From an uncultured Desulfobacterales bacterium (GTDB taxonomy: Bacteria; Desulfobacterota; Desulfobacteria; Desulfobacterales; JAHEIW01): 64,000 nucleotides of DNA. The notes below the pieces were generated by a model, which saw only the letters and a list, made by a program, of their open reading frames with translations, was not told where the DNA came from and ran no database searches. Position 1 is the stretch's first letter; the number at the start of each line of letters is the position of its first letter. The stretch lies in assembly GCA_947259495.1 (NCBI GenBank), contig CAMYLV010000009.1:1-64000 (forward strand), given 5' to 3'. Shown here piece after piece: positions 1 to 64,000 of the stretch. The translations under genes and the position numbers were made by a program.

Positions 1-243
1 ATCGCCTCGGGCGTGATCGACAAACTGGCCGTGGAAAACCTGGCGAAAACCCCGTTTACCCCGCTGGCCAATTTCACCGGCCAGCCGGCCATGTCCGTGC
101 CGCTTTACTGGACCTCGGATGGACTGCCCTGCGGCGTGCAATTTATGGGTCGCCATGCAGATGAAGCCTCCCTGCTGCAGCTGGCCGCGCAGTTGGAGGA
201 AGCGCAGCCCTGGTTTGATAAACGCCCTCCGATATGCGCATAA
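1..243 (+). CDS. Amidase (amidase signature family), C-terminal fragment truncated by window edge
   Basis: Frame open from base 1; '[51 protein letters not shown]' is the typical C-terminus of amidase-signature enzymes. Confidence 0.85.
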
Positions 244-348
244 GATTTGACAGCCGGGCGAGTGTTTGCAGCAGGGGCTTCATAACGGCCCCTCTTTCAA
301 AACTTTATACCTCAAATCGTGGCTCGGCTTGCCCCGTTGGGCTGTATT

Positions 349-1276
349 TTATGAAGACGGTTTGGTGGCCGTCTTGCCAAGCTTTTCAAGCTGCTTGTCG
401 ATGACCTCCTGAAATCCCTTGAGGCTGCGATCTCGCAACCGTCTGCCGTTGATAAATACGGTGGGTGTGCCTCGGACCCCGGCGCGGCGTCCATCTGAAA
501 GATCCTGTCTCACCTTTCCTTGAATGGCAGGATCTTTCTTCATTTTTTCATATTCTTCTTGATTCAGGCCGACGGCCAGGGCAATATCTTGAATTTTCTG
601 GTCATTGATCCGATTATAATTTTCAAATAGCAGGTCGTGAAACTCCCAGAATTTTCCCTGGATAATTTTCAAATAGCAGGTCGTGAAACTCCCAGAATTT
701 TCCCTGGCTTTCTGCCGCCAGGGCAGCAATCGCTGCTTTCATGGCAAATTTGTGATTTTGAAGGGGAAAGTTTTTAAAAACAACTTTAACATCTTGCGGA
801 TATTTCTCGAGCACCTGCTCGAGTACGGGCACAAGCTCCGCACAGTACTTTCATTGAAAGTCATCGAAAACAGCGATCACCACGGGTGCGTCTGCCGGTC
901 CCTTAAAAGGCGCGCCGGAAGTATTGATTGTCTGGATAAAATCAATGGTAACCACCTGTACTGTTTTGTTTTTACCGCTGCTCAAAACCAGCGTATCGCC
1001 TCTGGGCCCTAATTTAATCTGATCCACATGTTTGCCGACATCAATTTTAGCCTCCGGCCGGTTGCTTGATGAGTAGATCAAAATTTCGCCCTTTTCGGTC
1101 AGTATAAAAATCTTCCGTCCGTCAGGCGTAAGGGCCACGTCAATGGGTGTTGCGTCCAGCTTCAGGGTTTGATAGACGTCCCACTCCAGGTTGTCGGAAG
1201 CCAGGACACCGGCGAAAGCGCCCGGGACGATTACCAAAATCAACACCATGATCAATTTGCGATTTTTCCAATTCAT
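349..1276 (-). CDS. DsbA/thioredoxin-like protein with N-terminal beta-propeller-like region; putative selenoprotein (in-frame UGA at 851-853) with a 46-bp tandem duplication frameshift
   Basis: ORFs 851-1276, 623-832 and 349-729 are consecutive parts of one protein. Reading through TGA gives VVIAVFDDFQ-U-KYCAELVPVLEQ. Removing one 46-bp repeat copy (616-661/662-707) leaves 882 nt = 294 codons. Confidence 0.8.
616..707. repeat. Perfect 46-bp tandem duplication inside the DsbA-like gene
   Basis: ataattttcaaatagcaggtcgtgaaactcccagaattttccctgg occurs at 616-661 and 662-707. Confidence 0.97.
806..823 (-). promoter_or_regulatory. Candidate bacterial SECIS stem-loop downstream of UGA
   Basis: mRNA-sense CUCGAGC-AGGU-GCUCGAG: perfect 7-bp stem with AGGU loop, loop starts 34 nt after the UGA. 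Confidence 0.65.
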
Positions 1277-1595
1277 TTGTAAAATTCCTTGTCTTATAAA
1301 ATTGAGTGAGAATGATTACCCGGATCGCGGAATGGGGTCATGTTATTATGGATTATACGATAAGACACAAAACTAATTTCTAACAAGCTTAACACGATTG
1401 TAGGAATAAAAAGGCTGAAATGCAAGCTCAGTTAACACCATCAAAAAGATTATGATAAACTTTTTTTGTAATAACAACTATTTTTACGCCACGGCCCTTA
1501 GAAAAATTAAATTCGAATGCACAATATAACAATAATAACAGAATATTACGGTTTAATTTATACTTTGCGCCTTAGCGTCTTTGCGTGAGGACGCT

Positions 1596-2576
1596 TCAGT
1601 CCGGCCGATAAGGTTTGCCCAGAGCCGAGGGGGCCATGCTCGAAAACATATTCAGCACGGCTCTGACATGCGCTTTGTTTTCGGCCCAGATCTGCACGGA
1701 TTCATTCTGTGCAATGGACATGATCAACAGTGTAAAAATCATCAACGGGAAAGGCGCCACCTGAAAGACCTGGGCGGGTACCGACGGCAACCACCCCTGG
1801 AGATAGATGCCGAGGACCTGTAAAAAAGAAAAAAGATAGGCCCCGATCGCCGCCCGAACCGGATTCCAGCCACCGAAAATAACCAGTGCCAGAGCGATCC
1901 AGCCGGTACCTTCAGCGCCCTGGGGGCGACCCCAGCCGGGTTTGGTTGCCAGCGAAAATGTGGCCCCGGCCAAACCCACCAGCAGGCCGCCGCAGATGGC
2001 ATAAAATAACTGCAACTTTTGCGGGCTTATTCCCCGGGCATAAGACGCCCGGGGGTGTTCACCCACCGAGCGCATCTTAAGACCGTAAGGGGTGTGATAA
2101 ACATACCACCAGCACAGCAGAATCAACAGCAGGCTGAAATAAACCGGTACATTATGGTGAAAAAAAACATCCCCGACAAACGGAATCTTATCCAGCAGCG
2201 GTATTGTCAGCGGCTTGACCTGAGGTCCCTGGATGCGGGAGTAAGGGTTCCCGATAAAATACGCCAGGTCGCGCCCCATCAGCGTTAAAACAAACCCAAC
2301 GGCCACCTGGTTCTGACCCAGGTAAATGCTGAAAACCGCCACAGTCAGAGCCATCAGCGCACCCACCAGCGCACCGGCGATAAAACCGGCCAGCACGCTG
2401 TGGGTCTCAAAGGCAACAGCAAACGCGGCCATGGCACTCAACAGAATGGAGCCGTCCAGAGAAAGATTGATAAGCCCGGCTTTCTCCGTAATGGTCTCGC
2501 CCAGGGCCGCCAGCACAATCGGAGCGGCTCCAACAATAACGCCGGCAAACAAAATCGTAATATCCAGTTCGGTCAT
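1596..2576 (-). CDS. ABC transporter permease (BMP/nucleoside-type, YufQ-like)
   Basis: Multi-TM protein; 'EKAGLINLSLDGSILLSAMAAF' resembles BPD_transp_2 permeases; adjacent to permease, ATPase and BMP genes. Confidence 0.85.
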   Translation of the reverse strand: MTELDITILFAGVIVGAAPIVLAALGETITEKAGLINLSLDGSILLSAMAAFAVAFETHSVLAGFIAGALVGALMALTVAVFSIYLGQNQVAVGFVLTLMGRDLAYFIGNPYSRIQGPQVKPLTIPLLDKIPFVGDVFFHHNVPVYFSLLLILLCWWYVYHTPYGLKMRSVGEHPRASYARGISPQKLQLFYAICGGLLVGLAGATFSLATKPGWGRPQGAEGTGWIALALVIFGGWNPVRAAIGAYLFSFLQVLGIYLQGWLPSVPAQVFQVAPFPLMIFTLLIMSIAQNESVQIWAENKAHVRAVLNMFSSMAPSALGKPYRPD

Positions 2577-2757
2577 ATTACTTGACTTATTCCATCAGAA
2601 CAATCGGGTACAGGATCCATACCGTCACACGGCTCAAGGCGCACGGCACACGGTTTTCGGCATAGCGCAGAGGGCATAGCGCAAAGCGCTGAAAGAATGA
2701 GATAAAAGATCGCAAATCAAATTGCCCCATGCTCCATTCCTTTTGCTTTTCTATGGG

Positions 2758-2858
2758 CGCTCTGTCATCTGCCCTCTATCTGTCCTCTGTCTTCTGTTCT
2801 CTGCCTCCTATCATGTGACCTCCGTCCTCTGTCTTCTGTCCTCTGACTTCCGCCCGCC
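2758..2858. repeat. TCTGTCYTCTGTC-type quasi-periodic repeat
   Basis: Repeated ctctgtcttctgt/cctctgtc units. Confidence 0.8.
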
Positions 2859-3894
2859 GCCGTCGCCAGCCATGAATTCCCAGGGTGGCGAGCACCAGGG
2901 CACCTTGAATCACACCGCTTAAGGAAGAGTCCAGCTGAAGCGCCATGGGCAGCTGGATGCTGCCGACATTGAGGCAGGCGAAAAAGAGTGCTACCCATGG
3001 CACCAGCCAAATATTATAATTGGAAAGCATGGCCACCAGCAGGGCCAGATACCCGTAATTGCTGGATATGGCCGGCAGCAAACGGTGATAAACCCCGCTG
3101 ACCTGAAGGCTTCCGGCGACACCGGCGAATCCGCCGGCAAAAATCATGGCCAGCACCATATTACGGGCCGGTTTCAGACCGAACAAATAGGCTGCGGACG
3201 GATTGTTGCCGATGGCTTTTAAATGCAGACCAATTTTTGTGTATCGTAGAAGCAGTGCGGTTAAAATCAGAGCAATACATACAATGGCCAGCGCTGGCAG
3301 CGACAGCCGGATCGATGCCACCTGGGACAGCCAAAGTGCAGGTGGAAAGACCTCCGTGCCACTCATCGATGCCACCCCCGGCCGCTTCCAGGGACCGAAT
3401 ACGAGCCACAGGATGACGCCCTGGGCTACAAAATTGAGTCCGAGGCCGGCAAAGATTTCATTGACGCCGCCCTTTGTTTTCAGAAAGCCGGCGATCAGGG
3501 CCCACAGGGCACCGCCGACCAGCCCGGCGATAATAGAACCCAAAATGATAATTGAGGGCATCTGGCTTTCCAGCCCCAGGCGTAAAATAGCGGTTGAAAA
3601 AACTGCGCCTATCATCACCTGACCCTCAATGCCGATGTTCCACAAACCGATCCGAAAGGTGAACAGCAGGCCACAGGCACATAAGGTCAAAGGAATCCAG
3701 CTTTTAATGACATGCGAAAATTTAATCCAGGACCCCAGAGATCCTTTAAAAATGTGATAATAGGCGGCCAGCGGCGGGGCGCCGGCAATGATCAAAACCA
3801 GGGAAGTGAAAAAAAACACGGCAGCCACGGTCACCAGAACATGCCGGGAATGCCTCGTCAAATATTCAAATCTGTTCATAAGAGGTGTTGCCAA
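2776..3894 (-). CDS. ABC transporter permease (BMP/nucleoside-type, YufP-like), C-terminal tail encoded by low-complexity repeat
   Basis: 'GLWNIGIEGQVMIGAVFSTAI' permease motif; tail RRAEVRGQKTEDGGHMIGGREQKTEDR lies in TCTGTCCTCTG-type repeat DNA. Confidence 0.85.
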   Translation of the reverse strand: MATPLMNRFEYLTRHSRHVLVTVAAVFFFTSLVLIIAGAPPLAAYYHIFKGSLGSWIKFSHVIKSWIPLTLCACGLLFTFRIGLWNIGIEGQVMIGAVFSTAILRLGLESQMPSIIILGSIIAGLVGGALWALIAGFLKTKGGVNEIFAGLGLNFVAQGVILWLVFGPWKRPGVASMSGTEVFPPALWLSQVASIRLSLPALAIVCIALILTALLLRYTKIGLHLKAIGNNPSAAYLFGLKPARNMVLAMIFAGGFAGVAGSLQVSGVYHRLLPAISSNYGYLALLVAMLSNYNIWLVPWVALFFACLNVGSIQLPMALQLDSSLSGVIQGALVLATLGIHGWRRRRAEVRGQKTEDGGHMIGGREQKTEDR

Positions 3895-3963
3895 AGGTAA
3901 CTGAGTAGACTTTTACTTTTTCGCACGGGCACTCGGCAAATTTGAAACTCGATCGAGGAAATT

Positions 3964-4260
3964 AAAATATTACCTGAATTTTGCACGAGTCGGAGGCTTT
4001 CATATGCAAGGAGACGCTCCTTAACTTTAAAAATTCAGATGCGTCATCCAACGGAACGGGACACTTCAGGGCGAAGCTATAGTGAACTATGCTTCGCCCT
4101 TAATAATCCGCCTGCGGCGGACCGATGGAAGTCTCCGGCTCGCCCACCGGGTGAAAATTCGTGCGATAAAAGGATTTTTATCCATCATACCGAACAGGTA
4201 TTTTGTTTTACTTCTATAATACTTCGCATTAATTTTCATGCAAAGTTCAGGTATTAAATC
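3964..4260. repeat. Structured intergenic region with approx. 23-bp imperfect terminal inverted repeats and internal 33-nt hairpin (4068-4100)
   Basis: aaaatattacctgaattttgcac versus atgcaaagttcaggtattaaatc; internal AGGGCGAAGCTATAGT-GA-ACTATGCTTCGCCCT. Confidence 0.5.
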
Positions 4261-5714
4261 TTGCCTGCTATAGCCCTTCCCAATTCCTGGGCGTCTGTTT
4301 TAGCGGCTTCAACTTCTTTGAGAACCCGGCCGTTGAAAAAAACCAGCACACGATCGGCCACCATCAGAATCTCATCCAGTTCCGGCGAAGAAAAAACGAT
4401 GCTCGTTTTTTTACTGCAGTAGGCGTGTAAATGCTGCCAGACCCAGTTGACCGATTCAATGTCCAGTCCGCGGGTGGGATTTTCAAGAAGCAGCAATTGC
4501 GGATCTGGGGGAAGAAACGATAATAGCAGACGCTGCTGGTTGCCCCCCGATAGCTCTTCGACCGTTGAATCCGGCCGGCCTTTAATTTGAAACTTTTCGA
4601 TTTGTTGCTTGGCGTGCTGCAAAGCATCCAGCCAGCGAACCACAAAATGCTGCTGGTTGGCCTGAAGCGCAAAATGTTCAGTGATCCGCATTCCCGCAAT
4701 CAGCCCATCTTCAAGCCGCGATGCCGGCAGAAATGAAACGCCCTGATGCTTGAACGCGTGATGGTTTTTTCCGTACATGTCGCACCCCAGCAAGCTTATG
4801 GATCCGCGCCTTGCCTGCTTTAAACCGCCGGCAATTCGCAGAAAAACCCCCTGTCCGCTGCCCTCAAGACCGGCCAGTCCGACGACTTCGCCCTCACGGA
4901 TGATGACATCACAATCTTGAAGTCCCGCGCGTCCACCGATGCCGCATACCTGATTCAAGACCAGGACTTCTTTACCCGGGGTTTCGGAGCAGCGCGGAGG
5001 AAAAACCGGCGGCGTACCGAACATCATTTCCAGAAGTCCCCGGGAATCAAAAGGCCGATCCATCTCGCCGGTGACCTTGCCATGGCGCAACACGATTGCC
5101 CGGTCACACAGCGCCTCGACATCTTCCAGCTTATGCGACACCAGGATGATGCTTTTGCCCTCGGCTGCCAGCTTCTTGAGGGCATCAAAAAGAACCTCTT
5201 TCTGCGTACTGGAGATGCCGGTAGTCGGTTCATCCAGGATCAGCACCTGTATGCCAAGTGCCATAAGTCGAATAATTTCAAGTTGCTGTCGCTCCCCGAT
5301 GGTCAGCGTATTTAAAGCAACATCCGGCTTTAAAGTAAAATGCAGGGCTTCGGTCAGTGCATCGAATCTTCGGCGAAATTTTTTCCTTTGCGGGCCAAGC
5401 CCTTCGGTTTGCCCGAGCATAAAATTGTCCAGCACGGTTAACAGCGGAAAATCAAGCGGATCCTGGTAAAGCATGCCGATGCCCAGCTCGGCGGCCTGAG
5501 CCGGATTTCGATAATCAACCGCAGCGCCGTCGACTTGAATTAGGCCCCGTGTCGGCAGACTGAAACCCGCCAGGATTTTCATCAAAGTGCTTTTGCCGGC
5601 GCCATTTTCTCCCAGAATTCCGTGGATCTCACCGGGGGTCACTTTTAAATCGACCCCGTTGTTGGCTTTTATGGGGCCATAGGATTTGTGGATATCTCGC
5701 AGCTCTATTTGCAT
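4254..5714 (-). CDS. ABC transporter ATP-binding protein (double ABC domain, YufO/sugar-nucleoside type)
   Basis: Walker A GENGAGKST, LVSHKLEDVEALCD, second ABC half with LSGGNQQRLLLS. Confidence 0.9.
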   Translation of the reverse strand: MQIELRDIHKSYGPIKANNGVDLKVTPGEIHGILGENGAGKSTLMKILAGFSLPTRGLIQVDGAAVDYRNPAQAAELGIGMLYQDPLDFPLLTVLDNFMLGQTEGLGPQRKKFRRRFDALTEALHFTLKPDVALNTLTIGERQQLEIIRLMALGIQVLILDEPTTGISSTQKEVLFDALKKLAAEGKSIILVSHKLEDVEALCDRAIVLRHGKVTGEMDRPFDSRGLLEMMFGTPPVFPPRCSETPGKEVLVLNQVCGIGGRAGLQDCDVIIREGEVVGLAGLEGSGQGVFLRIAGGLKQARRGSISLLGCDMYGKNHHAFKHQGVSFLPASRLEDGLIAGMRITEHFALQANQQHFVVRWLDALQHAKQQIEKFQIKGRPDSTVEELSGGNQQRLLLSFLPPDPQLLLLENPTRGLDIESVNWVWQHLHAYCSKKTSIVFSSPELDEILMVADRVLVFFNGRVLKEVEAAKTDAQELGRAIAGKI

Positions 5715-5951
5715 GGTCAGTAAATGTCTTCAATTTAATTTAGCGAGTTGAAGCTAAATAGACTGATTCGGTCTAAAATGTAAACAGGTTTTAGAGGCAA
5801 TGGAGTGATGGCGTACTGGAAAACAAAAAGTGCAGAAGGCTTCGCGCGCACCTCCTGCACCTTGTTTTGTGTAGATATTTATTAAGACAGCGCTTGTTTA
5901 TATCGATGTATCTAATAACCGGTCGTCTAAATTAATTTAATGAATGAAAAA

Positions 5952-6104
5952 AAATATTTTTAATTTATTAATGAGGGATTTTTTTGATGAGCACGGCCGC
6001 ACAAGGATTTCAGCCTTCGGCGTACTGATAGTACGTCGAAGGTTGAAATTCGCGGAGAACAATGCTCATCGAAAAAAGACCCCTTTAGAAATTAAAAATT
6101 ATTT
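5952..6104. repeat. 153-bp foldback (long imperfect hairpin) overlapping the stop of the BMP gene
   Basis: Arms 5952-5993 and 6063-6104 are reverse complements with mismatches; apex TTTCAGCCTTCGGCGTACTGATAGTACGTCGAAGGTTGAAA. Confidence 0.75.
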
Positions 6105-7292
6105 GGCGCTGCTGGCGCCTTCCATCCCCTCCAGCAGCTGTCCCATGTACCAGACCTTTTTATCGCTTGCGGTTTGGCCGGCTTTGACAAACGGGCTGCC
6201 GTCCTGATAGTTCAGGGGACCCTTGAACAGGTTGATCTTTTTTGAACCCAGATCATTGATAAAACTGGCCAGATGCTTTTGGGCGGTCGCTGAAAGCGCC
6301 GGGCCGGCAGTAAATCCAATGGTACTGGTATCGGGATTATTGATGTCTTTCCAGTCCGGCCCCAGCCAGACCCACTTGGATTGCCACTTACCGGAGAAAG
6401 CGGCTTTCACGAAGTCCACATAACCCGGCCCCCAGTTAAAGTAAGGCACACCCAGGCAAACATCATCAGCACCTTCACAGGCACCGATGTAATCATACGG
6501 GATGGCCCAAACGGCTTTACCCTCCTGTTTTTTCTGTTTGGCCACCACCACCGCTTCGGTGGTGTCAATGCCGGAGATAACCACATCATACCCGGTATTG
6601 AAAAAATTCTGGGCAACCTGAGTCGGGTCAGCCGTAACACCGGGGATGTTGAACCAGAAGCCGATCCAGGTGACCTGAAATTTTAATTGCTTGGGATCTT
6701 TTTTTAGCACATTCTCCCAGGCATATTTTGCACCCAGATACGCACAAGCTGCCAGGCGGCGGGTTTCTTCGTTGATCAAAGGCCCCAGATAGCCGATTTT
6801 TCCGTTCTGGGTTGTAAGGGCCGCCGCAAATCCGGCCATCATTTTGCCGTATTCCATGCGCCCCATTAAATTGCTCAAATTCTTCGGGGCTTTGCCGGTC
6901 AGCACATCGTCTCCGGAGATATGAATGAAGTGTACATCCGGATGCATTGCCGCTGCCTCACGCGTTCCGTCTTTCATGTCGTCAGAGTTGGCAATGATCA
7001 GCGTGGCGCCTTTTTCTACCATATCGTCAACCAATTGCGGGATGGTGACTCCCTGGCGGTCGGCCGGATTAACTTTGTCAATATAAATCATCTTGCTGCC
7101 CGGCATCATTTTCTCGACATACTTGCCGCCCTCATAGTGGGCCTGACTCCAGCCGTGGTCGTTGTAAGGTCCGACGAGAAGCAACCCGAAGACATTGGGC
7201 TTTTCTTCTGCCGATACCAGACCGGCGGTGGCCAATATGAAGGCAAAAACAAGACAGCTGATTACGAACCCACAAAATATTTTTTTTGTCAT
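6099..7292 (-). CDS. BMP family ABC transporter substrate-binding protein
   Basis: Signal peptide MTKKIFCGFVISCLVFAFILATAGLVSA; 'KPNVFGLLLVGPYNDHGWSQAHYEG' typical of the Med/BMP family; adjacent ABC genes. Confidence 0.9.
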   Translation of the reverse strand: MTKKIFCGFVISCLVFAFILATAGLVSAEEKPNVFGLLLVGPYNDHGWSQAHYEGGKYVEKMMPGSKMIYIDKVNPADRQGVTIPQLVDDMVEKGATLIIANSDDMKDGTREAAAMHPDVHFIHISGDDVLTGKAPKNLSNLMGRMEYGKMMAGFAAALTTQNGKIGYLGPLINEETRRLAACAYLGAKYAWENVLKKDPKQLKFQVTWIGFWFNIPGVTADPTQVAQNFFNTGYDVVISGIDTTEAVVVAKQKKQEGKAVWAIPYDYIGACEGADDVCLGVPYFNWGPGYVDFVKAAFSGKWQSKWVWLGPDWKDINNPDTSTIGFTAGPALSATAQKHLASFINDLGSKKINLFKGPLNYQDGSPFVKAGQTASDKKVWYMGQLLEGMEGASSAK

Positions 7293-7669
7293 GAATTTTC
7301 CTCCTTTGTAATGCGAAATGGTAAGGCGTATCGTCACTGCTGGGAAAACGAAATAATTCCTTAAAGAGTCTGCTACCCGGGCCCCATGGTATGCAATCCC
7401 AAACAAGGGCCCTTGCCTCGATTAATTAGGAACACCAGAATACGTTATGATCATATATAAATGTAAAAAAGGATTCTGCCTTTATAAATAAAATACTTGC
7501 CTGTGGTCAAGTCTGATTTTCAAATTTAGCAAAATTTATTTTAATAAATTTCAGGCGGTTAGAATCTGTAAAATGATGTAAAATGATTTCTTGAATAATA
7601 TTAATAACAAAGCGCGTTTCAAATTTTATAAAATTATCTGCTTTCTGAATGCCGGCCCTTTCCAGGGAC

Positions 7670-7685
7670 GTTTTCACGTGAAACA
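7670..7685. promoter_or_regulatory. parS: Near-consensus parS (ParB-binding) site
   Basis: GTTTTCACGTGAAACA, 14/16 match to TGTTTCACGTGAAACA. Confidence 0.6.
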
Positions 7686-7960
7686 ATTTGCAGATTTTTT
7701 ATTGACATCTTCAATGATGTATGAATTATTAATTCGTTTACTAGCCTGTACCGGAACCATTTCATATCTTTCATATCTTACCTGATCGGTCTGCTTTTCG
7801 CGGGAGAAAAAGTTCAACACAATACGAATACTGAATAAAATGCTTTTTGAGACAGGCGTTTCTTGAATATCGAAACTTTTCTATAAAAAAGGTAAGCTGC
7901 CCTTTGTTATTTTAATTTTGTGCTTTTGTACGAAGCACGCATGCAACATGGAGGCATAAA

Positions 7961-8398
7961 TTGTTTGGCTTTGAAAACATAACGAACCAAAATGGATGGG
8001 CCATGGCGGCAGTGGGCGCATCGATTGTGTTTATGGGCCTGGTTGCGCTATCTTTTGTTATTTCCCAGATCCACAAATTGCTCAAACTCTGGGACGATAG
8101 ACAAAAGATAATCGATCGATTCAAGACAAAGGTCCCCGCTGATGCCGATGTGACAGAAGCGGTGGATGCCCGTGTTTATGAGGAACGCCACCTTCCGGCC
8201 GTTGATGAGCTTGCCAGCATTTACCAACCCCTGATAGACAAGTTGGAAGAACCCTTTAAACTTTCACAACTATTTGAAATTGCTAATAAAAATGACGTGC
8301 CCCACCCACATCTGTCGATACAGCGATTGCAAGAGGCCGGATTGCTGGTGGCACAGGGAGACGGTACCTTCACCTGGAATAAACAAATAGAAGATTAA
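7961..8398 (+). CDS. OadG-like small subunit of Na+-pumping decarboxylase (TTG start)
   Basis: N-terminal single TM 'MAAVGASIVFMGLVALSFVISQIHKLL', immediately upstream of the OadB-like gene. Confidence 0.75.
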   Translation: MFGFENITNQNGWAMAAVGASIVFMGLVALSFVISQIHKLLKLWDDRQKIIDRFKTKVPADADVTEAVDARVYEERHLPAVDELASIYQPLIDKLEEPFKLSQLFEIANKNDVPHPHLSIQRLQEAGLLVAQGDGTFTWNKQIED

Positions 8399-8408
8399 AG
8401 GATAAGCC

Positions 8409-9536
8409 ATGTTCGATCTACTGTTTCAGTTTTTAGCAAATACCGGATACTATTTGGCAGACTATCGCAATTACGTCATGCTCGTGGTGGGCTGTACCTT
8501 TTTATATCTGGGAACCGCCAAAAAATACGAGCCCTTGCTGCTGGTTCCCATCGGCTTTGGCATGTTGGTGGGCAATATTCCTTTCTTCAAAGGCTTTGGT
8601 ATCGGTATCTATGAATCCAACAGCGTTTTGCACTATCTATACTTTGGCGTTACCACCGGTGTTTATCCGTCGATCGTGTTTCTGGGCTTAGGTGCCATGA
8701 CCGATTTTTCATCTTTACTGGCTCAGCCCAAATTAATGCTTTTGGGAGCTGCGGCCCAAATGGGGATTTATTTTACCCTGCTGGGCGCCCTGTTTTTCGG
8801 GTTCGCCCCCAAGGAAGCCGCCTCGATTGCAATTATCGGCGGGGCCGACGGGCCGACATCCATCTTTTTAACGGCAAAACTGGCGCCGCACCTCATCGGG
8901 CCCATCGCGATAGCAGCCTATTCATATATGGCATTGATACCGGTTATTCAGCCGCCGATCATGCTGCTGCTGACCTCCAAAAAAGAACGGCTGATCAAAA
9001 TGCCGCCCGCCAGGGCAGTCTCCAAGAAAGAACTGTTAATTTTTCCGGTGGCGGGTGTCTTGCTGACCTGTTTTCTGGCACCCACTGCCCTGCCGCTGCT
9101 GGGGATGCTATTCCTCGGAAATTTTTTAAAAGAATGTGGTGTTGTCAATCGTCTGGCCAATACCGCCCAATCCGCCATTATCGATACCGCCACGATCTTC
9201 CTCGGTTTTACGGTGGGTTGCAGCACCCAGGCCGATGTCTTTCTGACGCCGAAATCTCTTGGAATTTTCTTTCTGGGAGCCGTGGCATTTTCAATCGCCA
9301 CCGCATCGGGCGTAATTTTTGCTAAAATTATGAACCTGTTCCTGAAAGAAAAAATCAATCCGTTGTTGGGTGCGGCCGGCGTATCCGCTGTGCCCGGTTC
9401 CGCCCGCGAAGTTCATTTGATGGGTCTGAAAGCGGACCCGACGAACTTTTTACTGATGCATGGGATGGCATGCAATTCATCGGGCGTTATCGGCTCGGCA
9501 ATTTGCGCCGGGATTTTGTGGAGTTTTTTCGTCTGA
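8409..9536 (+). CDS. oadB: Sodium ion-translocating decarboxylase subunit beta (OadB/MmdB family)
   Basis: 'IAIIGGADGPTSIFLTAKLAPHLIGPIAIAAYSYMALIPVIQPPIM' is diagnostic for the OadB family. Confidence 0.95.
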   Translation: MFDLLFQFLANTGYYLADYRNYVMLVVGCTFLYLGTAKKYEPLLLVPIGFGMLVGNIPFFKGFGIGIYESNSVLHYLYFGVTTGVYPSIVFLGLGAMTDFSSLLAQPKLMLLGAAAQMGIYFTLLGALFFGFAPKEAASIAIIGGADGPTSIFLTAKLAPHLIGPIAIAAYSYMALIPVIQPPIMLLLTSKKERLIKMPPARAVSKKELLIFPVAGVLLTCFLAPTALPLLGMLFLGNFLKECGVVNRLANTAQSAIIDTATIFLGFTVGCSTQADVFLTPKSLGIFFLGAVAFSIATASGVIFAKIMNLFLKEKINPLLGAAGVSAVPGSAREVHLMGLKADPTNFLLMHGMACNSSGVIGSAICAGILWSFFV

Positions 9537-9649
9537 TTCGACTGTCGGCATTTTCACCACAAAGACACTAAGGTCACAAAGATAATTTGTTATTGTAAGG
9601 GCCCGCAGTTATCTGTCTTCTGATTTCTGTCCTCTGTCTTCTGTTTAGC

Positions 9650-9850
9650 TTATTGCTGTGTCGGAAGAGCTTTTCCGGCCCAGCCGGCATAAGTGCGGGC
9701 ATCATCCCATCCCCCGAACACAACCGGCCGCATCGGCTGTCCCCACAGGGGATGATTTAGTAGAATCGGTTCACGATGGCCGGTTGCCTTGATAAAACTC
9801 TGGTATTGGTAGTTGGTGACCGGATAGCGGTCGATATAAAAATCTTTCAA
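9650..9850 (-). pseudogene. Truncated formylglycine-generating-enzyme (SUMF1)-like domain remnant
   Basis: 'FYIDRYPVTNYQYQSFIKATGHREP...VVFGGWDDARTYAGWAGKALPTQQ*' is the N-terminal part of an FGE-sulfatase domain, ending abruptly next to a TCTGTCTTCTG repeat. Confidence 0.65.
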
Positions 9851-10194
9851 ATTTGTCCTTCTTTTTTCAAAAGATCCTGGTACCAGCAGGAAAATTCGAA
9901 CATTCCCCGGAAATAATCATCTTCGTTAACAATACCAAGGGCGAGATCCAGTACTCCGCGACCGTAAGAATTACTGTATTCATCAGAACGGCGTGATTGT
10001 AAGAACTCTCTGACCAGCATCTGGGTGGTCCGTTTGGTTTTATCCTTGCGAATGTCAATCGGATCTTTGGGCTCTTCGAACGGATCCCATCTATCATATC
10101 CCTTTTTTAAGATGTGCTTTTGGCGACGGGGGGCCATGCTATCGAAAACTGCCCGTTTTCGTTGTTCGGCTTCATCGGGAGAAAATTCGGTCAT
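9847..10194 (-). CDS. Conserved hypothetical protein
   Basis: 115-aa ORF with start/stop coupling to 9650-9850. Confidence 0.6.
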   Translation of the reverse strand: MTEFSPDEAEQRKRAVFDSMAPRRQKHILKKGYDRWDPFEEPKDPIDIRKDKTKRTTQMLVREFLQSRRSDEYSNSYGRGVLDLALGIVNEDDYFRGMFEFSCWYQDLLKKEGQI

Positions 10195-10892
10195 AGGGTT
10201 CTCCTTTGACGTTTTTTTCTTGGTGCTGGTTCAGCGACTTTTTCCTCCCCAATCCCCAGATAATCTTCATCATAAAGTGTGAGCAAGGCCATTGACAGCG
10301 GCACCAGCATATCCGACAGTTTCAAATACCTGGATTTAAGATCCCGAATCAATTCCGCCGATATTTGCTGAAGCTGATTATTGATTGAATCCAGATTCAC
10401 GGTCGGATACTGCTCACCTTTTTTAAAACCCGATTTTCCGCAGGTATGCCCTTGGTCTCCTATGGCGGTCGGTATGCCGTAAAAGCGACAGGTCAAGGGA
10501 CGGTTGTCGTAAAGATCACACAGATCCGCTTCGTTTAAAAGCGGACAGCGAACCCGTTCCCGGGCCAGTCCGGCAAGAATCTCGTCTTCGCTTTTGCCGG
10601 CCTGCAAGTCTCTATAGGCCTGGCGCTTAATCTTGTGAACCCTGCGATCGGCCCGGTTTGCTCGTTCCAAAAGGTCGGCTTTTTGGCTTTCCTTGATCTT
10701 CTCTTTAAATTTATGATTGATATAAAGGGCTTCAATCAACGTTAGGTCGAACAGCGCATGGCAGCAATCTGCACATTTTTCCTCACATTTTACGCATTCT
10801 GCATAGGCCTGTCTTACGTGTTCAAATGCTTCGTCCCCTTTTGAAACCAGGGCCTCATATTTTTTAAAATAGGGTGAAAAATCAAAATTCAT
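10191..10892 (-). CDS. YkgJ-like cysteine cluster protein
   Basis: Cys-rich 'CVKCEEKCADCCHALFDLTLIEALYI...RCPLLNEADLCDLYDNRPLTCRFYGIP'. Confidence 0.85.
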   Translation of the reverse strand: MNFDFSPYFKKYEALVSKGDEAFEHVRQAYAECVKCEEKCADCCHALFDLTLIEALYINHKFKEKIKESQKADLLERANRADRRVHKIKRQAYRDLQAGKSEDEILAGLARERVRCPLLNEADLCDLYDNRPLTCRFYGIPTAIGDQGHTCGKSGFKKGEQYPTVNLDSINNQLQQISAELIRDLKSRYLKLSDMLVPLSMALLTLYDEDYLGIGEEKVAEPAPRKKRQRRTL

Positions 10893-10957
10893 GGGTCAGG
10901 GTATCTCCTATCAATTTTATTTTGGTAAAACTGTAGCACAATTAAGAATTAATATTA

Positions 10958-11110
10958 ACTCGAACTGGCTTAAAAATCCCAGATTTTGCTTGATGACAAG
11001 GCGGGATTCGGTTCAAAAGCGGAGCGTACACGTTAGTACGTGAGCATTTTGAAGCGGATCGCAACACAGTCATCGAGTAAAAGCTGGGCGTTTTAAGGCC
11101 AGTTCGGATT
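10958..11110. repeat. 153-bp foldback element abutting parS
   Basis: Arms AACTGGCTTAAAAATCCCAGATTTTGCTTGATGAC / GTCATCGAGTAAAAGCTGGGCGTTTTAAGGCCAGTT; apex TTCAAAAGCGGAGCGTACACGTTAGTACGTGAGCATTTTGAA. Confidence 0.75.
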
Positions 11111-11125
11111 GTTTCACGTGAAACA
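11110..11125. promoter_or_regulatory. parS: Perfect parS (ParB-binding) site
   Basis: TGTTTCACGTGAAACA, 16/16 to the chromosomal parS consensus. Confidence 0.9.
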
Positions 11126-11204
11126 TCTGCCATGATTTCTGGCCTCCGGTTTCTTGCGGCTGGCATTTTTAAAGAGTATCTTGGGGCCTTATAATCTTGA
11201 AACG

Positions 11205-12638
11205 TTACTTTCCCACACAAAACCGGCTAAAAATTTGATCCAGCACATCCACTTTAACATTATCACCGCTGATGACCCCCAGCGCATTGATTGCCTCCTG
11301 TAGGTGGACGGCCAACAGATCGCTAGAAGTTCCGTTTTGTAGCTGTTCAATCAAAGCTTCCGCAGCAGCAAGACTGGTTTCGAGCAGCAATTTATGCCTT
11401 AAATTGGGGACGATCACTGTCTTCAAATCAATGGGGTCTTGTCCGCCGGCCATCTTAATTATTTTGTCTTTAAGTTGATCGATCCCGCGGTCATAAAGGG
11501 CCGAAATGCGTACCTGGTCATCAAAACGCCAGTTGTCCGGAAGGGTTGTTTCGCTGTCCTTTTGGATCAGATCGATTTTATTCAGCACCATGATGATGCG
11601 TTTGGAATTGATCTTTTCATAAATAAGGTGATCATCGGGGTCCAAAGGACAATTGGCTTCAATCATAAAAAGAACCAAATCAGACCCATTGACGTGTGTG
11701 AGGGTTTTTTCAATGCCGATCTTTTCAATCGGATTTTCAGTCGGATGCACACCGGCCGTATCGCTGATGACAACGGGTATTCCCTGAAGATTTAGGATCT
11801 CTTCGATGATATCCCGGGTGGTTCCGGGCATATCCGTTACAATGGCACGGTCTTTTTCGACCAGCTGATTTAAAAGACTGGATTTGCCTACGTTGGGTCG
11901 TCCGACCACAGCCACCGAAATACCGTCTCTGAAAACATGAGCATCGATATAATTCCGGATCAGACCATTAAGGGGTGCCAAAACGTCTTTTTGGAGCGCT
12001 TTAACGGTATTTTCGGGGCTGATAAAATCTTCAACCTCCTCCGGAAAATCGATGGCTGCTTCAACATGCGTCAGGATATCGATTAATCTGCTTCTGGCCT
12101 GGACCACATGGTCACTTAGCTTTCCGGTCATCTGGGCGGCCGCCAGCTCCAGATTTTTTTGCGTCCGGGCATTGATGACATCGATAACTGCTTCGGCCTG
12201 GGTAAGATCGATGCGTCCGTTGAGAAACGCCCTGCGGGTAAACTCACCCGGTTCAGCCAACCGGGCACCTTTACTTAAAACCAGCCGTAGGATGGCATGC
12301 AAAGCTACGGCACCGCCGTGGGCGTTAATTTCGACCACATCTTCGCGGGTATAGGTGTGCGGGGCTTTCATGGCCGATAACAATACTTCGTCTAACGGTA
12401 GGCCGCCGTCTGGATCAATGATGTGCCCATAGTAAAGCCGATGGGTTTCAAATTCGAATGGTCTGCGACCTTTTTCTTGCCGACTTTTGCCGACATTCGT
12501 ATCGCGATCTTTTTTTAGCGGCCTGAAAATGGCTTGTACAAGCGCAAAAGCATCATTACCGGATATCTTAACAATGCCGATGCCACCCCGGCCGACGGGT
12601 GTGGCAATGGCCGCAATAGTATCTGGATCTTTTATCAT
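11205..12638 (-). CDS. mnmE: tRNA uridine-5-carboxymethylaminomethyl(34) synthesis GTPase MnmE
   Basis: 'DTIAAIATPVGRGGIGIVKISG', GRPNVGKSSLLN, DTAGVHPTENPIEKIGIE, C-terminal FCVGK. Confidence 0.97.
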   Translation of the reverse strand: MIKDPDTIAAIATPVGRGGIGIVKISGNDAFALVQAIFRPLKKDRDTNVGKSRQEKGRRPFEFETHRLYYGHIIDPDGGLPLDEVLLSAMKAPHTYTREDVVEINAHGGAVALHAILRLVLSKGARLAEPGEFTRRAFLNGRIDLTQAEAVIDVINARTQKNLELAAAQMTGKLSDHVVQARSRLIDILTHVEAAIDFPEEVEDFISPENTVKALQKDVLAPLNGLIRNYIDAHVFRDGISVAVVGRPNVGKSSLLNQLVEKDRAIVTDMPGTTRDIIEEILNLQGIPVVISDTAGVHPTENPIEKIGIEKTLTHVNGSDLVLFMIEANCPLDPDDHLIYEKINSKRIIMVLNKIDLIQKDSETTLPDNWRFDDQVRISALYDRGIDQLKDKIIKMAGGQDPIDLKTVIVPNLRHKLLLETSLAAAEALIEQLQNGTSSDLLAVHLQEAINALGVISGDNVKVDVLDQIFSRFCVGK

Positions 12639-12694
12639 CAGTTTTCGTCCGGTGAAATACCGCTAAAGGCCGCAAGTGCGCGATCGTCCAACGT

Positions 12695-13498
12695 CTATCG
12701 TCGGGCCACATTCCTTTTTTGGGGAAGAATCACCAGTTTTCTTAAAGGACCTTCTCCCCGACTGCGGGTTTGAATCGCGGAAAAATCTTGCAGCGCGAGA
12801 TGAACAATCCTGCGGTCATATGCATTCATGGGGCCCAAAGTCATCGGTTTGCCGATTCTTTTGGATTTTTCGGCCAGCCGTAATGCCATTTTTTCCAGAT
12901 TTTCCTTGCGGGTCTCCAGATAGCCCTCGATATCCACCAGAACCCGGATTCGGTTTTGATTGTGCTTATTGACAACTTTATTGACGATGGCCTGAATGGC
13001 ATCCAGGGTCTGACCCCGTTTACCGATCAAAATTCCCGCATTTCCGCCATTGACATTGAAAAATAATCGATCCGAATCCTTTTCAACCGAAATTTTAGCA
13101 TCCGCGGTAATGGTGTCGACAATACGCTGTAAAACAAGCCGACCTATTTCAGCGGGATCATCAGGAAAAGAATAAAGTTCCTGGCCGCTTTGGTTTTCTT
13201 TTAAATTCGCTTCATCTTTGCCCGCAGACATCTCAGCTGAATCCTGAGACGGGCCGAATTCATCTGGGTGACGGCTTTCGTCCTCAGCGGACATGGCCTT
13301 TTCTTCCGGCGCCAGCGTCTCTTCCGGCAGCTGTACCCTAATTTTGGCTTTTTTGGTGCCGGACAAACCGAATATGCCGCTGGATCCGTGAGAAAGCACT
13401 TCGTATTTTAGATCTTCTTTCGGCAATTTGAGTTCTGCACTGGCCTGCTCAACCGCCTTGTCAACGTTTTTGGCTTTGAATTCCATCTTAGCTGACAT
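12695..13498 (-). CDS. jag: Jag/SpoIIIJ-associated RNA-binding protein
   Basis: Jag_N 'KNVDKAVEQASAELKL', KH 'GILIGKRGQTLDAIQAIVNKVVNK', R3H C-terminus; next to yidC. Confidence 0.93.
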   Translation of the reverse strand: MSAKMEFKAKNVDKAVEQASAELKLPKEDLKYEVLSHGSSGIFGLSGTKKAKIRVQLPEETLAPEEKAMSAEDESRHPDEFGPSQDSAEMSAGKDEANLKENQSGQELYSFPDDPAEIGRLVLQRIVDTITADAKISVEKDSDRLFFNVNGGNAGILIGKRGQTLDAIQAIVNKVVNKHNQNRIRVLVDIEGYLETRKENLEKMALRLAEKSKRIGKPMTLGPMNAYDRRIVHLALQDFSAIQTRSRGEGPLRKLVILPQKRNVARR

Positions 13499-13514
13499 AT
13501 AAGAACCTCCATAA

Positions 13515-15188
13515 TCAGGAATATTTTTTCTGAGTATAATATTGCTGGGCAATCGATAAAATGTTGTTTACCAGCCAGTATAAAACCAGACCGGATGAAA
13601 AATTGATAAAAATGACGGTAAAAATAATGGGCATAAACATCATCATTTTGGCCTGGGTGGCGTCTCCCATCGGAGGCGACATTTTTTGCTGAAGGAGCAT
13701 ACTGGCGCCCATGACGACGGTCAAAACCGGTATACCGTAAGGGGGTTCCATAAAGGGTATTGAAAAATCAAAACGAAACAGACGGTCCGGTGCCGCCAGG
13801 TCATCAATCCAGAGAAAAAAGGGTGCGTGTCGCAGTTCTATGGCTTCGTAAAGCATGCGGTAAAGCGCAAAAAATACCGGCAGCTGAACAACCATAGGCA
13901 AACAACCGCCTAAAGGATTGACTTTGTAGGTTTTATACAGCCCCATGACTTCCTGGTTCATTCGTTGTTTGTCATCTTTGTATTTTTCACGGATCTCCTT
14001 CATCAGTGGCTGAAGTTTTTTCATTTCGCTCATGGATTTATAGCTTTTTGATCCCAAAGGCCACAAAAGAAGTTTCACCAGAATGGTTAAAATAATAATG
14101 GCCACACCGTAATTGGGGATGACGCTGTAAAACAAGTTCAGAAGCCACAGGCAGGGTTTGGCAATGAAATCAAACCAGCCGAAATCGATAAGCTTCTCCA
14201 GATTATTGCCGACATTTCTTAACTGGCTGATTCTTTTGGGGCCGATATAAAGTTTGTATTTGTAAGTGTATTGGCTACCGGGCGGTATGACTTTTTCCGG
14301 CTGCTGGTATTGAGCCGTCACAACTTTTTCTGATTCCAATGCCAGATGTAATCCGGCTTCGTCGATCATTTCGGGGATGAGGCCGGACATAAAATAGCGG
14401 CTTTGCAGCGCGACCCAATTGATTTTGCCGTCAAAGGTATTCTGATCCTTCAGCTTTTTAATCTTAATTTCTAGGAGCTCATCATTGATCAGGGCGCTGG
14501 GCCCCTCAAAAGCATACATCCGCTTGTCACCGGGGGCCTTCCCGTTTAGGCCGACGATAAGCCTATCCTGGATGCCGCGTCCGGATCCATTTTTTAGCGT
14601 TACATCCATACCAACGACGTAAGAATCCGAATCAAAGCTGAAGGTTTTTTGGATCACAACAGCCTCGGGCGAACGCCATCCAAAAGTCAGATTCCGGGTA
14701 CCCTCATTTACCACCAACCGGTCGGCGGTCAGATCGGTGCTAAAAACAGCTTTATCCAGCCCCACAATGCTTTTGCCGCTGAATCCCAGATGACCGACAC
14801 CCAGGGCCTTATCGTTTATAAGTACTTGTTTTAATGTTGAATTCTTTTTTACATGTTCGCGGTATTTTTTTAGCAAAAAACTGTAAACCACGGCTCCGCT
14901 CTCAGAAATTTTGGCCTCATAGAGCGGCGTCTCCACGGTAATGGTCCCTGCGGCTGGGGAAGCCGTACCTCCGGTGGCGGGTTGTGCGGTCAAACCTGTC
15001 TGTTCGCTGTCTGCCGAATAAGGCTTTGCCTGATCTTTCTCTTGAACCGGTTGTTCCTTTGCACCCGCCGGCGCTTCGGCCTTTTTGACCGGCTGCTGTT
15101 CAGACGGGGGGGGAGCGAAATAAAATTGCCATGCCAGAAATATAAGCAGAGAGATGACGATGGCTAATAACAATCGCGATTGTTCCAT
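13515..15188 (-). CDS. yidC: Membrane protein insertase YidC
   Basis: N-terminal 'RLLLAIVISLLIFLAWQFYF', C-terminal 'YKVNPLGGCLPMVVQLPVFFALYRML'. Confidence 0.97.
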   Translation of the reverse strand: MEQSRLLLAIVISLLIFLAWQFYFAPPPSEQQPVKKAEAPAGAKEQPVQEKDQAKPYSADSEQTGLTAQPATGGTASPAAGTITVETPLYEAKISESGAVVYSFLLKKYREHVKKNSTLKQVLINDKALGVGHLGFSGKSIVGLDKAVFSTDLTADRLVVNEGTRNLTFGWRSPEAVVIQKTFSFDSDSYVVGMDVTLKNGSGRGIQDRLIVGLNGKAPGDKRMYAFEGPSALINDELLEIKIKKLKDQNTFDGKINWVALQSRYFMSGLIPEMIDEAGLHLALESEKVVTAQYQQPEKVIPPGSQYTYKYKLYIGPKRISQLRNVGNNLEKLIDFGWFDFIAKPCLWLLNLFYSVIPNYGVAIIILTILVKLLLWPLGSKSYKSMSEMKKLQPLMKEIREKYKDDKQRMNQEVMGLYKTYKVNPLGGCLPMVVQLPVFFALYRMLYEAIELRHAPFFLWIDDLAAPDRLFRFDFSIPFMEPPYGIPVLTVVMGASMLLQQKMSPPMGDATQAKMMMFMPIIFTVIFINFSSGLVLYWLVNNILSIAQQYYTQKKYS

Positions 15189-15329
15189 TGTTTTCTCCTA
15201 ACAGCAGGTTGTGAAAATGAGGCCCTCTTTGGTTGCCGCAAAAGAAGCCCGTCATTTCGAGATCAAACAGGTTTATCGTCTGGGGTCTTCGCAAGGTGAG
15301 CAGAGCCTGCGCCGTTAACCATTCAGTGT

Positions 15330-15602
15330 TTATCCTGCAAAAGGCGTTCGCATCGTTTTGTTATGCGCAGATTGGGGAACCGGATCAACACCACCAGGAT
15401 GAAAGGGATGACATCGTAGCAAGCGTCTGGATGCCAGAAACAGGCCTTTTAACAGACCATGCTGTCGGATTGCCTGATAGGCATAATTCGAACAGGTTGG
15501 ATGAAAACGACAACAGGGACCCAATATCGGAGATAGTGTATACTGGTAAGCCCTGATTGATGTGAGCATCAATAGTAATATGATTTTTTTAATCAACACC
15601 AT
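15330..15602 (-). CDS. yidD: Membrane protein insertion efficiency factor YidD
   Basis: '[35 protein letters not shown]'. Confidence 0.95.
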
Positions 15603-15939
15603 TCACAATCTGTTCAAACAAGTCTTGAAGGGATGAAAATACCTTCTCAGCTGAAAGGCCTGCGGACTTTTTTTTGGCTACAATGTTGATATCCCAGTTT
15701 TGATTTAAATGCCGCCTGTTTAATCGAAAATATTCGCGTACCAATCGTTTGATTCTGTTTCGGAGTGCAGCTTTTCCGACCTTTCGTGTAACGGTAATGC
15801 CCAGCCTGGAGTGATCGAGTCGACCCGCTTTGAATAATGCGATAAAGCAGTCGTTTTGTACCTTGCGCCCGGATCGGGTAAGTTCAAGAAATTCCGATCG
15901 CTTTAGGATTCGATCGTCCTTTTTAACGGAAAAGCGCAT
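15589..15939 (-). CDS. rnpA: Ribonuclease P protein component
   Basis: '[28 protein letters not shown]'. Confidence 0.95.
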
Positions 15940-15974
15940 CGTTATCCATCACCCGATTCAATAACCGGGTCGAT

Positions 15975-16109
15975 TTAACCGGCAAGTCGAGCTCTGCCTT
16001 TAGCCCGGCGTCGATTAATTATCCTGCGACCCGCTTTAGACGACATCCGTTTGCGAAATCCATGATTTCTGGCCCGTCTGATTCTGCTGGGTTGAAAAGT
16101 GCGCTTCAT
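15975..16109 (-). CDS. rpmH: 50S ribosomal protein L34 (not in the supplied ORF list)
   Basis: Manual translation [44 protein letters not shown]. Confidence 0.97.
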
Positions 16110-16245
16110 TTTATAAATTCCTTATATTATTATATGTTTTTTAATTATCAGGTGGATACCAACAGCCATATTCTCCGGCCCGAGCTAGTATAGCCCGAAA
16201 TTTTTATATAAATCACAAGCTTGAGACCATGTCAAGATTAAATGA

Positions 16246-17778
16246 CTATTCTTGATGAATTTCAAATATATCGAACTCTTCCAGGTGGTAGGTGGTGTTG
16301 GGGTAAATGACAATTTGCTTGCCGATGGCTTTTTCCAGAGCAGCGATCAGGGAATTTTCTTCGTCATGCAGCAGCTCGGCGATCTGCGGGTTGACCCGTA
16401 ATGTCAGCCGGATACCGTTCATGTCCTGGGACTCCCGCAAAATTTCGCGAAAAATAGTGTAACAAATGGTCTGCTTGGATATGATGTAACCTTCACCGTC
16501 ACAGTAATAGCAGGGCTCGCACAGTATCCGCGTAAGCGGCTCGCGCGTGCGTTTGCGAGTCATCTGGATGAGCCCCATATCAGACATCGGCAGCGCATGG
16601 GTTTTGCTTTTGTCTTTTAAAAGGGCTTCGTTTAAAGCGGTGTAGACTTTTTCCCGGTTGGACTTTTTATCCATATCAATAAAATCGATAATGATAATAC
16701 CGCCGATATCCCGCAGCCGGATTTGATAGGCAATCTCTTTGACGGCCTCCAGATTGGTTTTTAAAATCGTTTCTTCCAGGTTGTGTTTGCCGACGTAGCG
16801 GCCGGTGTTGACATCAACGGCTACCAGCGCCTCGGTGTGCTCGATGGTAATATATCCGCCGGATTTCAACCAGACTTTGCGCTTCAGCGCTCGCGAAATG
16901 TCGCCTTCCAGATTATAGGCATCAAAGACCGGTTCAGCGCCCTCATAAAGCACCACATGATCCTTTAAGGTGGGCATGTAGGTGTCCAGAAAGGACAACA
17001 CCGAATCATAGGTCGGTTTGGCGTCAATCACCAGTTTCTCGACTTCATGGATCAGCAAATCCCGCACCGCGCGCAAACTCACGGATATCTCGTGATGCAA
17101 AATGGACGGAGTGGGGGCTTTTTCATATTTCCTCTGGATGTTCGCCCACAGGTTATTCAAAAAGGCCATTTCGGAGGCCAATTTTTCTTCCGGCTCGCCC
17201 TCAGCTGCCGTGCGCACAATATAGCCATGGTTATTGGAGCGCAAATCCATAACAGCCTGCCGTAAACGTTCGCGTTCGGCTTCATCTTCGATTCTGCGCG
17301 AAATACCGATGTGATCGGACGAGGGCATCAGCACCAGAAAGCGGCCGGGCAGGGAGATGTAGGATGAGATGCGTGCCCCTTTCGTGCCAATCGGCGATTT
17401 GGCAACCTGGGCCATTATCTCCTGGCCCTCTGAAACCAGTTCTTCAATCTGCTGGCTGCGCCGGTAGTCAAACGGGGCCGGCTCCGGATCTGTTTCGGCG
17501 TCCGGCTCCTCGGAATCAATCTGAAAGAGACGTTCGAATTCTTTTAAATCAGCGGCATAAACATCATCCACGTAAATAAAACCCGCCTGATTCAGACCGA
17601 TATCGACAAACGCCGCTTGCATTCCGGGCAATACGCGCAATACCCTGCCTTTGTATATATTGCCGGCGACATCCGAATCATCCCCGCGATCCACATATAA
17701 TTCAACGATGGTTCCATCTTCCAAAAGTGCCACACGGGTTTCATGATCCAATACATTGATGATCAGCTGTTTGTACAT
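16246..17778 (-). CDS. rng: Ribonuclease E/G family protein
   Basis: S1 'GNIYKGRVLRVLPGMQAAFVDIGLNQAGFIYV', 'DVNTGRYVGKHNLEETILKTNLEAVKEIAYQIRLRDIGGIIIIDFIDM'. Confidence 0.95.
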   Translation of the reverse strand: MYKQLIINVLDHETRVALLEDGTIVELYVDRGDDSDVAGNIYKGRVLRVLPGMQAAFVDIGLNQAGFIYVDDVYAADLKEFERLFQIDSEEPDAETDPEPAPFDYRRSQQIEELVSEGQEIMAQVAKSPIGTKGARISSYISLPGRFLVLMPSSDHIGISRRIEDEAERERLRQAVMDLRSNNHGYIVRTAAEGEPEEKLASEMAFLNNLWANIQRKYEKAPTPSILHHEISVSLRAVRDLLIHEVEKLVIDAKPTYDSVLSFLDTYMPTLKDHVVLYEGAEPVFDAYNLEGDISRALKRKVWLKSGGYITIEHTEALVAVDVNTGRYVGKHNLEETILKTNLEAVKEIAYQIRLRDIGGIIIIDFIDMDKKSNREKVYTALNEALLKDKSKTHALPMSDMGLIQMTRKRTREPLTRILCEPCYYCDGEGYIISKQTICYTIFREILRESQDMNGIRLTLRVNPQIAELLHDEENSLIAALEKAIGKQIVIYPNTTYHLEEFDIFEIHQE

Positions 17779-17878
17779 CGTTAAAAGCTCCGCTTTTTCG
17801 CAAAGCGCCAAGGGCAGCGCGCATAGCGAGAAATACTTCGACTGGTATAGGCAGGTCCTAAACGCTTTGCTCTAAGCG

Positions 17879-20419
17879 CTATGCGCTTAGCTTTATGATT
17901 GTTGCCTGCTTGACCTGCGCATCGCTTAATTTGAATATGTGGCGCAGGACATCAAACGGCCGCACGGTTTTTCCCGGCTCGGATTGAAGGGTCAGCTCCA
18001 AATGACTTGAATCGCGCAATATACTGTTTACTACGATATCCTTTAAATCTATCTTTTTCAACTTTCCTTTTCGACCGCTGAGCGTAATGGTAAAATCCGA
18101 CTGCTCGTTGAAAGCCCTCAAGAGCGTTTTGTCGAATTGCCCTTCTGTCAGGGCAATTTTGTAGCGGATGCGCCGGCGAAGGGTGGTCGGCGATTTTTGG
18201 GGTGCTATTTGGCAAGCGTTGATCTCAAGCCCGCCAGGCAGGTGCGCGTTTAACATGTCCTTCACCTCCTGGGGACGAATATAAGCAGGTGCGGATATAA
18301 TAAAGCGTTCCTGCTGGCTTTCGATTCCCACCGGCAAAGGATCGTCAAAGGAGATTTTGGGTTTGGGGTGAAATCCCTCTGAAAACCGAACTGTAATTCC
18401 GGCCCGTTTTAATGCGCGATGAAAAATGTTGACCAGTTCAAGATGCCCGAAATACCGGGCCTGATTCCGCTTGGTATAAAAAACATGGAGTTTTCTAAAT
18501 GCCGCCGATTTCAGAGCAGCGGATTGCTGCGCCCGCGGGGTATTGTCTTTTAAGGTGCTGTGGGTTAACGGCTCGATTTGTTCAAAGTCGCAAACGCCGC
18601 ACTGGCTGCAGGCATCCACACGACAATCCGCCGTATAAGTGCCTTTAAGTGCATTCTCCCATTCTGCGGTCAAAAACTTTTTGGTCACCTGGGTGTGAAT
18701 ATGATCCCAGGGCAACGGTTCACAAACGTCTCTTTCACGGATGGTGAAAAAATCCGGGTCAACACCCTGCTCCTCAAAAGCCGCTTGCCACAAATCATAT
18801 CGAAACTGATCGCTCCAACCGTCAAACCGACAGCCTTTCTGATGGGCGGCTACCAACAACCGGCTCAGCCTGCGATTGCCGCGCGCCCAAACCCCTTCCA
18901 GCCAGCTGACTTTCGGATTCTGCCATTTAAATTTAATGCCGCGCAGTTTGAGCTGCTCCTGAAGCCGCCGGATGCGGTCCTCAGATTCGGCCAATGACAG
19001 CTGGGGAGCCCATTGAAAGGGGGTATGGGGTTTGGGGATAAAGGTCGCCACGCTGACATTGAGCTGACCCCGGCTCCCGGCAGGACGTCTGGTTTTTCGC
19101 AGAGATTTGACTAAATCCACCAGGGCTTTTAGATCCGCTTCGGTTTCGGTGGGGAGTCCGATCATAAAATACAATTTGATAACCTGCCAGCCCAGGTCAA
19201 AGGCATTTTTGACCGTCGCTCTAATTTCGCTTGCGCTGATATTTTTGTTGATGACGTCGCGTAGCCGCTGGCTGCCGGCTTCAGGGGCAATTGTAAAGCC
19301 GGTTTTGCGCACTGTTTTGATCAGTTTCATCAGCTCCGGCGTCAGCGTTCCAGCCCGCAGCGACGGCAGGGACACCGCCACATTCTGAGTCGCATAGCGC
19401 GACATCAACCGCTCCATCAACGGTACGATACAGCCGTAGTCGCCGGTGCTTAAAGACAGCAGGGAAATATCTTCGTATCCGGTATTGCTGACGGATTGAT
19501 CACAAAGAGCAAGCAGTGAATCGGGCGAGCGTTCCCGCACCGGCCGGTAGATCATGCCGGCCTGACAGAACCGGCAGCCGCGGGTACAGCCTCTGGCAAC
19601 TTCCAGCCGCAGTCGATCATGTATGGGTTTACCGAAGGGGATGATCGGTTTCTTTGGGAAAGGCACCTGATCCAGATCGGCAACGATGGTTCGGCTCACA
19701 TGCGTATAATCCGGATTCTGCGGCTCCAGCGTCTGAAAACCACAGTCATCATAGCGCGGCTTAAAAAATGCAGGGACGTAGACACCTTCAATTTGTGACC
19801 AGTGTTTTAAAAGGGCTTGTTTATCGCTGGCGGCGTTCTTTTTCCATTCCAGCCAACTTTCGGCCAGCTGCAGGGTGACGTTTTCACCGTCGCCGATGAC
19901 CATGGCATCAAAAAAATCCGCAACCGGCTCCGGGTTGCAGGTACACGGGCCTCCGGCGATAATCAACGGATAAGAGCTGTCCCGCTGGTCGGCATAAAAC
20001 GGAATGCCGGACAGCTCCAAAATAGTTAAGATATTGGTGTAGTTCAGTTCGTAAAGCAGGCTGAATCCGATAATATCAAAGCGGTCAAGCGGCCGACGGG
20101 ATTCCAAAGAAAATAAGCGCAGTCCGGCCGCTCTCAGTTGCTGGTCCATATCCAACCCCGGCGCAAATACCCGCTCGGCAGCGATATCCGCATGCGCATT
20201 GAGGATATGATACAGAATCTGCATTCCGAAATGGGAGCTGCCGATTTCATACCGGTCCGGGAAGGCCAACGCAAAGTGCAGTTTGACGTTGTCCGGGTCT
20301 TTTTTGATCTGATTAATTTCCCCACCCAGATAGTGGCTGGGTTTTTCAACCAGAGGTAGTATATCTTCAATGGTTTTGATGCTCATGAAATCTGTCGGCA
20401 GCGCGCGGCGCTCATCCAA
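17879..20419 (-). CDS. TIGR03960-type B12-binding/radical SAM protein with DUF2344 C-terminus
   Basis: CTRGCRFCQAGMIYRPVRERSPDSLL radical SAM motif; C-terminal 'YFGHLELVNIFHRALKRAGITVRFSEGFHPKPKISF'; next to rng. Confidence 0.9.
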   Translation of the reverse strand: MDERRALPTDFMSIKTIEDILPLVEKPSHYLGGEINQIKKDPDNVKLHFALAFPDRYEIGSSHFGMQILYHILNAHADIAAERVFAPGLDMDQQLRAAGLRLFSLESRRPLDRFDIIGFSLLYELNYTNILTILELSGIPFYADQRDSSYPLIIAGGPCTCNPEPVADFFDAMVIGDGENVTLQLAESWLEWKKNAASDKQALLKHWSQIEGVYVPAFFKPRYDDCGFQTLEPQNPDYTHVSRTIVADLDQVPFPKKPIIPFGKPIHDRLRLEVARGCTRGCRFCQAGMIYRPVRERSPDSLLALCDQSVSNTGYEDISLLSLSTGDYGCIVPLMERLMSRYATQNVAVSLPSLRAGTLTPELMKLIKTVRKTGFTIAPEAGSQRLRDVINKNISASEIRATVKNAFDLGWQVIKLYFMIGLPTETEADLKALVDLVKSLRKTRRPAGSRGQLNVSVATFIPKPHTPFQWAPQLSLAESEDRIRRLQEQLKLRGIKFKWQNPKVSWLEGVWARGNRRLSRLLVAAHQKGCRFDGWSDQFRYDLWQAAFEEQGVDPDFFTIRERDVCEPLPWDHIHTQVTKKFLTAEWENALKGTYTADCRVDACSQCGVCDFEQIEPLTHSTLKDNTPRAQQSAALKSAAFRKLHVFYTKRNQARYFGHLELVNIFHRALKRAGITVRFSEGFHPKPKISFDDPLPVGIESQQERFIISAPAYIRPQEVKDMLNAHLPGGLEINACQIAPQKSPTTLRRRIRYKIALTEGQFDKTLLRAFNEQSDFTITLSGRKGKLKKIDLKDIVVNSILRDSSHLELTLQSEPGKTVRPFDVLRHIFKLSDAQVKQATIIKLSA

Positions 20420-20720
20420 AAAGGTGCCTAAATGAATCGCGGCTTAAAAGCTATCGCAAAGGCGCCAAGCTTTTTATACGTAAATAATCGAGGGGTCGGG
20501 GATTTTTTCTGCCCGACCTTTGACAGTTTTAGTTCACTTGTTTTGTTGCCTTTTTTGTGACAGCCGCGAATACTTGATGCGAAAGTGTGGTCATGCTACC
20601 AGATTTACTTAGAAAATAGAAGCTGTCGTCTTTATTTTCATGGCACGATGTTTATCTTTTAGCAGCCAAATGGCGTCGTGATTTCAAACCGAGACAGGTT
20701 GCGTTGCCGGAAGGACATAT

Positions 20721-22133
20721 ATGCATAAACCCTCAATGCTGATCGAGGATAGGATAGGTCGCACCCTTTTTGCCTTGCTTTTACTTCTTATTTTTCTGGT
20801 TTTTCCACAACCTGGCTGGAGTCTGAAAGGCGAGCGCGAAAGTCCGGTCGTGCGGGCGGTGCGTAAAGTCAGCCCGTCTGTCGTTAACATAAGCTCCTCC
20901 TATCCAGTCCGCAAGCGTGCCAATCCCTTCTCCGGATTCGGCATGGATCCGTTTTTTGATGAATTTTTTAAAGATTTCTTTGACCCGCGCTTCGAACGCC
21001 GCCAGGAAAGTACCAGTCTGGGGTCCGGCGTGATCATTGACGGCAAAAGAGGCTTTATTCTCACCAACACCCACGTGATCGAAAAGGCCGGAAAAATCAA
21101 GGTGGTGATGGAGGATGAACGTGAATTTGATGCCAAGATCGTCGGCGCCGATCCGGATTCGGACCTGGCCGTTTTGCAAATCAACTCCCAAAACCAGCTA
21201 CCGGCTATCGATATGGGCAGCAGCGATGATCTTATGATCGGTGAAACCGTGATTGCCATCGGCAATCCTTTTGGCTTTTCACACACAGTGACCACCGGTG
21301 TCATCAGCGCCGTCAATCGCAGCGTTCGCAGCGAAAACATGGTGTTTCATGACTTTATCCAGATAGATGCCTCGATCAATCCCGGTAACAGCGGTGGGCC
21401 GCTGTTAAACATCAACGGCGATCTGATCGGCATCAATACCGCCATTTACGCCAAAGCCCAGGGCATCGGATTTGCGATTCCCATCAACAAGGCCAAAAAA
21501 ATTATCGCCGATCTGATTCAATTCGGCGAAGTGATCCAGGCCTGGATCGGCATCAGCGTCCAAAACCTGGATCGAAAACTGGCCGGCTACCTGAAAGTCC
21601 CAGATAAAAAAGGCGTTCTGGTTAAAGCCGTGGAGCCCCAGAGCCCGGCCCGCACAGCCGGCCTGCAAGAAGGCGATATCATTTTAGCCATCGGCTCAAT
21701 AAAAATAGCCTCGGCCCGGGATTACTGGTCGATTAAAAAAACATATGCCGCCGGAGATTCGCTCAAGGCCCGTATCTGGCGCGACAACCAAGTAAAAACC
21801 GTATCGATTAAAACCCGGGTGTTTCCCATGGAACGGGCCGAAAATCTGGCCTTCCGCACCATGGGAATTCGGGTTGAAGACATAACCCCAAAAAACCGCA
21901 ACTTTTATCGCATCTTGACCCGTGAGGGCGTGGTGATTTCTGAAATTGCCAAAGGCAGCCGCCTGGCCAGAATCGGTGCGCGTCCCGGCGATGTCATCCG
22001 CCAGATTGACGACATGACGATTTCAAACACGGAAGATTTTAAAAAAGCAACCGTCAAGTATCGGCAGAAACATTCGGTGGTGATACTGCTGCAGAGGGGG
22101 GATCAGGGGTATTATATCACCGTCAAACTATAG
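20721..22133 (+). CDS. Do-family periplasmic serine protease (HtrA/DegP) with PDZ domains
   Basis: 'GSGVIIDGKRGFILTNTHVIE', 'IQIDASINPGNSGGPLLNINGDLIGINTAIYA'. Confidence 0.95.
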   Translation: MHKPSMLIEDRIGRTLFALLLLLIFLVFPQPGWSLKGERESPVVRAVRKVSPSVVNISSSYPVRKRANPFSGFGMDPFFDEFFKDFFDPRFERRQESTSLGSGVIIDGKRGFILTNTHVIEKAGKIKVVMEDEREFDAKIVGADPDSDLAVLQINSQNQLPAIDMGSSDDLMIGETVIAIGNPFGFSHTVTTGVISAVNRSVRSENMVFHDFIQIDASINPGNSGGPLLNINGDLIGINTAIYAKAQGIGFAIPINKAKKIIADLIQFGEVIQAWIGISVQNLDRKLAGYLKVPDKKGVLVKAVEPQSPARTAGLQEGDIILAIGSIKIASARDYWSIKKTYAAGDSLKARIWRDNQVKTVSIKTRVFPMERAENLAFRTMGIRVEDITPKNRNFYRILTREGVVISEIAKGSRLARIGARPGDVIRQIDDMTISNTEDFKKATVKYRQKHSVVILLQRGDQGYYITVKL

Positions 22134-22282
22134 AACCTATATGAAAATTGTCGTCACATAGACTACGTATGGCGGAGTTCATAAAAAAAATTGCTCTCTT
22201 CTGGTTCCAAGTTTAAATTAACAGTTTCAAGCCCAGTGAAAATAAGTGAAAATCCAAACGTGGATTTTTGAAGGAGGTTAGT

Positions 22283-22876
22283 ATGCAAAAGGTAATGTTC
22301 CGAATGTTGCTGGTCGGCCTGACGGGATTTTTCTTTTATGCCTGCGGCTATAATACCATGCAACAAAACGAGGAAGCGGTTTTCAGTGCCTGGGGTAACG
22401 TGGAATCCAACCTGCAACGACGGGCGGATCTGATTCCAAATCTGGTTGAAGTCGTCAAAGGCTATGCCGCCCATGAAAGAGAAACCTTAGAAGCGGTGAT
22501 CAATGCCCGCGCTAAGGCCACGTCTGTAGAAGTCTCGGCATCCGATCTCAGCAACCCCGCAGCAATTCAGCAACTGCAGGCCGCCCAGGGAGAGCTGTCT
22601 TCGGCCCTGGCCCGGTTGATGGTGGTGGTCGAACGTTACCCGGATTTAAAAGCCAACCAGAATTTCCAAGATTTGCAAAACCAGCTGGAGGGCACTGAAA
22701 ACCGCATCAACGTCGCCCGGCAGCGTTACAATCAGAGTGTGGAAACGTTTAATTTCGCTATTCGAAAATTTCCCAACAGCCTGACCAACAAATTGCTGCT
22801 GCATCTGGACCGCAAAGAATACATCAAGGCCGAGGAGGGCGCCGCACGCGCACCCGAAGTCAAGTTTAGCGATTAA
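22283..22876 (+). CDS. LemA family protein
   Basis: '[43 protein letters not shown]'; SD GGAGG upstream of ATG. Confidence 0.95.
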
Positions 22877-22906
22877 CGCAAAGCCTTTAGCCGACGAACT
22901 TCAGTT

Positions 22907-23809
22907 ATGAAACCGCAAAAACGCCTTCGGATCATACAATTTCTGGTCATCGGCTGGCTGATCTGTTTTTTCTGGATCCCCAGCCTGTTGGCGTTGGAGG
23001 TACCGCCGCTTAAAGGGCGGGTAAACGATACTGCCGGAATGCTCTCAGCGGCCACCCGGCAACAGCTGGAGGCGGTCTTGAGTCGTCTGGAACAGACCGA
23101 TTCCACCCAGATTGTCGTATTGACCATTCCTTCCTTAGGCGGTGAGGTACTGGAGGAATTTTCCATCCAAGTGGCAGATCAATGGAAAATCGGCCAGAAA
23201 GGCCTCGATAATGGCGCAATTTTGTTGATTGCCAAAAAAGACCGCAAAATTCGCATCGAAGTTGGTTATGGCCTGGAGGGTTCCTTTACCGATTTAATGG
23301 CCGGACGCATCATTCGCAACGTGATCGTGCCGCAGTTTAAATCCGGTAATTTCGATCAGGGGGTAATCGACGGTGTCCAGGCCATGATCGGGGCGGTCAG
23401 GGGTGAATATCAGGCCTCTGAAAAAGTCCCGGCCGGCGGGAGCCAAAAGCCAAAGGATTCGTCTTCGGGTTTCGGCGGCTTGATCGCCTTTTTATTCTTT
23501 ATCAGCATGCTGGGCCGGCTGCGCCGTCCCATGGGTATTGCCGCAGGCGGTGTGCTGGCACCCCTGGCTGCCGGTCTTTTCTTTAATCTCAGTCCCATCT
23601 GGATTCTGCTGTCGATTCCCATCGGCTTGTTGGCGGGTTTGATTTTAAGCTTCCTGGGATCACCCCTGATATTCGGCCACGGACATCACCATCATCGCCA
23701 TACCGGAGGCTGGTGGTCCGGCGGAACCGGTGGGGGTGGGTTTTCAACCGGCGGGTTTGGCGGTGGGGGCGGTGGCTTCGGTGGCGGCGGCGCTTCCGGA
23801 GGCTGGTAG
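22907..23809 (+). CDS. TPM domain protein (YgcG family), Gly-rich C-terminus
   Basis: 'VPPLKGRVNDTAGMLSAATRQQLEAVLSRLE', C-terminal GGGGGFGGGGASGGW. Confidence 0.93.
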   Translation: MKPQKRLRIIQFLVIGWLICFFWIPSLLALEVPPLKGRVNDTAGMLSAATRQQLEAVLSRLEQTDSTQIVVLTIPSLGGEVLEEFSIQVADQWKIGQKGLDNGAILLIAKKDRKIRIEVGYGLEGSFTDLMAGRIIRNVIVPQFKSGNFDQGVIDGVQAMIGAVRGEYQASEKVPAGGSQKPKDSSSGFGGLIAFLFFISMLGRLRRPMGIAAGGVLAPLAAGLFFNLSPIWILLSIPIGLLAGLILSFLGSPLIFGHGHHHHRHTGGWWSGGTGGGGFSTGGFGGGGGGFGGGGASGGW

Positions 23810-23849
23810 ATGAAACAAGCAAGAAATATGACCTGGTAGGGAATGACGA

Positions 23850-24503
23850 ATGAAAGATCTGGCCCAAAATTTTTTGGTGGAAGATGAACGCACCCGCGTG
23901 AAAAATGCGGTAACAGCGGCGGAAAAATTAACAGCCGGCGAAATTGTCGTCATGATTATTTCGACCAGCTATCAATATCCGCTCGCCAATGTTATCGGCG
24001 CAACGGCCTTGGCGCTCCCGCTGGCTTTGATATCGACGCCTCTGGTGGGGGCATGGTTTTGGATCGGCGCTCAGAATATGTGGCTGTTATTAGGGTTTTT
24101 AACCGTTTTTTTCATCCTTTTCCATGAAGTCATCAAGCGTACCTTTTGGCTCAAGCGCATTTTTATATCTCAACGGGAAATCGACGATGAGGTTGAAGAA
24201 GCCGCAGTAACCCAATTTTTCGATCAGGGTTTATACCGCACCCGGGAGGAAACCGGTGTGCTGGTTTTGATATCCGTATTTGAACGCAAGGTCTGGATCC
24301 TGGCCGACCGGGGCATCAACGCCAAAGTCCCCGCAGGCCAGTGGAATGATATCGTCAAAATAATCACTGACGGCATCAAGCAAAAGTGTCCGGCGGATGC
24401 CATCTGCGCGGCGGTTGAAAAAATCGGGGAACTTTTGAAAACGCATTTTCCCGTCAAACCCGACGATACCGACGAGTTGAAAAATCTGATCGAATTGAGC
24501 TAA
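23850..24503 (+). CDS. TPM domain membrane protein
   Basis: 'FFDQGLYRTREETGVLVLISVFERKVWILADRGINAKVPAGQWNDIV', adjacent to LemA/TPM genes. Confidence 0.85.
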   Translation: MKDLAQNFLVEDERTRVKNAVTAAEKLTAGEIVVMIISTSYQYPLANVIGATALALPLALISTPLVGAWFWIGAQNMWLLLGFLTVFFILFHEVIKRTFWLKRIFISQREIDDEVEEAAVTQFFDQGLYRTREETGVLVLISVFERKVWILADRGINAKVPAGQWNDIVKIITDGIKQKCPADAICAAVEKIGELLKTHFPVKPDDTDELKNLIELS

Positions 24504-24609
24504 AGTTCCTTTTGCAAAAGACCGATATGATAATTGGATCGATATCAGACCAAAAATTGGATGATTTCGGTTTGCTTTTTGAATAAATTGCGAATCGTGA
24601 AGAGAAGTT

Positions 24610-24697
24610 TCTCAAGATAATGCCAAACTCTGAGTAATCAGGGGACGGAAAGCCTCGGGTCCGCCGGAGGTGGACGGCCGGGTTGCCTGGGGAGGCT
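24610..24697 (+). ncRNA. Cyclic di-GMP-I (GEMM)-type riboswitch aptamer
   Basis: tgCCAAACTCTGAGTAATCAGGGGACGGAAAGCCTCGGGTCCGCCGGAGGTGGACGGCCGGGTTGCC resembles the GEMM core (GCAAACC..GGGACGCAAAGCC..GCCGGGTTGCC). Confidence 0.75.
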
Positions 24698-24698
24698 G

Positions 24699-24737
24699 AA
24701 AAGCTGGGTTACCCGGAAATGGTGACTCAGCTTTTTT
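24699..24737 (+). terminator. Rho-independent terminator, probable riboswitch expression platform
   Basis: AAGCTGGGTTACC-CGGAAAT-GGTGACTCAGCTTTTTT stem-loop with U-run. Confidence 0.75.
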
Positions 24738-24768
24738 CATTGGGCCGCCAGATTGAAAAGGTGATCAA

Positions 24769-25065
24769 ATGCAAGTGCACGGGGGGATAAATCCATACGA
24801 GAGTTTTCGCTTTGGATTCGGGCATATCGATACCATTCAGCGGCAGCGTGCGGTCACGACGGCACGCCACCAGGGCCCGGTCGCGGTAGACCGCGATCAA
24901 TCGATCTTCACCCGGCAGCAGGTTATGCGGATACGCGAGGCTGTGCAGGCCATCAAGGCCGGGAGTGTCGCGGTTGTCGATGTCGCGGATCGCATCGTCG
25001 ACTCAATCGCTGATTTGGAAAGTGAAGGCGGTTCCACCGGTCTGTATCTGGACATATCCATTTAG
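24769..25065 (+). CDS. Small hypothetical protein downstream of the riboswitch
   Basis: 98-aa ORF, AAGGTG upstream of ATG; no family recognised. Confidence 0.65.
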   Translation: MQVHGGINPYESFRFGFGHIDTIQRQRAVTTARHQGPVAVDRDQSIFTRQQVMRIREAVQAIKAGSVAVVDVADRIVDSIADLESEGGSTGLYLDISI

Positions 25066-25078
25066 TCTATCTTAGTTC

Positions 25079-25216
25079 GGGGTTCAGGGTTCAAAGGTTC
25101 AGAGGTTGCGGTCCTTGGTGCTGGCTCTAACTCGACTAGAATCACCGCATGCTGGCCACCGGCATGCATAATGTTCGAAACTGAACCACTGAACGCTAAA
25201 TCTTGGAACCTGTTAA
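25079..25216. repeat. GGTTCAGGGTTCAAAGGTTCAG-type foldback repeat, copy 1
   Basis: GGTTCAGGGTTCAAAGGTTCAGAGG at left; CTGAACCACTGAACGC...TTGGAACC at right in opposite sense. Confidence 0.6.
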
Positions 25217-25285
25217 CCGACACCTGAAGCCCTAAATCTCGAGCATTCTGTCTTCAACAAACTCAGTCCTCATTGCTCAGCACTT

Positions 25286-25460
25286 CTATTTTACCTTCAG
25301 GGTAATCAACACCGCACCGCTCACCATCAACAGCGTGCCCATGGTGCGCGCGGCCAGGTTTTTCTCCTTGAAAATAACGCCGCTATTGATGAGCCCGATA
25401 ATGACGCTGAGGCGCTTGACCGATATCATGTAGCATAAAACTTCTGAATGGTATCTTTCA
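25286..25460 (-). pseudogene. C-terminal remnant of EamA/DMT-family transporter
   Basis: Manual translation ...VLCYMISVKRLSVIIGLINSGVIFKEKNLAARTMGTLLMVSGAVLITLKVK*; no N-terminal portion nearby. Confidence 0.65.
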
Positions 25461-25560
25461 AGAGTAGATCTTGCCGAGTCAGCATCAGAATGCTATAAAT
25501 AAAATTAGAAGAATACCGAATTAACCGGCTCAACGGGCAAACGATTAAAAGGGAGTTCCC

Positions 25561-26943
25561 ATGGAACGCACCAAGATATTTAAGCTTTTAGAATGCGACA
25601 GCCCCCTGGCGCAGGTGTTGATTAAAGGCTGGGTGCGCACCCGGCGTGATTCCAAGGGGTTTTCCTTCATCGAAGTCAATGACGGTTCCAGCCTGAAGAA
25701 CATTCAGGTCGTAGTCGATGAAAAACTGCCCCATTATACGGATATCAAAAAGCTGACCACCGGCTCGGCCATCGCCGTCAGCGGCAGCCTGGTCGAATCC
25801 AAAGGGGGCGGCCAGCGCTGGGAAATCCAGGCCGGCGATCTGCAGATCATTCATCTGGCACCGGAAGACTTTCCGTTGCAGAAAAAACGTCATTCCGACG
25901 AATTTTTAAGAACCATCTCCCACTTGAGACCCCGCACCAACAAATATGGGGCGGCCTTTCGCATCCGCTCCGAAATGGCATTCGGAATCCACAAGTTCTT
26001 TCGGGAGCGTGGCTTTCGCTATCTGCATTCACCGATTCTGACCGGTTCGGACTGCGAGGGCGCCGGGGAGCTGTTTCAAGTGACCACCCTGGACCTGAGC
26101 AATCCGCCCCAAAAAGAAGGCCGGGCCGATTACGAGCAGGATTTTTTCGGCAAAGAAGCCAATCTGACGGTTTCAGGACAATTGTCGGCCGAGATGTTTG
26201 CCCTGGCCCTGGGGGATGTTTACACGTTCGGGCCCACCTTCAGAGCGGAAAATTCAAACACCCGCCGCCATGCCGCCGAGTTTTGGATGGTGGAACCGGA
26301 GATGGCCTTCTGTGACCTTGACGGTAACATGGACCTGGGCGAAGCGCTCATTCGCGAACTGACCACCTATGCCATGGACGTGTGTACCGATGATCTGGAA
26401 CTCTTCGCCCGCTGGGTGGACAAAAAGCTGATGGCCACTCTGGAAAACATCGCCCAATCCGATTACATCCGTCTGCCTTACCGCGAGGCGGTGGATATCT
26501 TGAGTCAGTCCGGTAAAAATTTTGAGTATCCGGTCGGCTTCGGCAACGATCTGCAGACCGAACATGAGCGCTTTTTGACCGAGGAACACTTTAAAAAGCC
26601 CGTCATTGTCTTTGACTACCCTAAATCCATCAAGCCTTTTTATATGCGGGTCAATGGAGATGAGCAGACCGTGGCCGCCATGGATGTACTGGTGCCGCGC
26701 ATCGGCGAGATTATCGGCGGCAGTCAGCGCGAGGAACGCCTGGAGGTGCTGGAAGCGCGCATGGACGAAATGAAAATGGACAAAACCCCTTTATGGTGGT
26801 ATCTGGACGCCCGGCGCTACGGCAGCGTGCCTCACAGTGGCTTCGGCCTGGGCTTTGAGCGCTTCCTGATGATGATCACAGGCATCCGCAACATCCGGGA
26901 TGTTATACCTTTTCCGCGGACGCCGCAGAACATCGAATTTTAA
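25561..26943 (+). CDS. asnS: Asparagine--tRNA ligase
   Basis: 'IKGWVRTRRDSKGFSFIEVNDGSSLKNIQVV', 'FGLGFERFLMMITGIRNIRDVIPFPRTPQNIEF'. Confidence 0.96.
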   Translation: MERTKIFKLLECDSPLAQVLIKGWVRTRRDSKGFSFIEVNDGSSLKNIQVVVDEKLPHYTDIKKLTTGSAIAVSGSLVESKGGGQRWEIQAGDLQIIHLAPEDFPLQKKRHSDEFLRTISHLRPRTNKYGAAFRIRSEMAFGIHKFFRERGFRYLHSPILTGSDCEGAGELFQVTTLDLSNPPQKEGRADYEQDFFGKEANLTVSGQLSAEMFALALGDVYTFGPTFRAENSNTRRHAAEFWMVEPEMAFCDLDGNMDLGEALIRELTTYAMDVCTDDLELFARWVDKKLMATLENIAQSDYIRLPYREAVDILSQSGKNFEYPVGFGNDLQTEHERFLTEEHFKKPVIVFDYPKSIKPFYMRVNGDEQTVAAMDVLVPRIGEIIGGSQREERLEVLEARMDEMKMDKTPLWWYLDARRYGSVPHSGFGLGFERFLMMITGIRNIRDVIPFPRTPQNIEF

Positions 26944-27006
26944 TATGGAAAGCAGTATAACCGTTCAAATCAATTCAATCCATTTCCTTTATTAACGATA
27001 CTATAT

Positions 27007-27102
27007 ATTAATCCCCATTTGACGCGAATCTACATCGATACTTTGTTACCAAATTTTTATTAATCCTCGTCTGACGCGAATCTACATCGATGCATTGTTC
27101 AC
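27007..27102. repeat. Two approx. 40-bp direct repeats, 52-bp period
   Basis: attaatccccatttgacgcgaatctacatcgatactttgtt and attaatcctcgtctgacgcgaatctacatcgatgcattgtt. Confidence 0.85.
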
Positions 27103-27270
27103 ATAAAGATACCCCCTTGTATAGTAAAGTATAATCAGCACCCCGCTTAACAGAAGCCGGCTGGCCAGCTTATTTATAACCAGCTGAATTTATTTGCCCT
27201 ATGATGCATCTCACTTTATGGTATGTCTTTTGCTTAGACTAGATCCCCAAAATGTTCTCTGTTCGGTCTT

Positions 27271-27370
27271 ATAGGGGTTGTAAAAAAACGTTTCATTATT
27301 CCAACGTTTTTTTCTACAACCACTGATACCCCAATTCCTTATTTTGAAATATAAATACGGAAAGCGGTAT
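27271..27370 (-). repeat. GTTGTAGAAAAAACGTT inverted-repeat element, copy A
   Basis: ggttgtaaaaaaacgtttcattattccaacgtttttttctacaaccactgataccccaattcc, followed by ggaaagcggtata. Confidence 0.8.
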
Positions 27371-27603
27371 AAAAGAGGGGGCCCCCACCTTAAGCCGCAT
27401 CACAAGCATATTTTTAAGCCTTACAGAATACAGATCTTCAAGAAAACTTCACCGGATTTTCCAAACCGGTGAAGGTCTTTCAACTTACGCATGGGAAGAA
27501 AATTTGTTTTTGAATTCTGCCGGAGGGCAGGATTTGGTTTGCCGCGCAACCCTAATTTTTATACTGGGTCTCTAGTGCTACGGCAGGCCAGATATCAAAA
27601 AAA

Positions 27604-29154
27604 ATGGAGGTGGCTATGACAAACACGCGTATCCCGTTAATTCTTATCCTGATGTTTCTGCTGGTGGCATGTGACAGCGGAGGCGGTAGCGGATCGGGCG
27701 ATTCAGACGGCTCCGCCGGCAGTTCGCAGGTGGAAGAAAGCCTTGAACGCTTAAGCGATGAGGATTTCAATGCACTGACCGAAGAAGATAAACTGGGTGT
27801 CTCCAACAAAGTGATGGGCGCACTTTTCAAGGGCGTCGCGCCGGATGAATTTTTCGATCTGGGAGCCGGTGTTGCGGCCCTGGCCCTTCAAACCGACGAA
27901 AATTATGTGGCTAAAATTGAAAACGACCTGTCCAAGCCGGTCAATGAGACCCGGTACCGCAATCTGATCAAACAGAAATACGAATTCGACGAAAAACAGG
28001 AACCGATTCAGTATCAGCTGGCCTTGCTCTACGAGGTTCCGTTAAGTAAAAACTATTTTGAACTGTGGATGGCCTATCAGCTGTCCAACACCATCCTTTT
28101 TTCACCGGCTGTTGAGCTGGATACCGTCGCCTATGAAGATGCGCAACGGGTCTTTGAGCGCCTGGTGACGATGATTCGAAAGAACAACACGATTCGCGAG
28201 GTCGTAAATGCACATATGATTTCCCAGGAAAACTGGCGTCGGTTTCGCTCCCCGGAAGACAACACCCGGGAAATGATGGAAATATTTTTAAAGCGCTTTA
28301 ACGATGCCGAAGTCCCGCTAGCGGCCCAGGCCTGCAAGAACTGGTCGCTGGAGGAACAAGACGATGAATACCGATTGATCATCGGCAATGAAAAAAATAC
28401 CGAGCCGGTTCAAATCCTGGAAACCACCGTCGTCGAATGCAGGGAATTTTACCAGGCCGTAGCCGACCATGCCGATTTGATTCCCACCGTGGCCGCAACG
28501 CTGGTAGACATTTTCTTTTACGGGTATCTGCCGGAAGACAAAGCCACAATCATTAATGACATTGTTGAAGACGATCCGGCCACTTTTAACGATATTTTTC
28601 AAAATATCCTTTTTTCAAAAGAATTTTTGCTGAATGTGGAACGACCGAAGCAATTCGAAGAAGTCTTCTTTAGCCTGACCGATCGATTAGACTGGTACGC
28701 CAATAAAAGTTTTTTCAAGAACCTCAACCGGGTGACCGGCAGCTCAAATTTTCCCAGTCTCAACAATATGAAACAGGCCGCCATGACCTATAAACTGGGC
28801 AGGCTGGGGGGGGTGCCCCTGGATACCCTGAGTTTTGCCTTTTATCATAAAGCGGTCCGCGAAAAGCTTTTGGTCGACCGCAAAGGCAACCCGGACAACG
28901 ACAACGACGGCGGCTGGCAGGATTCGTTCATCAATGTAAGCCTGGTGCAGGACGAATTTATCGATTATTTATTTTTATCGGTTTTGTCGCGCAACGCCAG
29001 TGAGCAGGAATTGGATGAGCTCAATGCCATTATCGTTGATCGGGGTTTTAACCGTGATGACCGCAAAATGCAGCAAACCATGATCGTGCTGGATTATTTG
29101 TCCCGGCTATCGGAATTATACCATACCCGGCCGTTTGAAAAGGAGGTGCAATAA
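27604..29154 (+). CDS. Lipoprotein, paired with a DUF1501 protein (possibly DUF1800-like role)
   Basis: Lipobox MFLLVACDSGGG; stop/start coupled to the DUF1501 gene. Confidence 0.65.
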   Translation: MEVAMTNTRIPLILILMFLLVACDSGGGSGSGDSDGSAGSSQVEESLERLSDEDFNALTEEDKLGVSNKVMGALFKGVAPDEFFDLGAGVAALALQTDENYVAKIENDLSKPVNETRYRNLIKQKYEFDEKQEPIQYQLALLYEVPLSKNYFELWMAYQLSNTILFSPAVELDTVAYEDAQRVFERLVTMIRKNNTIREVVNAHMISQENWRRFRSPEDNTREMMEIFLKRFNDAEVPLAAQACKNWSLEEQDDEYRLIIGNEKNTEPVQILETTVVECREFYQAVADHADLIPTVAATLVDIFFYGYLPEDKATIINDIVEDDPATFNDIFQNILFSKEFLLNVERPKQFEEVFFSLTDRLDWYANKSFFKNLNRVTGSSNFPSLNNMKQAAMTYKLGRLGGVPLDTLSFAFYHKAVREKLLVDRKGNPDNDNDGGWQDSFINVSLVQDEFIDYLFLSVLSRNASEQELDELNAIIVDRGFNRDDRKMQQTMIVLDYLSRLSELYHTRPFEKEVQ

Positions 29155-30533
29155 TGTTCACGAGAAGACAGTTTCTAAAAGCAGCCGGAATCGGGGGCCT
29201 TTCTTTGGCCTTGCCGCCGATGGTCTGGAAAAATGAAGTCCAGGCAGCCCTGCCGGATACGCTCAATTATGCCGCTCCGGCGATGATGCCGCAGATTATC
29301 CATATTTTTCTATACGGCGGGCCTTCAGAGCTGGCCGGTAATCTGACCAACATCGAAGAAATCGCTGCCAATTCCCAAAATCCCTATCCGGCCAGCCTGG
29401 ATCCAAATAACGCTAACAACGATATTACCGCGAATAATTTCTGGGGCAGCGCCGGCGGTAATATCATGGAACAACTGTTGGCTAACGGTGAAATGTCTCT
29501 TTATCGCACCATCAACCGCATTAAAGATGACTCCAAAGCCCATGGCCGCTGTATTGCCCAGAACCTGTCGGGCAACCTGGACCTGTCCAACCCCGGCATC
29601 GCCACCACCCTGGCGGCTGTCCTGGAGAAGTTTAATCCTTTCGGCAAGGCCGTTGATGAGCTATTGCTGCCCTTCGTCACCTTTGAAGGTGATTCCCGGG
29701 TGTTTAGCCCGGGTGATCTAGATCTTCCCTCGGCCTTGCGGCCCCTGGCCCTGGATGCCAATTTCAACAACCCCTATGCGCGCTCTGGCAATAACTTTCT
29801 GAACGCCGCCAATGATCAAAAATTGGAGGATCTGGCCAAAACCGAGTCGAATCAATTCCCGCAGTTTGAAAAGGTCAACAATGCCTTCATCAAACGCGCC
29901 GAGCTGTCGAATTTTATTGAAAGCAGCTTTAACAGTGAAAAAATTATGGCGGATCTACCCGTAGATCCGGGCACCGGACAAAAAATTCAGTATCCGAACA
30001 CCAATTTCGCAAACCGGTTGCTGGCCGCCGTCAGCCTGGCGATCAAGAACCCGGAAAGCCTTTTCATCAGTATGGGCAGCGGGGGTCTGGGCGGTTGGGA
30101 CGATCATTCCGATTCTTTGACCCGCTATCCAAACCGCATACAGCTCCTGATGGAAGCCATGCAGGTCGCTTCCCGGCATCTGGCGTTGATGGAAGCCAAC
30201 AACATCGTCATGCATGTGTTCGGCGATTTCGGCAGAAATGTTAATGTGAATGACTCCAAGGGGTGGGATCATGGCAACAACCAGAACCTGTATACCTTCG
30301 GCGGTGCTGACATTACCGGCCGCGCCCTGGGAAAGCTGGTCGGAAAAACCCAGCACATCGGAACCGCTTTTCAAAACCGACAGTTTACCTCGCCGACCAA
30401 CGATAGCTACCAGAGCGAACCGTTTGGGATTGCATCGACGATCTTCAAGTATTTCGGGGTGCAAAACCCGGAGGTGCTCACGGGTGAACCGGCCATTGAC
30501 GAATCCAATAATGTACCCAATGAGCTGGTTTAG
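29154..30533 (+). CDS. DUF1501 domain protein with Tat-like signal
   Basis: MFTRRQFLKAAGIGGLSLALPP; 'IIHIFLYGGPSELAGNL', 'GGWDDHSD', 'HVFGDFGRNVNVNDSKGWDHGNNQNLYTFGG'. Confidence 0.85.
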   Translation: MFTRRQFLKAAGIGGLSLALPPMVWKNEVQAALPDTLNYAAPAMMPQIIHIFLYGGPSELAGNLTNIEEIAANSQNPYPASLDPNNANNDITANNFWGSAGGNIMEQLLANGEMSLYRTINRIKDDSKAHGRCIAQNLSGNLDLSNPGIATTLAAVLEKFNPFGKAVDELLLPFVTFEGDSRVFSPGDLDLPSALRPLALDANFNNPYARSGNNFLNAANDQKLEDLAKTESNQFPQFEKVNNAFIKRAELSNFIESSFNSEKIMADLPVDPGTGQKIQYPNTNFANRLLAAVSLAIKNPESLFISMGSGGLGGWDDHSDSLTRYPNRIQLLMEAMQVASRHLALMEANNIVMHVFGDFGRNVNVNDSKGWDHGNNQNLYTFGGADITGRALGKLVGKTQHIGTAFQNRQFTSPTNDSYQSEPFGIASTIFKYFGVQNPEVLTGEPAIDESNNVPNELV

Positions 30534-30629
30534 CCTGTACGCTGGTTGAGCGTCAATATCCCAATCCGCGTTACGGCGATTGAAAAAAATTGATGCCCTG
30601 AAGCAACATCTGAAAATATCCACAAACGC

Positions 30630-30665
30630 GGCGGCGGTTGAATTTTTTCAATCGCCGCCTTTTCT
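30630..30665 (+). terminator. Rho-independent terminator
   Basis: GGCGGCGGTTGAATTTTTTCAATCGCCGCC followed by TTTTC. Confidence 0.8.
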
Positions 30666-30828
30666 TGTAAGGGTTTGACTTCCTTCAAGAAAAAAAGCTA
30701 TAATGAAGATGGTCAATGCCTGGATCCGGCATGAAGATGAATAATCCCCATCAATGGCGCGCAGTTTGTGCGACCAGAGGGATTGGTTTCGGACCGTAAA
30801 AACGCAGCGGAAAGAAAGGCTTTTTGTA

Positions 30829-31320
30829 ATGGACAAGACCCAGCGCGGAAAACTGATTCTAAAGACAGTGCCGGCCGGAGAAGTTGAAAAAAAAGTCGTT
30901 ATGCTGCTCTTAAAATTTTCAAAAGGGGCCTCCGCTGATACGTTAACCGAAAAGATCAGAAATACACCTTATGAGCTCAGTAATGATATTGAGGCGCAAA
31001 AGGCTGTCATGTTTATCGAAGCGTTTCAAAAATGCGGAGCGACGGCCGTGTTCATACCACATGTGACCGCTAAACCAACTGTTGAAAAATTCACCCCTGT
31101 CAAAAAGCAGCCGGATTTCTCCTTTGGCTCACCATCAACCGATAAAGCAGCGCCACCGCCCATCCGGGTAAAACCTGAAAAGAACGGCGTCCGTCGGTTA
31201 ACCATGACGTTGGTCATCATCTTACTCCTTTTGTCCTTCGGTTATCTGACCTGGCAGCTCTGGCCGATTCTGGGCGTTAAAATTCAGGAATTGGTAGCAC
31301 ACCTCAAGCAACTCTTCTAA
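30829..31320 (+). CDS. Hypothetical protein: small N-terminal alpha/beta domain plus C-terminal TM segment
   Basis: MDKTQRGKLILKTVPAGEVEKKVV...; C-terminal hydrophobic LTMTLVIILLLLSFGYLTWQLW. Confidence 0.7.
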   Translation: MDKTQRGKLILKTVPAGEVEKKVVMLLLKFSKGASADTLTEKIRNTPYELSNDIEAQKAVMFIEAFQKCGATAVFIPHVTAKPTVEKFTPVKKQPDFSFGSPSTDKAAPPPIRVKPEKNGVRRLTMTLVIILLLLSFGYLTWQLWPILGVKIQELVAHLKQLF

Positions 31321-31484
31321 AACCTATCTTAAAAATGCATCTAACCCGCCTGCGGTGGACAGGCGCCCAAGGGCGTTGTTACAAACCGATTCAAAATACT
31401 CGAATACTATCGTGTATACTCCGTTTTTGAATCGGTTTGCGCCTTGCCCTTGAACGTTATCTACTATTTTTAAGACAGGTTTTG
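31319..31484. repeat. 166-bp foldback element
   Basis: Arms AAAACCTATCTTAAAAATGCATCTAAC / GTTATCTACTATTTTTAAGACAGGTTTT; apex GATTCAAAATACTCGAATACTATCGTGTATACTCCGTTTTTGAATC. Confidence 0.75.
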
Positions 31485-31513
31485 GTAATGCGTCTTAGGA
31501 AAAATATCAACAT

Positions 31514-31765
31514 TCCCATTTTTTAAAATTTGAAACGCTCATTTTAGGTTATACTTAAAGTGAGCGATTGTCGAGGTTGCCGCAGCTACACGGAAGATGG
31601 CATTTCGCTGTAGTTAACTATGCGGGACGACATCTGACACAGTAGATGCGGTAAGATCGACAAGTCCGAAGGGTTTCAAATTAAAAATATTAAAATCGAT
31701 TGAATTCCTTAATATTAAAAAGCGACCCCCATATTTTTAATTTGAAACGCTCATTTTAGGTAAAA
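31514..31765. repeat. Direct repeats (TTTGAAACGCTCATTTTAGGT) bracketing a segment with an imperfect 21-bp inverted repeat
   Basis: atttgaaacgctcattttaggt near 31528 and 31741; internal TTGTCGAGGTTGCCGCAGCTA / TAGATGCGGTAAGATCGACAA. Confidence 0.7.
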
Positions 31766-31880
31766 GTTATGTAAAAGGTACCCGACCCATATTGACTGTC
31801 GAAGCCGGTGCTTATAAAATTTAATCATAAGTACAACGACTGACTTCAACCGATCACAGATACAGACAAGGATAGATTCT

Positions 31881-34800
31881 ATGAAATTGAAAAATTCCAT
31901 TTTTCTAATAACGGCGCTTTTACTGATAGCCGCACCTGCCGGAGCTGAAGATGCAGCCCACCTTCAAATTCGCAGACAGGCGCAAGAGGCCTACACCGAC
32001 GGCAACTGGCAGGATGCCTTTGAGCTGTATCGCCAGCTGAGCCTGGCAACAAACGCTGATCCCAACATGGTCGGCCCGGATTTCACCCGGGCCTGGCAGT
32101 GCCTGCGCCAGCTTAACCGATTACAGGAGCTGGACGGGTTCCGCGAGGCGGTCATTGAACGGCATACCGCCAACTGGCGGCTGCTGCTCGCTGCGGCCCG
32201 CAGTTACAGTCAAAACAACCATTGGGGCTATATGATCGCCGGAGAATTTCAGCGCGGCCACCACCGCGGTGGCGGAAAATATGTCAACGCCGTTGCCCGC
32301 GATCGGGTTCGCGCATTGCAGCTTCTACAGCAGGCCATGGCGCCGGCCGAATTGGATCTGAAAAAAGCTGAAGCGGCAGCGTTTTACATGGAATTTGCCC
32401 GTATCGTTCAGCAGTATCGCGGAACCGTCCAGGCCTGGCGCCTGCAGTATCTGACCGATCTCATCCGGCTTCCAGACTATGAGCCCGGATACGGCTATCA
32501 CTATAACAGCCGCACCAGAGGCGCACCGGCAGATACTGAGGGTCAACCCGTATATCATCGACTGCCAAAAGGTTTTGAAACCGCCGGTTCAGACGGCGAG
32601 CGCTGGCGCTGGCTGCTGACCAGGGCCGTAGCGCTTAATCCGGCGCTGAAGACCAGTGTCGATTATACCTGGACCGCCTTTCTGCATCAGCAATTTGGTG
32701 TCCAGACGCTGGCTGATTACGGCATCCTTTACGGCCGCGGGCGCCCTTTGGATAAAGAAGCGCAAAAAAAGGATAAAAGCGGCGCCTATGCGGTGCACAC
32801 CTTAACCGATGGTGAAACCATCGCCAAGCTGGCGGTGGGGGTGCGGCGCTTCGATATGCCTGCTGAATTTAATTTCATTCTAAAGTTTAAAAAAATCCTT
32901 GAAAACAGCAACAACGGTTACACCGGAAATGCCGCCCGGGCGCTGGCTCAGATTTATGAAAACCGGCGGCAATACGAAAGTGCCGTCCAGTACTGGCAAC
33001 TCTATCAAAAATATGATCGCTCCGCCGCCCGGCAGCATATCGATCAGATCACTAAAAATTGGGGCGTATTTGAATCCGCCGGTACCCAGCCCGCCGGTGC
33101 AACGCCGCAAGTCGAGTATCGCTATCGCAACGGCCGCAGCGTGGCGTTTAGCGCCCACCGCATCCGGGTCAAGCGGCTGCTTGAAGACGTAAAAACCTAT
33201 ATCCGCTCTAAGCCCTGGCGGCTGGACTGGCAACGCATCAACCTCAACAACATTGGCTGGCGCATCGTAAATGCAAATCAGACGAAGTATATCGGCCAGC
33301 GAGTGGCCAATTGGCAGCTGGATCTGGACCCCGACAAGGGTCACTGGGATCGGCGCGTAACCGTTCATTTTCCCAATTCGCTCAAAACAGCCGGTGCCTA
33401 CCTGGTCACAGCGCAGATGCAAGACGGCAACATCGCCCGCATTATCATCTGGGTGGCCGACACGGTCATCGTTAAAAAGCCGCTTCAACAGCAGATGCTT
33501 TATTATGTGGCCGACGCCGTCAGCGGCAAAGTCCTGCCCAGCGTAAACCTCGAATTTTTCGGCTACCGCACCCGCTCCATTAAAGGAACCAATCGCTATC
33601 ACATCATTCACCGGGACTTAAAAAAGGAAACCGACAAAAACGGCCTGGTGATTGTCAAACCGGCCCAAATGGCACAGAATATGTCCTGGCTGACGACCGC
33701 AACCACCCGGGCCGGCCGTCTGGCCTTTTTGGGTTTTTCCAATGTCTGGTATCCGAATTATTATGACAGCGAATACAACCAGACCAAAACCCTGATCATG
33801 ACCGACCGCCCGGTGTATCGACCGGCCCAGACGGTAAAATTTAAAGCCTGGGTGCGGCACGCCCGCTATGATAAAGACGATGCGTCCGCTTTCGCCGGCC
33901 AGCGCTTTAACGTACGGATCCACAATCCTAAAAACGAGCAAATTTATTCTCAAAGCCTGACGGCCGATGCCTATGGCGGTATCGCGGGCGAGTTTAAAAT
34001 TCCGGCAGAGGCGGCATTGGGTGTATATCGCATCTCCCATGGACGCAGCAGTGTCTATGGTGGCCAGACCTTTCGGGTGGAAGAATACAAAAAACCTGAA
34101 TTTGAGGTCAGCGTGGAGGCCCCCGCCGAGCCGGTCATGCTGGGCGAGAAGATCAACGCCACGATTAAAGCCGTCTATTACTTCGGTTCCCCGGTCACCG
34201 AAGCCCGCGTTAAATACAAGGTGTTGCGCAGTGAATACGATAGCCGTTGGTATCCACAGTTTTACTGGGACTGGTTTTATGGACCGGGTTACTGGTGGTA
34301 TGCCTATGATTATCCCTGGTACCCGGGTTGGCGGGACTGGGGCTGCCGGCGACCGATCTGGACCTGGTGGCCACACTGGCCACAGCAGCAGCCGGAAATC
34401 GTGGCCGACGGCGAAGTCGATATCGGCCCCGACGGCACCGTCAGCATCCCCATCGACACCGCGCTGGCCAAACTGATCCACGGCGACAGCGACCACCGCT
34501 ATACCATCAAAGCCGAGGTGCGGGATCAGTCCCGGCGAACGATTGTCGGCCAGGGCCAGGTGCTGGTGGCCCGCAAGCCCTTTAAGGTGTATGCCTGGCT
34601 GGATCGCGGCTATTATCGGGTCGGTGATACGATCCAGGCCAGTTTCAAAGCCCAGACCCTGAGCCAGGAGCCGGTTGGCGGCCGGGGCCGACTGAAACTG
34701 CTGCGGATTACCTATAAAAATAACCAACCCCAAGAAACCGAAGTGGCCAGCTGGGTCCTAAACGCCGACGACCAGGGCAATGCCGCCTTGCAGATTCAGG

Positions 34801-37800
34801 CTTCGCGGTCCGGTCAATACCGGTTGTCTTACACGGTCACCGATGCCACAAACCATTCCATCGAAGGCGGCTATGTTTTTACGGTACGCGGTAAGGGTGA
34901 TGACGGTGCCGGCTACCGCTTTGCCAAGATCGAATTGATCGCCGATAAGGCCGAATATTCACCCGGGGACACGGTAAGGCTGCAAATCAACACCGATCGC
35001 CAGGGCGCTACGGTAGTACTGTTTGTGCGCCCGGTCAACGGAATATATTTGCCGCCCAAAGTCATCACCCCCACCGGTAAAAGCGCCCGGGAGGCGATTC
35101 GAATTTCAAAAAAAGACATGCCCAACTTCTTTGTGGAAGCGTTCACGGTTTATGACGGCAAGGTACATACGGAGGTCCGTGAAATTGTGGTACCGCCTGA
35201 AAAACGGGTGCTCAACGTGAACGTCACGCCTGCCAAAAAAGACTATCGCCCCGGACAAACGGCCAAACTCAAGGTTCAGCTAACCGATTATTACGGTGAG
35301 CCTTTTCAGGGCTCGGCCGTCATCAGCGTTTATGACCGCGCGGTAGAATATATTTCCGGTGGCTCCAATGTGCCGGAAATTCGTTCATTTTTCTGGAAAT
35401 GGCGACGGCACCATCAATCCTACCAGGAGTCCAGTCTGGCCCGCTGGTTTGCCAATCTGCTTAAAAAAAATGAAACCCCCATGAAACCCATCGGGGTTTT
35501 TGGACATCTAATGCTGCCCGATACAGCCGGAAAAAGTCCCCTGGCCGAGCAGAAAAAGGCCCGCTCCCAAGTGGCCCCTGAAGCCGGGGCTGCCAGGGCC
35601 CCCGCGCCGGCCGAGGCCGGTGAGGCCGACGCCGCTTTTCGGCAAAAATCTGATGAAACCGGCCGCTTGGCCGACAAAGAATCATCGGCTGCCGAAAATC
35701 TTGTTCAGCCAACGGTGCGCACCCAATTTGCCGACACCGCCTTCTGGTCGGGCAACATCAGCACCGACGCGCAGGGCATGGCTGAAGTGGCATTTGACAT
35801 GCCCGAAAACCTGACCGGCTGGCAGGTGAAAGTCTGGGCCATGGGGCACGGAACCAGAGTCGGCCAGGGAGATGCTGATCTGGTTACCCGCAAGGATCTG
35901 ATCGTGCGCCTCCAGGCCCCCCGATTTTTTGTGGAAACCGATGAGGTGGTTTTGTCGGCCAACGTCCATAATTATCTAAAGCGCCGCAAATCCGCAAAAG
36001 TTGTGCTGGAGCTGGACGGTGGCTGTCTGGTTTTGGTTAACGGCCAAAAACAAACCCGGTCGGTATCCATTGACGCCAGCGGTGAAAAGCGGGTGGACTG
36101 GCACGTTAAGGTCCTCAAAGAAGGCGAGGCCGTGGTGCGCATGAAGGCGCTGACCGATGAAGAATCAGATGCCATGCAGATGCGCTTTCCGGTTTACGTC
36201 CACGGCATGGTCAAGCAGGTGCCCAAAAGCGGTGTCATCCGCACCGAGCAGACCCGGGCCCAAATCCAATTTCAGGTGCCGGCGGCCCGGCGGGTGGCCC
36301 AATCGCACCTGGAGCTGCGCTATTCACCGACGCTGGCCGGTGCCATGGTGGATGCCCTACCATACCTGGTCAGCTATCCTTACGGCTGCACCGAACAGAC
36401 CTTAAATCGTTTTTTGCCCACCGTGATCACCCAGCAAACTTTGAAGCGCATGGGTGTCAATTTAGCAGACATTCAAAACAAACGCACCAACCTGAATGCT
36501 CAGGAAATCGGCGATGATCAACAGCGCGCCTTGCAATGGCGCCGCTATGATCACAACCCGGTATTTGACGAAGATGAAGTCGCATCCATGGTCACCGCCG
36601 GCGTTAAACGCCTGGTTGCCATGCAGCTTTCCGACGGCGGTTGGGGCTGGTTCAGCGGCTACGGTGAACATTCCTATCCCCATACCACCGCCCTGGTCAT
36701 CCATGGGCTGCAAATCGCCCGGGAAAACGGGGTGACCGTCCCCGGCGGTGTGATCGCAAGGGGAGTGCAGTGGCTCAAAGAATATCAGGCCAAAGAAATT
36801 GAGCGCCTGAACCTCTGGGACCGCACCAAAAAGAAAGGCAAATCCCATGCCGACAATCTGGATGCCTTTGTCTACATGGTGCTAAGCGATGAAGCCCTGG
36901 AAAACAAACTAATGCGGAACTATCTGTACCGCGATCGCAATTCGCTGGCGGTCTATGCCAAGGCCATGTACGGCATGGCGCTGGTCAAGGTTGAAGACAA
37001 TGATAAACTGGCCATGGTCGTAAAAAATATTGAACAGTTTCTGGTTGTCGACGACGAAAACCAGACCGCCTACCTGAATCTTCCCAACAACCATTACTGG
37101 TGGTACTGGTATGGCTCCGAATACGAAGCTCACGCCTATTACCTGAAGCTGTTGTCGCGCACCGACCCGGCCGGCAAAAAAGCGTCCGGCCTGGTCAAAT
37201 ATCTGCTCAACAATCGCAAGCATGCCACCTACTGGAACAGCACCCGGGATACGGCCGTGATCGTGGAAGCCTTTGCCGATTATCTGGCGGCCAGCGGTGA
37301 GGCCGCACCGGATTTAACCCTGGACATCTTTTTTAATGACCGCAAAGTAAAAACCGTTCGGATTAATGCCCAAAACCTGTTTACCTTCGACAACAAGTGG
37401 GTCCTGGAAGGCAAACAAATTTCCAGCGGCACCCATACGCTGAAGCTTAAAAAATCCGGCCGGGGTTCCGTCTACTTTAATGCCTATCTGGATTATTTTT
37501 CCCTGGAAGACTTTATCACCAAAGAAGGTCTGGAGATCAAAGTCCAGCGCCGGGTTTTCCGGTTAACAGAAATCGACAAGAAAATTAAAGCTGTCGGCTC
37601 GCGCGGGCAGGTGGTCGACCGCCGGGTTGAAAAATACGAGCGCCAACAGCTTGAAAATAGGGCGACCGTAAAAAGCGGCGAGCTGGTTGAAGTTGAGCTG
37701 ATCATCGACAGCAAAAACGATTATGAATACCTGGTCTTTGAGGATCTGAAGGCCGCCGGCTTTGAGCCGGTTGAGGTGCGCAGCGGCTACACCGGAAATG

Positions 37801-38006
37801 AAATGGGGGCGTATGTGGAATTTCGCGATCAAAAGGTGGCTTTTTTCGTGCGCCGCCTGGCGCGCGGCAAACACAGTGTCAGCTATCGGCTGCGGGCTGA
37901 GATTCCGGGCAAATTCAGCGCTCTGCCCACCAGAGCCTATGCCATGTATGCACCAGAGCTAAAAGCCAATTCCGATGAGATTAAGCTGATTGTTCGTGAT
38001 AATTAG
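31881..38006 (+). CDS. Bacterial alpha-2-macroglobulin family protein (2041 aa)
   Basis: Signal peptide; 'MTDRPVYRPAQTVKFKAWVR' MG domain; thioester motif YGCTEQTLNRF; 'SDGGWGWFSGYGEHSYPHTTALVIHGL'. Confidence 0.95.
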   Translation: MKLKNSIFLITALLLIAAPAGAEDAAHLQIRRQAQEAYTDGNWQDAFELYRQLSLATNADPNMVGPDFTRAWQCLRQLNRLQELDGFREAVIERHTANWRLLLAAARSYSQNNHWGYMIAGEFQRGHHRGGGKYVNAVARDRVRALQLLQQAMAPAELDLKKAEAAAFYMEFARIVQQYRGTVQAWRLQYLTDLIRLPDYEPGYGYHYNSRTRGAPADTEGQPVYHRLPKGFETAGSDGERWRWLLTRAVALNPALKTSVDYTWTAFLHQQFGVQTLADYGILYGRGRPLDKEAQKKDKSGAYAVHTLTDGETIAKLAVGVRRFDMPAEFNFILKFKKILENSNNGYTGNAARALAQIYENRRQYESAVQYWQLYQKYDRSAARQHIDQITKNWGVFESAGTQPAGATPQVEYRYRNGRSVAFSAHRIRVKRLLEDVKTYIRSKPWRLDWQRINLNNIGWRIVNANQTKYIGQRVANWQLDLDPDKGHWDRRVTVHFPNSLKTAGAYLVTAQMQDGNIARIIIWVADTVIVKKPLQQQMLYYVADAVSGKVLPSVNLEFFGYRTRSIKGTNRYHIIHRDLKKETDKNGLVIVKPAQMAQNMSWLTTATTRAGRLAFLGFSNVWYPNYYDSEYNQTKTLIMTDRPVYRPAQTVKFKAWVRHARYDKDDASAFAGQRFNVRIHNPKNEQIYSQSLTADAYGGIAGEFKIPAEAALGVYRISHGRSSVYGGQTFRVEEYKKPEFEVSVEAPAEPVMLGEKINATIKAVYYFGSPVTEARVKYKVLRSEYDSRWYPQFYWDWFYGPGYWWYAYDYPWYPGWRDWGCRRPIWTWWPHWPQQQPEIVADGEVDIGPDGTVSIPIDTALAKLIHGDSDHRYTIKAEVRDQSRRTIVGQGQVLVARKPFKVYAWLDRGYYRVGDTIQASFKAQTLSQEPVGGRGRLKLLRITYKNNQPQETEVASWVLNADDQGNAALQIQASRSGQYRLSYTVTDATNHSIEGGYVFTVRGKGDDGAGYRFAKIELIADKAEYSPGDTVRLQINTDRQGATVVLFVRPVNGIYLPPKVITPTGKSAREAIRISKKDMPNFFVEAFTVYDGKVHTEVREIVVPPEKRVLNVNVTPAKKDYRPGQTAKLKVQLTDYYGEPFQGSAVISVYDRAVEYISGGSNVPEIRSFFWKWRRHHQSYQESSLARWFANLLKKNETPMKPIGVFGHLMLPDTAGKSPLAEQKKARSQVAPEAGAARAPAPAEAGEADAAFRQKSDETGRLADKESSAAENLVQPTVRTQFADTAFWSGNISTDAQGMAEVAFDMPENLTGWQVKVWAMGHGTRVGQGDADLVTRKDLIVRLQAPRFFVETDEVVLSANVHNYLKRRKSAKVVLELDGGCLVLVNGQKQTRSVSIDASGEKRVDWHVKVLKEGEAVVRMKALTDEESDAMQMRFPVYVHGMVKQVPKSGVIRTEQTRAQIQFQVPAARRVAQSHLELRYSPTLAGAMVDALPYLVSYPYGCTEQTLNRFLPTVITQQTLKRMGVNLADIQNKRTNLNAQEIGDDQQRALQWRRYDHNPVFDEDEVASMVTAGVKRLVAMQLSDGGWGWFSGYGEHSYPHTTALVIHGLQIARENGVTVPGGVIARGVQWLKEYQAKEIERLNLWDRTKKKGKSHADNLDAFVYMVLSDEALENKLMRNYLYRDRNSLAVYAKAMYGMALVKVEDNDKLAMVVKNIEQFLVVDDENQTAYLNLPNNHYWWYWYGSEYEAHAYYLKLLSRTDPAGKKASGLVKYLLNNRKHATYWNSTRDTAVIVEAFADYLAASGEAAPDLTLDIFFNDRKVKTVRINAQNLFTFDNKWVLEGKQISSGTHTLKLKKSGRGSVYFNAYLDYFSLEDFITKEGLEIKVQRRVFRLTEIDKKIKAVGSRGQVVDRRVEKYERQQLENRATVKSGELVEVELIIDSKNDYEYLVFEDLKAAGFEPVEVRSGYTGNEMGAYVEFRDQKVAFFVRRLARGKHSVSYRLRAEIPGKFSALPTRAYAMYAPELKANSDEIKLIVRDN

Positions 38007-38032
38007 TGCCCATCCGAAAATATAATGAACCT

Positions 38033-38141
38033 CCCTGCAGCTTGCTGCAGGGTATCAAATTTGATTTAATCTTTTCCCCTCACCCTAACCCTCTCCCCAA
38101 GGAGAGGGAATCGGTGGGTGACCCTGTAGCGCGCTACAGGG
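38033..38141. repeat. Three successive perfect hairpins in a convergent intergenic region
   Basis: CCCTGCAGCTTGCTGCAGGG (38033-38052), CCCTCTCCCCAAGGAGAGGG (38089-38108), CCCTGTAGCGCGCTACAGGG (38122-38141). Confidence 0.8.
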
Positions 38142-38251
38142 AATTATCAATTTAAAGGACGGAAGGTGGGGGATTTCACAAGGGCGGGTTGGGTGGATGG
38201 CCCATTACAGCTGTACCCGCTATCAGCCAATTTACGTTGAATATGAGCAGC

Positions 38252-38590
38252 TTAGAAGCGCGGCAGGTGCAGTTCGTCAATATGGTGTTTATTTTCCCTG
38301 ACAAAATGATTGACGTAAGGCGGAACCACCTGCCGGTTCAAATAGTATTTAAAATCCGTATCTATTTTATCTTTGGAAACGGTGGCAACCGGCCAGTCCT
38401 CGGCAGATTTACAGAAAACATCATATTCGCTGTTTCCGGTCACGCGCGAAATTTTATACAGGTAAAACTCCATTGAGTCCTGATGCTTCTGGATTTTTCG
38501 GGCATTTAATTTATACAGGGCTACCAGTCCCATCCCCGCCAGCAGGGCAATGCACACGCTGCCAATTACATTTATGATTTCAGTAAACAT
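38252..38590 (-). CDS. Hypothetical membrane-anchored protein
   Basis: Probable start MFTEIINVIGSVCIALLAGMGLVALYKLNARK (RBS GGAGAAAG); one N-terminal TM. Confidence 0.6.
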   Translation of the reverse strand: MFTEIINVIGSVCIALLAGMGLVALYKLNARKIQKHQDSMEFYLYKISRVTGNSEYDVFCKSAEDWPVATVSKDKIDTDFKYYLNRQVVPPYVNHFVRENKHHIDELHLPRF

Positions 38591-38769
38591 CGATCTTTCT
38601 CCGAAAAATTTTTTCCACAATAGATATCGGTAAAGTCGTCCGTGTTCCTTAGACCCATAAATGGGATAATTCAGCCCGGCAGCAGGATTATCCTGAACAA
38701 GGACGAATTCAGCCAAAATGCCGGGGGTATATGATAAGCACGAAGTAAAAATTGCAAATCACATGCCAT

Positions 38770-38880
38770 TATAGTGGTTGTCAAAAAAACGTTGCGTTAA
38801 TCCAACGTTTTTTTCTACAACCACTTATACCCCAATTCCGTAATTGGGTGGTTTTTAACCGGGTGCTTTGCACCCGGATA
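38770..38880 (-). repeat. GTTGTAGAAAAAACGTT inverted-repeat element, copy B (long form)
   Basis: tatagtggttgtcaaaaaaacgttgcgttaatccaacgtttttttctacaaccacttataccccaattccgtaattggg...ccgggtgctttgcacccgg. Confidence 0.85.
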
Positions 38881-39182
38881 TCTTAAGCGCCAGATGTCCC
38901 TCACAAAGCTTTGCCGCATCGATGGTGGGGTCACCGCATCAGCAGTATTGTGGACTCCGCAAAATCCGTCAAATTACAGTCCTTAATGCTACCCGGCAAC
39001 GTCAGGATTTTGGCAGGATTGAATAAAATAGATCCAAAACCGACGTGGCGCTGCGATTCCAAATAAGCGTGCATCGGTTGGACGGCTTGCCTGCGGCGTC
39101 TTTGATGCTTAAGATTTCCTCATCATTCAATCAAACAAATTAACGGGTGCAGGCTGCGCCCGATTTCATTTAACGTATTTCT

Positions 39183-39283
39183 GCCGCTTTTCATATTAAT
39201 GTTCCGAATGGCGGAATTGCGGCATAAATAGTTGTAGAAAAAGAACGTTTTTATATCGGAACGTTTTTTTGACAACCACTATA
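39183..39283 (+). repeat. GTTGTAGAAAAAACGTT inverted-repeat element, copy C
   Basis: ccgcttttcatattaatgttccgaatggcggaattgcggcataaatagttgtagaaaaagaacgtttttatatcggaacgtttttttgacaaccactata. Confidence 0.85.
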
Positions 39284-39297
39284 GAAGGACTTTTACC

Positions 39298-41658
39298 GTG
39301 ACGCCGGAAATTGTACTGGTTTTGTCGATCCTGGCAATAGCGATCGTGTTTTTAATCAGCGAATGGATCCCGATGGAGGTCACCGCTTTGCTGGCACTGG
39401 GCGCTGTGGCCTTGACCGGTCTGGTCACGCCGGTTGAAGCGCTCGCGGGTTTCAGCAACCCGGCGGTTATTACGGTGTGGGCGGTCTTTATTCTCAGCGG
39501 CGGTTTGACCCGAACGGGTGTTGCCAATGTCATTGGTCGCTTTGTCCTACGCCTGGCGGGCGACAGTCAAACGGTCATGGTCATCGTTATCATGCTAACA
39601 GCCGGGGTGATGTCGGCTATCATGAACAATGTGGCGGTTGCGGCTCTGATGCTGCCGGTGGTCATGGATATTGCCCGCCACACCGGCAGTCCGCCCTCCC
39701 GGCTGTTGATGCCGCTGGCATATGGTTCGCTGTTGGGCGGTCTTACCACGCAGATCGGCACCCCCCCCAACATTCTGGTCACCGACGCCCTGCGCGATGC
39801 AGGACTCAAGCCCTACACCTTTTTTGATTTTACGCCCATCGGCCTGATCATCATGTTTGGCGGCATCGCCGTTATGACCTTTATCGGCCGTTACCTGCTG
39901 CCGCAGCGAGACGTCGCCAAAGATTCATCCCGCGCCAAGGGGGTCGACTGGCAGTCTCAAGACGATCCGGGAGAACAGCTGTTTAAAATCCGTATCCCGG
40001 CAGCCTCGAATCTGATCAACAAAACCCTGGCAGACAGCCGCATGGGATCGATCCTGGGCTGGAATGTTATCGGTATTACGCGCCATGAGCGCACCATCCT
40101 GGCGCCCGGGCCTTCCGATATTTTGCAGGCCAATGACCTGTTGACCGTTGAGGGCCGCATTGAAAATTTAGATGACCTGAAAAGCTGGCAGCAGTTGATT
40201 GTTGAAGACCAAAAAATCGATATAACCGAACCGTATTCGGATGAGATCAAAATCGGTGAAGTCCGCGTGCCGCCCGCCTCCCGGTTTGTGGGCAAAACCC
40301 TGAATGTCATGGAGTTTCGCACTCAATTTGGTGCCAATGTGCTGGCCATTTACCGCAACGGCAGCACCAAACGCACCCATCTGTCGGATGATCCCCTGCA
40401 GCCCCAGGATCGGCTGCTGGTGGCCGGTCATCAGGAGCGCCTGGAGGCGCTCAGGGAAACATCCGGATTCGATCAATTTCGCTTTGTTCCCCGCCAGGAA
40501 CTGATCGATGCTTATCATCTACATGAACGCCTGATGGTCATGCGGGTACCGCCGGACTCGCCGCTGGCTGGAAAATCACTCAAACACAGCCGTCTGGGAG
40601 ATGCGCTGGGCAGCCGGGTCCTGGGGATCATGCGGGGAAACGATCCCATCGTCATGCCGGAGCCCCAGGAAGTCCTGCAGGCTGACGATCGGCTGGCGGT
40701 TGAAGGTCGTCTGCGGGATTTTGAAGAATTGCAGGAACTTGAAAAACTGCAAATTGAACGGCGCACCCGCCCGGATATTCAATCACTGGTTTCGGGAAAT
40801 TTCGGCGTGGTGGAGGCTATCCTTTCCCCCCAGACAACTCTGGTGGGAAAAACCTTGCGCCAGTTGAATTTCCGTGAAAAATACGGTTTGAATGTTCTGG
40901 CCATCTGGCGCCGGGGCAACGCATTTCGGTCCGATCTGCGCGATATGGACCTGCGCTTCGGCGATGCTATCCTGCTACTGGGCCCGCGCGACAAACTCCA
41001 GCTGCTGGGCCGCGAGCCGGATTTTGTGGTTTTGACCGAAATGGCCCAGGAGGAATTACGGCTGGAGAAAATAAAAATCTCCGTTTTTATCATGGTGGCG
41101 GTTCTATTTCCGGTCATCATGGGATGGGTACCCATCTACATCGCTGCGGTGGTGGGAGCCGCTTTGATGGTCCTTTGCGGCTGCCTGACTATGGAAGAGG
41201 CCTACCGGCAAATCGAGTGGAAGGCCGTATTTTTAATCGCCGGCATGTTGCCCCTGGGAACGGCCCTGGATCAAACCGGCGCCGCCCGGATGATCGCCGA
41301 AACAGTTGTCGCGCTGGTGGGTCCTTTTGGTCCTACAGCAGTGATGTTCGGCCTGGTGGCCTTGACTTTTGCGGCCACCTGTTTTGTTCCCACCGCCGCC
41401 CTGATCGTTCTGATGGCGCCCATCGTATTGAGCACCGCGGCCAACACGGGGATGTCTCCTTATGCGCTGCTGATGGCGGTGGCCATGGCCGCCTCAGCCA
41501 GTTTTATGACCCCTATATCGCACCCGGCCAATATTCTGGTGATGGGGCCTGGGGGATATCGTTTTCTGGATTATATCAAGGTCGGCGGTCTGCTGACCCT
41601 GGTCATTTTGCTGATCATCGTTTTTGTGCTACCCTATTTCTGGCCCCTGGCCGGCTGA
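39298..41658 (+). CDS. SLC13/ArsB-type permease with TrkA-C domains (GTG start)
   Basis: 'EWIPMEVTALLALGAVALTGLVTPVEALAGFSNPAVITV', repeated TrkA-C-like 'VPPASRFVGKTL', 'GGLTTQIGTPPNILV'. Confidence 0.92.
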   Translation: MTPEIVLVLSILAIAIVFLISEWIPMEVTALLALGAVALTGLVTPVEALAGFSNPAVITVWAVFILSGGLTRTGVANVIGRFVLRLAGDSQTVMVIVIMLTAGVMSAIMNNVAVAALMLPVVMDIARHTGSPPSRLLMPLAYGSLLGGLTTQIGTPPNILVTDALRDAGLKPYTFFDFTPIGLIIMFGGIAVMTFIGRYLLPQRDVAKDSSRAKGVDWQSQDDPGEQLFKIRIPAASNLINKTLADSRMGSILGWNVIGITRHERTILAPGPSDILQANDLLTVEGRIENLDDLKSWQQLIVEDQKIDITEPYSDEIKIGEVRVPPASRFVGKTLNVMEFRTQFGANVLAIYRNGSTKRTHLSDDPLQPQDRLLVAGHQERLEALRETSGFDQFRFVPRQELIDAYHLHERLMVMRVPPDSPLAGKSLKHSRLGDALGSRVLGIMRGNDPIVMPEPQEVLQADDRLAVEGRLRDFEELQELEKLQIERRTRPDIQSLVSGNFGVVEAILSPQTTLVGKTLRQLNFREKYGLNVLAIWRRGNAFRSDLRDMDLRFGDAILLLGPRDKLQLLGREPDFVVLTEMAQEELRLEKIKISVFIMVAVLFPVIMGWVPIYIAAVVGAALMVLCGCLTMEEAYRQIEWKAVFLIAGMLPLGTALDQTGAARMIAETVVALVGPFGPTAVMFGLVALTFAATCFVPTAALIVLMAPIVLSTAANTGMSPYALLMAVAMAASASFMTPISHPANILVMGPGGYRFLDYIKVGGLLTLVILLIIVFVLPYFWPLAG

Positions 41659-41742
41659 CAGTGATCAATCAATGCAATCATAACACGCCGACCCCTTGTC
41701 GACGGGTCGTGTTGAAGGTCATCGCGTAAAGGAGGTGGCACA

Positions 41743-42987
41743 ATGGGTTATCTGATCGGAGAGACTCTCGTATATCTGATATTGGCGGCGATCATCGGAG
41801 CCGCCATTGCCTGGTTACTGCGGGGGGTGGGCTGTCGCTCCAGTGAAAATCAGCTCAAGACGGAGCTTGAACAAACCCGCAGCGCACTGGAAACTGCCGA
41901 AACCAACGGGCGTTCGCTTGAAAGCGCGCTCAACGAGCTGCGTGCTGAGATGGACAGTGAAGCCCGCAAACTTGAGGCCAGAATCAGGGGACTGGAAATC
42001 GAAAACGGCAAGCTCCAAGAGACACTCAGCGAACTGGAACCCCTGCCGGGCAGAGTTCAGGAGTGCGATACCATCATCGGCCACTGGGAAAGAGATTTTC
42101 AAAACCTTCAACAGCAGAGTGAGAGCGAAATTGCCAAACTGCAAGATAAAATTGCCGGGCTGGAACCGTTGCAGGCGGAGCTGGAAAACTCTCAAAAAGC
42201 ATATACGAAACTCAGCACTGAACTTCAGGCGTTACAAACCGTTGCACATCAGGAAAATCGAAAAGCACTACAAATTTCAAATCTGCAAAATGAGATTAAA
42301 AAATTGCAGTCCGTGTCGGCAAAGATAAAAGAGCGCGATACAACCGTGGAGCACCTCCAAAGCCAGTTGCGCTCCCAAGCCAAAACCAAGGATGAAGAAA
42401 TTGCACGCCTGCAAAAGGAGCTACAAACGCAGCACCGCAGCCGGCGGAAAAAAATTGACGCACTTGCTGAAAGGCTAACTAAAATCGAGCACCTGCCGCA
42501 AACCCTGGCCGAGCGCCAGCAGAAAATTACCCGTTTGCAGGAACAGCTGGGCAATGTGGAGCAACAAAAAAACCAGGAGCTGAGCGTGCTCAAGGCTAAA
42601 ATCAAAACGCTTGAGCCCTTTAAGGCGGCAGCTCAAGAACACAGCCGCGAGGTCGATCAGCTCAAACAACAGCTGGCAGCCGGCAAAAGCCGGGCAAAAC
42701 CCGCTGCCGGTGCAACAAAATCAGGCAAGCGTCCCCGGAAAAAGCAATTGTACACACCGCCGAAAGAAAAAGATGATCTCAAGCTCATCTATGGCATTGG
42801 TCCGGTAATGGAGCGGACCCTAAACAAACTGGGGGTGACTTCCTTTCAGCAGATAGCCAAATTTTCCCGCAAAGATATCGAACGCGTCGCCGGGGCGCTG
42901 CAATCCTTTCCAGATCGCATCATGCGCGATAACTGGGTCGGAGGTGCCAAAAAAGAATATCGCAAAAAATACGGTAAAACGCTTTAG
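41743..42987 (+). CDS. N-terminal TM, long coiled-coil, C-terminal helix-hairpin-helix-like domain protein
   Basis: Heptad-rich Gln/Glu/Leu core; C-terminal 'LKLIYGIGPVMERTLNKLGVTSFQQIAKFSRKDIERV'. Confidence 0.8.
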   Translation: MGYLIGETLVYLILAAIIGAAIAWLLRGVGCRSSENQLKTELEQTRSALETAETNGRSLESALNELRAEMDSEARKLEARIRGLEIENGKLQETLSELEPLPGRVQECDTIIGHWERDFQNLQQQSESEIAKLQDKIAGLEPLQAELENSQKAYTKLSTELQALQTVAHQENRKALQISNLQNEIKKLQSVSAKIKERDTTVEHLQSQLRSQAKTKDEEIARLQKELQTQHRSRRKKIDALAERLTKIEHLPQTLAERQQKITRLQEQLGNVEQQKNQELSVLKAKIKTLEPFKAAAQEHSREVDQLKQQLAAGKSRAKPAAGATKSGKRPRKKQLYTPPKEKDDLKLIYGIGPVMERTLNKLGVTSFQQIAKFSRKDIERVAGALQSFPDRIMRDNWVGGAKKEYRKKYGKTL

Positions 42988-43121
42988 CAGATTTGGATAA
43001 TTAGGATGGGATGGGGGTGTCAGGGAAAAGATCACCTCGCGGAGTCAATGTCAATTAAGAAAATGTAAAGGGGGATATACTGACCCGAACCAGAGACAAA
43101 AGCAGAATTGGCATAGGACTC

Positions 43122-43280
43122 ATGTATAAGGCGTCGGCTTCCTGTTATATACTTTCCTCCATCCGGAAAAGATTATCCCCCCCTGAAGGCCACATGCTGT
43201 TTGACATGGTTTTAAGCACCTTATCGGATGATAAGCGCTCGTGGCTTAAAACAGCCATGGCAGCATGGATTTCCCCTTAA
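43122..43280 (+). CDS. Possible 52-aa small protein
   Basis: Manual ORF MYKASASCYILSSIRKRLSPPEGHMLFDMVLSTLSDDKRSWLKTAMAAWISP*; below the ORF-track cutoff. Confidence 0.25.
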   Translation: MYKASASCYILSSIRKRLSPPEGHMLFDMVLSTLSDDKRSWLKTAMAAWISP

Positions 43281-43339
43281 GAAAAACCAGTGATTTGCCG
43301 ATATTATTGCAGGCAAAAAGCCAGGGAGATTTTTCGATA

Positions 43340-43450
43340 ATTCGGGTGCAAAGCACCCGGTTTGAAAACACCCAAATACGGAATTGGGGTATTAGTGGTT
43401 GTAGAAAAAAACGTTGGACTAACAGAACGTTTTTCTGACAAACACTATAA
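43340..43450 (+). repeat. GTTGTAGAAAAAACGTT inverted-repeat element, copy D (long form)
   Basis: cgggtgcaaagcacccggtttgaaaacacccaaatacggaattggggtattagtggttgtagaaaaaaacgttggactaacagaacgtttttctgacaaacactata. Confidence 0.85.
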
Positions 43451-43469
43451 AGGACTGCAGGTGGAATTT

Positions 43470-43751
43470 ATGATTAATGATCACATCGTACAGCGCAGAA
43501 GCGGTGAAGATCGGCGTAAAAAACACGACAGACGCAGCGGTTTTGACCGACGTACCGGGAGCTTTGCCAAAGGATTTGATGAAAATGGCCAGGAAAACGT
43601 CTATACCACCAAAGAGGCCTGTGAATATCTTAAGATTTCGCGCCCCACCTATCTCAAGTACATTGCGGAAGGCCGCCTCAGAGCCATTAAAGTCGGCCGC
43701 GGTTGGCGCACGCTCAAAACCGAACTGGACCGGTTTTTACGCGGAGACTAA
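43470..43751 (+). CDS. Excisionase/MerR-like HTH DNA-binding protein with RRSGxDRR-rich N-terminus
   Basis: 'YTTKEACEYLKISRPTYLKYIAEGRLRAIKVGRGWRTLKTELDRFL' (HTH_17-like). Confidence 0.85.
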   Translation: MINDHIVQRRSGEDRRKKHDRRSGFDRRTGSFAKGFDENGQENVYTTKEACEYLKISRPTYLKYIAEGRLRAIKVGRGWRTLKTELDRFLRGD

Positions 43752-43762
43752 ATCTTTTCTAC

Positions 43763-44182
43763 TTAATTCATAAAGCCGCCGCTACCGCCGGAAACTTTAC
43801 TTTCGCTTACTTTTCGAACGATACCGCTTTTTTCAAAATAGACATATAAATTGCAATTTTTTTTATCAATTGAAACCCGACCCGCACCCAGCCGGTCTTT
43901 ACTGAATGACTTGAAAGCAGACCCGCCGCTGCTGCCGCTGGGCGAGGTGACTTTATAAGTATACTTCCACAGTTCGCCTTTATTTAGCGCACCTTCAACC
44001 TTGTCGGGATCGCCGATGAGTTGCTTCACATCTTCTTTGGTCGACTTGCCCTGCTGAATCTGACCAATAATCTTGGGATCGCACACATCGCTGTTACCGC
44101 TAGCTGAACGGGCAAAATCGGGCAAAACTATTGCCATTGTAAATAGACAAACCGTCAGGGCGGTTATATATTTACCATTCAT
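43763..44182 (-). CDS. SmpA/OmlA (BamE)-like exported protein
   Basis: Signal peptide, 'IGQIQQGKSTKEDVKQLIGDPDKVEGALNKGELWKYTY'. Confidence 0.65.
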   Translation of the reverse strand: MNGKYITALTVCLFTMAIVLPDFARSASGNSDVCDPKIIGQIQQGKSTKEDVKQLIGDPDKVEGALNKGELWKYTYKVTSPSGSSGGSAFKSFSKDRLGAGRVSIDKKNCNLYVYFEKSGIVRKVSESKVSGGSGGFMN

Positions 44183-44365
44183 ATTTTATCCTCCTTTCCA
44201 CAAACGGCAAAGGAAACTGAGAACCAGATGATGATTTTTGTGGTTAAAGATAATTCCCTAATTTTGATTGACAACCCCGAGCTTGAAATAAGCGTTGACA
44301 GATGACATCAAACATATTGACTTTGACAGCCATACCGGAGACATAAAAGCCGCAGGAGACAAAAA

Positions 44366-45274
44366 TTGAAACCCATAAAATTGGCAACCATGGATTGCCA
44401 ACAGGTCTGTGAAGAGATCGGTGATTTTGTCATCGAAATGGTGCTGACGACCGCTTCCAGCGGGTGTGTGATCGGATTGTCGGGTGGCGTCGATTCGAGC
44501 ACGGCGGCAGCGCTGATCAAAACCGGTTTTGATCGCCATAATGCCAAACTTGCAAAAGATCAGCCGGCGCATGAGTTGGTGGGCTATATCTTGCCGTCAA
44601 GCATCAATGCGACCCGGGACGAAACCGACGCCGCTTCGGTGGCCGAACATCTGGGGTTGCGTTATGAAATTCACAACATCGAAGGCCTGCTGGAACCTTT
44701 CAAGTTAACCAATCCGGAAGCATTTGATGATAAATTCCATAAAGGCAATATGATCTCCAGGATCCGGGCCAACGTTTTGTCAACCAAAGCAGCGACAGAA
44801 AATAAAATTTTAGCCGGCACCGGCAACCGCGATGAAGATTTCGGCATCGGTTATTACACCCTTTTCGGGGACGGGGCCGTGCACCTCAGCCCCATCGCCG
44901 GTTTACCCAAACGGCTTGTACGTGAAATGGCCGCCTTCCTGGGGCTGGACAAACAGATCATCCACCGCGAACCGACTGCCGGTTTGGAACCGGGCCAGAG
45001 CGATTTTAAAGACCTGGGATATGATTATGATGTGGTTGAAATGATCACCGAGGGCCTTGAGCAGGGGTTTTCCAAAGAGGTGCTGATCAAACACACGCAA
45101 ATTGCCCCGCTGGTCAAGCGACAAATCAAGCAATACCAATCGCTTTACGGCGATGAAAAGTTGCCTTCCGTGGTAGCCGTAGTGGAAGATGTGATCAAGC
45201 GGCATCAGCAGGCCAAAGGCAAAATGAAAATTATCCATCCGCCCAAACCCAAAATCACATTGACATACGATTGA
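44366..45274 (+). CDS. nadE: NAD(+) synthetase
   Basis: SGGVDSSTAAALI, 'GTGNRDEDFGIGYYTLFGDGAVHLSPIAGLPKRLVREMA'. Confidence 0.95.
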   Translation: MKPIKLATMDCQQVCEEIGDFVIEMVLTTASSGCVIGLSGGVDSSTAAALIKTGFDRHNAKLAKDQPAHELVGYILPSSINATRDETDAASVAEHLGLRYEIHNIEGLLEPFKLTNPEAFDDKFHKGNMISRIRANVLSTKAATENKILAGTGNRDEDFGIGYYTLFGDGAVHLSPIAGLPKRLVREMAAFLGLDKQIIHREPTAGLEPGQSDFKDLGYDYDVVEMITEGLEQGFSKEVLIKHTQIAPLVKRQIKQYQSLYGDEKLPSVVAVVEDVIKRHQQAKGKMKIIHPPKPKITLTYD

Positions 45275-45302
45275 TCAATTTTTGCTTTTCTCTAAATAAT
45301 TT

Positions 45303-45403
45303 ATACCGCTTTTCATAATAGTGTCCCGATTCACGGAATTGCGGCATAAGGGGTTGTAGAAAAAACGTTTGAATATCGGAACGTTTTTTTGACAACCACT
45401 ATA
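45303..45403 (+). repeat. GTTGTAGAAAAAACGTT inverted-repeat element, copy E
   Basis: taccgcttttcataatagtgtcccgattcacggaattgcggcataaggggttgtagaaaaaacgtttgaatatcggaacgtttttttgacaaccactata. Confidence 0.85.
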
Positions 45404-45437
45404 ACACCCAAAAAAGACCATAGATGAGGGGAGAAAA

Positions 45438-45920
45438 ATGTCTGAAGATGCCTTGCGCAAGCAATTATATGGATCATTTAAAAACCGCGCCATGATGTAC
45501 TGGCACATTTTTGAAGCACTGAAGATAGAAGTCGGCGAACAAAAAGCCACCGAGATCATAAACCGCGGGATATACAACCGCGGCCTGGAAATCGGCAAGC
45601 CGTTCAAAAAATTCGCGCCCGCTGACCTGCACGGATTAAAACATGCCTTTTTCGATTTTATTCCCGATGGGGGCAAAATGTTTGATCCCGAAGTGTTGAA
45701 ATGTGATGAGAGCGGCCTGGTCATTAAGATGCGCCGCTGCCCCCTGAAAGAGGTCTGGCAGAATGCGGGGTTAAGGGATAGCGACATTGCCAAGATGTGT
45801 GATATGGCGGGCATTGTTGATAAAGGCACCTTCGAAGGTGCCGGGTTTGGCTTTTCAGCTGAAACCTGGGCGCCGGGACAGCAAGGGTGCTGCCTGCTAA
45901 AAATTAGGCCTGGAAAATAA
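45438..45920 (+). CDS. L-2-amino-thiazoline-4-carboxylic acid hydrolase family protein
   Basis: 'CPLKEVWQNAGLRDSDIAKMCDMAGIVDKGTFEGAGFGFSAETWAPGQQGCCLLKIRPG' resembles the ATC hydrolase family. Confidence 0.75.
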   Translation: MSEDALRKQLYGSFKNRAMMYWHIFEALKIEVGEQKATEIINRGIYNRGLEIGKPFKKFAPADLHGLKHAFFDFIPDGGKMFDPEVLKCDESGLVIKMRRCPLKEVWQNAGLRDSDIAKMCDMAGIVDKGTFEGAGFGFSAETWAPGQQGCCLLKIRPGK

Positions 45921-46121
45921 AGCATCCAGACGGCTTTTCATGATCATGACGGAAAAAAAAGCTAAAGTTAACCGTAATATGGCAGATAATAATATCGGGG
46001 GATTTGTGACTTTCTGGCGCGGTAATGCCGTCCGCAAAATCCAAATTGCCCCCTTATCAGCGTACAGTCCAGCATTCGGACAATCGATCCGTTCATAATT
46101 GCCCGGCCTTGGGGGGCTTAG

Positions 46122-46487
46122 ATGCGTAAGAGTCTTTACCGTTTGGTCTTGATGTTGGTCATTGTCAGTTTCACCTGCCTGATTGGCGGCTGTAATTCAA
46201 TTCCGGTTCCGGAAGAAAAAAAATCTTATATCGGAACATGGGAAGGTGTCGGCTTTCACCTGACCATAAGCGACAATGGCGGCGTTAATTACCGGCGGGT
46301 AAATGGAAAACGTTCAACCAAGGTCTCCGGTCCCCTGAAAAATTTTGCGGGGGATGATTTCATTGTCGGTGTGCTGTTTTTCACTACAACCTTTGAGGTG
46401 CATAAGCCGCCATACCTGGATGGCGACGACTGGTTCATGGTGGTCGACGGCGTTGAATTGAGAAAAGTTGCCGGACCGATTACCTGA
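46122..46487 (+). CDS. Hypothetical lipoprotein
   Basis: Lipobox SFTCLIGGCNSI. Confidence 0.6.
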   Translation: MRKSLYRLVLMLVIVSFTCLIGGCNSIPVPEEKKSYIGTWEGVGFHLTISDNGGVNYRRVNGKRSTKVSGPLKNFAGDDFIVGVLFFTTTFEVHKPPYLDGDDWFMVVDGVELRKVAGPIT

Positions 46488-46519
46488 ACCTTTTTAATAA
46501 GCGCTTCACCCTCCACTTT

Positions 46520-46576
46520 TAGAGATTGTAAAAAAAACATTGTGGTATTCAAACGTTTTTTTTACAACCACTATAA
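46520..46576 (+). repeat. GTTGTAGAAAAAACGTT inverted-repeat element, copy F (short form)
   Basis: tagagattgtaaaaaaaacattgtggtattcaaacgttttttttacaaccactata. Confidence 0.75.
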
Positions 46577-46607
46577 ACGCCTTCGAAAATAGTAAAGGAG
46601 TTGAAGC

Positions 46608-47072
46608 ATGCGCCTGAAATGGACTGGCCTGGTGGTTCTTCTGGGATTTTTCGCGGTATCCTGTGCCACAGACTCCGGACCACGATTCAAAAATTTGCGA
46701 GCCGCAGAGCAACAGCGAACCCAGCAGCAATTGGAGAACAACTGGTCTCAATACATAATTTATTACATTCCGCAACATGCCGTTTTATTTGATCCTAAAG
46801 ATGACAATAACACCCTGAAGGTGAGCGGACGGTGGATCAAGGTGGGTGATCAAAAGACCTGGATAGCAATTTTGCGGCAAAACACCCAGACTTCTGACAA
46901 TATTATCAGTGTCTGGCTGGGTTCAAGAACCGGATTTCTTGAAATCATCGGACCCGATGAACAGTTTTTCGGTTATTTGGTCCATGAAAAAATGGACCTG
47001 GTGGCGCTAAAAATCATCGACCGCAATACGATGCGAATCTATTACTCACCGCAAAGAACCGACGGACCTTGA
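46608..47072 (+). CDS. Hypothetical lipoprotein
   Basis: MRLKWTGLVVLLGFFAVSCATD lipobox. Confidence 0.65.
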   Translation: MRLKWTGLVVLLGFFAVSCATDSGPRFKNLRAAEQQRTQQQLENNWSQYIIYYIPQHAVLFDPKDDNNTLKVSGRWIKVGDQKTWIAILRQNTQTSDNIISVWLGSRTGFLEIIGPDEQFFGYLVHEKMDLVALKIIDRNTMRIYYSPQRTDGP

Positions 47073-47083
47073 TGAATCCTCAT

Positions 47084-48298
47084 CTATTTTAACTTCTTTT
47101 TTATCAACCTTCCCAGCTCGGCCACCGCTGCAGCAATTACAGATTCGCTGGACTGAGAATAGGACAGTCTGAAAGTATGGGTTCCGCTACCGTCGATAAA
47201 AAACGGTTGCCCGGCCACAAAGGCGACATTATGCGCAATGGCTTCAGTCAGAAGCGTTGAGGTATCAAGGGTTTTTGGCAATTTAACAAAAATGAAAAAC
47301 CCGCCATCCGGTCGATTCCATTGAGCCTGTTCGGGAAAATGGGCTGCCAATTGCTTGAGCATAAAGTTACGTTTGCTTTTATAGTGTTGATTGTTGAGCT
47401 GAACGCGCTTTTCCCACAATCCGCTACGAATAAATTCCAGTAAAATATATTGGGCCAGGCTATTGGTGGCGACATCGACGAACTGTTTGGCGACCACCAT
47501 TTTGCGAATCATTTCAGGCGGTCCGATGGTCCAGGCCACCCGCAGACCCGGTGCAAAGGTCTTGGACATCGAGCGCATGTGGACGACTCGACCATGAGTA
47601 TCCAGAGATATAATCGGGGGAAGATGTTCGCCCTCAAATCGCAAATCACCATACGGATCATCTTCGAAAATGATCAGGTCATAGCGCTCTGCCAGTTCAA
47701 CGAGGTGTTTGCGGCGTTCAAACGATAATGTGTTTCCGGTCGGGTTTTGAAAATTGGGTATGACATAAACCCCTTTGGCTCGCTGATTACTTTTCTTTAG
47801 CCTTTGCAGTTGATCGTCCAGTTGTTGGGTATCCATCCCCATATTATCGACGGCCACCCCCAGCAGTTCGCCGCAAGCGGCCATTACAGCACCAGTCCCA
47901 CCAAAATAGGTCGGCAGTCCCACAAAAACAAGATCTTCGGGGTTGATAATCACCCGGCAGGCCAGATCCATTCCCTGGGCCGAACCGGCCGTAATAACAA
48001 TGTGATCCGGGCTGCACACAATACCGTAACGCTCTGTCGCCAGGCGGGCAAGTTCGCGTCGCAACTCGGTAAGTCCCTCGGTTGTGCCGTATTGCAAGAC
48101 CCGATCCGCCTTATCGTTGAGCAGCTCGTTCGTAATGCGGATGATCTCCTGGCCTGGAAAAACAGCCGGATCCGGCCAGCCGCCTGCCAATGATTTCATA
48201 CCCGGTGAATCAACCAGTTTGTTAATTTCACGGATGGCCGATGGCACAGCGCAACAGGCACTTTTTGAATACAAATGGGCCAAGCTTGATGTCGACAT
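47084..48298 (-). CDS. PLP-dependent aminotransferase (class I/II, 2-aminoadipate/MocR-like)
   Basis: 'LQYGTTEGLTELRRELARLATERYG', 'VYVIPNFQNPTGNTLSFERRKHLVELAERYDLIIFEDDPYGDLRFEG', 'SMSKTFAPGLRVAW'. Confidence 0.9.
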   Translation of the reverse strand: MSTSSLAHLYSKSACCAVPSAIREINKLVDSPGMKSLAGGWPDPAVFPGQEIIRITNELLNDKADRVLQYGTTEGLTELRRELARLATERYGIVCSPDHIVITAGSAQGMDLACRVIINPEDLVFVGLPTYFGGTGAVMAACGELLGVAVDNMGMDTQQLDDQLQRLKKSNQRAKGVYVIPNFQNPTGNTLSFERRKHLVELAERYDLIIFEDDPYGDLRFEGEHLPPIISLDTHGRVVHMRSMSKTFAPGLRVAWTIGPPEMIRKMVVAKQFVDVATNSLAQYILLEFIRSGLWEKRVQLNNQHYKSKRNFMLKQLAAHFPEQAQWNRPDGGFFIFVKLPKTLDTSTLLTEAIAHNVAFVAGQPFFIDGSGTHTFRLSYSQSSESVIAAAVAELGRLIKKKLK

Positions 48299-48343
48299 AA
48301 TGAACCTCAAATTAGGATTCAATTGGGTTCCGGCGATGCGGGA

Positions 48344-49135
48344 TTAAGTTCTCAAACAGCGCAGGTTCGCCAAATCTTCCGCATAGCCGTAAAGGTGCAG
48401 TCCTTTACTTTCGACAACCATTTGACCGTCTTCGACACCTATTTCGGCGGCCATGTACTCTTTGAGATTTTGGATGGCAGCCAGGTTGGCCGGAAAACCG
48501 TTCCATAAGTCCCAGGATCGAAAATAGACAAAGAAATTTAGGCTGTTATTCTGAATCCGGGTATCAATCGACCGCAGGCAGGGTGGATCCAGCAAGGTTA
48601 AATCCGAGGGATGTGCGACTTGCAGGACCAGTTGATTATTGCGCTCGCCGAACTTCCGGTAAGTATCAATCACCCATTCGATCTGGTTTAAATAAAACTG
48701 GCCGTCTTCATCAAAAATAATTTTTCCGTCAACATCGCGCTTGTCAATTATGTCGGTATTGGATGTTTTCCACCAGTGGAGCTTGTCTCCGGATAGCGGG
48801 ACGCGTGTCAATCGTTCGCCGTAGGTATAGGACTCACCGGGTTCCTTGCGCGAGGACATTAAATACTCAATATAGGCACGGTCATAACCGGGACCACCGT
48901 AAATGTAATCGTGTTCCACCGGATTGGGTATGCCGCATGCCGGCGGAATATCCGGAATCAGTGGTTGTGTTCCGGGAAATTTCACATGGCCCATAAAATA
49001 GTCATATTCCAGACGGGTTTGCCCCTCATAGGACCCGCGATCGATGACAAAGCGCTTGCCGTGATCTAGAATATCATGAACCGCCTGAAACCACAGATCC
49101 GGTAAATCTCTGGCATTAATGTTGTGAATATCCAT
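48344..49135 (-). CDS. Thymidylate synthase, archaeal/methanogen-like ThyA
   Basis: 'YTYGERL', 'PPCLRSIDTRIQNNSLNFFVYFRSWDLWNGFPANLAAIQNLKEYMAAEIGVEDGQMVVESKGLHLYGY'. Confidence 0.75.
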   Translation of the reverse strand: MDIHNINARDLPDLWFQAVHDILDHGKRFVIDRGSYEGQTRLEYDYFMGHVKFPGTQPLIPDIPPACGIPNPVEHDYIYGGPGYDRAYIEYLMSSRKEPGESYTYGERLTRVPLSGDKLHWWKTSNTDIIDKRDVDGKIIFDEDGQFYLNQIEWVIDTYRKFGERNNQLVLQVAHPSDLTLLDPPCLRSIDTRIQNNSLNFFVYFRSWDLWNGFPANLAAIQNLKEYMAAEIGVEDGQMVVESKGLHLYGYAEDLANLRCLRT

Positions 49136-49207
49136 TATTATCTTTCTATTGGGGATTTTCTAATTTGCTAAATTCCCATAATGCAAATTGCGCGAGGGGT
49201 CAATTAC

Positions 49208-49343
49208 CAGGTTCCAAGGTTTAAGGTTCAGGGTTTTATTTTTGAGTATTATGTGCTTCGTTGCCCAGAAGGAGGATAGATTCGCTGAGTGGCAGTAAGC
49301 AACCAGTGACTGGAACCTCTGAACCTTTGAACCCTGAACCCTT
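49208..49343. repeat. GGTTCAGGGTTCAAAGGTTCAG-type foldback repeat, copy 2
   Basis: aggttccaaggtttaaggttcagggttt at left; actggaacctctgaacctttgaaccctgaaccc at right in opposite sense. Confidence 0.65.
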
Positions 49344-49415
49344 TTGATTTAAATCGTGAGCCAAGTTCTCAAGAAGAAATGTTGATACAGAATGCAGTTA
49401 TATGGTTTACCAAAC

Positions 49416-52987
<3,572 letters not shown>

Positions 52988-53289
52988 AATCTATTCCTTA
53001 ATATTTATTAAAATAAAAAGATAATAATAAATAAGGACTGTTTATAAATCCAATAACATTGTAAGATTTTAAAATTATATAATAATAATTAAAAAAGATT
53101 GGTGAAAATTTTTTCAATTTAATACTAATAACCGGGTCGATATCATCAAAAATATAAAATTGTTGATAACGTTTACTTTTTAAACAGACTATTCACTGGT
53201 TATTAACGATATCATGTTTAAAAATATAATAAACATATATATTTAATAAAAAATAATAATTTCAGATAGATACAAATATTTTTATTAAT
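52988..53289. other. Very AT-rich gap upstream of dnaN; weak candidate replication-origin region
   Basis: Long A/T runs, relaxed DnaA-box-like TGTTTATAA (53039-53047) and TGTTGATAA (53161-53169); no perfect TTATCCACA seen. Confidence 0.3.
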
Positions 53290-53820
53290 CTACAAAACGG
53301 ACCGGCACCAATTTTTAATTAAGGATATGTCACGTTTTTGCCAGCGGGTCGCTACCCTGTATTTGATAAAGGTTTTATATAATTTATCTAAAAATTGCAA
53401 TATCTTATCATAAAGAAAGATTTTTTCTAAAATAAAACCCTCCATTTCTTCCGGGCTTTCAGGAGCGGCTGTTTTAGGTATTTTAAAACTGCTCAGGTTC
53501 AAACTCTCTGCCTTTATTGTGAACTGCCATTTTTGCTCGCCGGATCGGTAAACCAGATTAAGTTCAGCCACCAGAGCACCTTTTTGTAAGGCCAGCATAG
53601 CCTCTTCGAGACCGGCATTCTCACCTTTAATGGTAATTCTTTCAACCGACCTTTTATGCCGTTTTTCAAGGACAATACGGTTGCCGATTTCCAATGAAGT
53701 TAAGTCCGGATCGGCCTTTTTTAGGATAACCGGGTCCTTTTCTATCACAAACCACAACCAGGTTAAAAACTCTTCACCTAAAAATTTAAAGCGGTTATAC
53801 GCAACAGCAACGTCCAGCAT
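53290..53820 (-). CDS. Hypothetical protein, possible C-terminal half of RdgC-like system
   Basis: 'FKFLGEEFLTWLWFVIEK'; 12-bp gap after the RdgC-like ORF. Confidence 0.5.
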   Translation of the reverse strand: MLDVAVAYNRFKFLGEEFLTWLWFVIEKDPVILKKADPDLTSLEIGNRIVLEKRHKRSVERITIKGENAGLEEAMLALQKGALVAELNLVYRSGEQKWQFTIKAESLNLSSFKIPKTAAPESPEEMEGFILEKIFLYDKILQFLDKLYKTFIKYRVATRWQKRDISLIKNWCRSVL

Positions 53821-53832
53821 TTTATTGATTGT

Positions 53833-54447
53833 TTATCCAGTAAAATGGGTCTGTGTCAGTCCAAGCAGGATATCTTTTTCGGTATCCGTAAGGTCGGAGG
53901 TGTAATGTGCTGCCATATAGGGAATCAACCGAACCAGCGTTAAATCAAACGATCGTAAAAATAAGGTTTCCAACTCCTCGTTGGCCGCCTTGAGATTGGA
54001 AAAAAACCATAAAATGGCGTCCTCATAGTTCCAGATAATGTCATAAATATTGGGTGTTGACGGAACCGTTGCGTTTAGGCGATCCATTACTTGGTCTCGA
54101 ATGCGCTCTTTTTCGTTACGGGACAAATAGGGTCGGCCGCTTTCGGCCAGACGTCTGTCTGATTCGATCACTGCATGTTTTCTGACCACTTTGGGTGCAA
54201 TGGTTTTGCGATCAATTCTCAATGAAAACAGAAGGTAATTTCCATATACAAACGCGGATCCGGTAAAATCCGGCTGATACGGCTTTTCAAGGGATGTCCA
54301 GCCAACCGCCTTTTCCAAAGACCGATCATCTATTTCAGAAATCACATTTTTATTAAGCCCGGCGGCGATCGTTTCCAGAATAGGAGTTTCAAGTTGTCCC
54401 TCAACTTTGTATCGTGTTAAGGAAACCGAGGCGGACAGTAAACTCAT
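53833..54447 (-). CDS. RdgC-like recombination-associated protein
   Basis: 'KAVGWTSLEKPYQPDFTGSAFVYGNYLLFSLRIDRKTIAPKVVRKHA', 'ILWFFSNLKAANEELETLFLRSFDLTLVRLIPY'. Confidence 0.65.
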   Translation of the reverse strand: MSLLSASVSLTRYKVEGQLETPILETIAAGLNKNVISEIDDRSLEKAVGWTSLEKPYQPDFTGSAFVYGNYLLFSLRIDRKTIAPKVVRKHAVIESDRRLAESGRPYLSRNEKERIRDQVMDRLNATVPSTPNIYDIIWNYEDAILWFFSNLKAANEELETLFLRSFDLTLVRLIPYMAAHYTSDLTDTEKDILLGLTQTHFTG

Positions 54448-54699
54448 TTTAGCGTCATTTGACCTGTTTTGTGTAAAGCGTTTATTTGGCTTTAAAGTGT
54501 AAAGCGGTATGAAACACCATATATAGTATATAATATAAAATATTTTAAGTATATAGCGTGTTTATTAGAAACTGACAAGCTAAATTTAGGGTTAAAAAAA
54601 GACCCTAAAAATGCTATGAAAAAACGGTGGGTTTGCTTCATGCGAATAGAGCCGGTTTTTATTTTGCTTAATTCCCCAATTTAAAGTTAAGAAACTTCC

Positions 54700-57600
54700 G
54701 TGAAATTTATTGCCGACTTACACGTTCATTCCAAGTACTCAAGAGCCACGGCTAAAAACCTGGATCTGGAAAATCTTTACATTGCTGCCCAGCTTAAAGG
54801 CGTTACAGTTGTGGGGACCGGCGACTTTACCTACCCGGCCTGGTTTGCAGAAATTTCAGATAAACTGGTTGCAGCTGAACCCGGTTTGTATAAACTAAAA
54901 GCTGAACTGGCGCGGCATTGCGACCTGCGGGTGCCGGGCGCCTGCCGCGGGCCGGTGCGCTTTATGCTGGTCACTGAAATCAGCAATATCTACAAAAAAA
55001 ATGACACGACCCGTAAAAATCACAACCTTGTTTTTGCACCGGACGTCGATGTTGCCAGGCGATTCAGCAACAGGTTGGATAAAATAGGCAACATTCAATC
55101 AGACGGACGACCAATCCTGGGACTGGATGCCCGGGACCTGCTTGAAATGGTGCTTGAAACTTCCGACGAGGCTTTTTTAATCCCGGCCCACATCTGGACC
55201 CCTTGGTTTTCTGTGTTGGGCTCAAAATCGGGTTTTGATTCCATTGCTGAGTGCTTCGAAGATTTAACGGCTCATATTTTTGCGGTTGAAACCGGGCTTT
55301 CCTCTGATCCGGCCATGAACTGGCGGGTATCTTCACTGGATGCGTTTACACTGGTGTCCAACTCGGATGCGCATTCGCCGCTCAATCTGGGACGTGAAGC
55401 CAATTTATTAAATACGCGGCTTTCTTATACGGCCATAAAATCAGCGCTGAAAACCGGTGACCCTGAACAATTTTTAGGCACCCTGGAGTTTTACCCCGAA
55501 GAGGGCAAATACCATATCGATGGTCACCGTGCCTGCAACATTTCCTTCTGGCCCACCACTACACTTAAACACGATGGGCTGTGCCCGGTCTGCGGCAAAA
55601 CCCTGACTCTGGGAGTTTTACATCGCGTTGAAGAATTAGCAGACCACAAAGAAGGCCGCAAACCACCCCGACATACCCCCTACCACAGCGTCATTCAGTT
55701 GGCGGACATCCTATCTGAGATCATGCAGGTCGGTCCCAAGTCCAAAAAGGTCACCCGGGCGTATCAAACCGCTTTGGATAAATTGGGTTCGGAATTCAAC
55801 ATCTTGCAAAATTTAGATACCGATGCCATCGAGCAGGCCGGCATTCCATTGCTGGCGGAGGCTGTTCGGCGCATGCGGCACAAGGAAATCGACGTCATAC
55901 CCGGATTTGACGGGCAATACGGGCGGGTCCGGATTTTTAAAAATAATGAGCGCGCATCGCTTCTGGGCCAGCAGTCGCTTTTTGCGATTCCCGAGCCCCC
56001 GGTGTCCGTGTCTAAAACCAGCGCCAGCGCACCATTCCACAAAACTTATATAAAAGACACAAGTGCTTCCCGGAATGCTAAACTAAAAAAGGAACATCCT
56101 ACCACCAGTGTTTCGCCGCACATTCTTTTCCGCCAGCTCAATGACCGTCAGCGCCAGGCTGTAGAGCATCCCGACGGACCCCTGTTGATTGTTGCCGGAC
56201 CCGGTACCGGAAAAACCCGCACCCTGACACTTCGAATCGCCCATTTGATTAAACAAAAAGACGTATCACCCGGCCAAATTCTGGCGCTGACCTTTACCCG
56301 TAAAGCTGCCCGTGAAATACAGCAACGCCTACACACAATTTTAGGCAATACCCATCAATTGCCGCTTGCTGCCACCTTTCATGCATTGTGCTTTAAAATA
56401 TTAAGCGCTTACAAATCAGCTGAGACAGTCACTATTATTGATGACGATGCCCGTAAAGAATTGATTCGCGAAGCGATTACAGGGGTCAGGAATCATGGAA
56501 TTACGGTCTCCCCAAAACCACAAAAAATTCTGGACCGGATCATTGCGGCCAAACAAAAGATCTTGGGTCCGGATGACGCAACACCGATGGACCTTGTCAC
56601 CGTTGATGACCGTGCACTGGCCGAGGTGTATCACAGTTATCAGAAGCTGTTATCCATCCAGGGACTATACGATTATGAGGATCTGATTTTTAACGTAGTC
56701 CGACTGCTGGAGAATGATCAAAACGCTCGCCAACAATACCACAGCCAATTTCAGCATATTTTTGTCGATGAATATCAGGATTTAAACCACGGCCAATACC
56801 GCATTGTGAAGGCCTTGGCTCCCCCCGACGATCCCAACCACCATCTATGTGTGATCGGTGACCCGGATCAGTCTATTTACGGATTCAGAGGGGCCGATGT
56901 GCGTTATTTTAAGCGCTTTGTGGATGACTATCCCGCCACCACTGTGATTCAATTAACCCGCAACTACCGATCGACGGAAACGATTCTGGATGCTTCGTTT
57001 CAGGTGATCCGGAATCACCGGCTGCGCTCCGGCGATGCCCGAACCTATTCGCAGATGGATGGTGTTAAAACCATCAGCATCCTTGAGTTGGCCAGCGGCA
57101 AAGCCGAAGCCCGGGCGATTGCCCGGGTCATTGGCGAATTGGTGGGTGGCACCGGTTTTCATTCCATAGATACCGGCCAGGTTGCTGATGCCAATCTTGT
57201 TTCCGCCCGCAGCTATGCGGATTTTGCCATTCTGGTTCGAACCCACCGTCAGCTTATAATTATTGCCGAGGTGTTTGAGCAGGAGGGCGTCCCCTTTCAG
57301 ATTGCCAGCCGCAAAAATTGTCTTAAAAGCTGGGGCCTGGCCGAACTGATCTCGCTATTAAGCGTTGTGGAAGGATATGGCAGTGACCTGGATTTAAATA
57401 ACTGCCTGTCGCTGTATTCCGTCGGCTTGAGCAAAAAGGCGGCCGGTCATTTTAAATCCTGGTGTTATTCAAAAAAATTATCGCAACAACAGGGCTTGGT
57501 CAATGCCAAACGATTTCCGGTTCCGGGCTTAAACCACACCCAACAGCAAAAACTCATCGATTTTGCCGAAGAGGTGGCCGGCATCAGCAAAAAGACCACC

Positions 57601-58137
57601 GGCATGGCAATTGCCGAAAAATTGCAGTATTTGTCACGGATTCCCCAATTCACCGCCATAGTGAATACCGAGCCCCAATCCCGGGAGGCGTTTATCAATC
57701 TTTTAACGCTTTCAAAGGATTACGGCGAAGACATGGCTTCATTTTTAGCGACCGCAGCACTTCACAGCGACACCGATGCCTATTTACCCCTGGCGGAAAA
57801 GGTCGCGTTGATGACCATGCATGCAGCCAAGGGCCTGGAATTTCCGGTGGTGTTTATTGCCGGATGTGAAGACGATTTGATCCCGTTTAACCGGCAAGGC
57901 TCTGAGCCCCCCGAGATGGCTGAAGAACGCCGCCTGTTTTATGTGGCCATGACCCGTGCCATGGAACAGTTGATCCTGTCCCGGGCAAAAAAGCGCAGCG
58001 TCTATGGAAAACTCCTGCCCCGCTCCCCTTCTCCTTTTGTGGCCGATATCGAAAACCGCCTCAAAAAAGACGAATCCCCGCAGATAAAGTCCAAAAAGAA
58101 GAAAGAGAAGCAGCAGCAACAGCTCAAACTCTTCTAA
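54700..58137 (+). CDS. PHP-domain / UvrD-type SF1 helicase fusion (1145 aa, GTG start)
   Basis: N-terminal PHP 'MKFIADLHVHSKYSRATAKNLDLENLYIAAQLKG'; zinc-like CPVCGKTLTLGVLHRVEELADH; helicase Walker A GPGTGKTRTLTLRIAHLI, DEYQDLNHGQY, TMHAAKGLEFPVVFIAGCE. Confidence 0.93.
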   Translation: MKFIADLHVHSKYSRATAKNLDLENLYIAAQLKGVTVVGTGDFTYPAWFAEISDKLVAAEPGLYKLKAELARHCDLRVPGACRGPVRFMLVTEISNIYKKNDTTRKNHNLVFAPDVDVARRFSNRLDKIGNIQSDGRPILGLDARDLLEMVLETSDEAFLIPAHIWTPWFSVLGSKSGFDSIAECFEDLTAHIFAVETGLSSDPAMNWRVSSLDAFTLVSNSDAHSPLNLGREANLLNTRLSYTAIKSALKTGDPEQFLGTLEFYPEEGKYHIDGHRACNISFWPTTTLKHDGLCPVCGKTLTLGVLHRVEELADHKEGRKPPRHTPYHSVIQLADILSEIMQVGPKSKKVTRAYQTALDKLGSEFNILQNLDTDAIEQAGIPLLAEAVRRMRHKEIDVIPGFDGQYGRVRIFKNNERASLLGQQSLFAIPEPPVSVSKTSASAPFHKTYIKDTSASRNAKLKKEHPTTSVSPHILFRQLNDRQRQAVEHPDGPLLIVAGPGTGKTRTLTLRIAHLIKQKDVSPGQILALTFTRKAAREIQQRLHTILGNTHQLPLAATFHALCFKILSAYKSAETVTIIDDDARKELIREAITGVRNHGITVSPKPQKILDRIIAAKQKILGPDDATPMDLVTVDDRALAEVYHSYQKLLSIQGLYDYEDLIFNVVRLLENDQNARQQYHSQFQHIFVDEYQDLNHGQYRIVKALAPPDDPNHHLCVIGDPDQSIYGFRGADVRYFKRFVDDYPATTVIQLTRNYRSTETILDASFQVIRNHRLRSGDARTYSQMDGVKTISILELASGKAEARAIARVIGELVGGTGFHSIDTGQVADANLVSARSYADFAILVRTHRQLIIIAEVFEQEGVPFQIASRKNCLKSWGLAELISLLSVVEGYGSDLDLNNCLSLYSVGLSKKAAGHFKSWCYSKKLSQQQGLVNAKRFPVPGLNHTQQQKLIDFAEEVAGISKKTTGMAIAEKLQYLSRIPQFTAIVNTEPQSREAFINLLTLSKDYGEDMASFLATAALHSDTDAYLPLAEKVALMTMHAAKGLEFPVVFIAGCEDDLIPFNRQGSEPPEMAEERRLFYVAMTRAMEQLILSRAKKRSVYGKLLPRSPSPFVADIENRLKKDESPQIKSKKKKEKQQQQLKLF

Positions 58138-58511
58138 TTAGCATGGTGTAAAGGGTATGCGGCATAGTGTAAATAGAAATCTTTAACGCGATTTTCTAAA
58201 TTATACATCAAGCCCAAGCCATTCGATGCTGTTGATTTTTAACTCAAGATTTCCTCTGTTTTTGTCGATATTTTAGATGACAAGGATGACAGGCCGGCGC
58301 AGGAATTATACCCCTTTGGTCGACGGCTTTTGCACCCCAAGAGATAGAAGTATAATTTATAAACACTTATAATTATTATATATTATTATTAATCGCTTGA
58401 GTTTCAAAAAAAAGTATTGTAAAATTTATCATAGAAACGATGCGAGTGCGCCAAGGGGGGGTGTTGTTAATGCAAGGCGCCCAAGGGATTTGAATTTGTT
58501 CTTGAGGCTTT

Positions 58512-59111
58512 ATGGGCGGACGCAGAATTTATTTTTACCATATTGTGGTCTGTGGCACACTTCTTTTTTTAATGGCCCTGGTATCATCGGTGTCTGCGGA
58601 TATTTTCCGCTATATCGATGAAAATGGGGTGATGCATTTCACCAACACACCGACATCCAACGCCCAGGAATACAAACTTTATATCAAAGAAAAAACTTCT
58701 GTTTCCAAGCAGTTTTACGCAACCGACAAGTATGATCGTTTTATTACGGATGCATCTGCGCAAACCGGTGTCGATTCGCGCTTATTGAAAGCCATGATTA
58801 AAGCCGAATCCGATTTTAACCCGCGGGCCGTCTCTAAAAAAGGCGCCATGGGTTTGATGCAGATTATGCCCGAGAATTTTAAAATGCTGGATTTGCAAAA
58901 CCCTTTTGATCCCTGGCAAAACATCAGGGCCGGTGCACGCTATTTTCAAAAACTTTACGAACGCTTTAACGGCAAACTGGCGCTCTCTCTGGCCGCATAC
59001 AATGCCGGACCCACCGCAGTCGACCGCTATAAAAGAATCCCTCCGTATCAAGAAACCGAAGAGTATGTTCAGCGGGTGTTACGGTATTATCGCACTTTTA
59101 AACAACTCTAA
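58512..59111 (+). CDS. Lytic transglycosylase (SLT) with DUF4124-like N-terminus
   Basis: 'DIFRYIDENGVMHFTNTPTS', 'IKAESDFNPRAVSKKGAMGLMQIMPENFKML', 'SLAAYNAGPTAV'. Confidence 0.93.
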   Translation: MGGRRIYFYHIVVCGTLLFLMALVSSVSADIFRYIDENGVMHFTNTPTSNAQEYKLYIKEKTSVSKQFYATDKYDRFITDASAQTGVDSRLLKAMIKAESDFNPRAVSKKGAMGLMQIMPENFKMLDLQNPFDPWQNIRAGARYFQKLYERFNGKLALSLAAYNAGPTAVDRYKRIPPYQETEEYVQRVLRYYRTFKQL

Positions 59112-59191
59112 CCTTAATTTTTAAATTCCCTTTTCAAAAGAAGATCGATCATTATGGTTATATAATAATATCATTAAAATGACTTTCAAAT

Positions 59192-59932
59192 TTAAATGCC
59201 CCAGCCACCGGAAACGGCAACCGGCGTTGCGGTAATGTAGGAGGCTTCGTCAGAAGCCAGAAAGGCAATCACGCTGGCAATTTCTTCAGCTTCGCCCATA
59301 CGGCCCAGGGGGGTATTATCGAGAATAGGCTGCTTGTATTTCTCGGCCATGAATTTCTCGATGGTGGGTGTACGGGTCAGACCCGGCAGGACCGCATTGA
59401 CGGTGACACCGTCCGGGCCGGCTTCTTTGGCCACTGATTTGGTCAGGCCAATCACACCGGCCTTTGCCGTTGAATAGGCCACTTCGGCCTTGGCACCGGT
59501 CAGCGCGTAAATTGAGGAGACATTGATGACGCGACCCCAGCCGGCGGTGCGCATATCCGGTAAAAGCAGCCGAATCAGCACAAACGGAACAACCAGATGA
59601 ATGTTGAGGACATCTAAAAAATCGTTGCTGCTAATTTTGGCAGTGGTTCCGGGTCGATCATATCCGGCATTGTTTACCAGAATGTCGATGCGGCCTTTGC
59701 GTTTTGCTTCCTTGACGGCCTTTTTAAGCGCTTCGAAGTCGGTTAGATCCAGCGCCCGGGCGAACACCTGCCGGCCCCTGGGTGCAATTTTGTCGGCGGT
59801 TTCCGAAAGCGTTTTGGGATTTTTATCAAATAAAATCAAATTGGCGCCCTTTAAGGCCAAGACCTCCGCACAGGCCCGACCGATTCCCTGCCCCGCCCCG
59901 GTGATCAATGCCATATGACCGCTAAGTTCCAT
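59192..59932 (-). CDS. SDR family oxidoreductase (FabG-like)
   Basis: 'ALITGAGQGIGRACAEVLA', 'ILVNNAGYDRPG', YSTAKAGVIGLTKSVAKE. Confidence 0.93.
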   Translation of the reverse strand: MELSGHMALITGAGQGIGRACAEVLALKGANLILFDKNPKTLSETADKIAPRGRQVFARALDLTDFEALKKAVKEAKRKGRIDILVNNAGYDRPGTTAKISSNDFLDVLNIHLVVPFVLIRLLLPDMRTAGWGRVINVSSIYALTGAKAEVAYSTAKAGVIGLTKSVAKEAGPDGVTVNAVLPGLTRTPTIEKFMAEKYKQPILDNTPLGRMGEAEEIASVIAFLASDEASYITATPVAVSGGWGI

Positions 59933-60041
59933 CGCTTTTCTCTCCTTCAAAACGTCAAAAGGGGTGTTTTTGAAAGATATAGTTCCGCTTTCCACGGGCT
60001 GCGCCAGTGACCAAAAATTTCATATGCGTGCATTTCCAGGC

Positions 60042-60794
60042 TTAGCGGGGTATTTTAGACATTTTTTCCAGACGCACCCATTTTACAGTAGCGCGGCGAA
60101 TCAGTTTCTGCCACAGTGCCCTGGGGTCATGGGCAAAGACGCTATCGGCGTCGGCTTCTAAAACATGCCAGTCCCCCCGGGTCCGTTCAAAATCGAGTTG
60201 ATTGGGCGCCCAGCCGGCATAGCCCGCAAATAGGCGAAATCGCTGCTCAGCGTTCGCCTTTTTGATGAGGCGCTCCAGCACCGTCCAGCTCGAACTCATA
60301 TAAACATTCTCTATGACTGGAACCGAAGCTGCCGGCGCCTGGGTTGATCGGATGAGCATCAGCATCTGATTTACGGCCACCGGCCCGCCAACGTAAATGG
60401 TATCCTTGCGCTGTTTTAGCTCTTTTGCATCCGGAAACACCGTCGACAGCTTTACGTTTGAAGGACGATTGATCACCAGGCCCACGGCACCTTCCGGCCC
60501 GTATTCAATCAACAGCACCACCGTTTCGCTAAAATTCGGATCCCCAAGGCGGCGACTGGCCACCAAAAATTTTCCTTTAGCCAATTCTTCCCGGGAACTC
60601 GGTACATCCGGGCCTTCCCTGGGAATCGCCGTTTCAAATGGCCTGGGTGCCGACTTGTGGCTGTATGATTCTGCGCTTATTTTCGGGCACAAAAAGGGCC
60701 AGCCGCTCACCATCAGGTATACGCTCAGGCAAATGCGCACTGTACGCGCATGAGATCGTTTGTATTGATGTGTGCCAGGATTCAGTCTCACCAC
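60042..60794 (-). CDS. YqgE/AlgH family protein with signal-like N-terminus
   Basis: 'LAKGKFLVASRRLGDPNFSETVVLLIEYGPEGAVGLVINRPSNV', 'RLFAGYAGWAPNQLDFERTRGDWHVLEAD'. Confidence 0.92.
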   Translation of the reverse strand: MVRLNPGTHQYKRSHARTVRICLSVYLMVSGWPFLCPKISAESYSHKSAPRPFETAIPREGPDVPSSREELAKGKFLVASRRLGDPNFSETVVLLIEYGPEGAVGLVINRPSNVKLSTVFPDAKELKQRKDTIYVGGPVAVNQMLMLIRSTQAPAASVPVIENVYMSSSWTVLERLIKKANAEQRFRLFAGYAGWAPNQLDFERTRGDWHVLEADADSVFAHDPRALWQKLIRRATVKWVRLEKMSKIPR

Positions 60795-60946
60795 CCCTCT
60801 CTGCTATATCAAATTGGGAACGACGGTTAACATAGCAAGGTCCGGTACCAATAAATCATTTTCGGAGTCAAGAAAGCAACCCATAAATGGTTTTGCGCTG
60901 GTACGCTAAATTCCGCAAAATCACTCTCGTCCAGAAAATAATGTCT

Positions 60947-61477
60947 TCAATCACTGAAACCCATACCTTTAAAGGCCTCTAAATGGGCCTTACTAACCCG
61001 CCAGCGGCCCCGTGTTTTGAGCAGTTCGAGTTTAAGCTGATACAAATCGGCGTTTTCGCCCACCGTTTCGAGCCAGCTTTTAGGGTCATCGTAGAGGTCT
61101 CTTAGATCGGGGACAACACGGTCCTTTTTAACGATCAGCAAATACATTCCGCAAAACGCCTGATTGTCTTTGTTGTAGAGATCAACGGAGGGCTTGGGGT
61201 ATAAAATCCTAATTTTACCATAGTGCATCAACGCCGACCAGATGATGCGCTTGATTGCCAGACGATTGTACGCGCCCGGCTGGGCCACAAGATCTTCGGT
61301 GGCCAGCTCCATCATGCCGCTGATATCATGGTCTTCTGTCAGCTTTGCGCCTTCTTGAATCATTGCGCGGATGGCAGCGGCATCATCTTTTTGTGCGCAG
61401 GCGGCCGCCATAAAGAAAAAAACCGCCCCGGATAGGGTAATTATTATTCGTTTTGTGCGGCGGGTAACCCGTTTCAT
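60947..61477 (-). CDS. Hypothetical lipoprotein
   Basis: Lipobox FFFMAAACAQKD. Confidence 0.65.
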   Translation of the reverse strand: MKRVTRRTKRIIITLSGAVFFFMAAACAQKDDAAAIRAMIQEGAKLTEDHDISGMMELATEDLVAQPGAYNRLAIKRIIWSALMHYGKIRILYPKPSVDLYNKDNQAFCGMYLLIVKKDRVVPDLRDLYDDPKSWLETVGENADLYQLKLELLKTRGRWRVSKAHLEAFKGMGFSD

Positions 61478-61841
61478 TGCCTTGGACCTCGTCCGTATTC
61501 GGGATCGTTATTCTCGATGGCATTCATGACCGATGTCTCCAGATATTTGGAGCTGCTTTATACGGCATTTCTGATCAGCACACGTCTAATCAGGTATGCA
61601 ATAGCTGCAAAGGGTAAAAAGGTAATCAGCGAAAAGACAAGACGAATGCGAATCGTAAAGTCTTTATTCCGGTGGTCGCGAATAAGGATTTATCAGGCCT
61701 CACAGGCCAAATTGAATGTTCCCATGATATGGGCTGCCCGCATCTGCCTGCTGGTGACAGCGCCCTGCATGCCGTTTTTGGGGACGACTAAAAAGGTGAC
61801 CCCGATGCGCAAAAATAAAAACGCGGATCAAACCGGGCGAG

Positions 61842-63131
61842 CTATCGGCTCGGATATTTCTTTTGCGAAATCAGCCGCAGGCACATCGGATATCGATAGT
61901 ATTCTCCCTCATTGGCTTTGACACCGGCAACGATAACCATAATCAAACCGAAGAGCACCAGACCAATTATCAGAAAAATACCGATAACAATGAAAATTAA
62001 AACCAACGAAATCAGCATGTAAATAAACAGCGAGATCTGAAAGTTGAGAGCTTCTTTGGCCTGATCGACAACGAATTCCGATTCATTTTTCTTTAATTGC
62101 CAGATGACGATGGGACCGATAAAATTACCGAGCGGCACCAGCATGGAACAAAAAGTGCTGATATGGGCCCACATGGCCCAGTTATTCTCCTCGTCTTCGC
62201 TAAGAGAAGCATTAAGCAGTTTGCGTTTGTGCTTTTGGCGCTTGATCAGAATCACCAAGCCCATCACCGGGGCGGTTATAAAACCCAATAAAAACAGTAC
62301 AATTGCCCAGGCTATGCCTTTAACCATTTCCGCTAGATCAAACCGGCGAAGCAGGAGGCCGTCGCCACTTGGAATTTCCCCTAAAACTGTGGCACTGTAG
62401 GAGCCGAGGGTGTCGAACTGAATCTGAGCGATGGCCTGCAGGGTAGTTCCGCCATCATCTTCGGTATAGGGAATTTCAACCGGCTGTAATGCCAATTCTT
62501 CTCCGGTGGCCAGATCCATCAGCTCGATGTCAAAATCCCGGCCTAATTGATAATTGGCAATATTGAATTTGGTATGCGCGGCGGTTTCGTAAAAAAGGAT
62601 ATAGGTTCCGGGTTTGTCAAGCTGAATATCCGTTTCGCCCGTCACTATCAGGCGCGTTTCGCTGGACAAATAGGCATCCAGGGTGTCGAACAGCGTGATC
62701 CCACCGGCAATCGCCGGGACTAAAAAAAGCAAAACCGCAACGATATACCAGAATCCGCTGGGACCAGTGCCTGTTGCTGCCGGTGGCTTTTCAGCAACAG
62801 CTGCCGGCGATGGTTCAACAGCCGCCGCCGGATTCTGAACCGGCTGATTGGGCGCTGATTGAGCGGGTAGCGGCGGCGGTGCGGTCGGGTTGCAATTCTG
62901 TGTCGGGGAGATCATACAATCAGCACCGGCGTCTTTAAAGACATTATTGATCTTGAGGGCGGTCTGATGATCGACATTTTTTTTGATAACAATACGCTTG
63001 CCTGAAAACAGTTTATAAATAGTATTTTCATCTGCTTTTAAAAGTTTCGTCAGGTTGGCTTTGACTTCATCAAGGTCCCACCCCGGAATAATACGCCCTG
63101 AAAAGTCGATATTGTAAAGCATTTCAGACAT
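61842..63131 (-). CDS. DUF4870-type membrane protein with extra N-terminal small domain
   Basis: C-terminal 'NWAMWAHISTFCSMLVPLGNFIGPIVIWQLKKNESEFVVDQAKEALNFQISLFIYMLIS'; N-terminal 'LDEVKANLTKLLKADENTIYKLFSGKRIVIKKNVDHQTALKINNVFKDAGA'. Confidence 0.85.
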   Translation of the reverse strand: MSEMLYNIDFSGRIIPGWDLDEVKANLTKLLKADENTIYKLFSGKRIVIKKNVDHQTALKINNVFKDAGADCMISPTQNCNPTAPPPLPAQSAPNQPVQNPAAAVEPSPAAVAEKPPAATGTGPSGFWYIVAVLLFLVPAIAGGITLFDTLDAYLSSETRLIVTGETDIQLDKPGTYILFYETAAHTKFNIANYQLGRDFDIELMDLATGEELALQPVEIPYTEDDGGTTLQAIAQIQFDTLGSYSATVLGEIPSGDGLLLRRFDLAEMVKGIAWAIVLFLLGFITAPVMGLVILIKRQKHKRKLLNASLSEDEENNWAMWAHISTFCSMLVPLGNFIGPIVIWQLKKNESEFVVDQAKEALNFQISLFIYMLISLVLIFIVIGIFLIIGLVLFGLIMVIVAGVKANEGEYYRYPMCLRLISQKKYPSR

Positions 63132-63151
63132 AATCGTTTCCTTGATCGTGT

Positions 63152-63360
63152 TTTATACCGTTTTACGTAATAATGTTCCGTGCTAACGGCATCAAGTCTA
63201 CTTTCGGCTAAATCAAGGAAATGGTTTAGGGTTTTTTCACCCCTAAGACCTTTATATTTCATAAAAAGCCGTTCGGGCCCGTCAGGAAAGTAACATATCC
63301 GCTGTAACAAATTTTACAGAATTGAGAATTTCGGAACATTATTATGAAAAGCGGTATAAA
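63152..63360. mobile_element. Candidate MITE-like element with approx. 26-bp terminal inverted repeats
   Basis: TATACCGTTTTACGTAATAATGTTCCG at left; CGGAACATTATTATGAAAAGCGGTATA at right; TIR ends also found in repeat copies A, C and E. Confidence 0.65.
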
Positions 63361-63444
63361 GTTGGGCGCCAATCTGGAGGATGAATCCGTGGCGGCAGAG
63401 GCCACCGGCAGGATAATGATTATCAGCGGTTAGCAGTAAGATGA

Positions 63445-64000
63445 TTACTGCCGAATCAAGCTCAAAAAGTATTGGTGGAATCGGGTATCACTCGTCAGTT
63501 CGGGATGAAATGCCGTCGCTAAAAGCTTATTTTCAACTGCCGCAACCGCAGTACCGTCTGCCCGACTGGCAATTTTGACGGCCCGGCCTCGTGTTTGAAC
63601 CAGCCTGGGTGAACGAATAAATATTCCTGGAAACGGGATCGAATCTCCATTTTTCAGGACTTTTACATATAAATCTTCCTGAAAACTGTCTTTTTGCCGC
63701 CCAAAGGCATTACGTTCGACCACAATATCCATTACGCTCAGCAAGGGCTGATCCATTCCAATCGCCTTGGCCATTAAAATCATACCGGCACATGTGCCCC
63801 AGACCGGCCTGTCAACGGCGAATTGACGCAAAGGATCCATCAACTGATACATGACGGCCAATTTGCCGATGGTGGTGCTTTCACCACCCGGTATAATAAG
63901 TCCGTCCAGATCCTCCAGATCTTCGGGCAAGCGCACCTCGACAGCTTCAACACCTATCTGCCGCAGCATGTGGATGTGTTCGATAAATGCGCCCTGCAAT
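63445..64000 (-). CDS. pdxT: Pyridoxal 5'-phosphate synthase glutaminase subunit PdxT, N-terminus off window
   Basis: 'LDGLIIPGGESTTIGKL', 'PVWGTCAGMILMAK', 'ATAFHPELTSDTRFHQYFL'. Confidence 0.95.
   Translation of the reverse strand, partial: LQGAFIEHIHMLRQIGVEAVEVRLPEDLEDLDGLIIPGGESTTIGKLAVMYQLMDPLRQFAVDRPVWGTCAGMILMAKAIGMDQPLLSVMDIVVERNAFGRQKDSFQEDLYVKVLKNGDSIPFPGIFIRSPRLVQTRGRAVKIASRADGTAVAAVENKLLATAFHPELTSDTRFHQYFLSLIRQ

Follow-up and report, generated by a model that had tools for sequence, protein, structure and literature searches.

The closest described counterparts of the repeats analysed here are RUP, the repeat unit of pneumococcus, and the Correia/NEMIS elements of Neisseria. RUP is an IS630-Spn1-related MITE of 107 bp, present in about 110 copies, which is mostly intergenic, has TA as its target, and possesses ends that resemble those of an IS630-family element (PMC2229807, PMC3049150). 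A length of 9 bp is listed for its terminal repeat. Correia/NEMIS are short, intergenic fold-back elements with long terminal repeats and TA termini (PMC2229807, PMC2649163).

Set against these published descriptions, the repeats of an uncultured Desulfobacterales bacterium share with RUP their size, intergenic placement and IS630-like ends, and probably TA at the target. They share with Correia/NEMIS the general plan of fold-back, long terminal repeats, TA and intergenic location. They differ from RUP in that the host belongs to another phylum, the ends are imperfect and about 27 bp long, an internal fold-back arm is present, and no autonomous partner was found in the same genome. In contrast to Correia/NEMIS, no promoter-like ends were found, and the partner IS630 ends could be identified in relatives. 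As both comparisons are by description only, the repeats are filed as an IS630-derived MITE and not as RUP or Correia. It is very probable that they constitute a non-autonomous MITE family, which arose by internal deletion from an insertion sequence of the IS630/Tc1-mariner family (e.g. ISY100, PMC2170065). The terminal repeats and the 3' end of the transposase gene of this presumed parent match the MITE, whereas the 105-bp element itself encodes no transposase. A literature search, with most subscription journals outside it, found no paper joining IS630, MITE and Desulfobact*.

Copies in the window and architecture of the element

The window, i.e. the whole 64-kb stretch of DNA that was analysed, contains six copies of the repeat (A to F) and a further left-end fragment.

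27270..27373, minus strand: copy A, a complete element of about 105 bp with a full-length nhmmer match
38770..38848, minus strand: copy B, the right part of the long form, followed by the insert tail to about 38883
38770-38796: right terminal repeat of copy B
39178..39283, plus strand: copy C, a complete element, its right end 14 bp before an SLC13/CitMHS-type gene (39298)
39257..39283, plus strand: the 27-bp right terminal repeat of copy C, CGGAACGTTTTTTTGACAACCACTATA, which matches the IS630 right end
43371..43449, plus strand: copy D, the right part of the long form, with the insert tail from about 43345
45300..45403, plus strand: copy E, a complete element with NAD synthase on one side and an ATC-hydrolase-like gene on the other
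45301..45327, plus strand: left terminal repeat region of copy E, TTATACCGCTTTTCATAATAGTGTCCC
46520..46575, plus strand: copy F, the right palindrome only, with nearly symmetrical arms
63324..63359, minus strand: left-end fragment of a further copy

The observation of repeats in an earlier, sequence-only reading of this DNA was real and is in part confirmed. All six copies lie where that reading had placed them. The distances that it gave from copies C, D, E and F to the next gene starts (about 15, 20, 35 and 30 bp) were measured as 14 bp, 21 bp (HTH gene, 43471), 34 bp (start at 45438) and 32 bp (start at 46608). Copy B is indeed inverted and faces a minus-strand gene, the start of which (38590) is 179 bp away. 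Copy A is antisense to both flanking genes. The right core of the repeat, AACGTTTTTTTGACAACCACTATA, has five matches in the window at up to three mismatches, compared with 0.00 expected by chance and none in shuffled sequence. The consensus as it had been typed, with a single N between the arms, has zero matches at the same tolerance because the real spacer is 8-10 nucleotides long.

The extent of the repeat had been recognised correctly for its right half only, and about 50 bp more to the left, TTATACCGC...GCGG[C/T]ATAA, had been missed. Alignment of 30 genomic copies revealed a second hairpin on this left side. At full length the element comprises about 105 bp, TTATACCGC...CGGAACGTTTTTTTGACAACCACTATAA, and its ends are sharp both in the host genome and in other families; the complete unit reads TTATACCGCTTTCCATAATAATGTTCCGnnnnnCGGAAttGCGG[C/T]ATAA-GTGGTTGTAGAAAAAAACGTT-N8-10-AACGTTTTTTTGACAACCACTATAA. 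The left end is identical to the right end at 19-21 of 27 positions, and the fold-back arm TATAAGTGGTTGTAGAAAAAAACGTT sits between the two ends. In a long form of about 230 bp, a hairpin-rich repeat of about 126 bp, CCGGGTGC...AAAACCACCC, is inserted in the left hairpin, and its tail is kept in copies B and D. As is usual for a MITE, the element is shorter than 300 bp, non-coding and multicopy, and has fixed boundaries.

Probable IS630 parentage and spread among relatives

DDE_3 transposase genes were sought in seven element-bearing genomes, and their flanks were scanned with the element profile. Locus L306 of genome G021 encodes an intact transposase of 341 amino acids (216.6 bits to NF033545, the NCBIfam IS630 model; Pfam DDE_3, PF13358). 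One end of this locus, TATAGTATTTGTCAAAATAACGTTCCG, is identical to the right end of the repeat at 24 of 27 positions, the next best place in the locus reaching 16/27; no left end could be recognised in L306. Genome G005, a member of the host's genus, carries IS630 copies with internal deletions. The left ends of two of them (L308 and L309), TATAGCGGTTGTCATAAATATGTTCCG, agree in 23 of 27 positions with the right end of the repeat and in 21-23 with its left end, and their right ends match the repeat at 21/27 (that of L309 at 1403). A fourth IS630 copy, L194, also in G005, has transposase residues 144-305 deleted and keeps the same right end. The family consensus of the left terminal repeat, TATACCGCTTTCCATAATAATGTTCCG, agrees with the IS630 left end at 21/27. 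Altogether, the 27-bp ends are shared with L306, L308 and L309 at 21-24 positions, as is typical of a MITE and its parent. The internally deleted copies in G005 look like intermediates on the path from insertion sequence to MITE.

The resemblance extends into the coding sequence. The transposase gene of L306 ends ATC GGA ACG TTA TTT TGA (IGTLF-stop) and leads directly into the terminal repeat. The corresponding stretch of the repeat is ATATCGGAACGTTTTTTTGACAACCACTATA, and the TGA in the right terminal repeat of copy C corresponds to the transposase stop codon. As the stop codon of L306 abuts the terminal repeat, the 'TTGACA' of the repeat is best read as a remnant of the stop codon and the terminal repeat.

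By combining these observations, it is possible to outline how the family may have spread. The two ends of the element would be IS630 terminal repeats, the right one keeping the last transposase codons and the stop. A transposase acting in trans would bind to both ends, excise the element and place it at a new TA dinucleotide; the insertions that persist would be mostly intergenic, of either orientation. DDE_3 genes were found in G005 (deleted copies) and G021 (intact), and were not detected in the host genome (G000, 97% complete) or in the copy-rich genomes G003, G106, G137 and G007. Since the mobiliser is unseen where the copies are, we infer that an IS630-type transposase moved the 105-bp element in trans, and that its gene has presumably been lost from the host genome or is unassembled there. 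Neither a partner transposase nor an IS630 element was found in the host genome itself; such a partner is not strictly defining, as MITEs can outlive theirs. Metagenome assemblies often miss insertion sequences. Pairs of half-elements were also considered as an insertion sequence with a gene between its ends, and the intervening genes proved to be ordinary, with no transposase among them.

The mobility of the element, which the sequence-only reading had proposed, is borne out by empty orthologous sites, by genome-specific expansions and by the IS630 relative with the same ends. Syntenic regions of genomes of the same genus were fetched, and the junctions were read from the raw sequence. At the orthologous intergenic sites, G004 lacks copies B, C and E, and G003 lacks copy F. 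Conversely, the site orthologous to one G003 copy is empty in the host genome (C2:176709). Such insertion polymorphism between relatives is characteristic of MITEs. The empty site has TA at the junction for copies E and C and for the G003 element; in one example the junctions read TTTTTTA/CGCC (empty) and TTTA[element]TA/ACACC. The junctions are consistent with a 2-bp TA duplication, short of base-by-base proof as the flanks are about 80% identical. In a set of 160 complete copies drawn from ten genomes, the elements are bordered by TATACC...CTATA, with T before in 83% and A after in 65%, giving a flank preference of TT/TATACC...CTATA/AA.

The family is present in 17 of the 146 genomes and 12 of the 104 genera sampled in the order. 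Other families of the order have complete copies with sequence variants of their own; G030, for instance, has 41 full copies with GCGG/CCGC arms, and the variant in G003 is GTGTTGTAGC. The genome-specific variants together with the patchy occurrence form a pattern of repeated, separate expansions.

Placement relative to genes and alternative explanations

In the 69 contigs (4.44 Mb) of the host genome, the right-end core matches 226 times and a reversed control pattern does not match at all. The positions of elements and genes were surveyed in eight contigs or parts of contigs (1.56 Mb, about 35% of the host genome), in which genes and starts were called by a simple hexamer model; the start calls are approximate. 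None of the 120 elements in these 1.56 Mb is inside a predicted gene, the coding fraction being 82% (in the first 1.18 Mb).

The sequence-only reading had interpreted the repeats as a mobile 5'-leader or promoter element of consistent polarity, which sits in gene orientation before unrelated genes and drives or controls them, rather than as random MITE scatter. This is very unlikely to be so. Four of the six copies in the window do lie upstream of genes and roughly in the sense direction. This holds for C, D and E, whereas the polarity of copy F (24 bits on the plus strand, 25 bits on the minus strand) is nearly ambiguous because its right palindrome alone is present; the consistent polarity therefore comes down to three copies and an ambiguous fourth, and genome-wide it does not hold. 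With each palindrome counted once rather than on both strands, the de-duplicated elements in same-strand intergenic regions of the host genome are sense in 41 cases and antisense in 36 (p=0.65). The ratio is 38:34 outside the window and 27:27 for complete or long copies. It is 13:19 and 16:13 in the independent sets of congeners and other families, respectively. A lack of genome-wide bias is what the sequence-only reading had itself named as its refutation, and for orientation this is what was found. The same-strand placement before genes in the window is a coincidence of few copies.

Distance to gene starts gave a divided result. For right ends, 18 cases were counted at 5-45 bp ahead of sense starts, compared with 11.7 under random placement (P=0.029), and 16 compared with 10.7 when the window is excluded (P=0.063). 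Left ends show no excess (10 against 11.6 expected). The right-end excess recurs in congeners (6 against 3.7) and in other families (7 against 5.1), significant in neither. When all starts from 60 bp inside the element to 45 bp away from it are counted, the numbers are 17 and 11. The reversed left end contains ATG, so that called starts may move into the element and the excess may result from the start calling itself. The proximity to starts is a weak tendency. It is conceivable, though unlikely, that right ends near starts are tolerated or favoured there because they are compatible with the expression of the downstream gene at the transcriptional or translational level, or modulate it, with a mild polarity confined to these sites.

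The promoter-like segments do not support a leader or promoter. TTGACA and TATA are separated by 5 nucleotides and therefore do not form a sigma-70 promoter. A promoter scan found no TTGACA/TATAAT-type site built from them, and only two promoter-like matches overlap elements, both at copy F and both with the minimal score (9/12). The TTGACA, moreover, aligns with the stop codon and terminal repeat of the related transposase. The earlier interpretation is thus partly supported, 'mobile' being the only part that was right.

The folding of the element raises the question of a conserved structured RNA, such as a riboregulator, an attenuator or an RNase III site, kept by selection at each site. The consensus fold is strong (-35.0 kcal/mol), and in 160 copies one outer pair covaries (T-A, C-G, G-C), being paired in 88% compared with 55% by shuffling. 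All other pairs are conserved at roughly the frequency expected from shuffling, in a statistic of limited power as related copies share ancestry; covariation judged by eye across genomes survives for this single pair only. The pairing at shuffled frequency suggests that the decay of inserted copies affects single arms. We read the symmetry of the arms as belonging to the spreading elements, the inserted copies decaying without compensation. Sense and antisense copies are equally common, close relatives have empty orthologous sites, and Rfam has no relevant match to the element, all of which leaves a site-by-site selected RNA with practically no probability. A high-copy palindromic intergenic repeat also recalls REP/BIME sequences, which are moved by RAYT, a Y1 tyrosine transposase. 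The host genome contains three Y1_Tnp genes, and GTAG is present in the arm. The GTAG lies within the stem, however, and is no terminal tag, and the ends of the element differ from those of REP/BIME and match IS630 instead. No copy lies within 1.5 kb of any of the three host Y1 genes. Among the 27 Y1 genes of seven other genomes, two (both in G005) lie close to an element or a piece of one of its ends, and none of the 27 is flanked on both sides, so that the arrangement of a REPtron, in which copies flank the Y1 transposase gene, was not found. G106 (70% complete) has many near-identical copies and no detected Y1 gene. Movement by a RAYT is consequently extremely unlikely.

With the repeats assigned to an IS630-derived MITE family, an apparent regulatory cassette becomes a traceable transposon remnant. 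The case also serves as a warning not to infer polarity when a single window offers only a few copies. The family itself is useful, as it is patchy across the order and has expanded separately in several genomes.

Repeats within and beside the MITE copies

In the host genome (G000), some MITE copies carry in their left hairpin a repeat of about 126 bp, which is found also away from recognised MITE ends; 15 matches were obtained in the 1.56 Mb of G000 searched. This hairpin-rich repeat is distinct from the MITE and reads GAGTCACCGACCACCCGC...CCGGGTGCAAAGCACCCGGTT..AAAACACCC.

Sites of the repeat of about 126 bp
G000 C5:69016-69129, repeat
G000 C10:128299-128413, repeat
G000 C10:6597-6704, repeat
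G000 C2:41526-41631, repeat
Window, about 38848-38883, tail only, at copy B
Window, about 43345-43371, tail only, at copy D

Upstream of window copy A, TTAATCCYCRTYTGACGCGAATCTACATCGAT is present twice at 27007-27100, near-identical and in direct orientation. A CCTCACCCTAACCCTCTCC repeat of the window contains, at 38076-38110 (minus strand), a weak Rfam match to whalefall-1 RNA, its 27.4 bits lying below the gathering score of 37.

Partial MITE copies

Solo and tandem right ends are partial MITE copies with a left border close to the point at which the former transposase gene was joined on. The solo ends in G000 start at the loop (AATAYCGGAACG...); the five sites listed are examples, and further ones exist.

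Right ends of the MITE
G000 C10:46896, solo
G000 C10:247441, solo
G000 C2:98002, solo
G000 C5:28431, solo
G000 C5:124186, solo
Locus L006, tandem
Locus L013, tandem
C5:20461, tandem
C10:117757, tandem

The copy at G000 C2:125078-125157 ends abruptly at the palindrome loop, whereas the matching place in the same-genus genome G005 (contig C42, L186 8867-8970) holds a full-length copy, which suggests that sequence was lost at the hairpin after insertion.

Internally deleted IS630 copies

The transposase gene is internally deleted, differently in each, in the IS630 copies of three G005 loci.

IS630 copies with internal deletions in G005
L194 2391-2947
L308 1148-1778
L309 1403-1873

L308 and L309 also contain, some 100 bp in from the left end, an internal copy of the terminal repeat in inverted orientation. 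Because of this inverted internal repeat and their internal deletions, both copies look like intermediates between the IS and the MITE.
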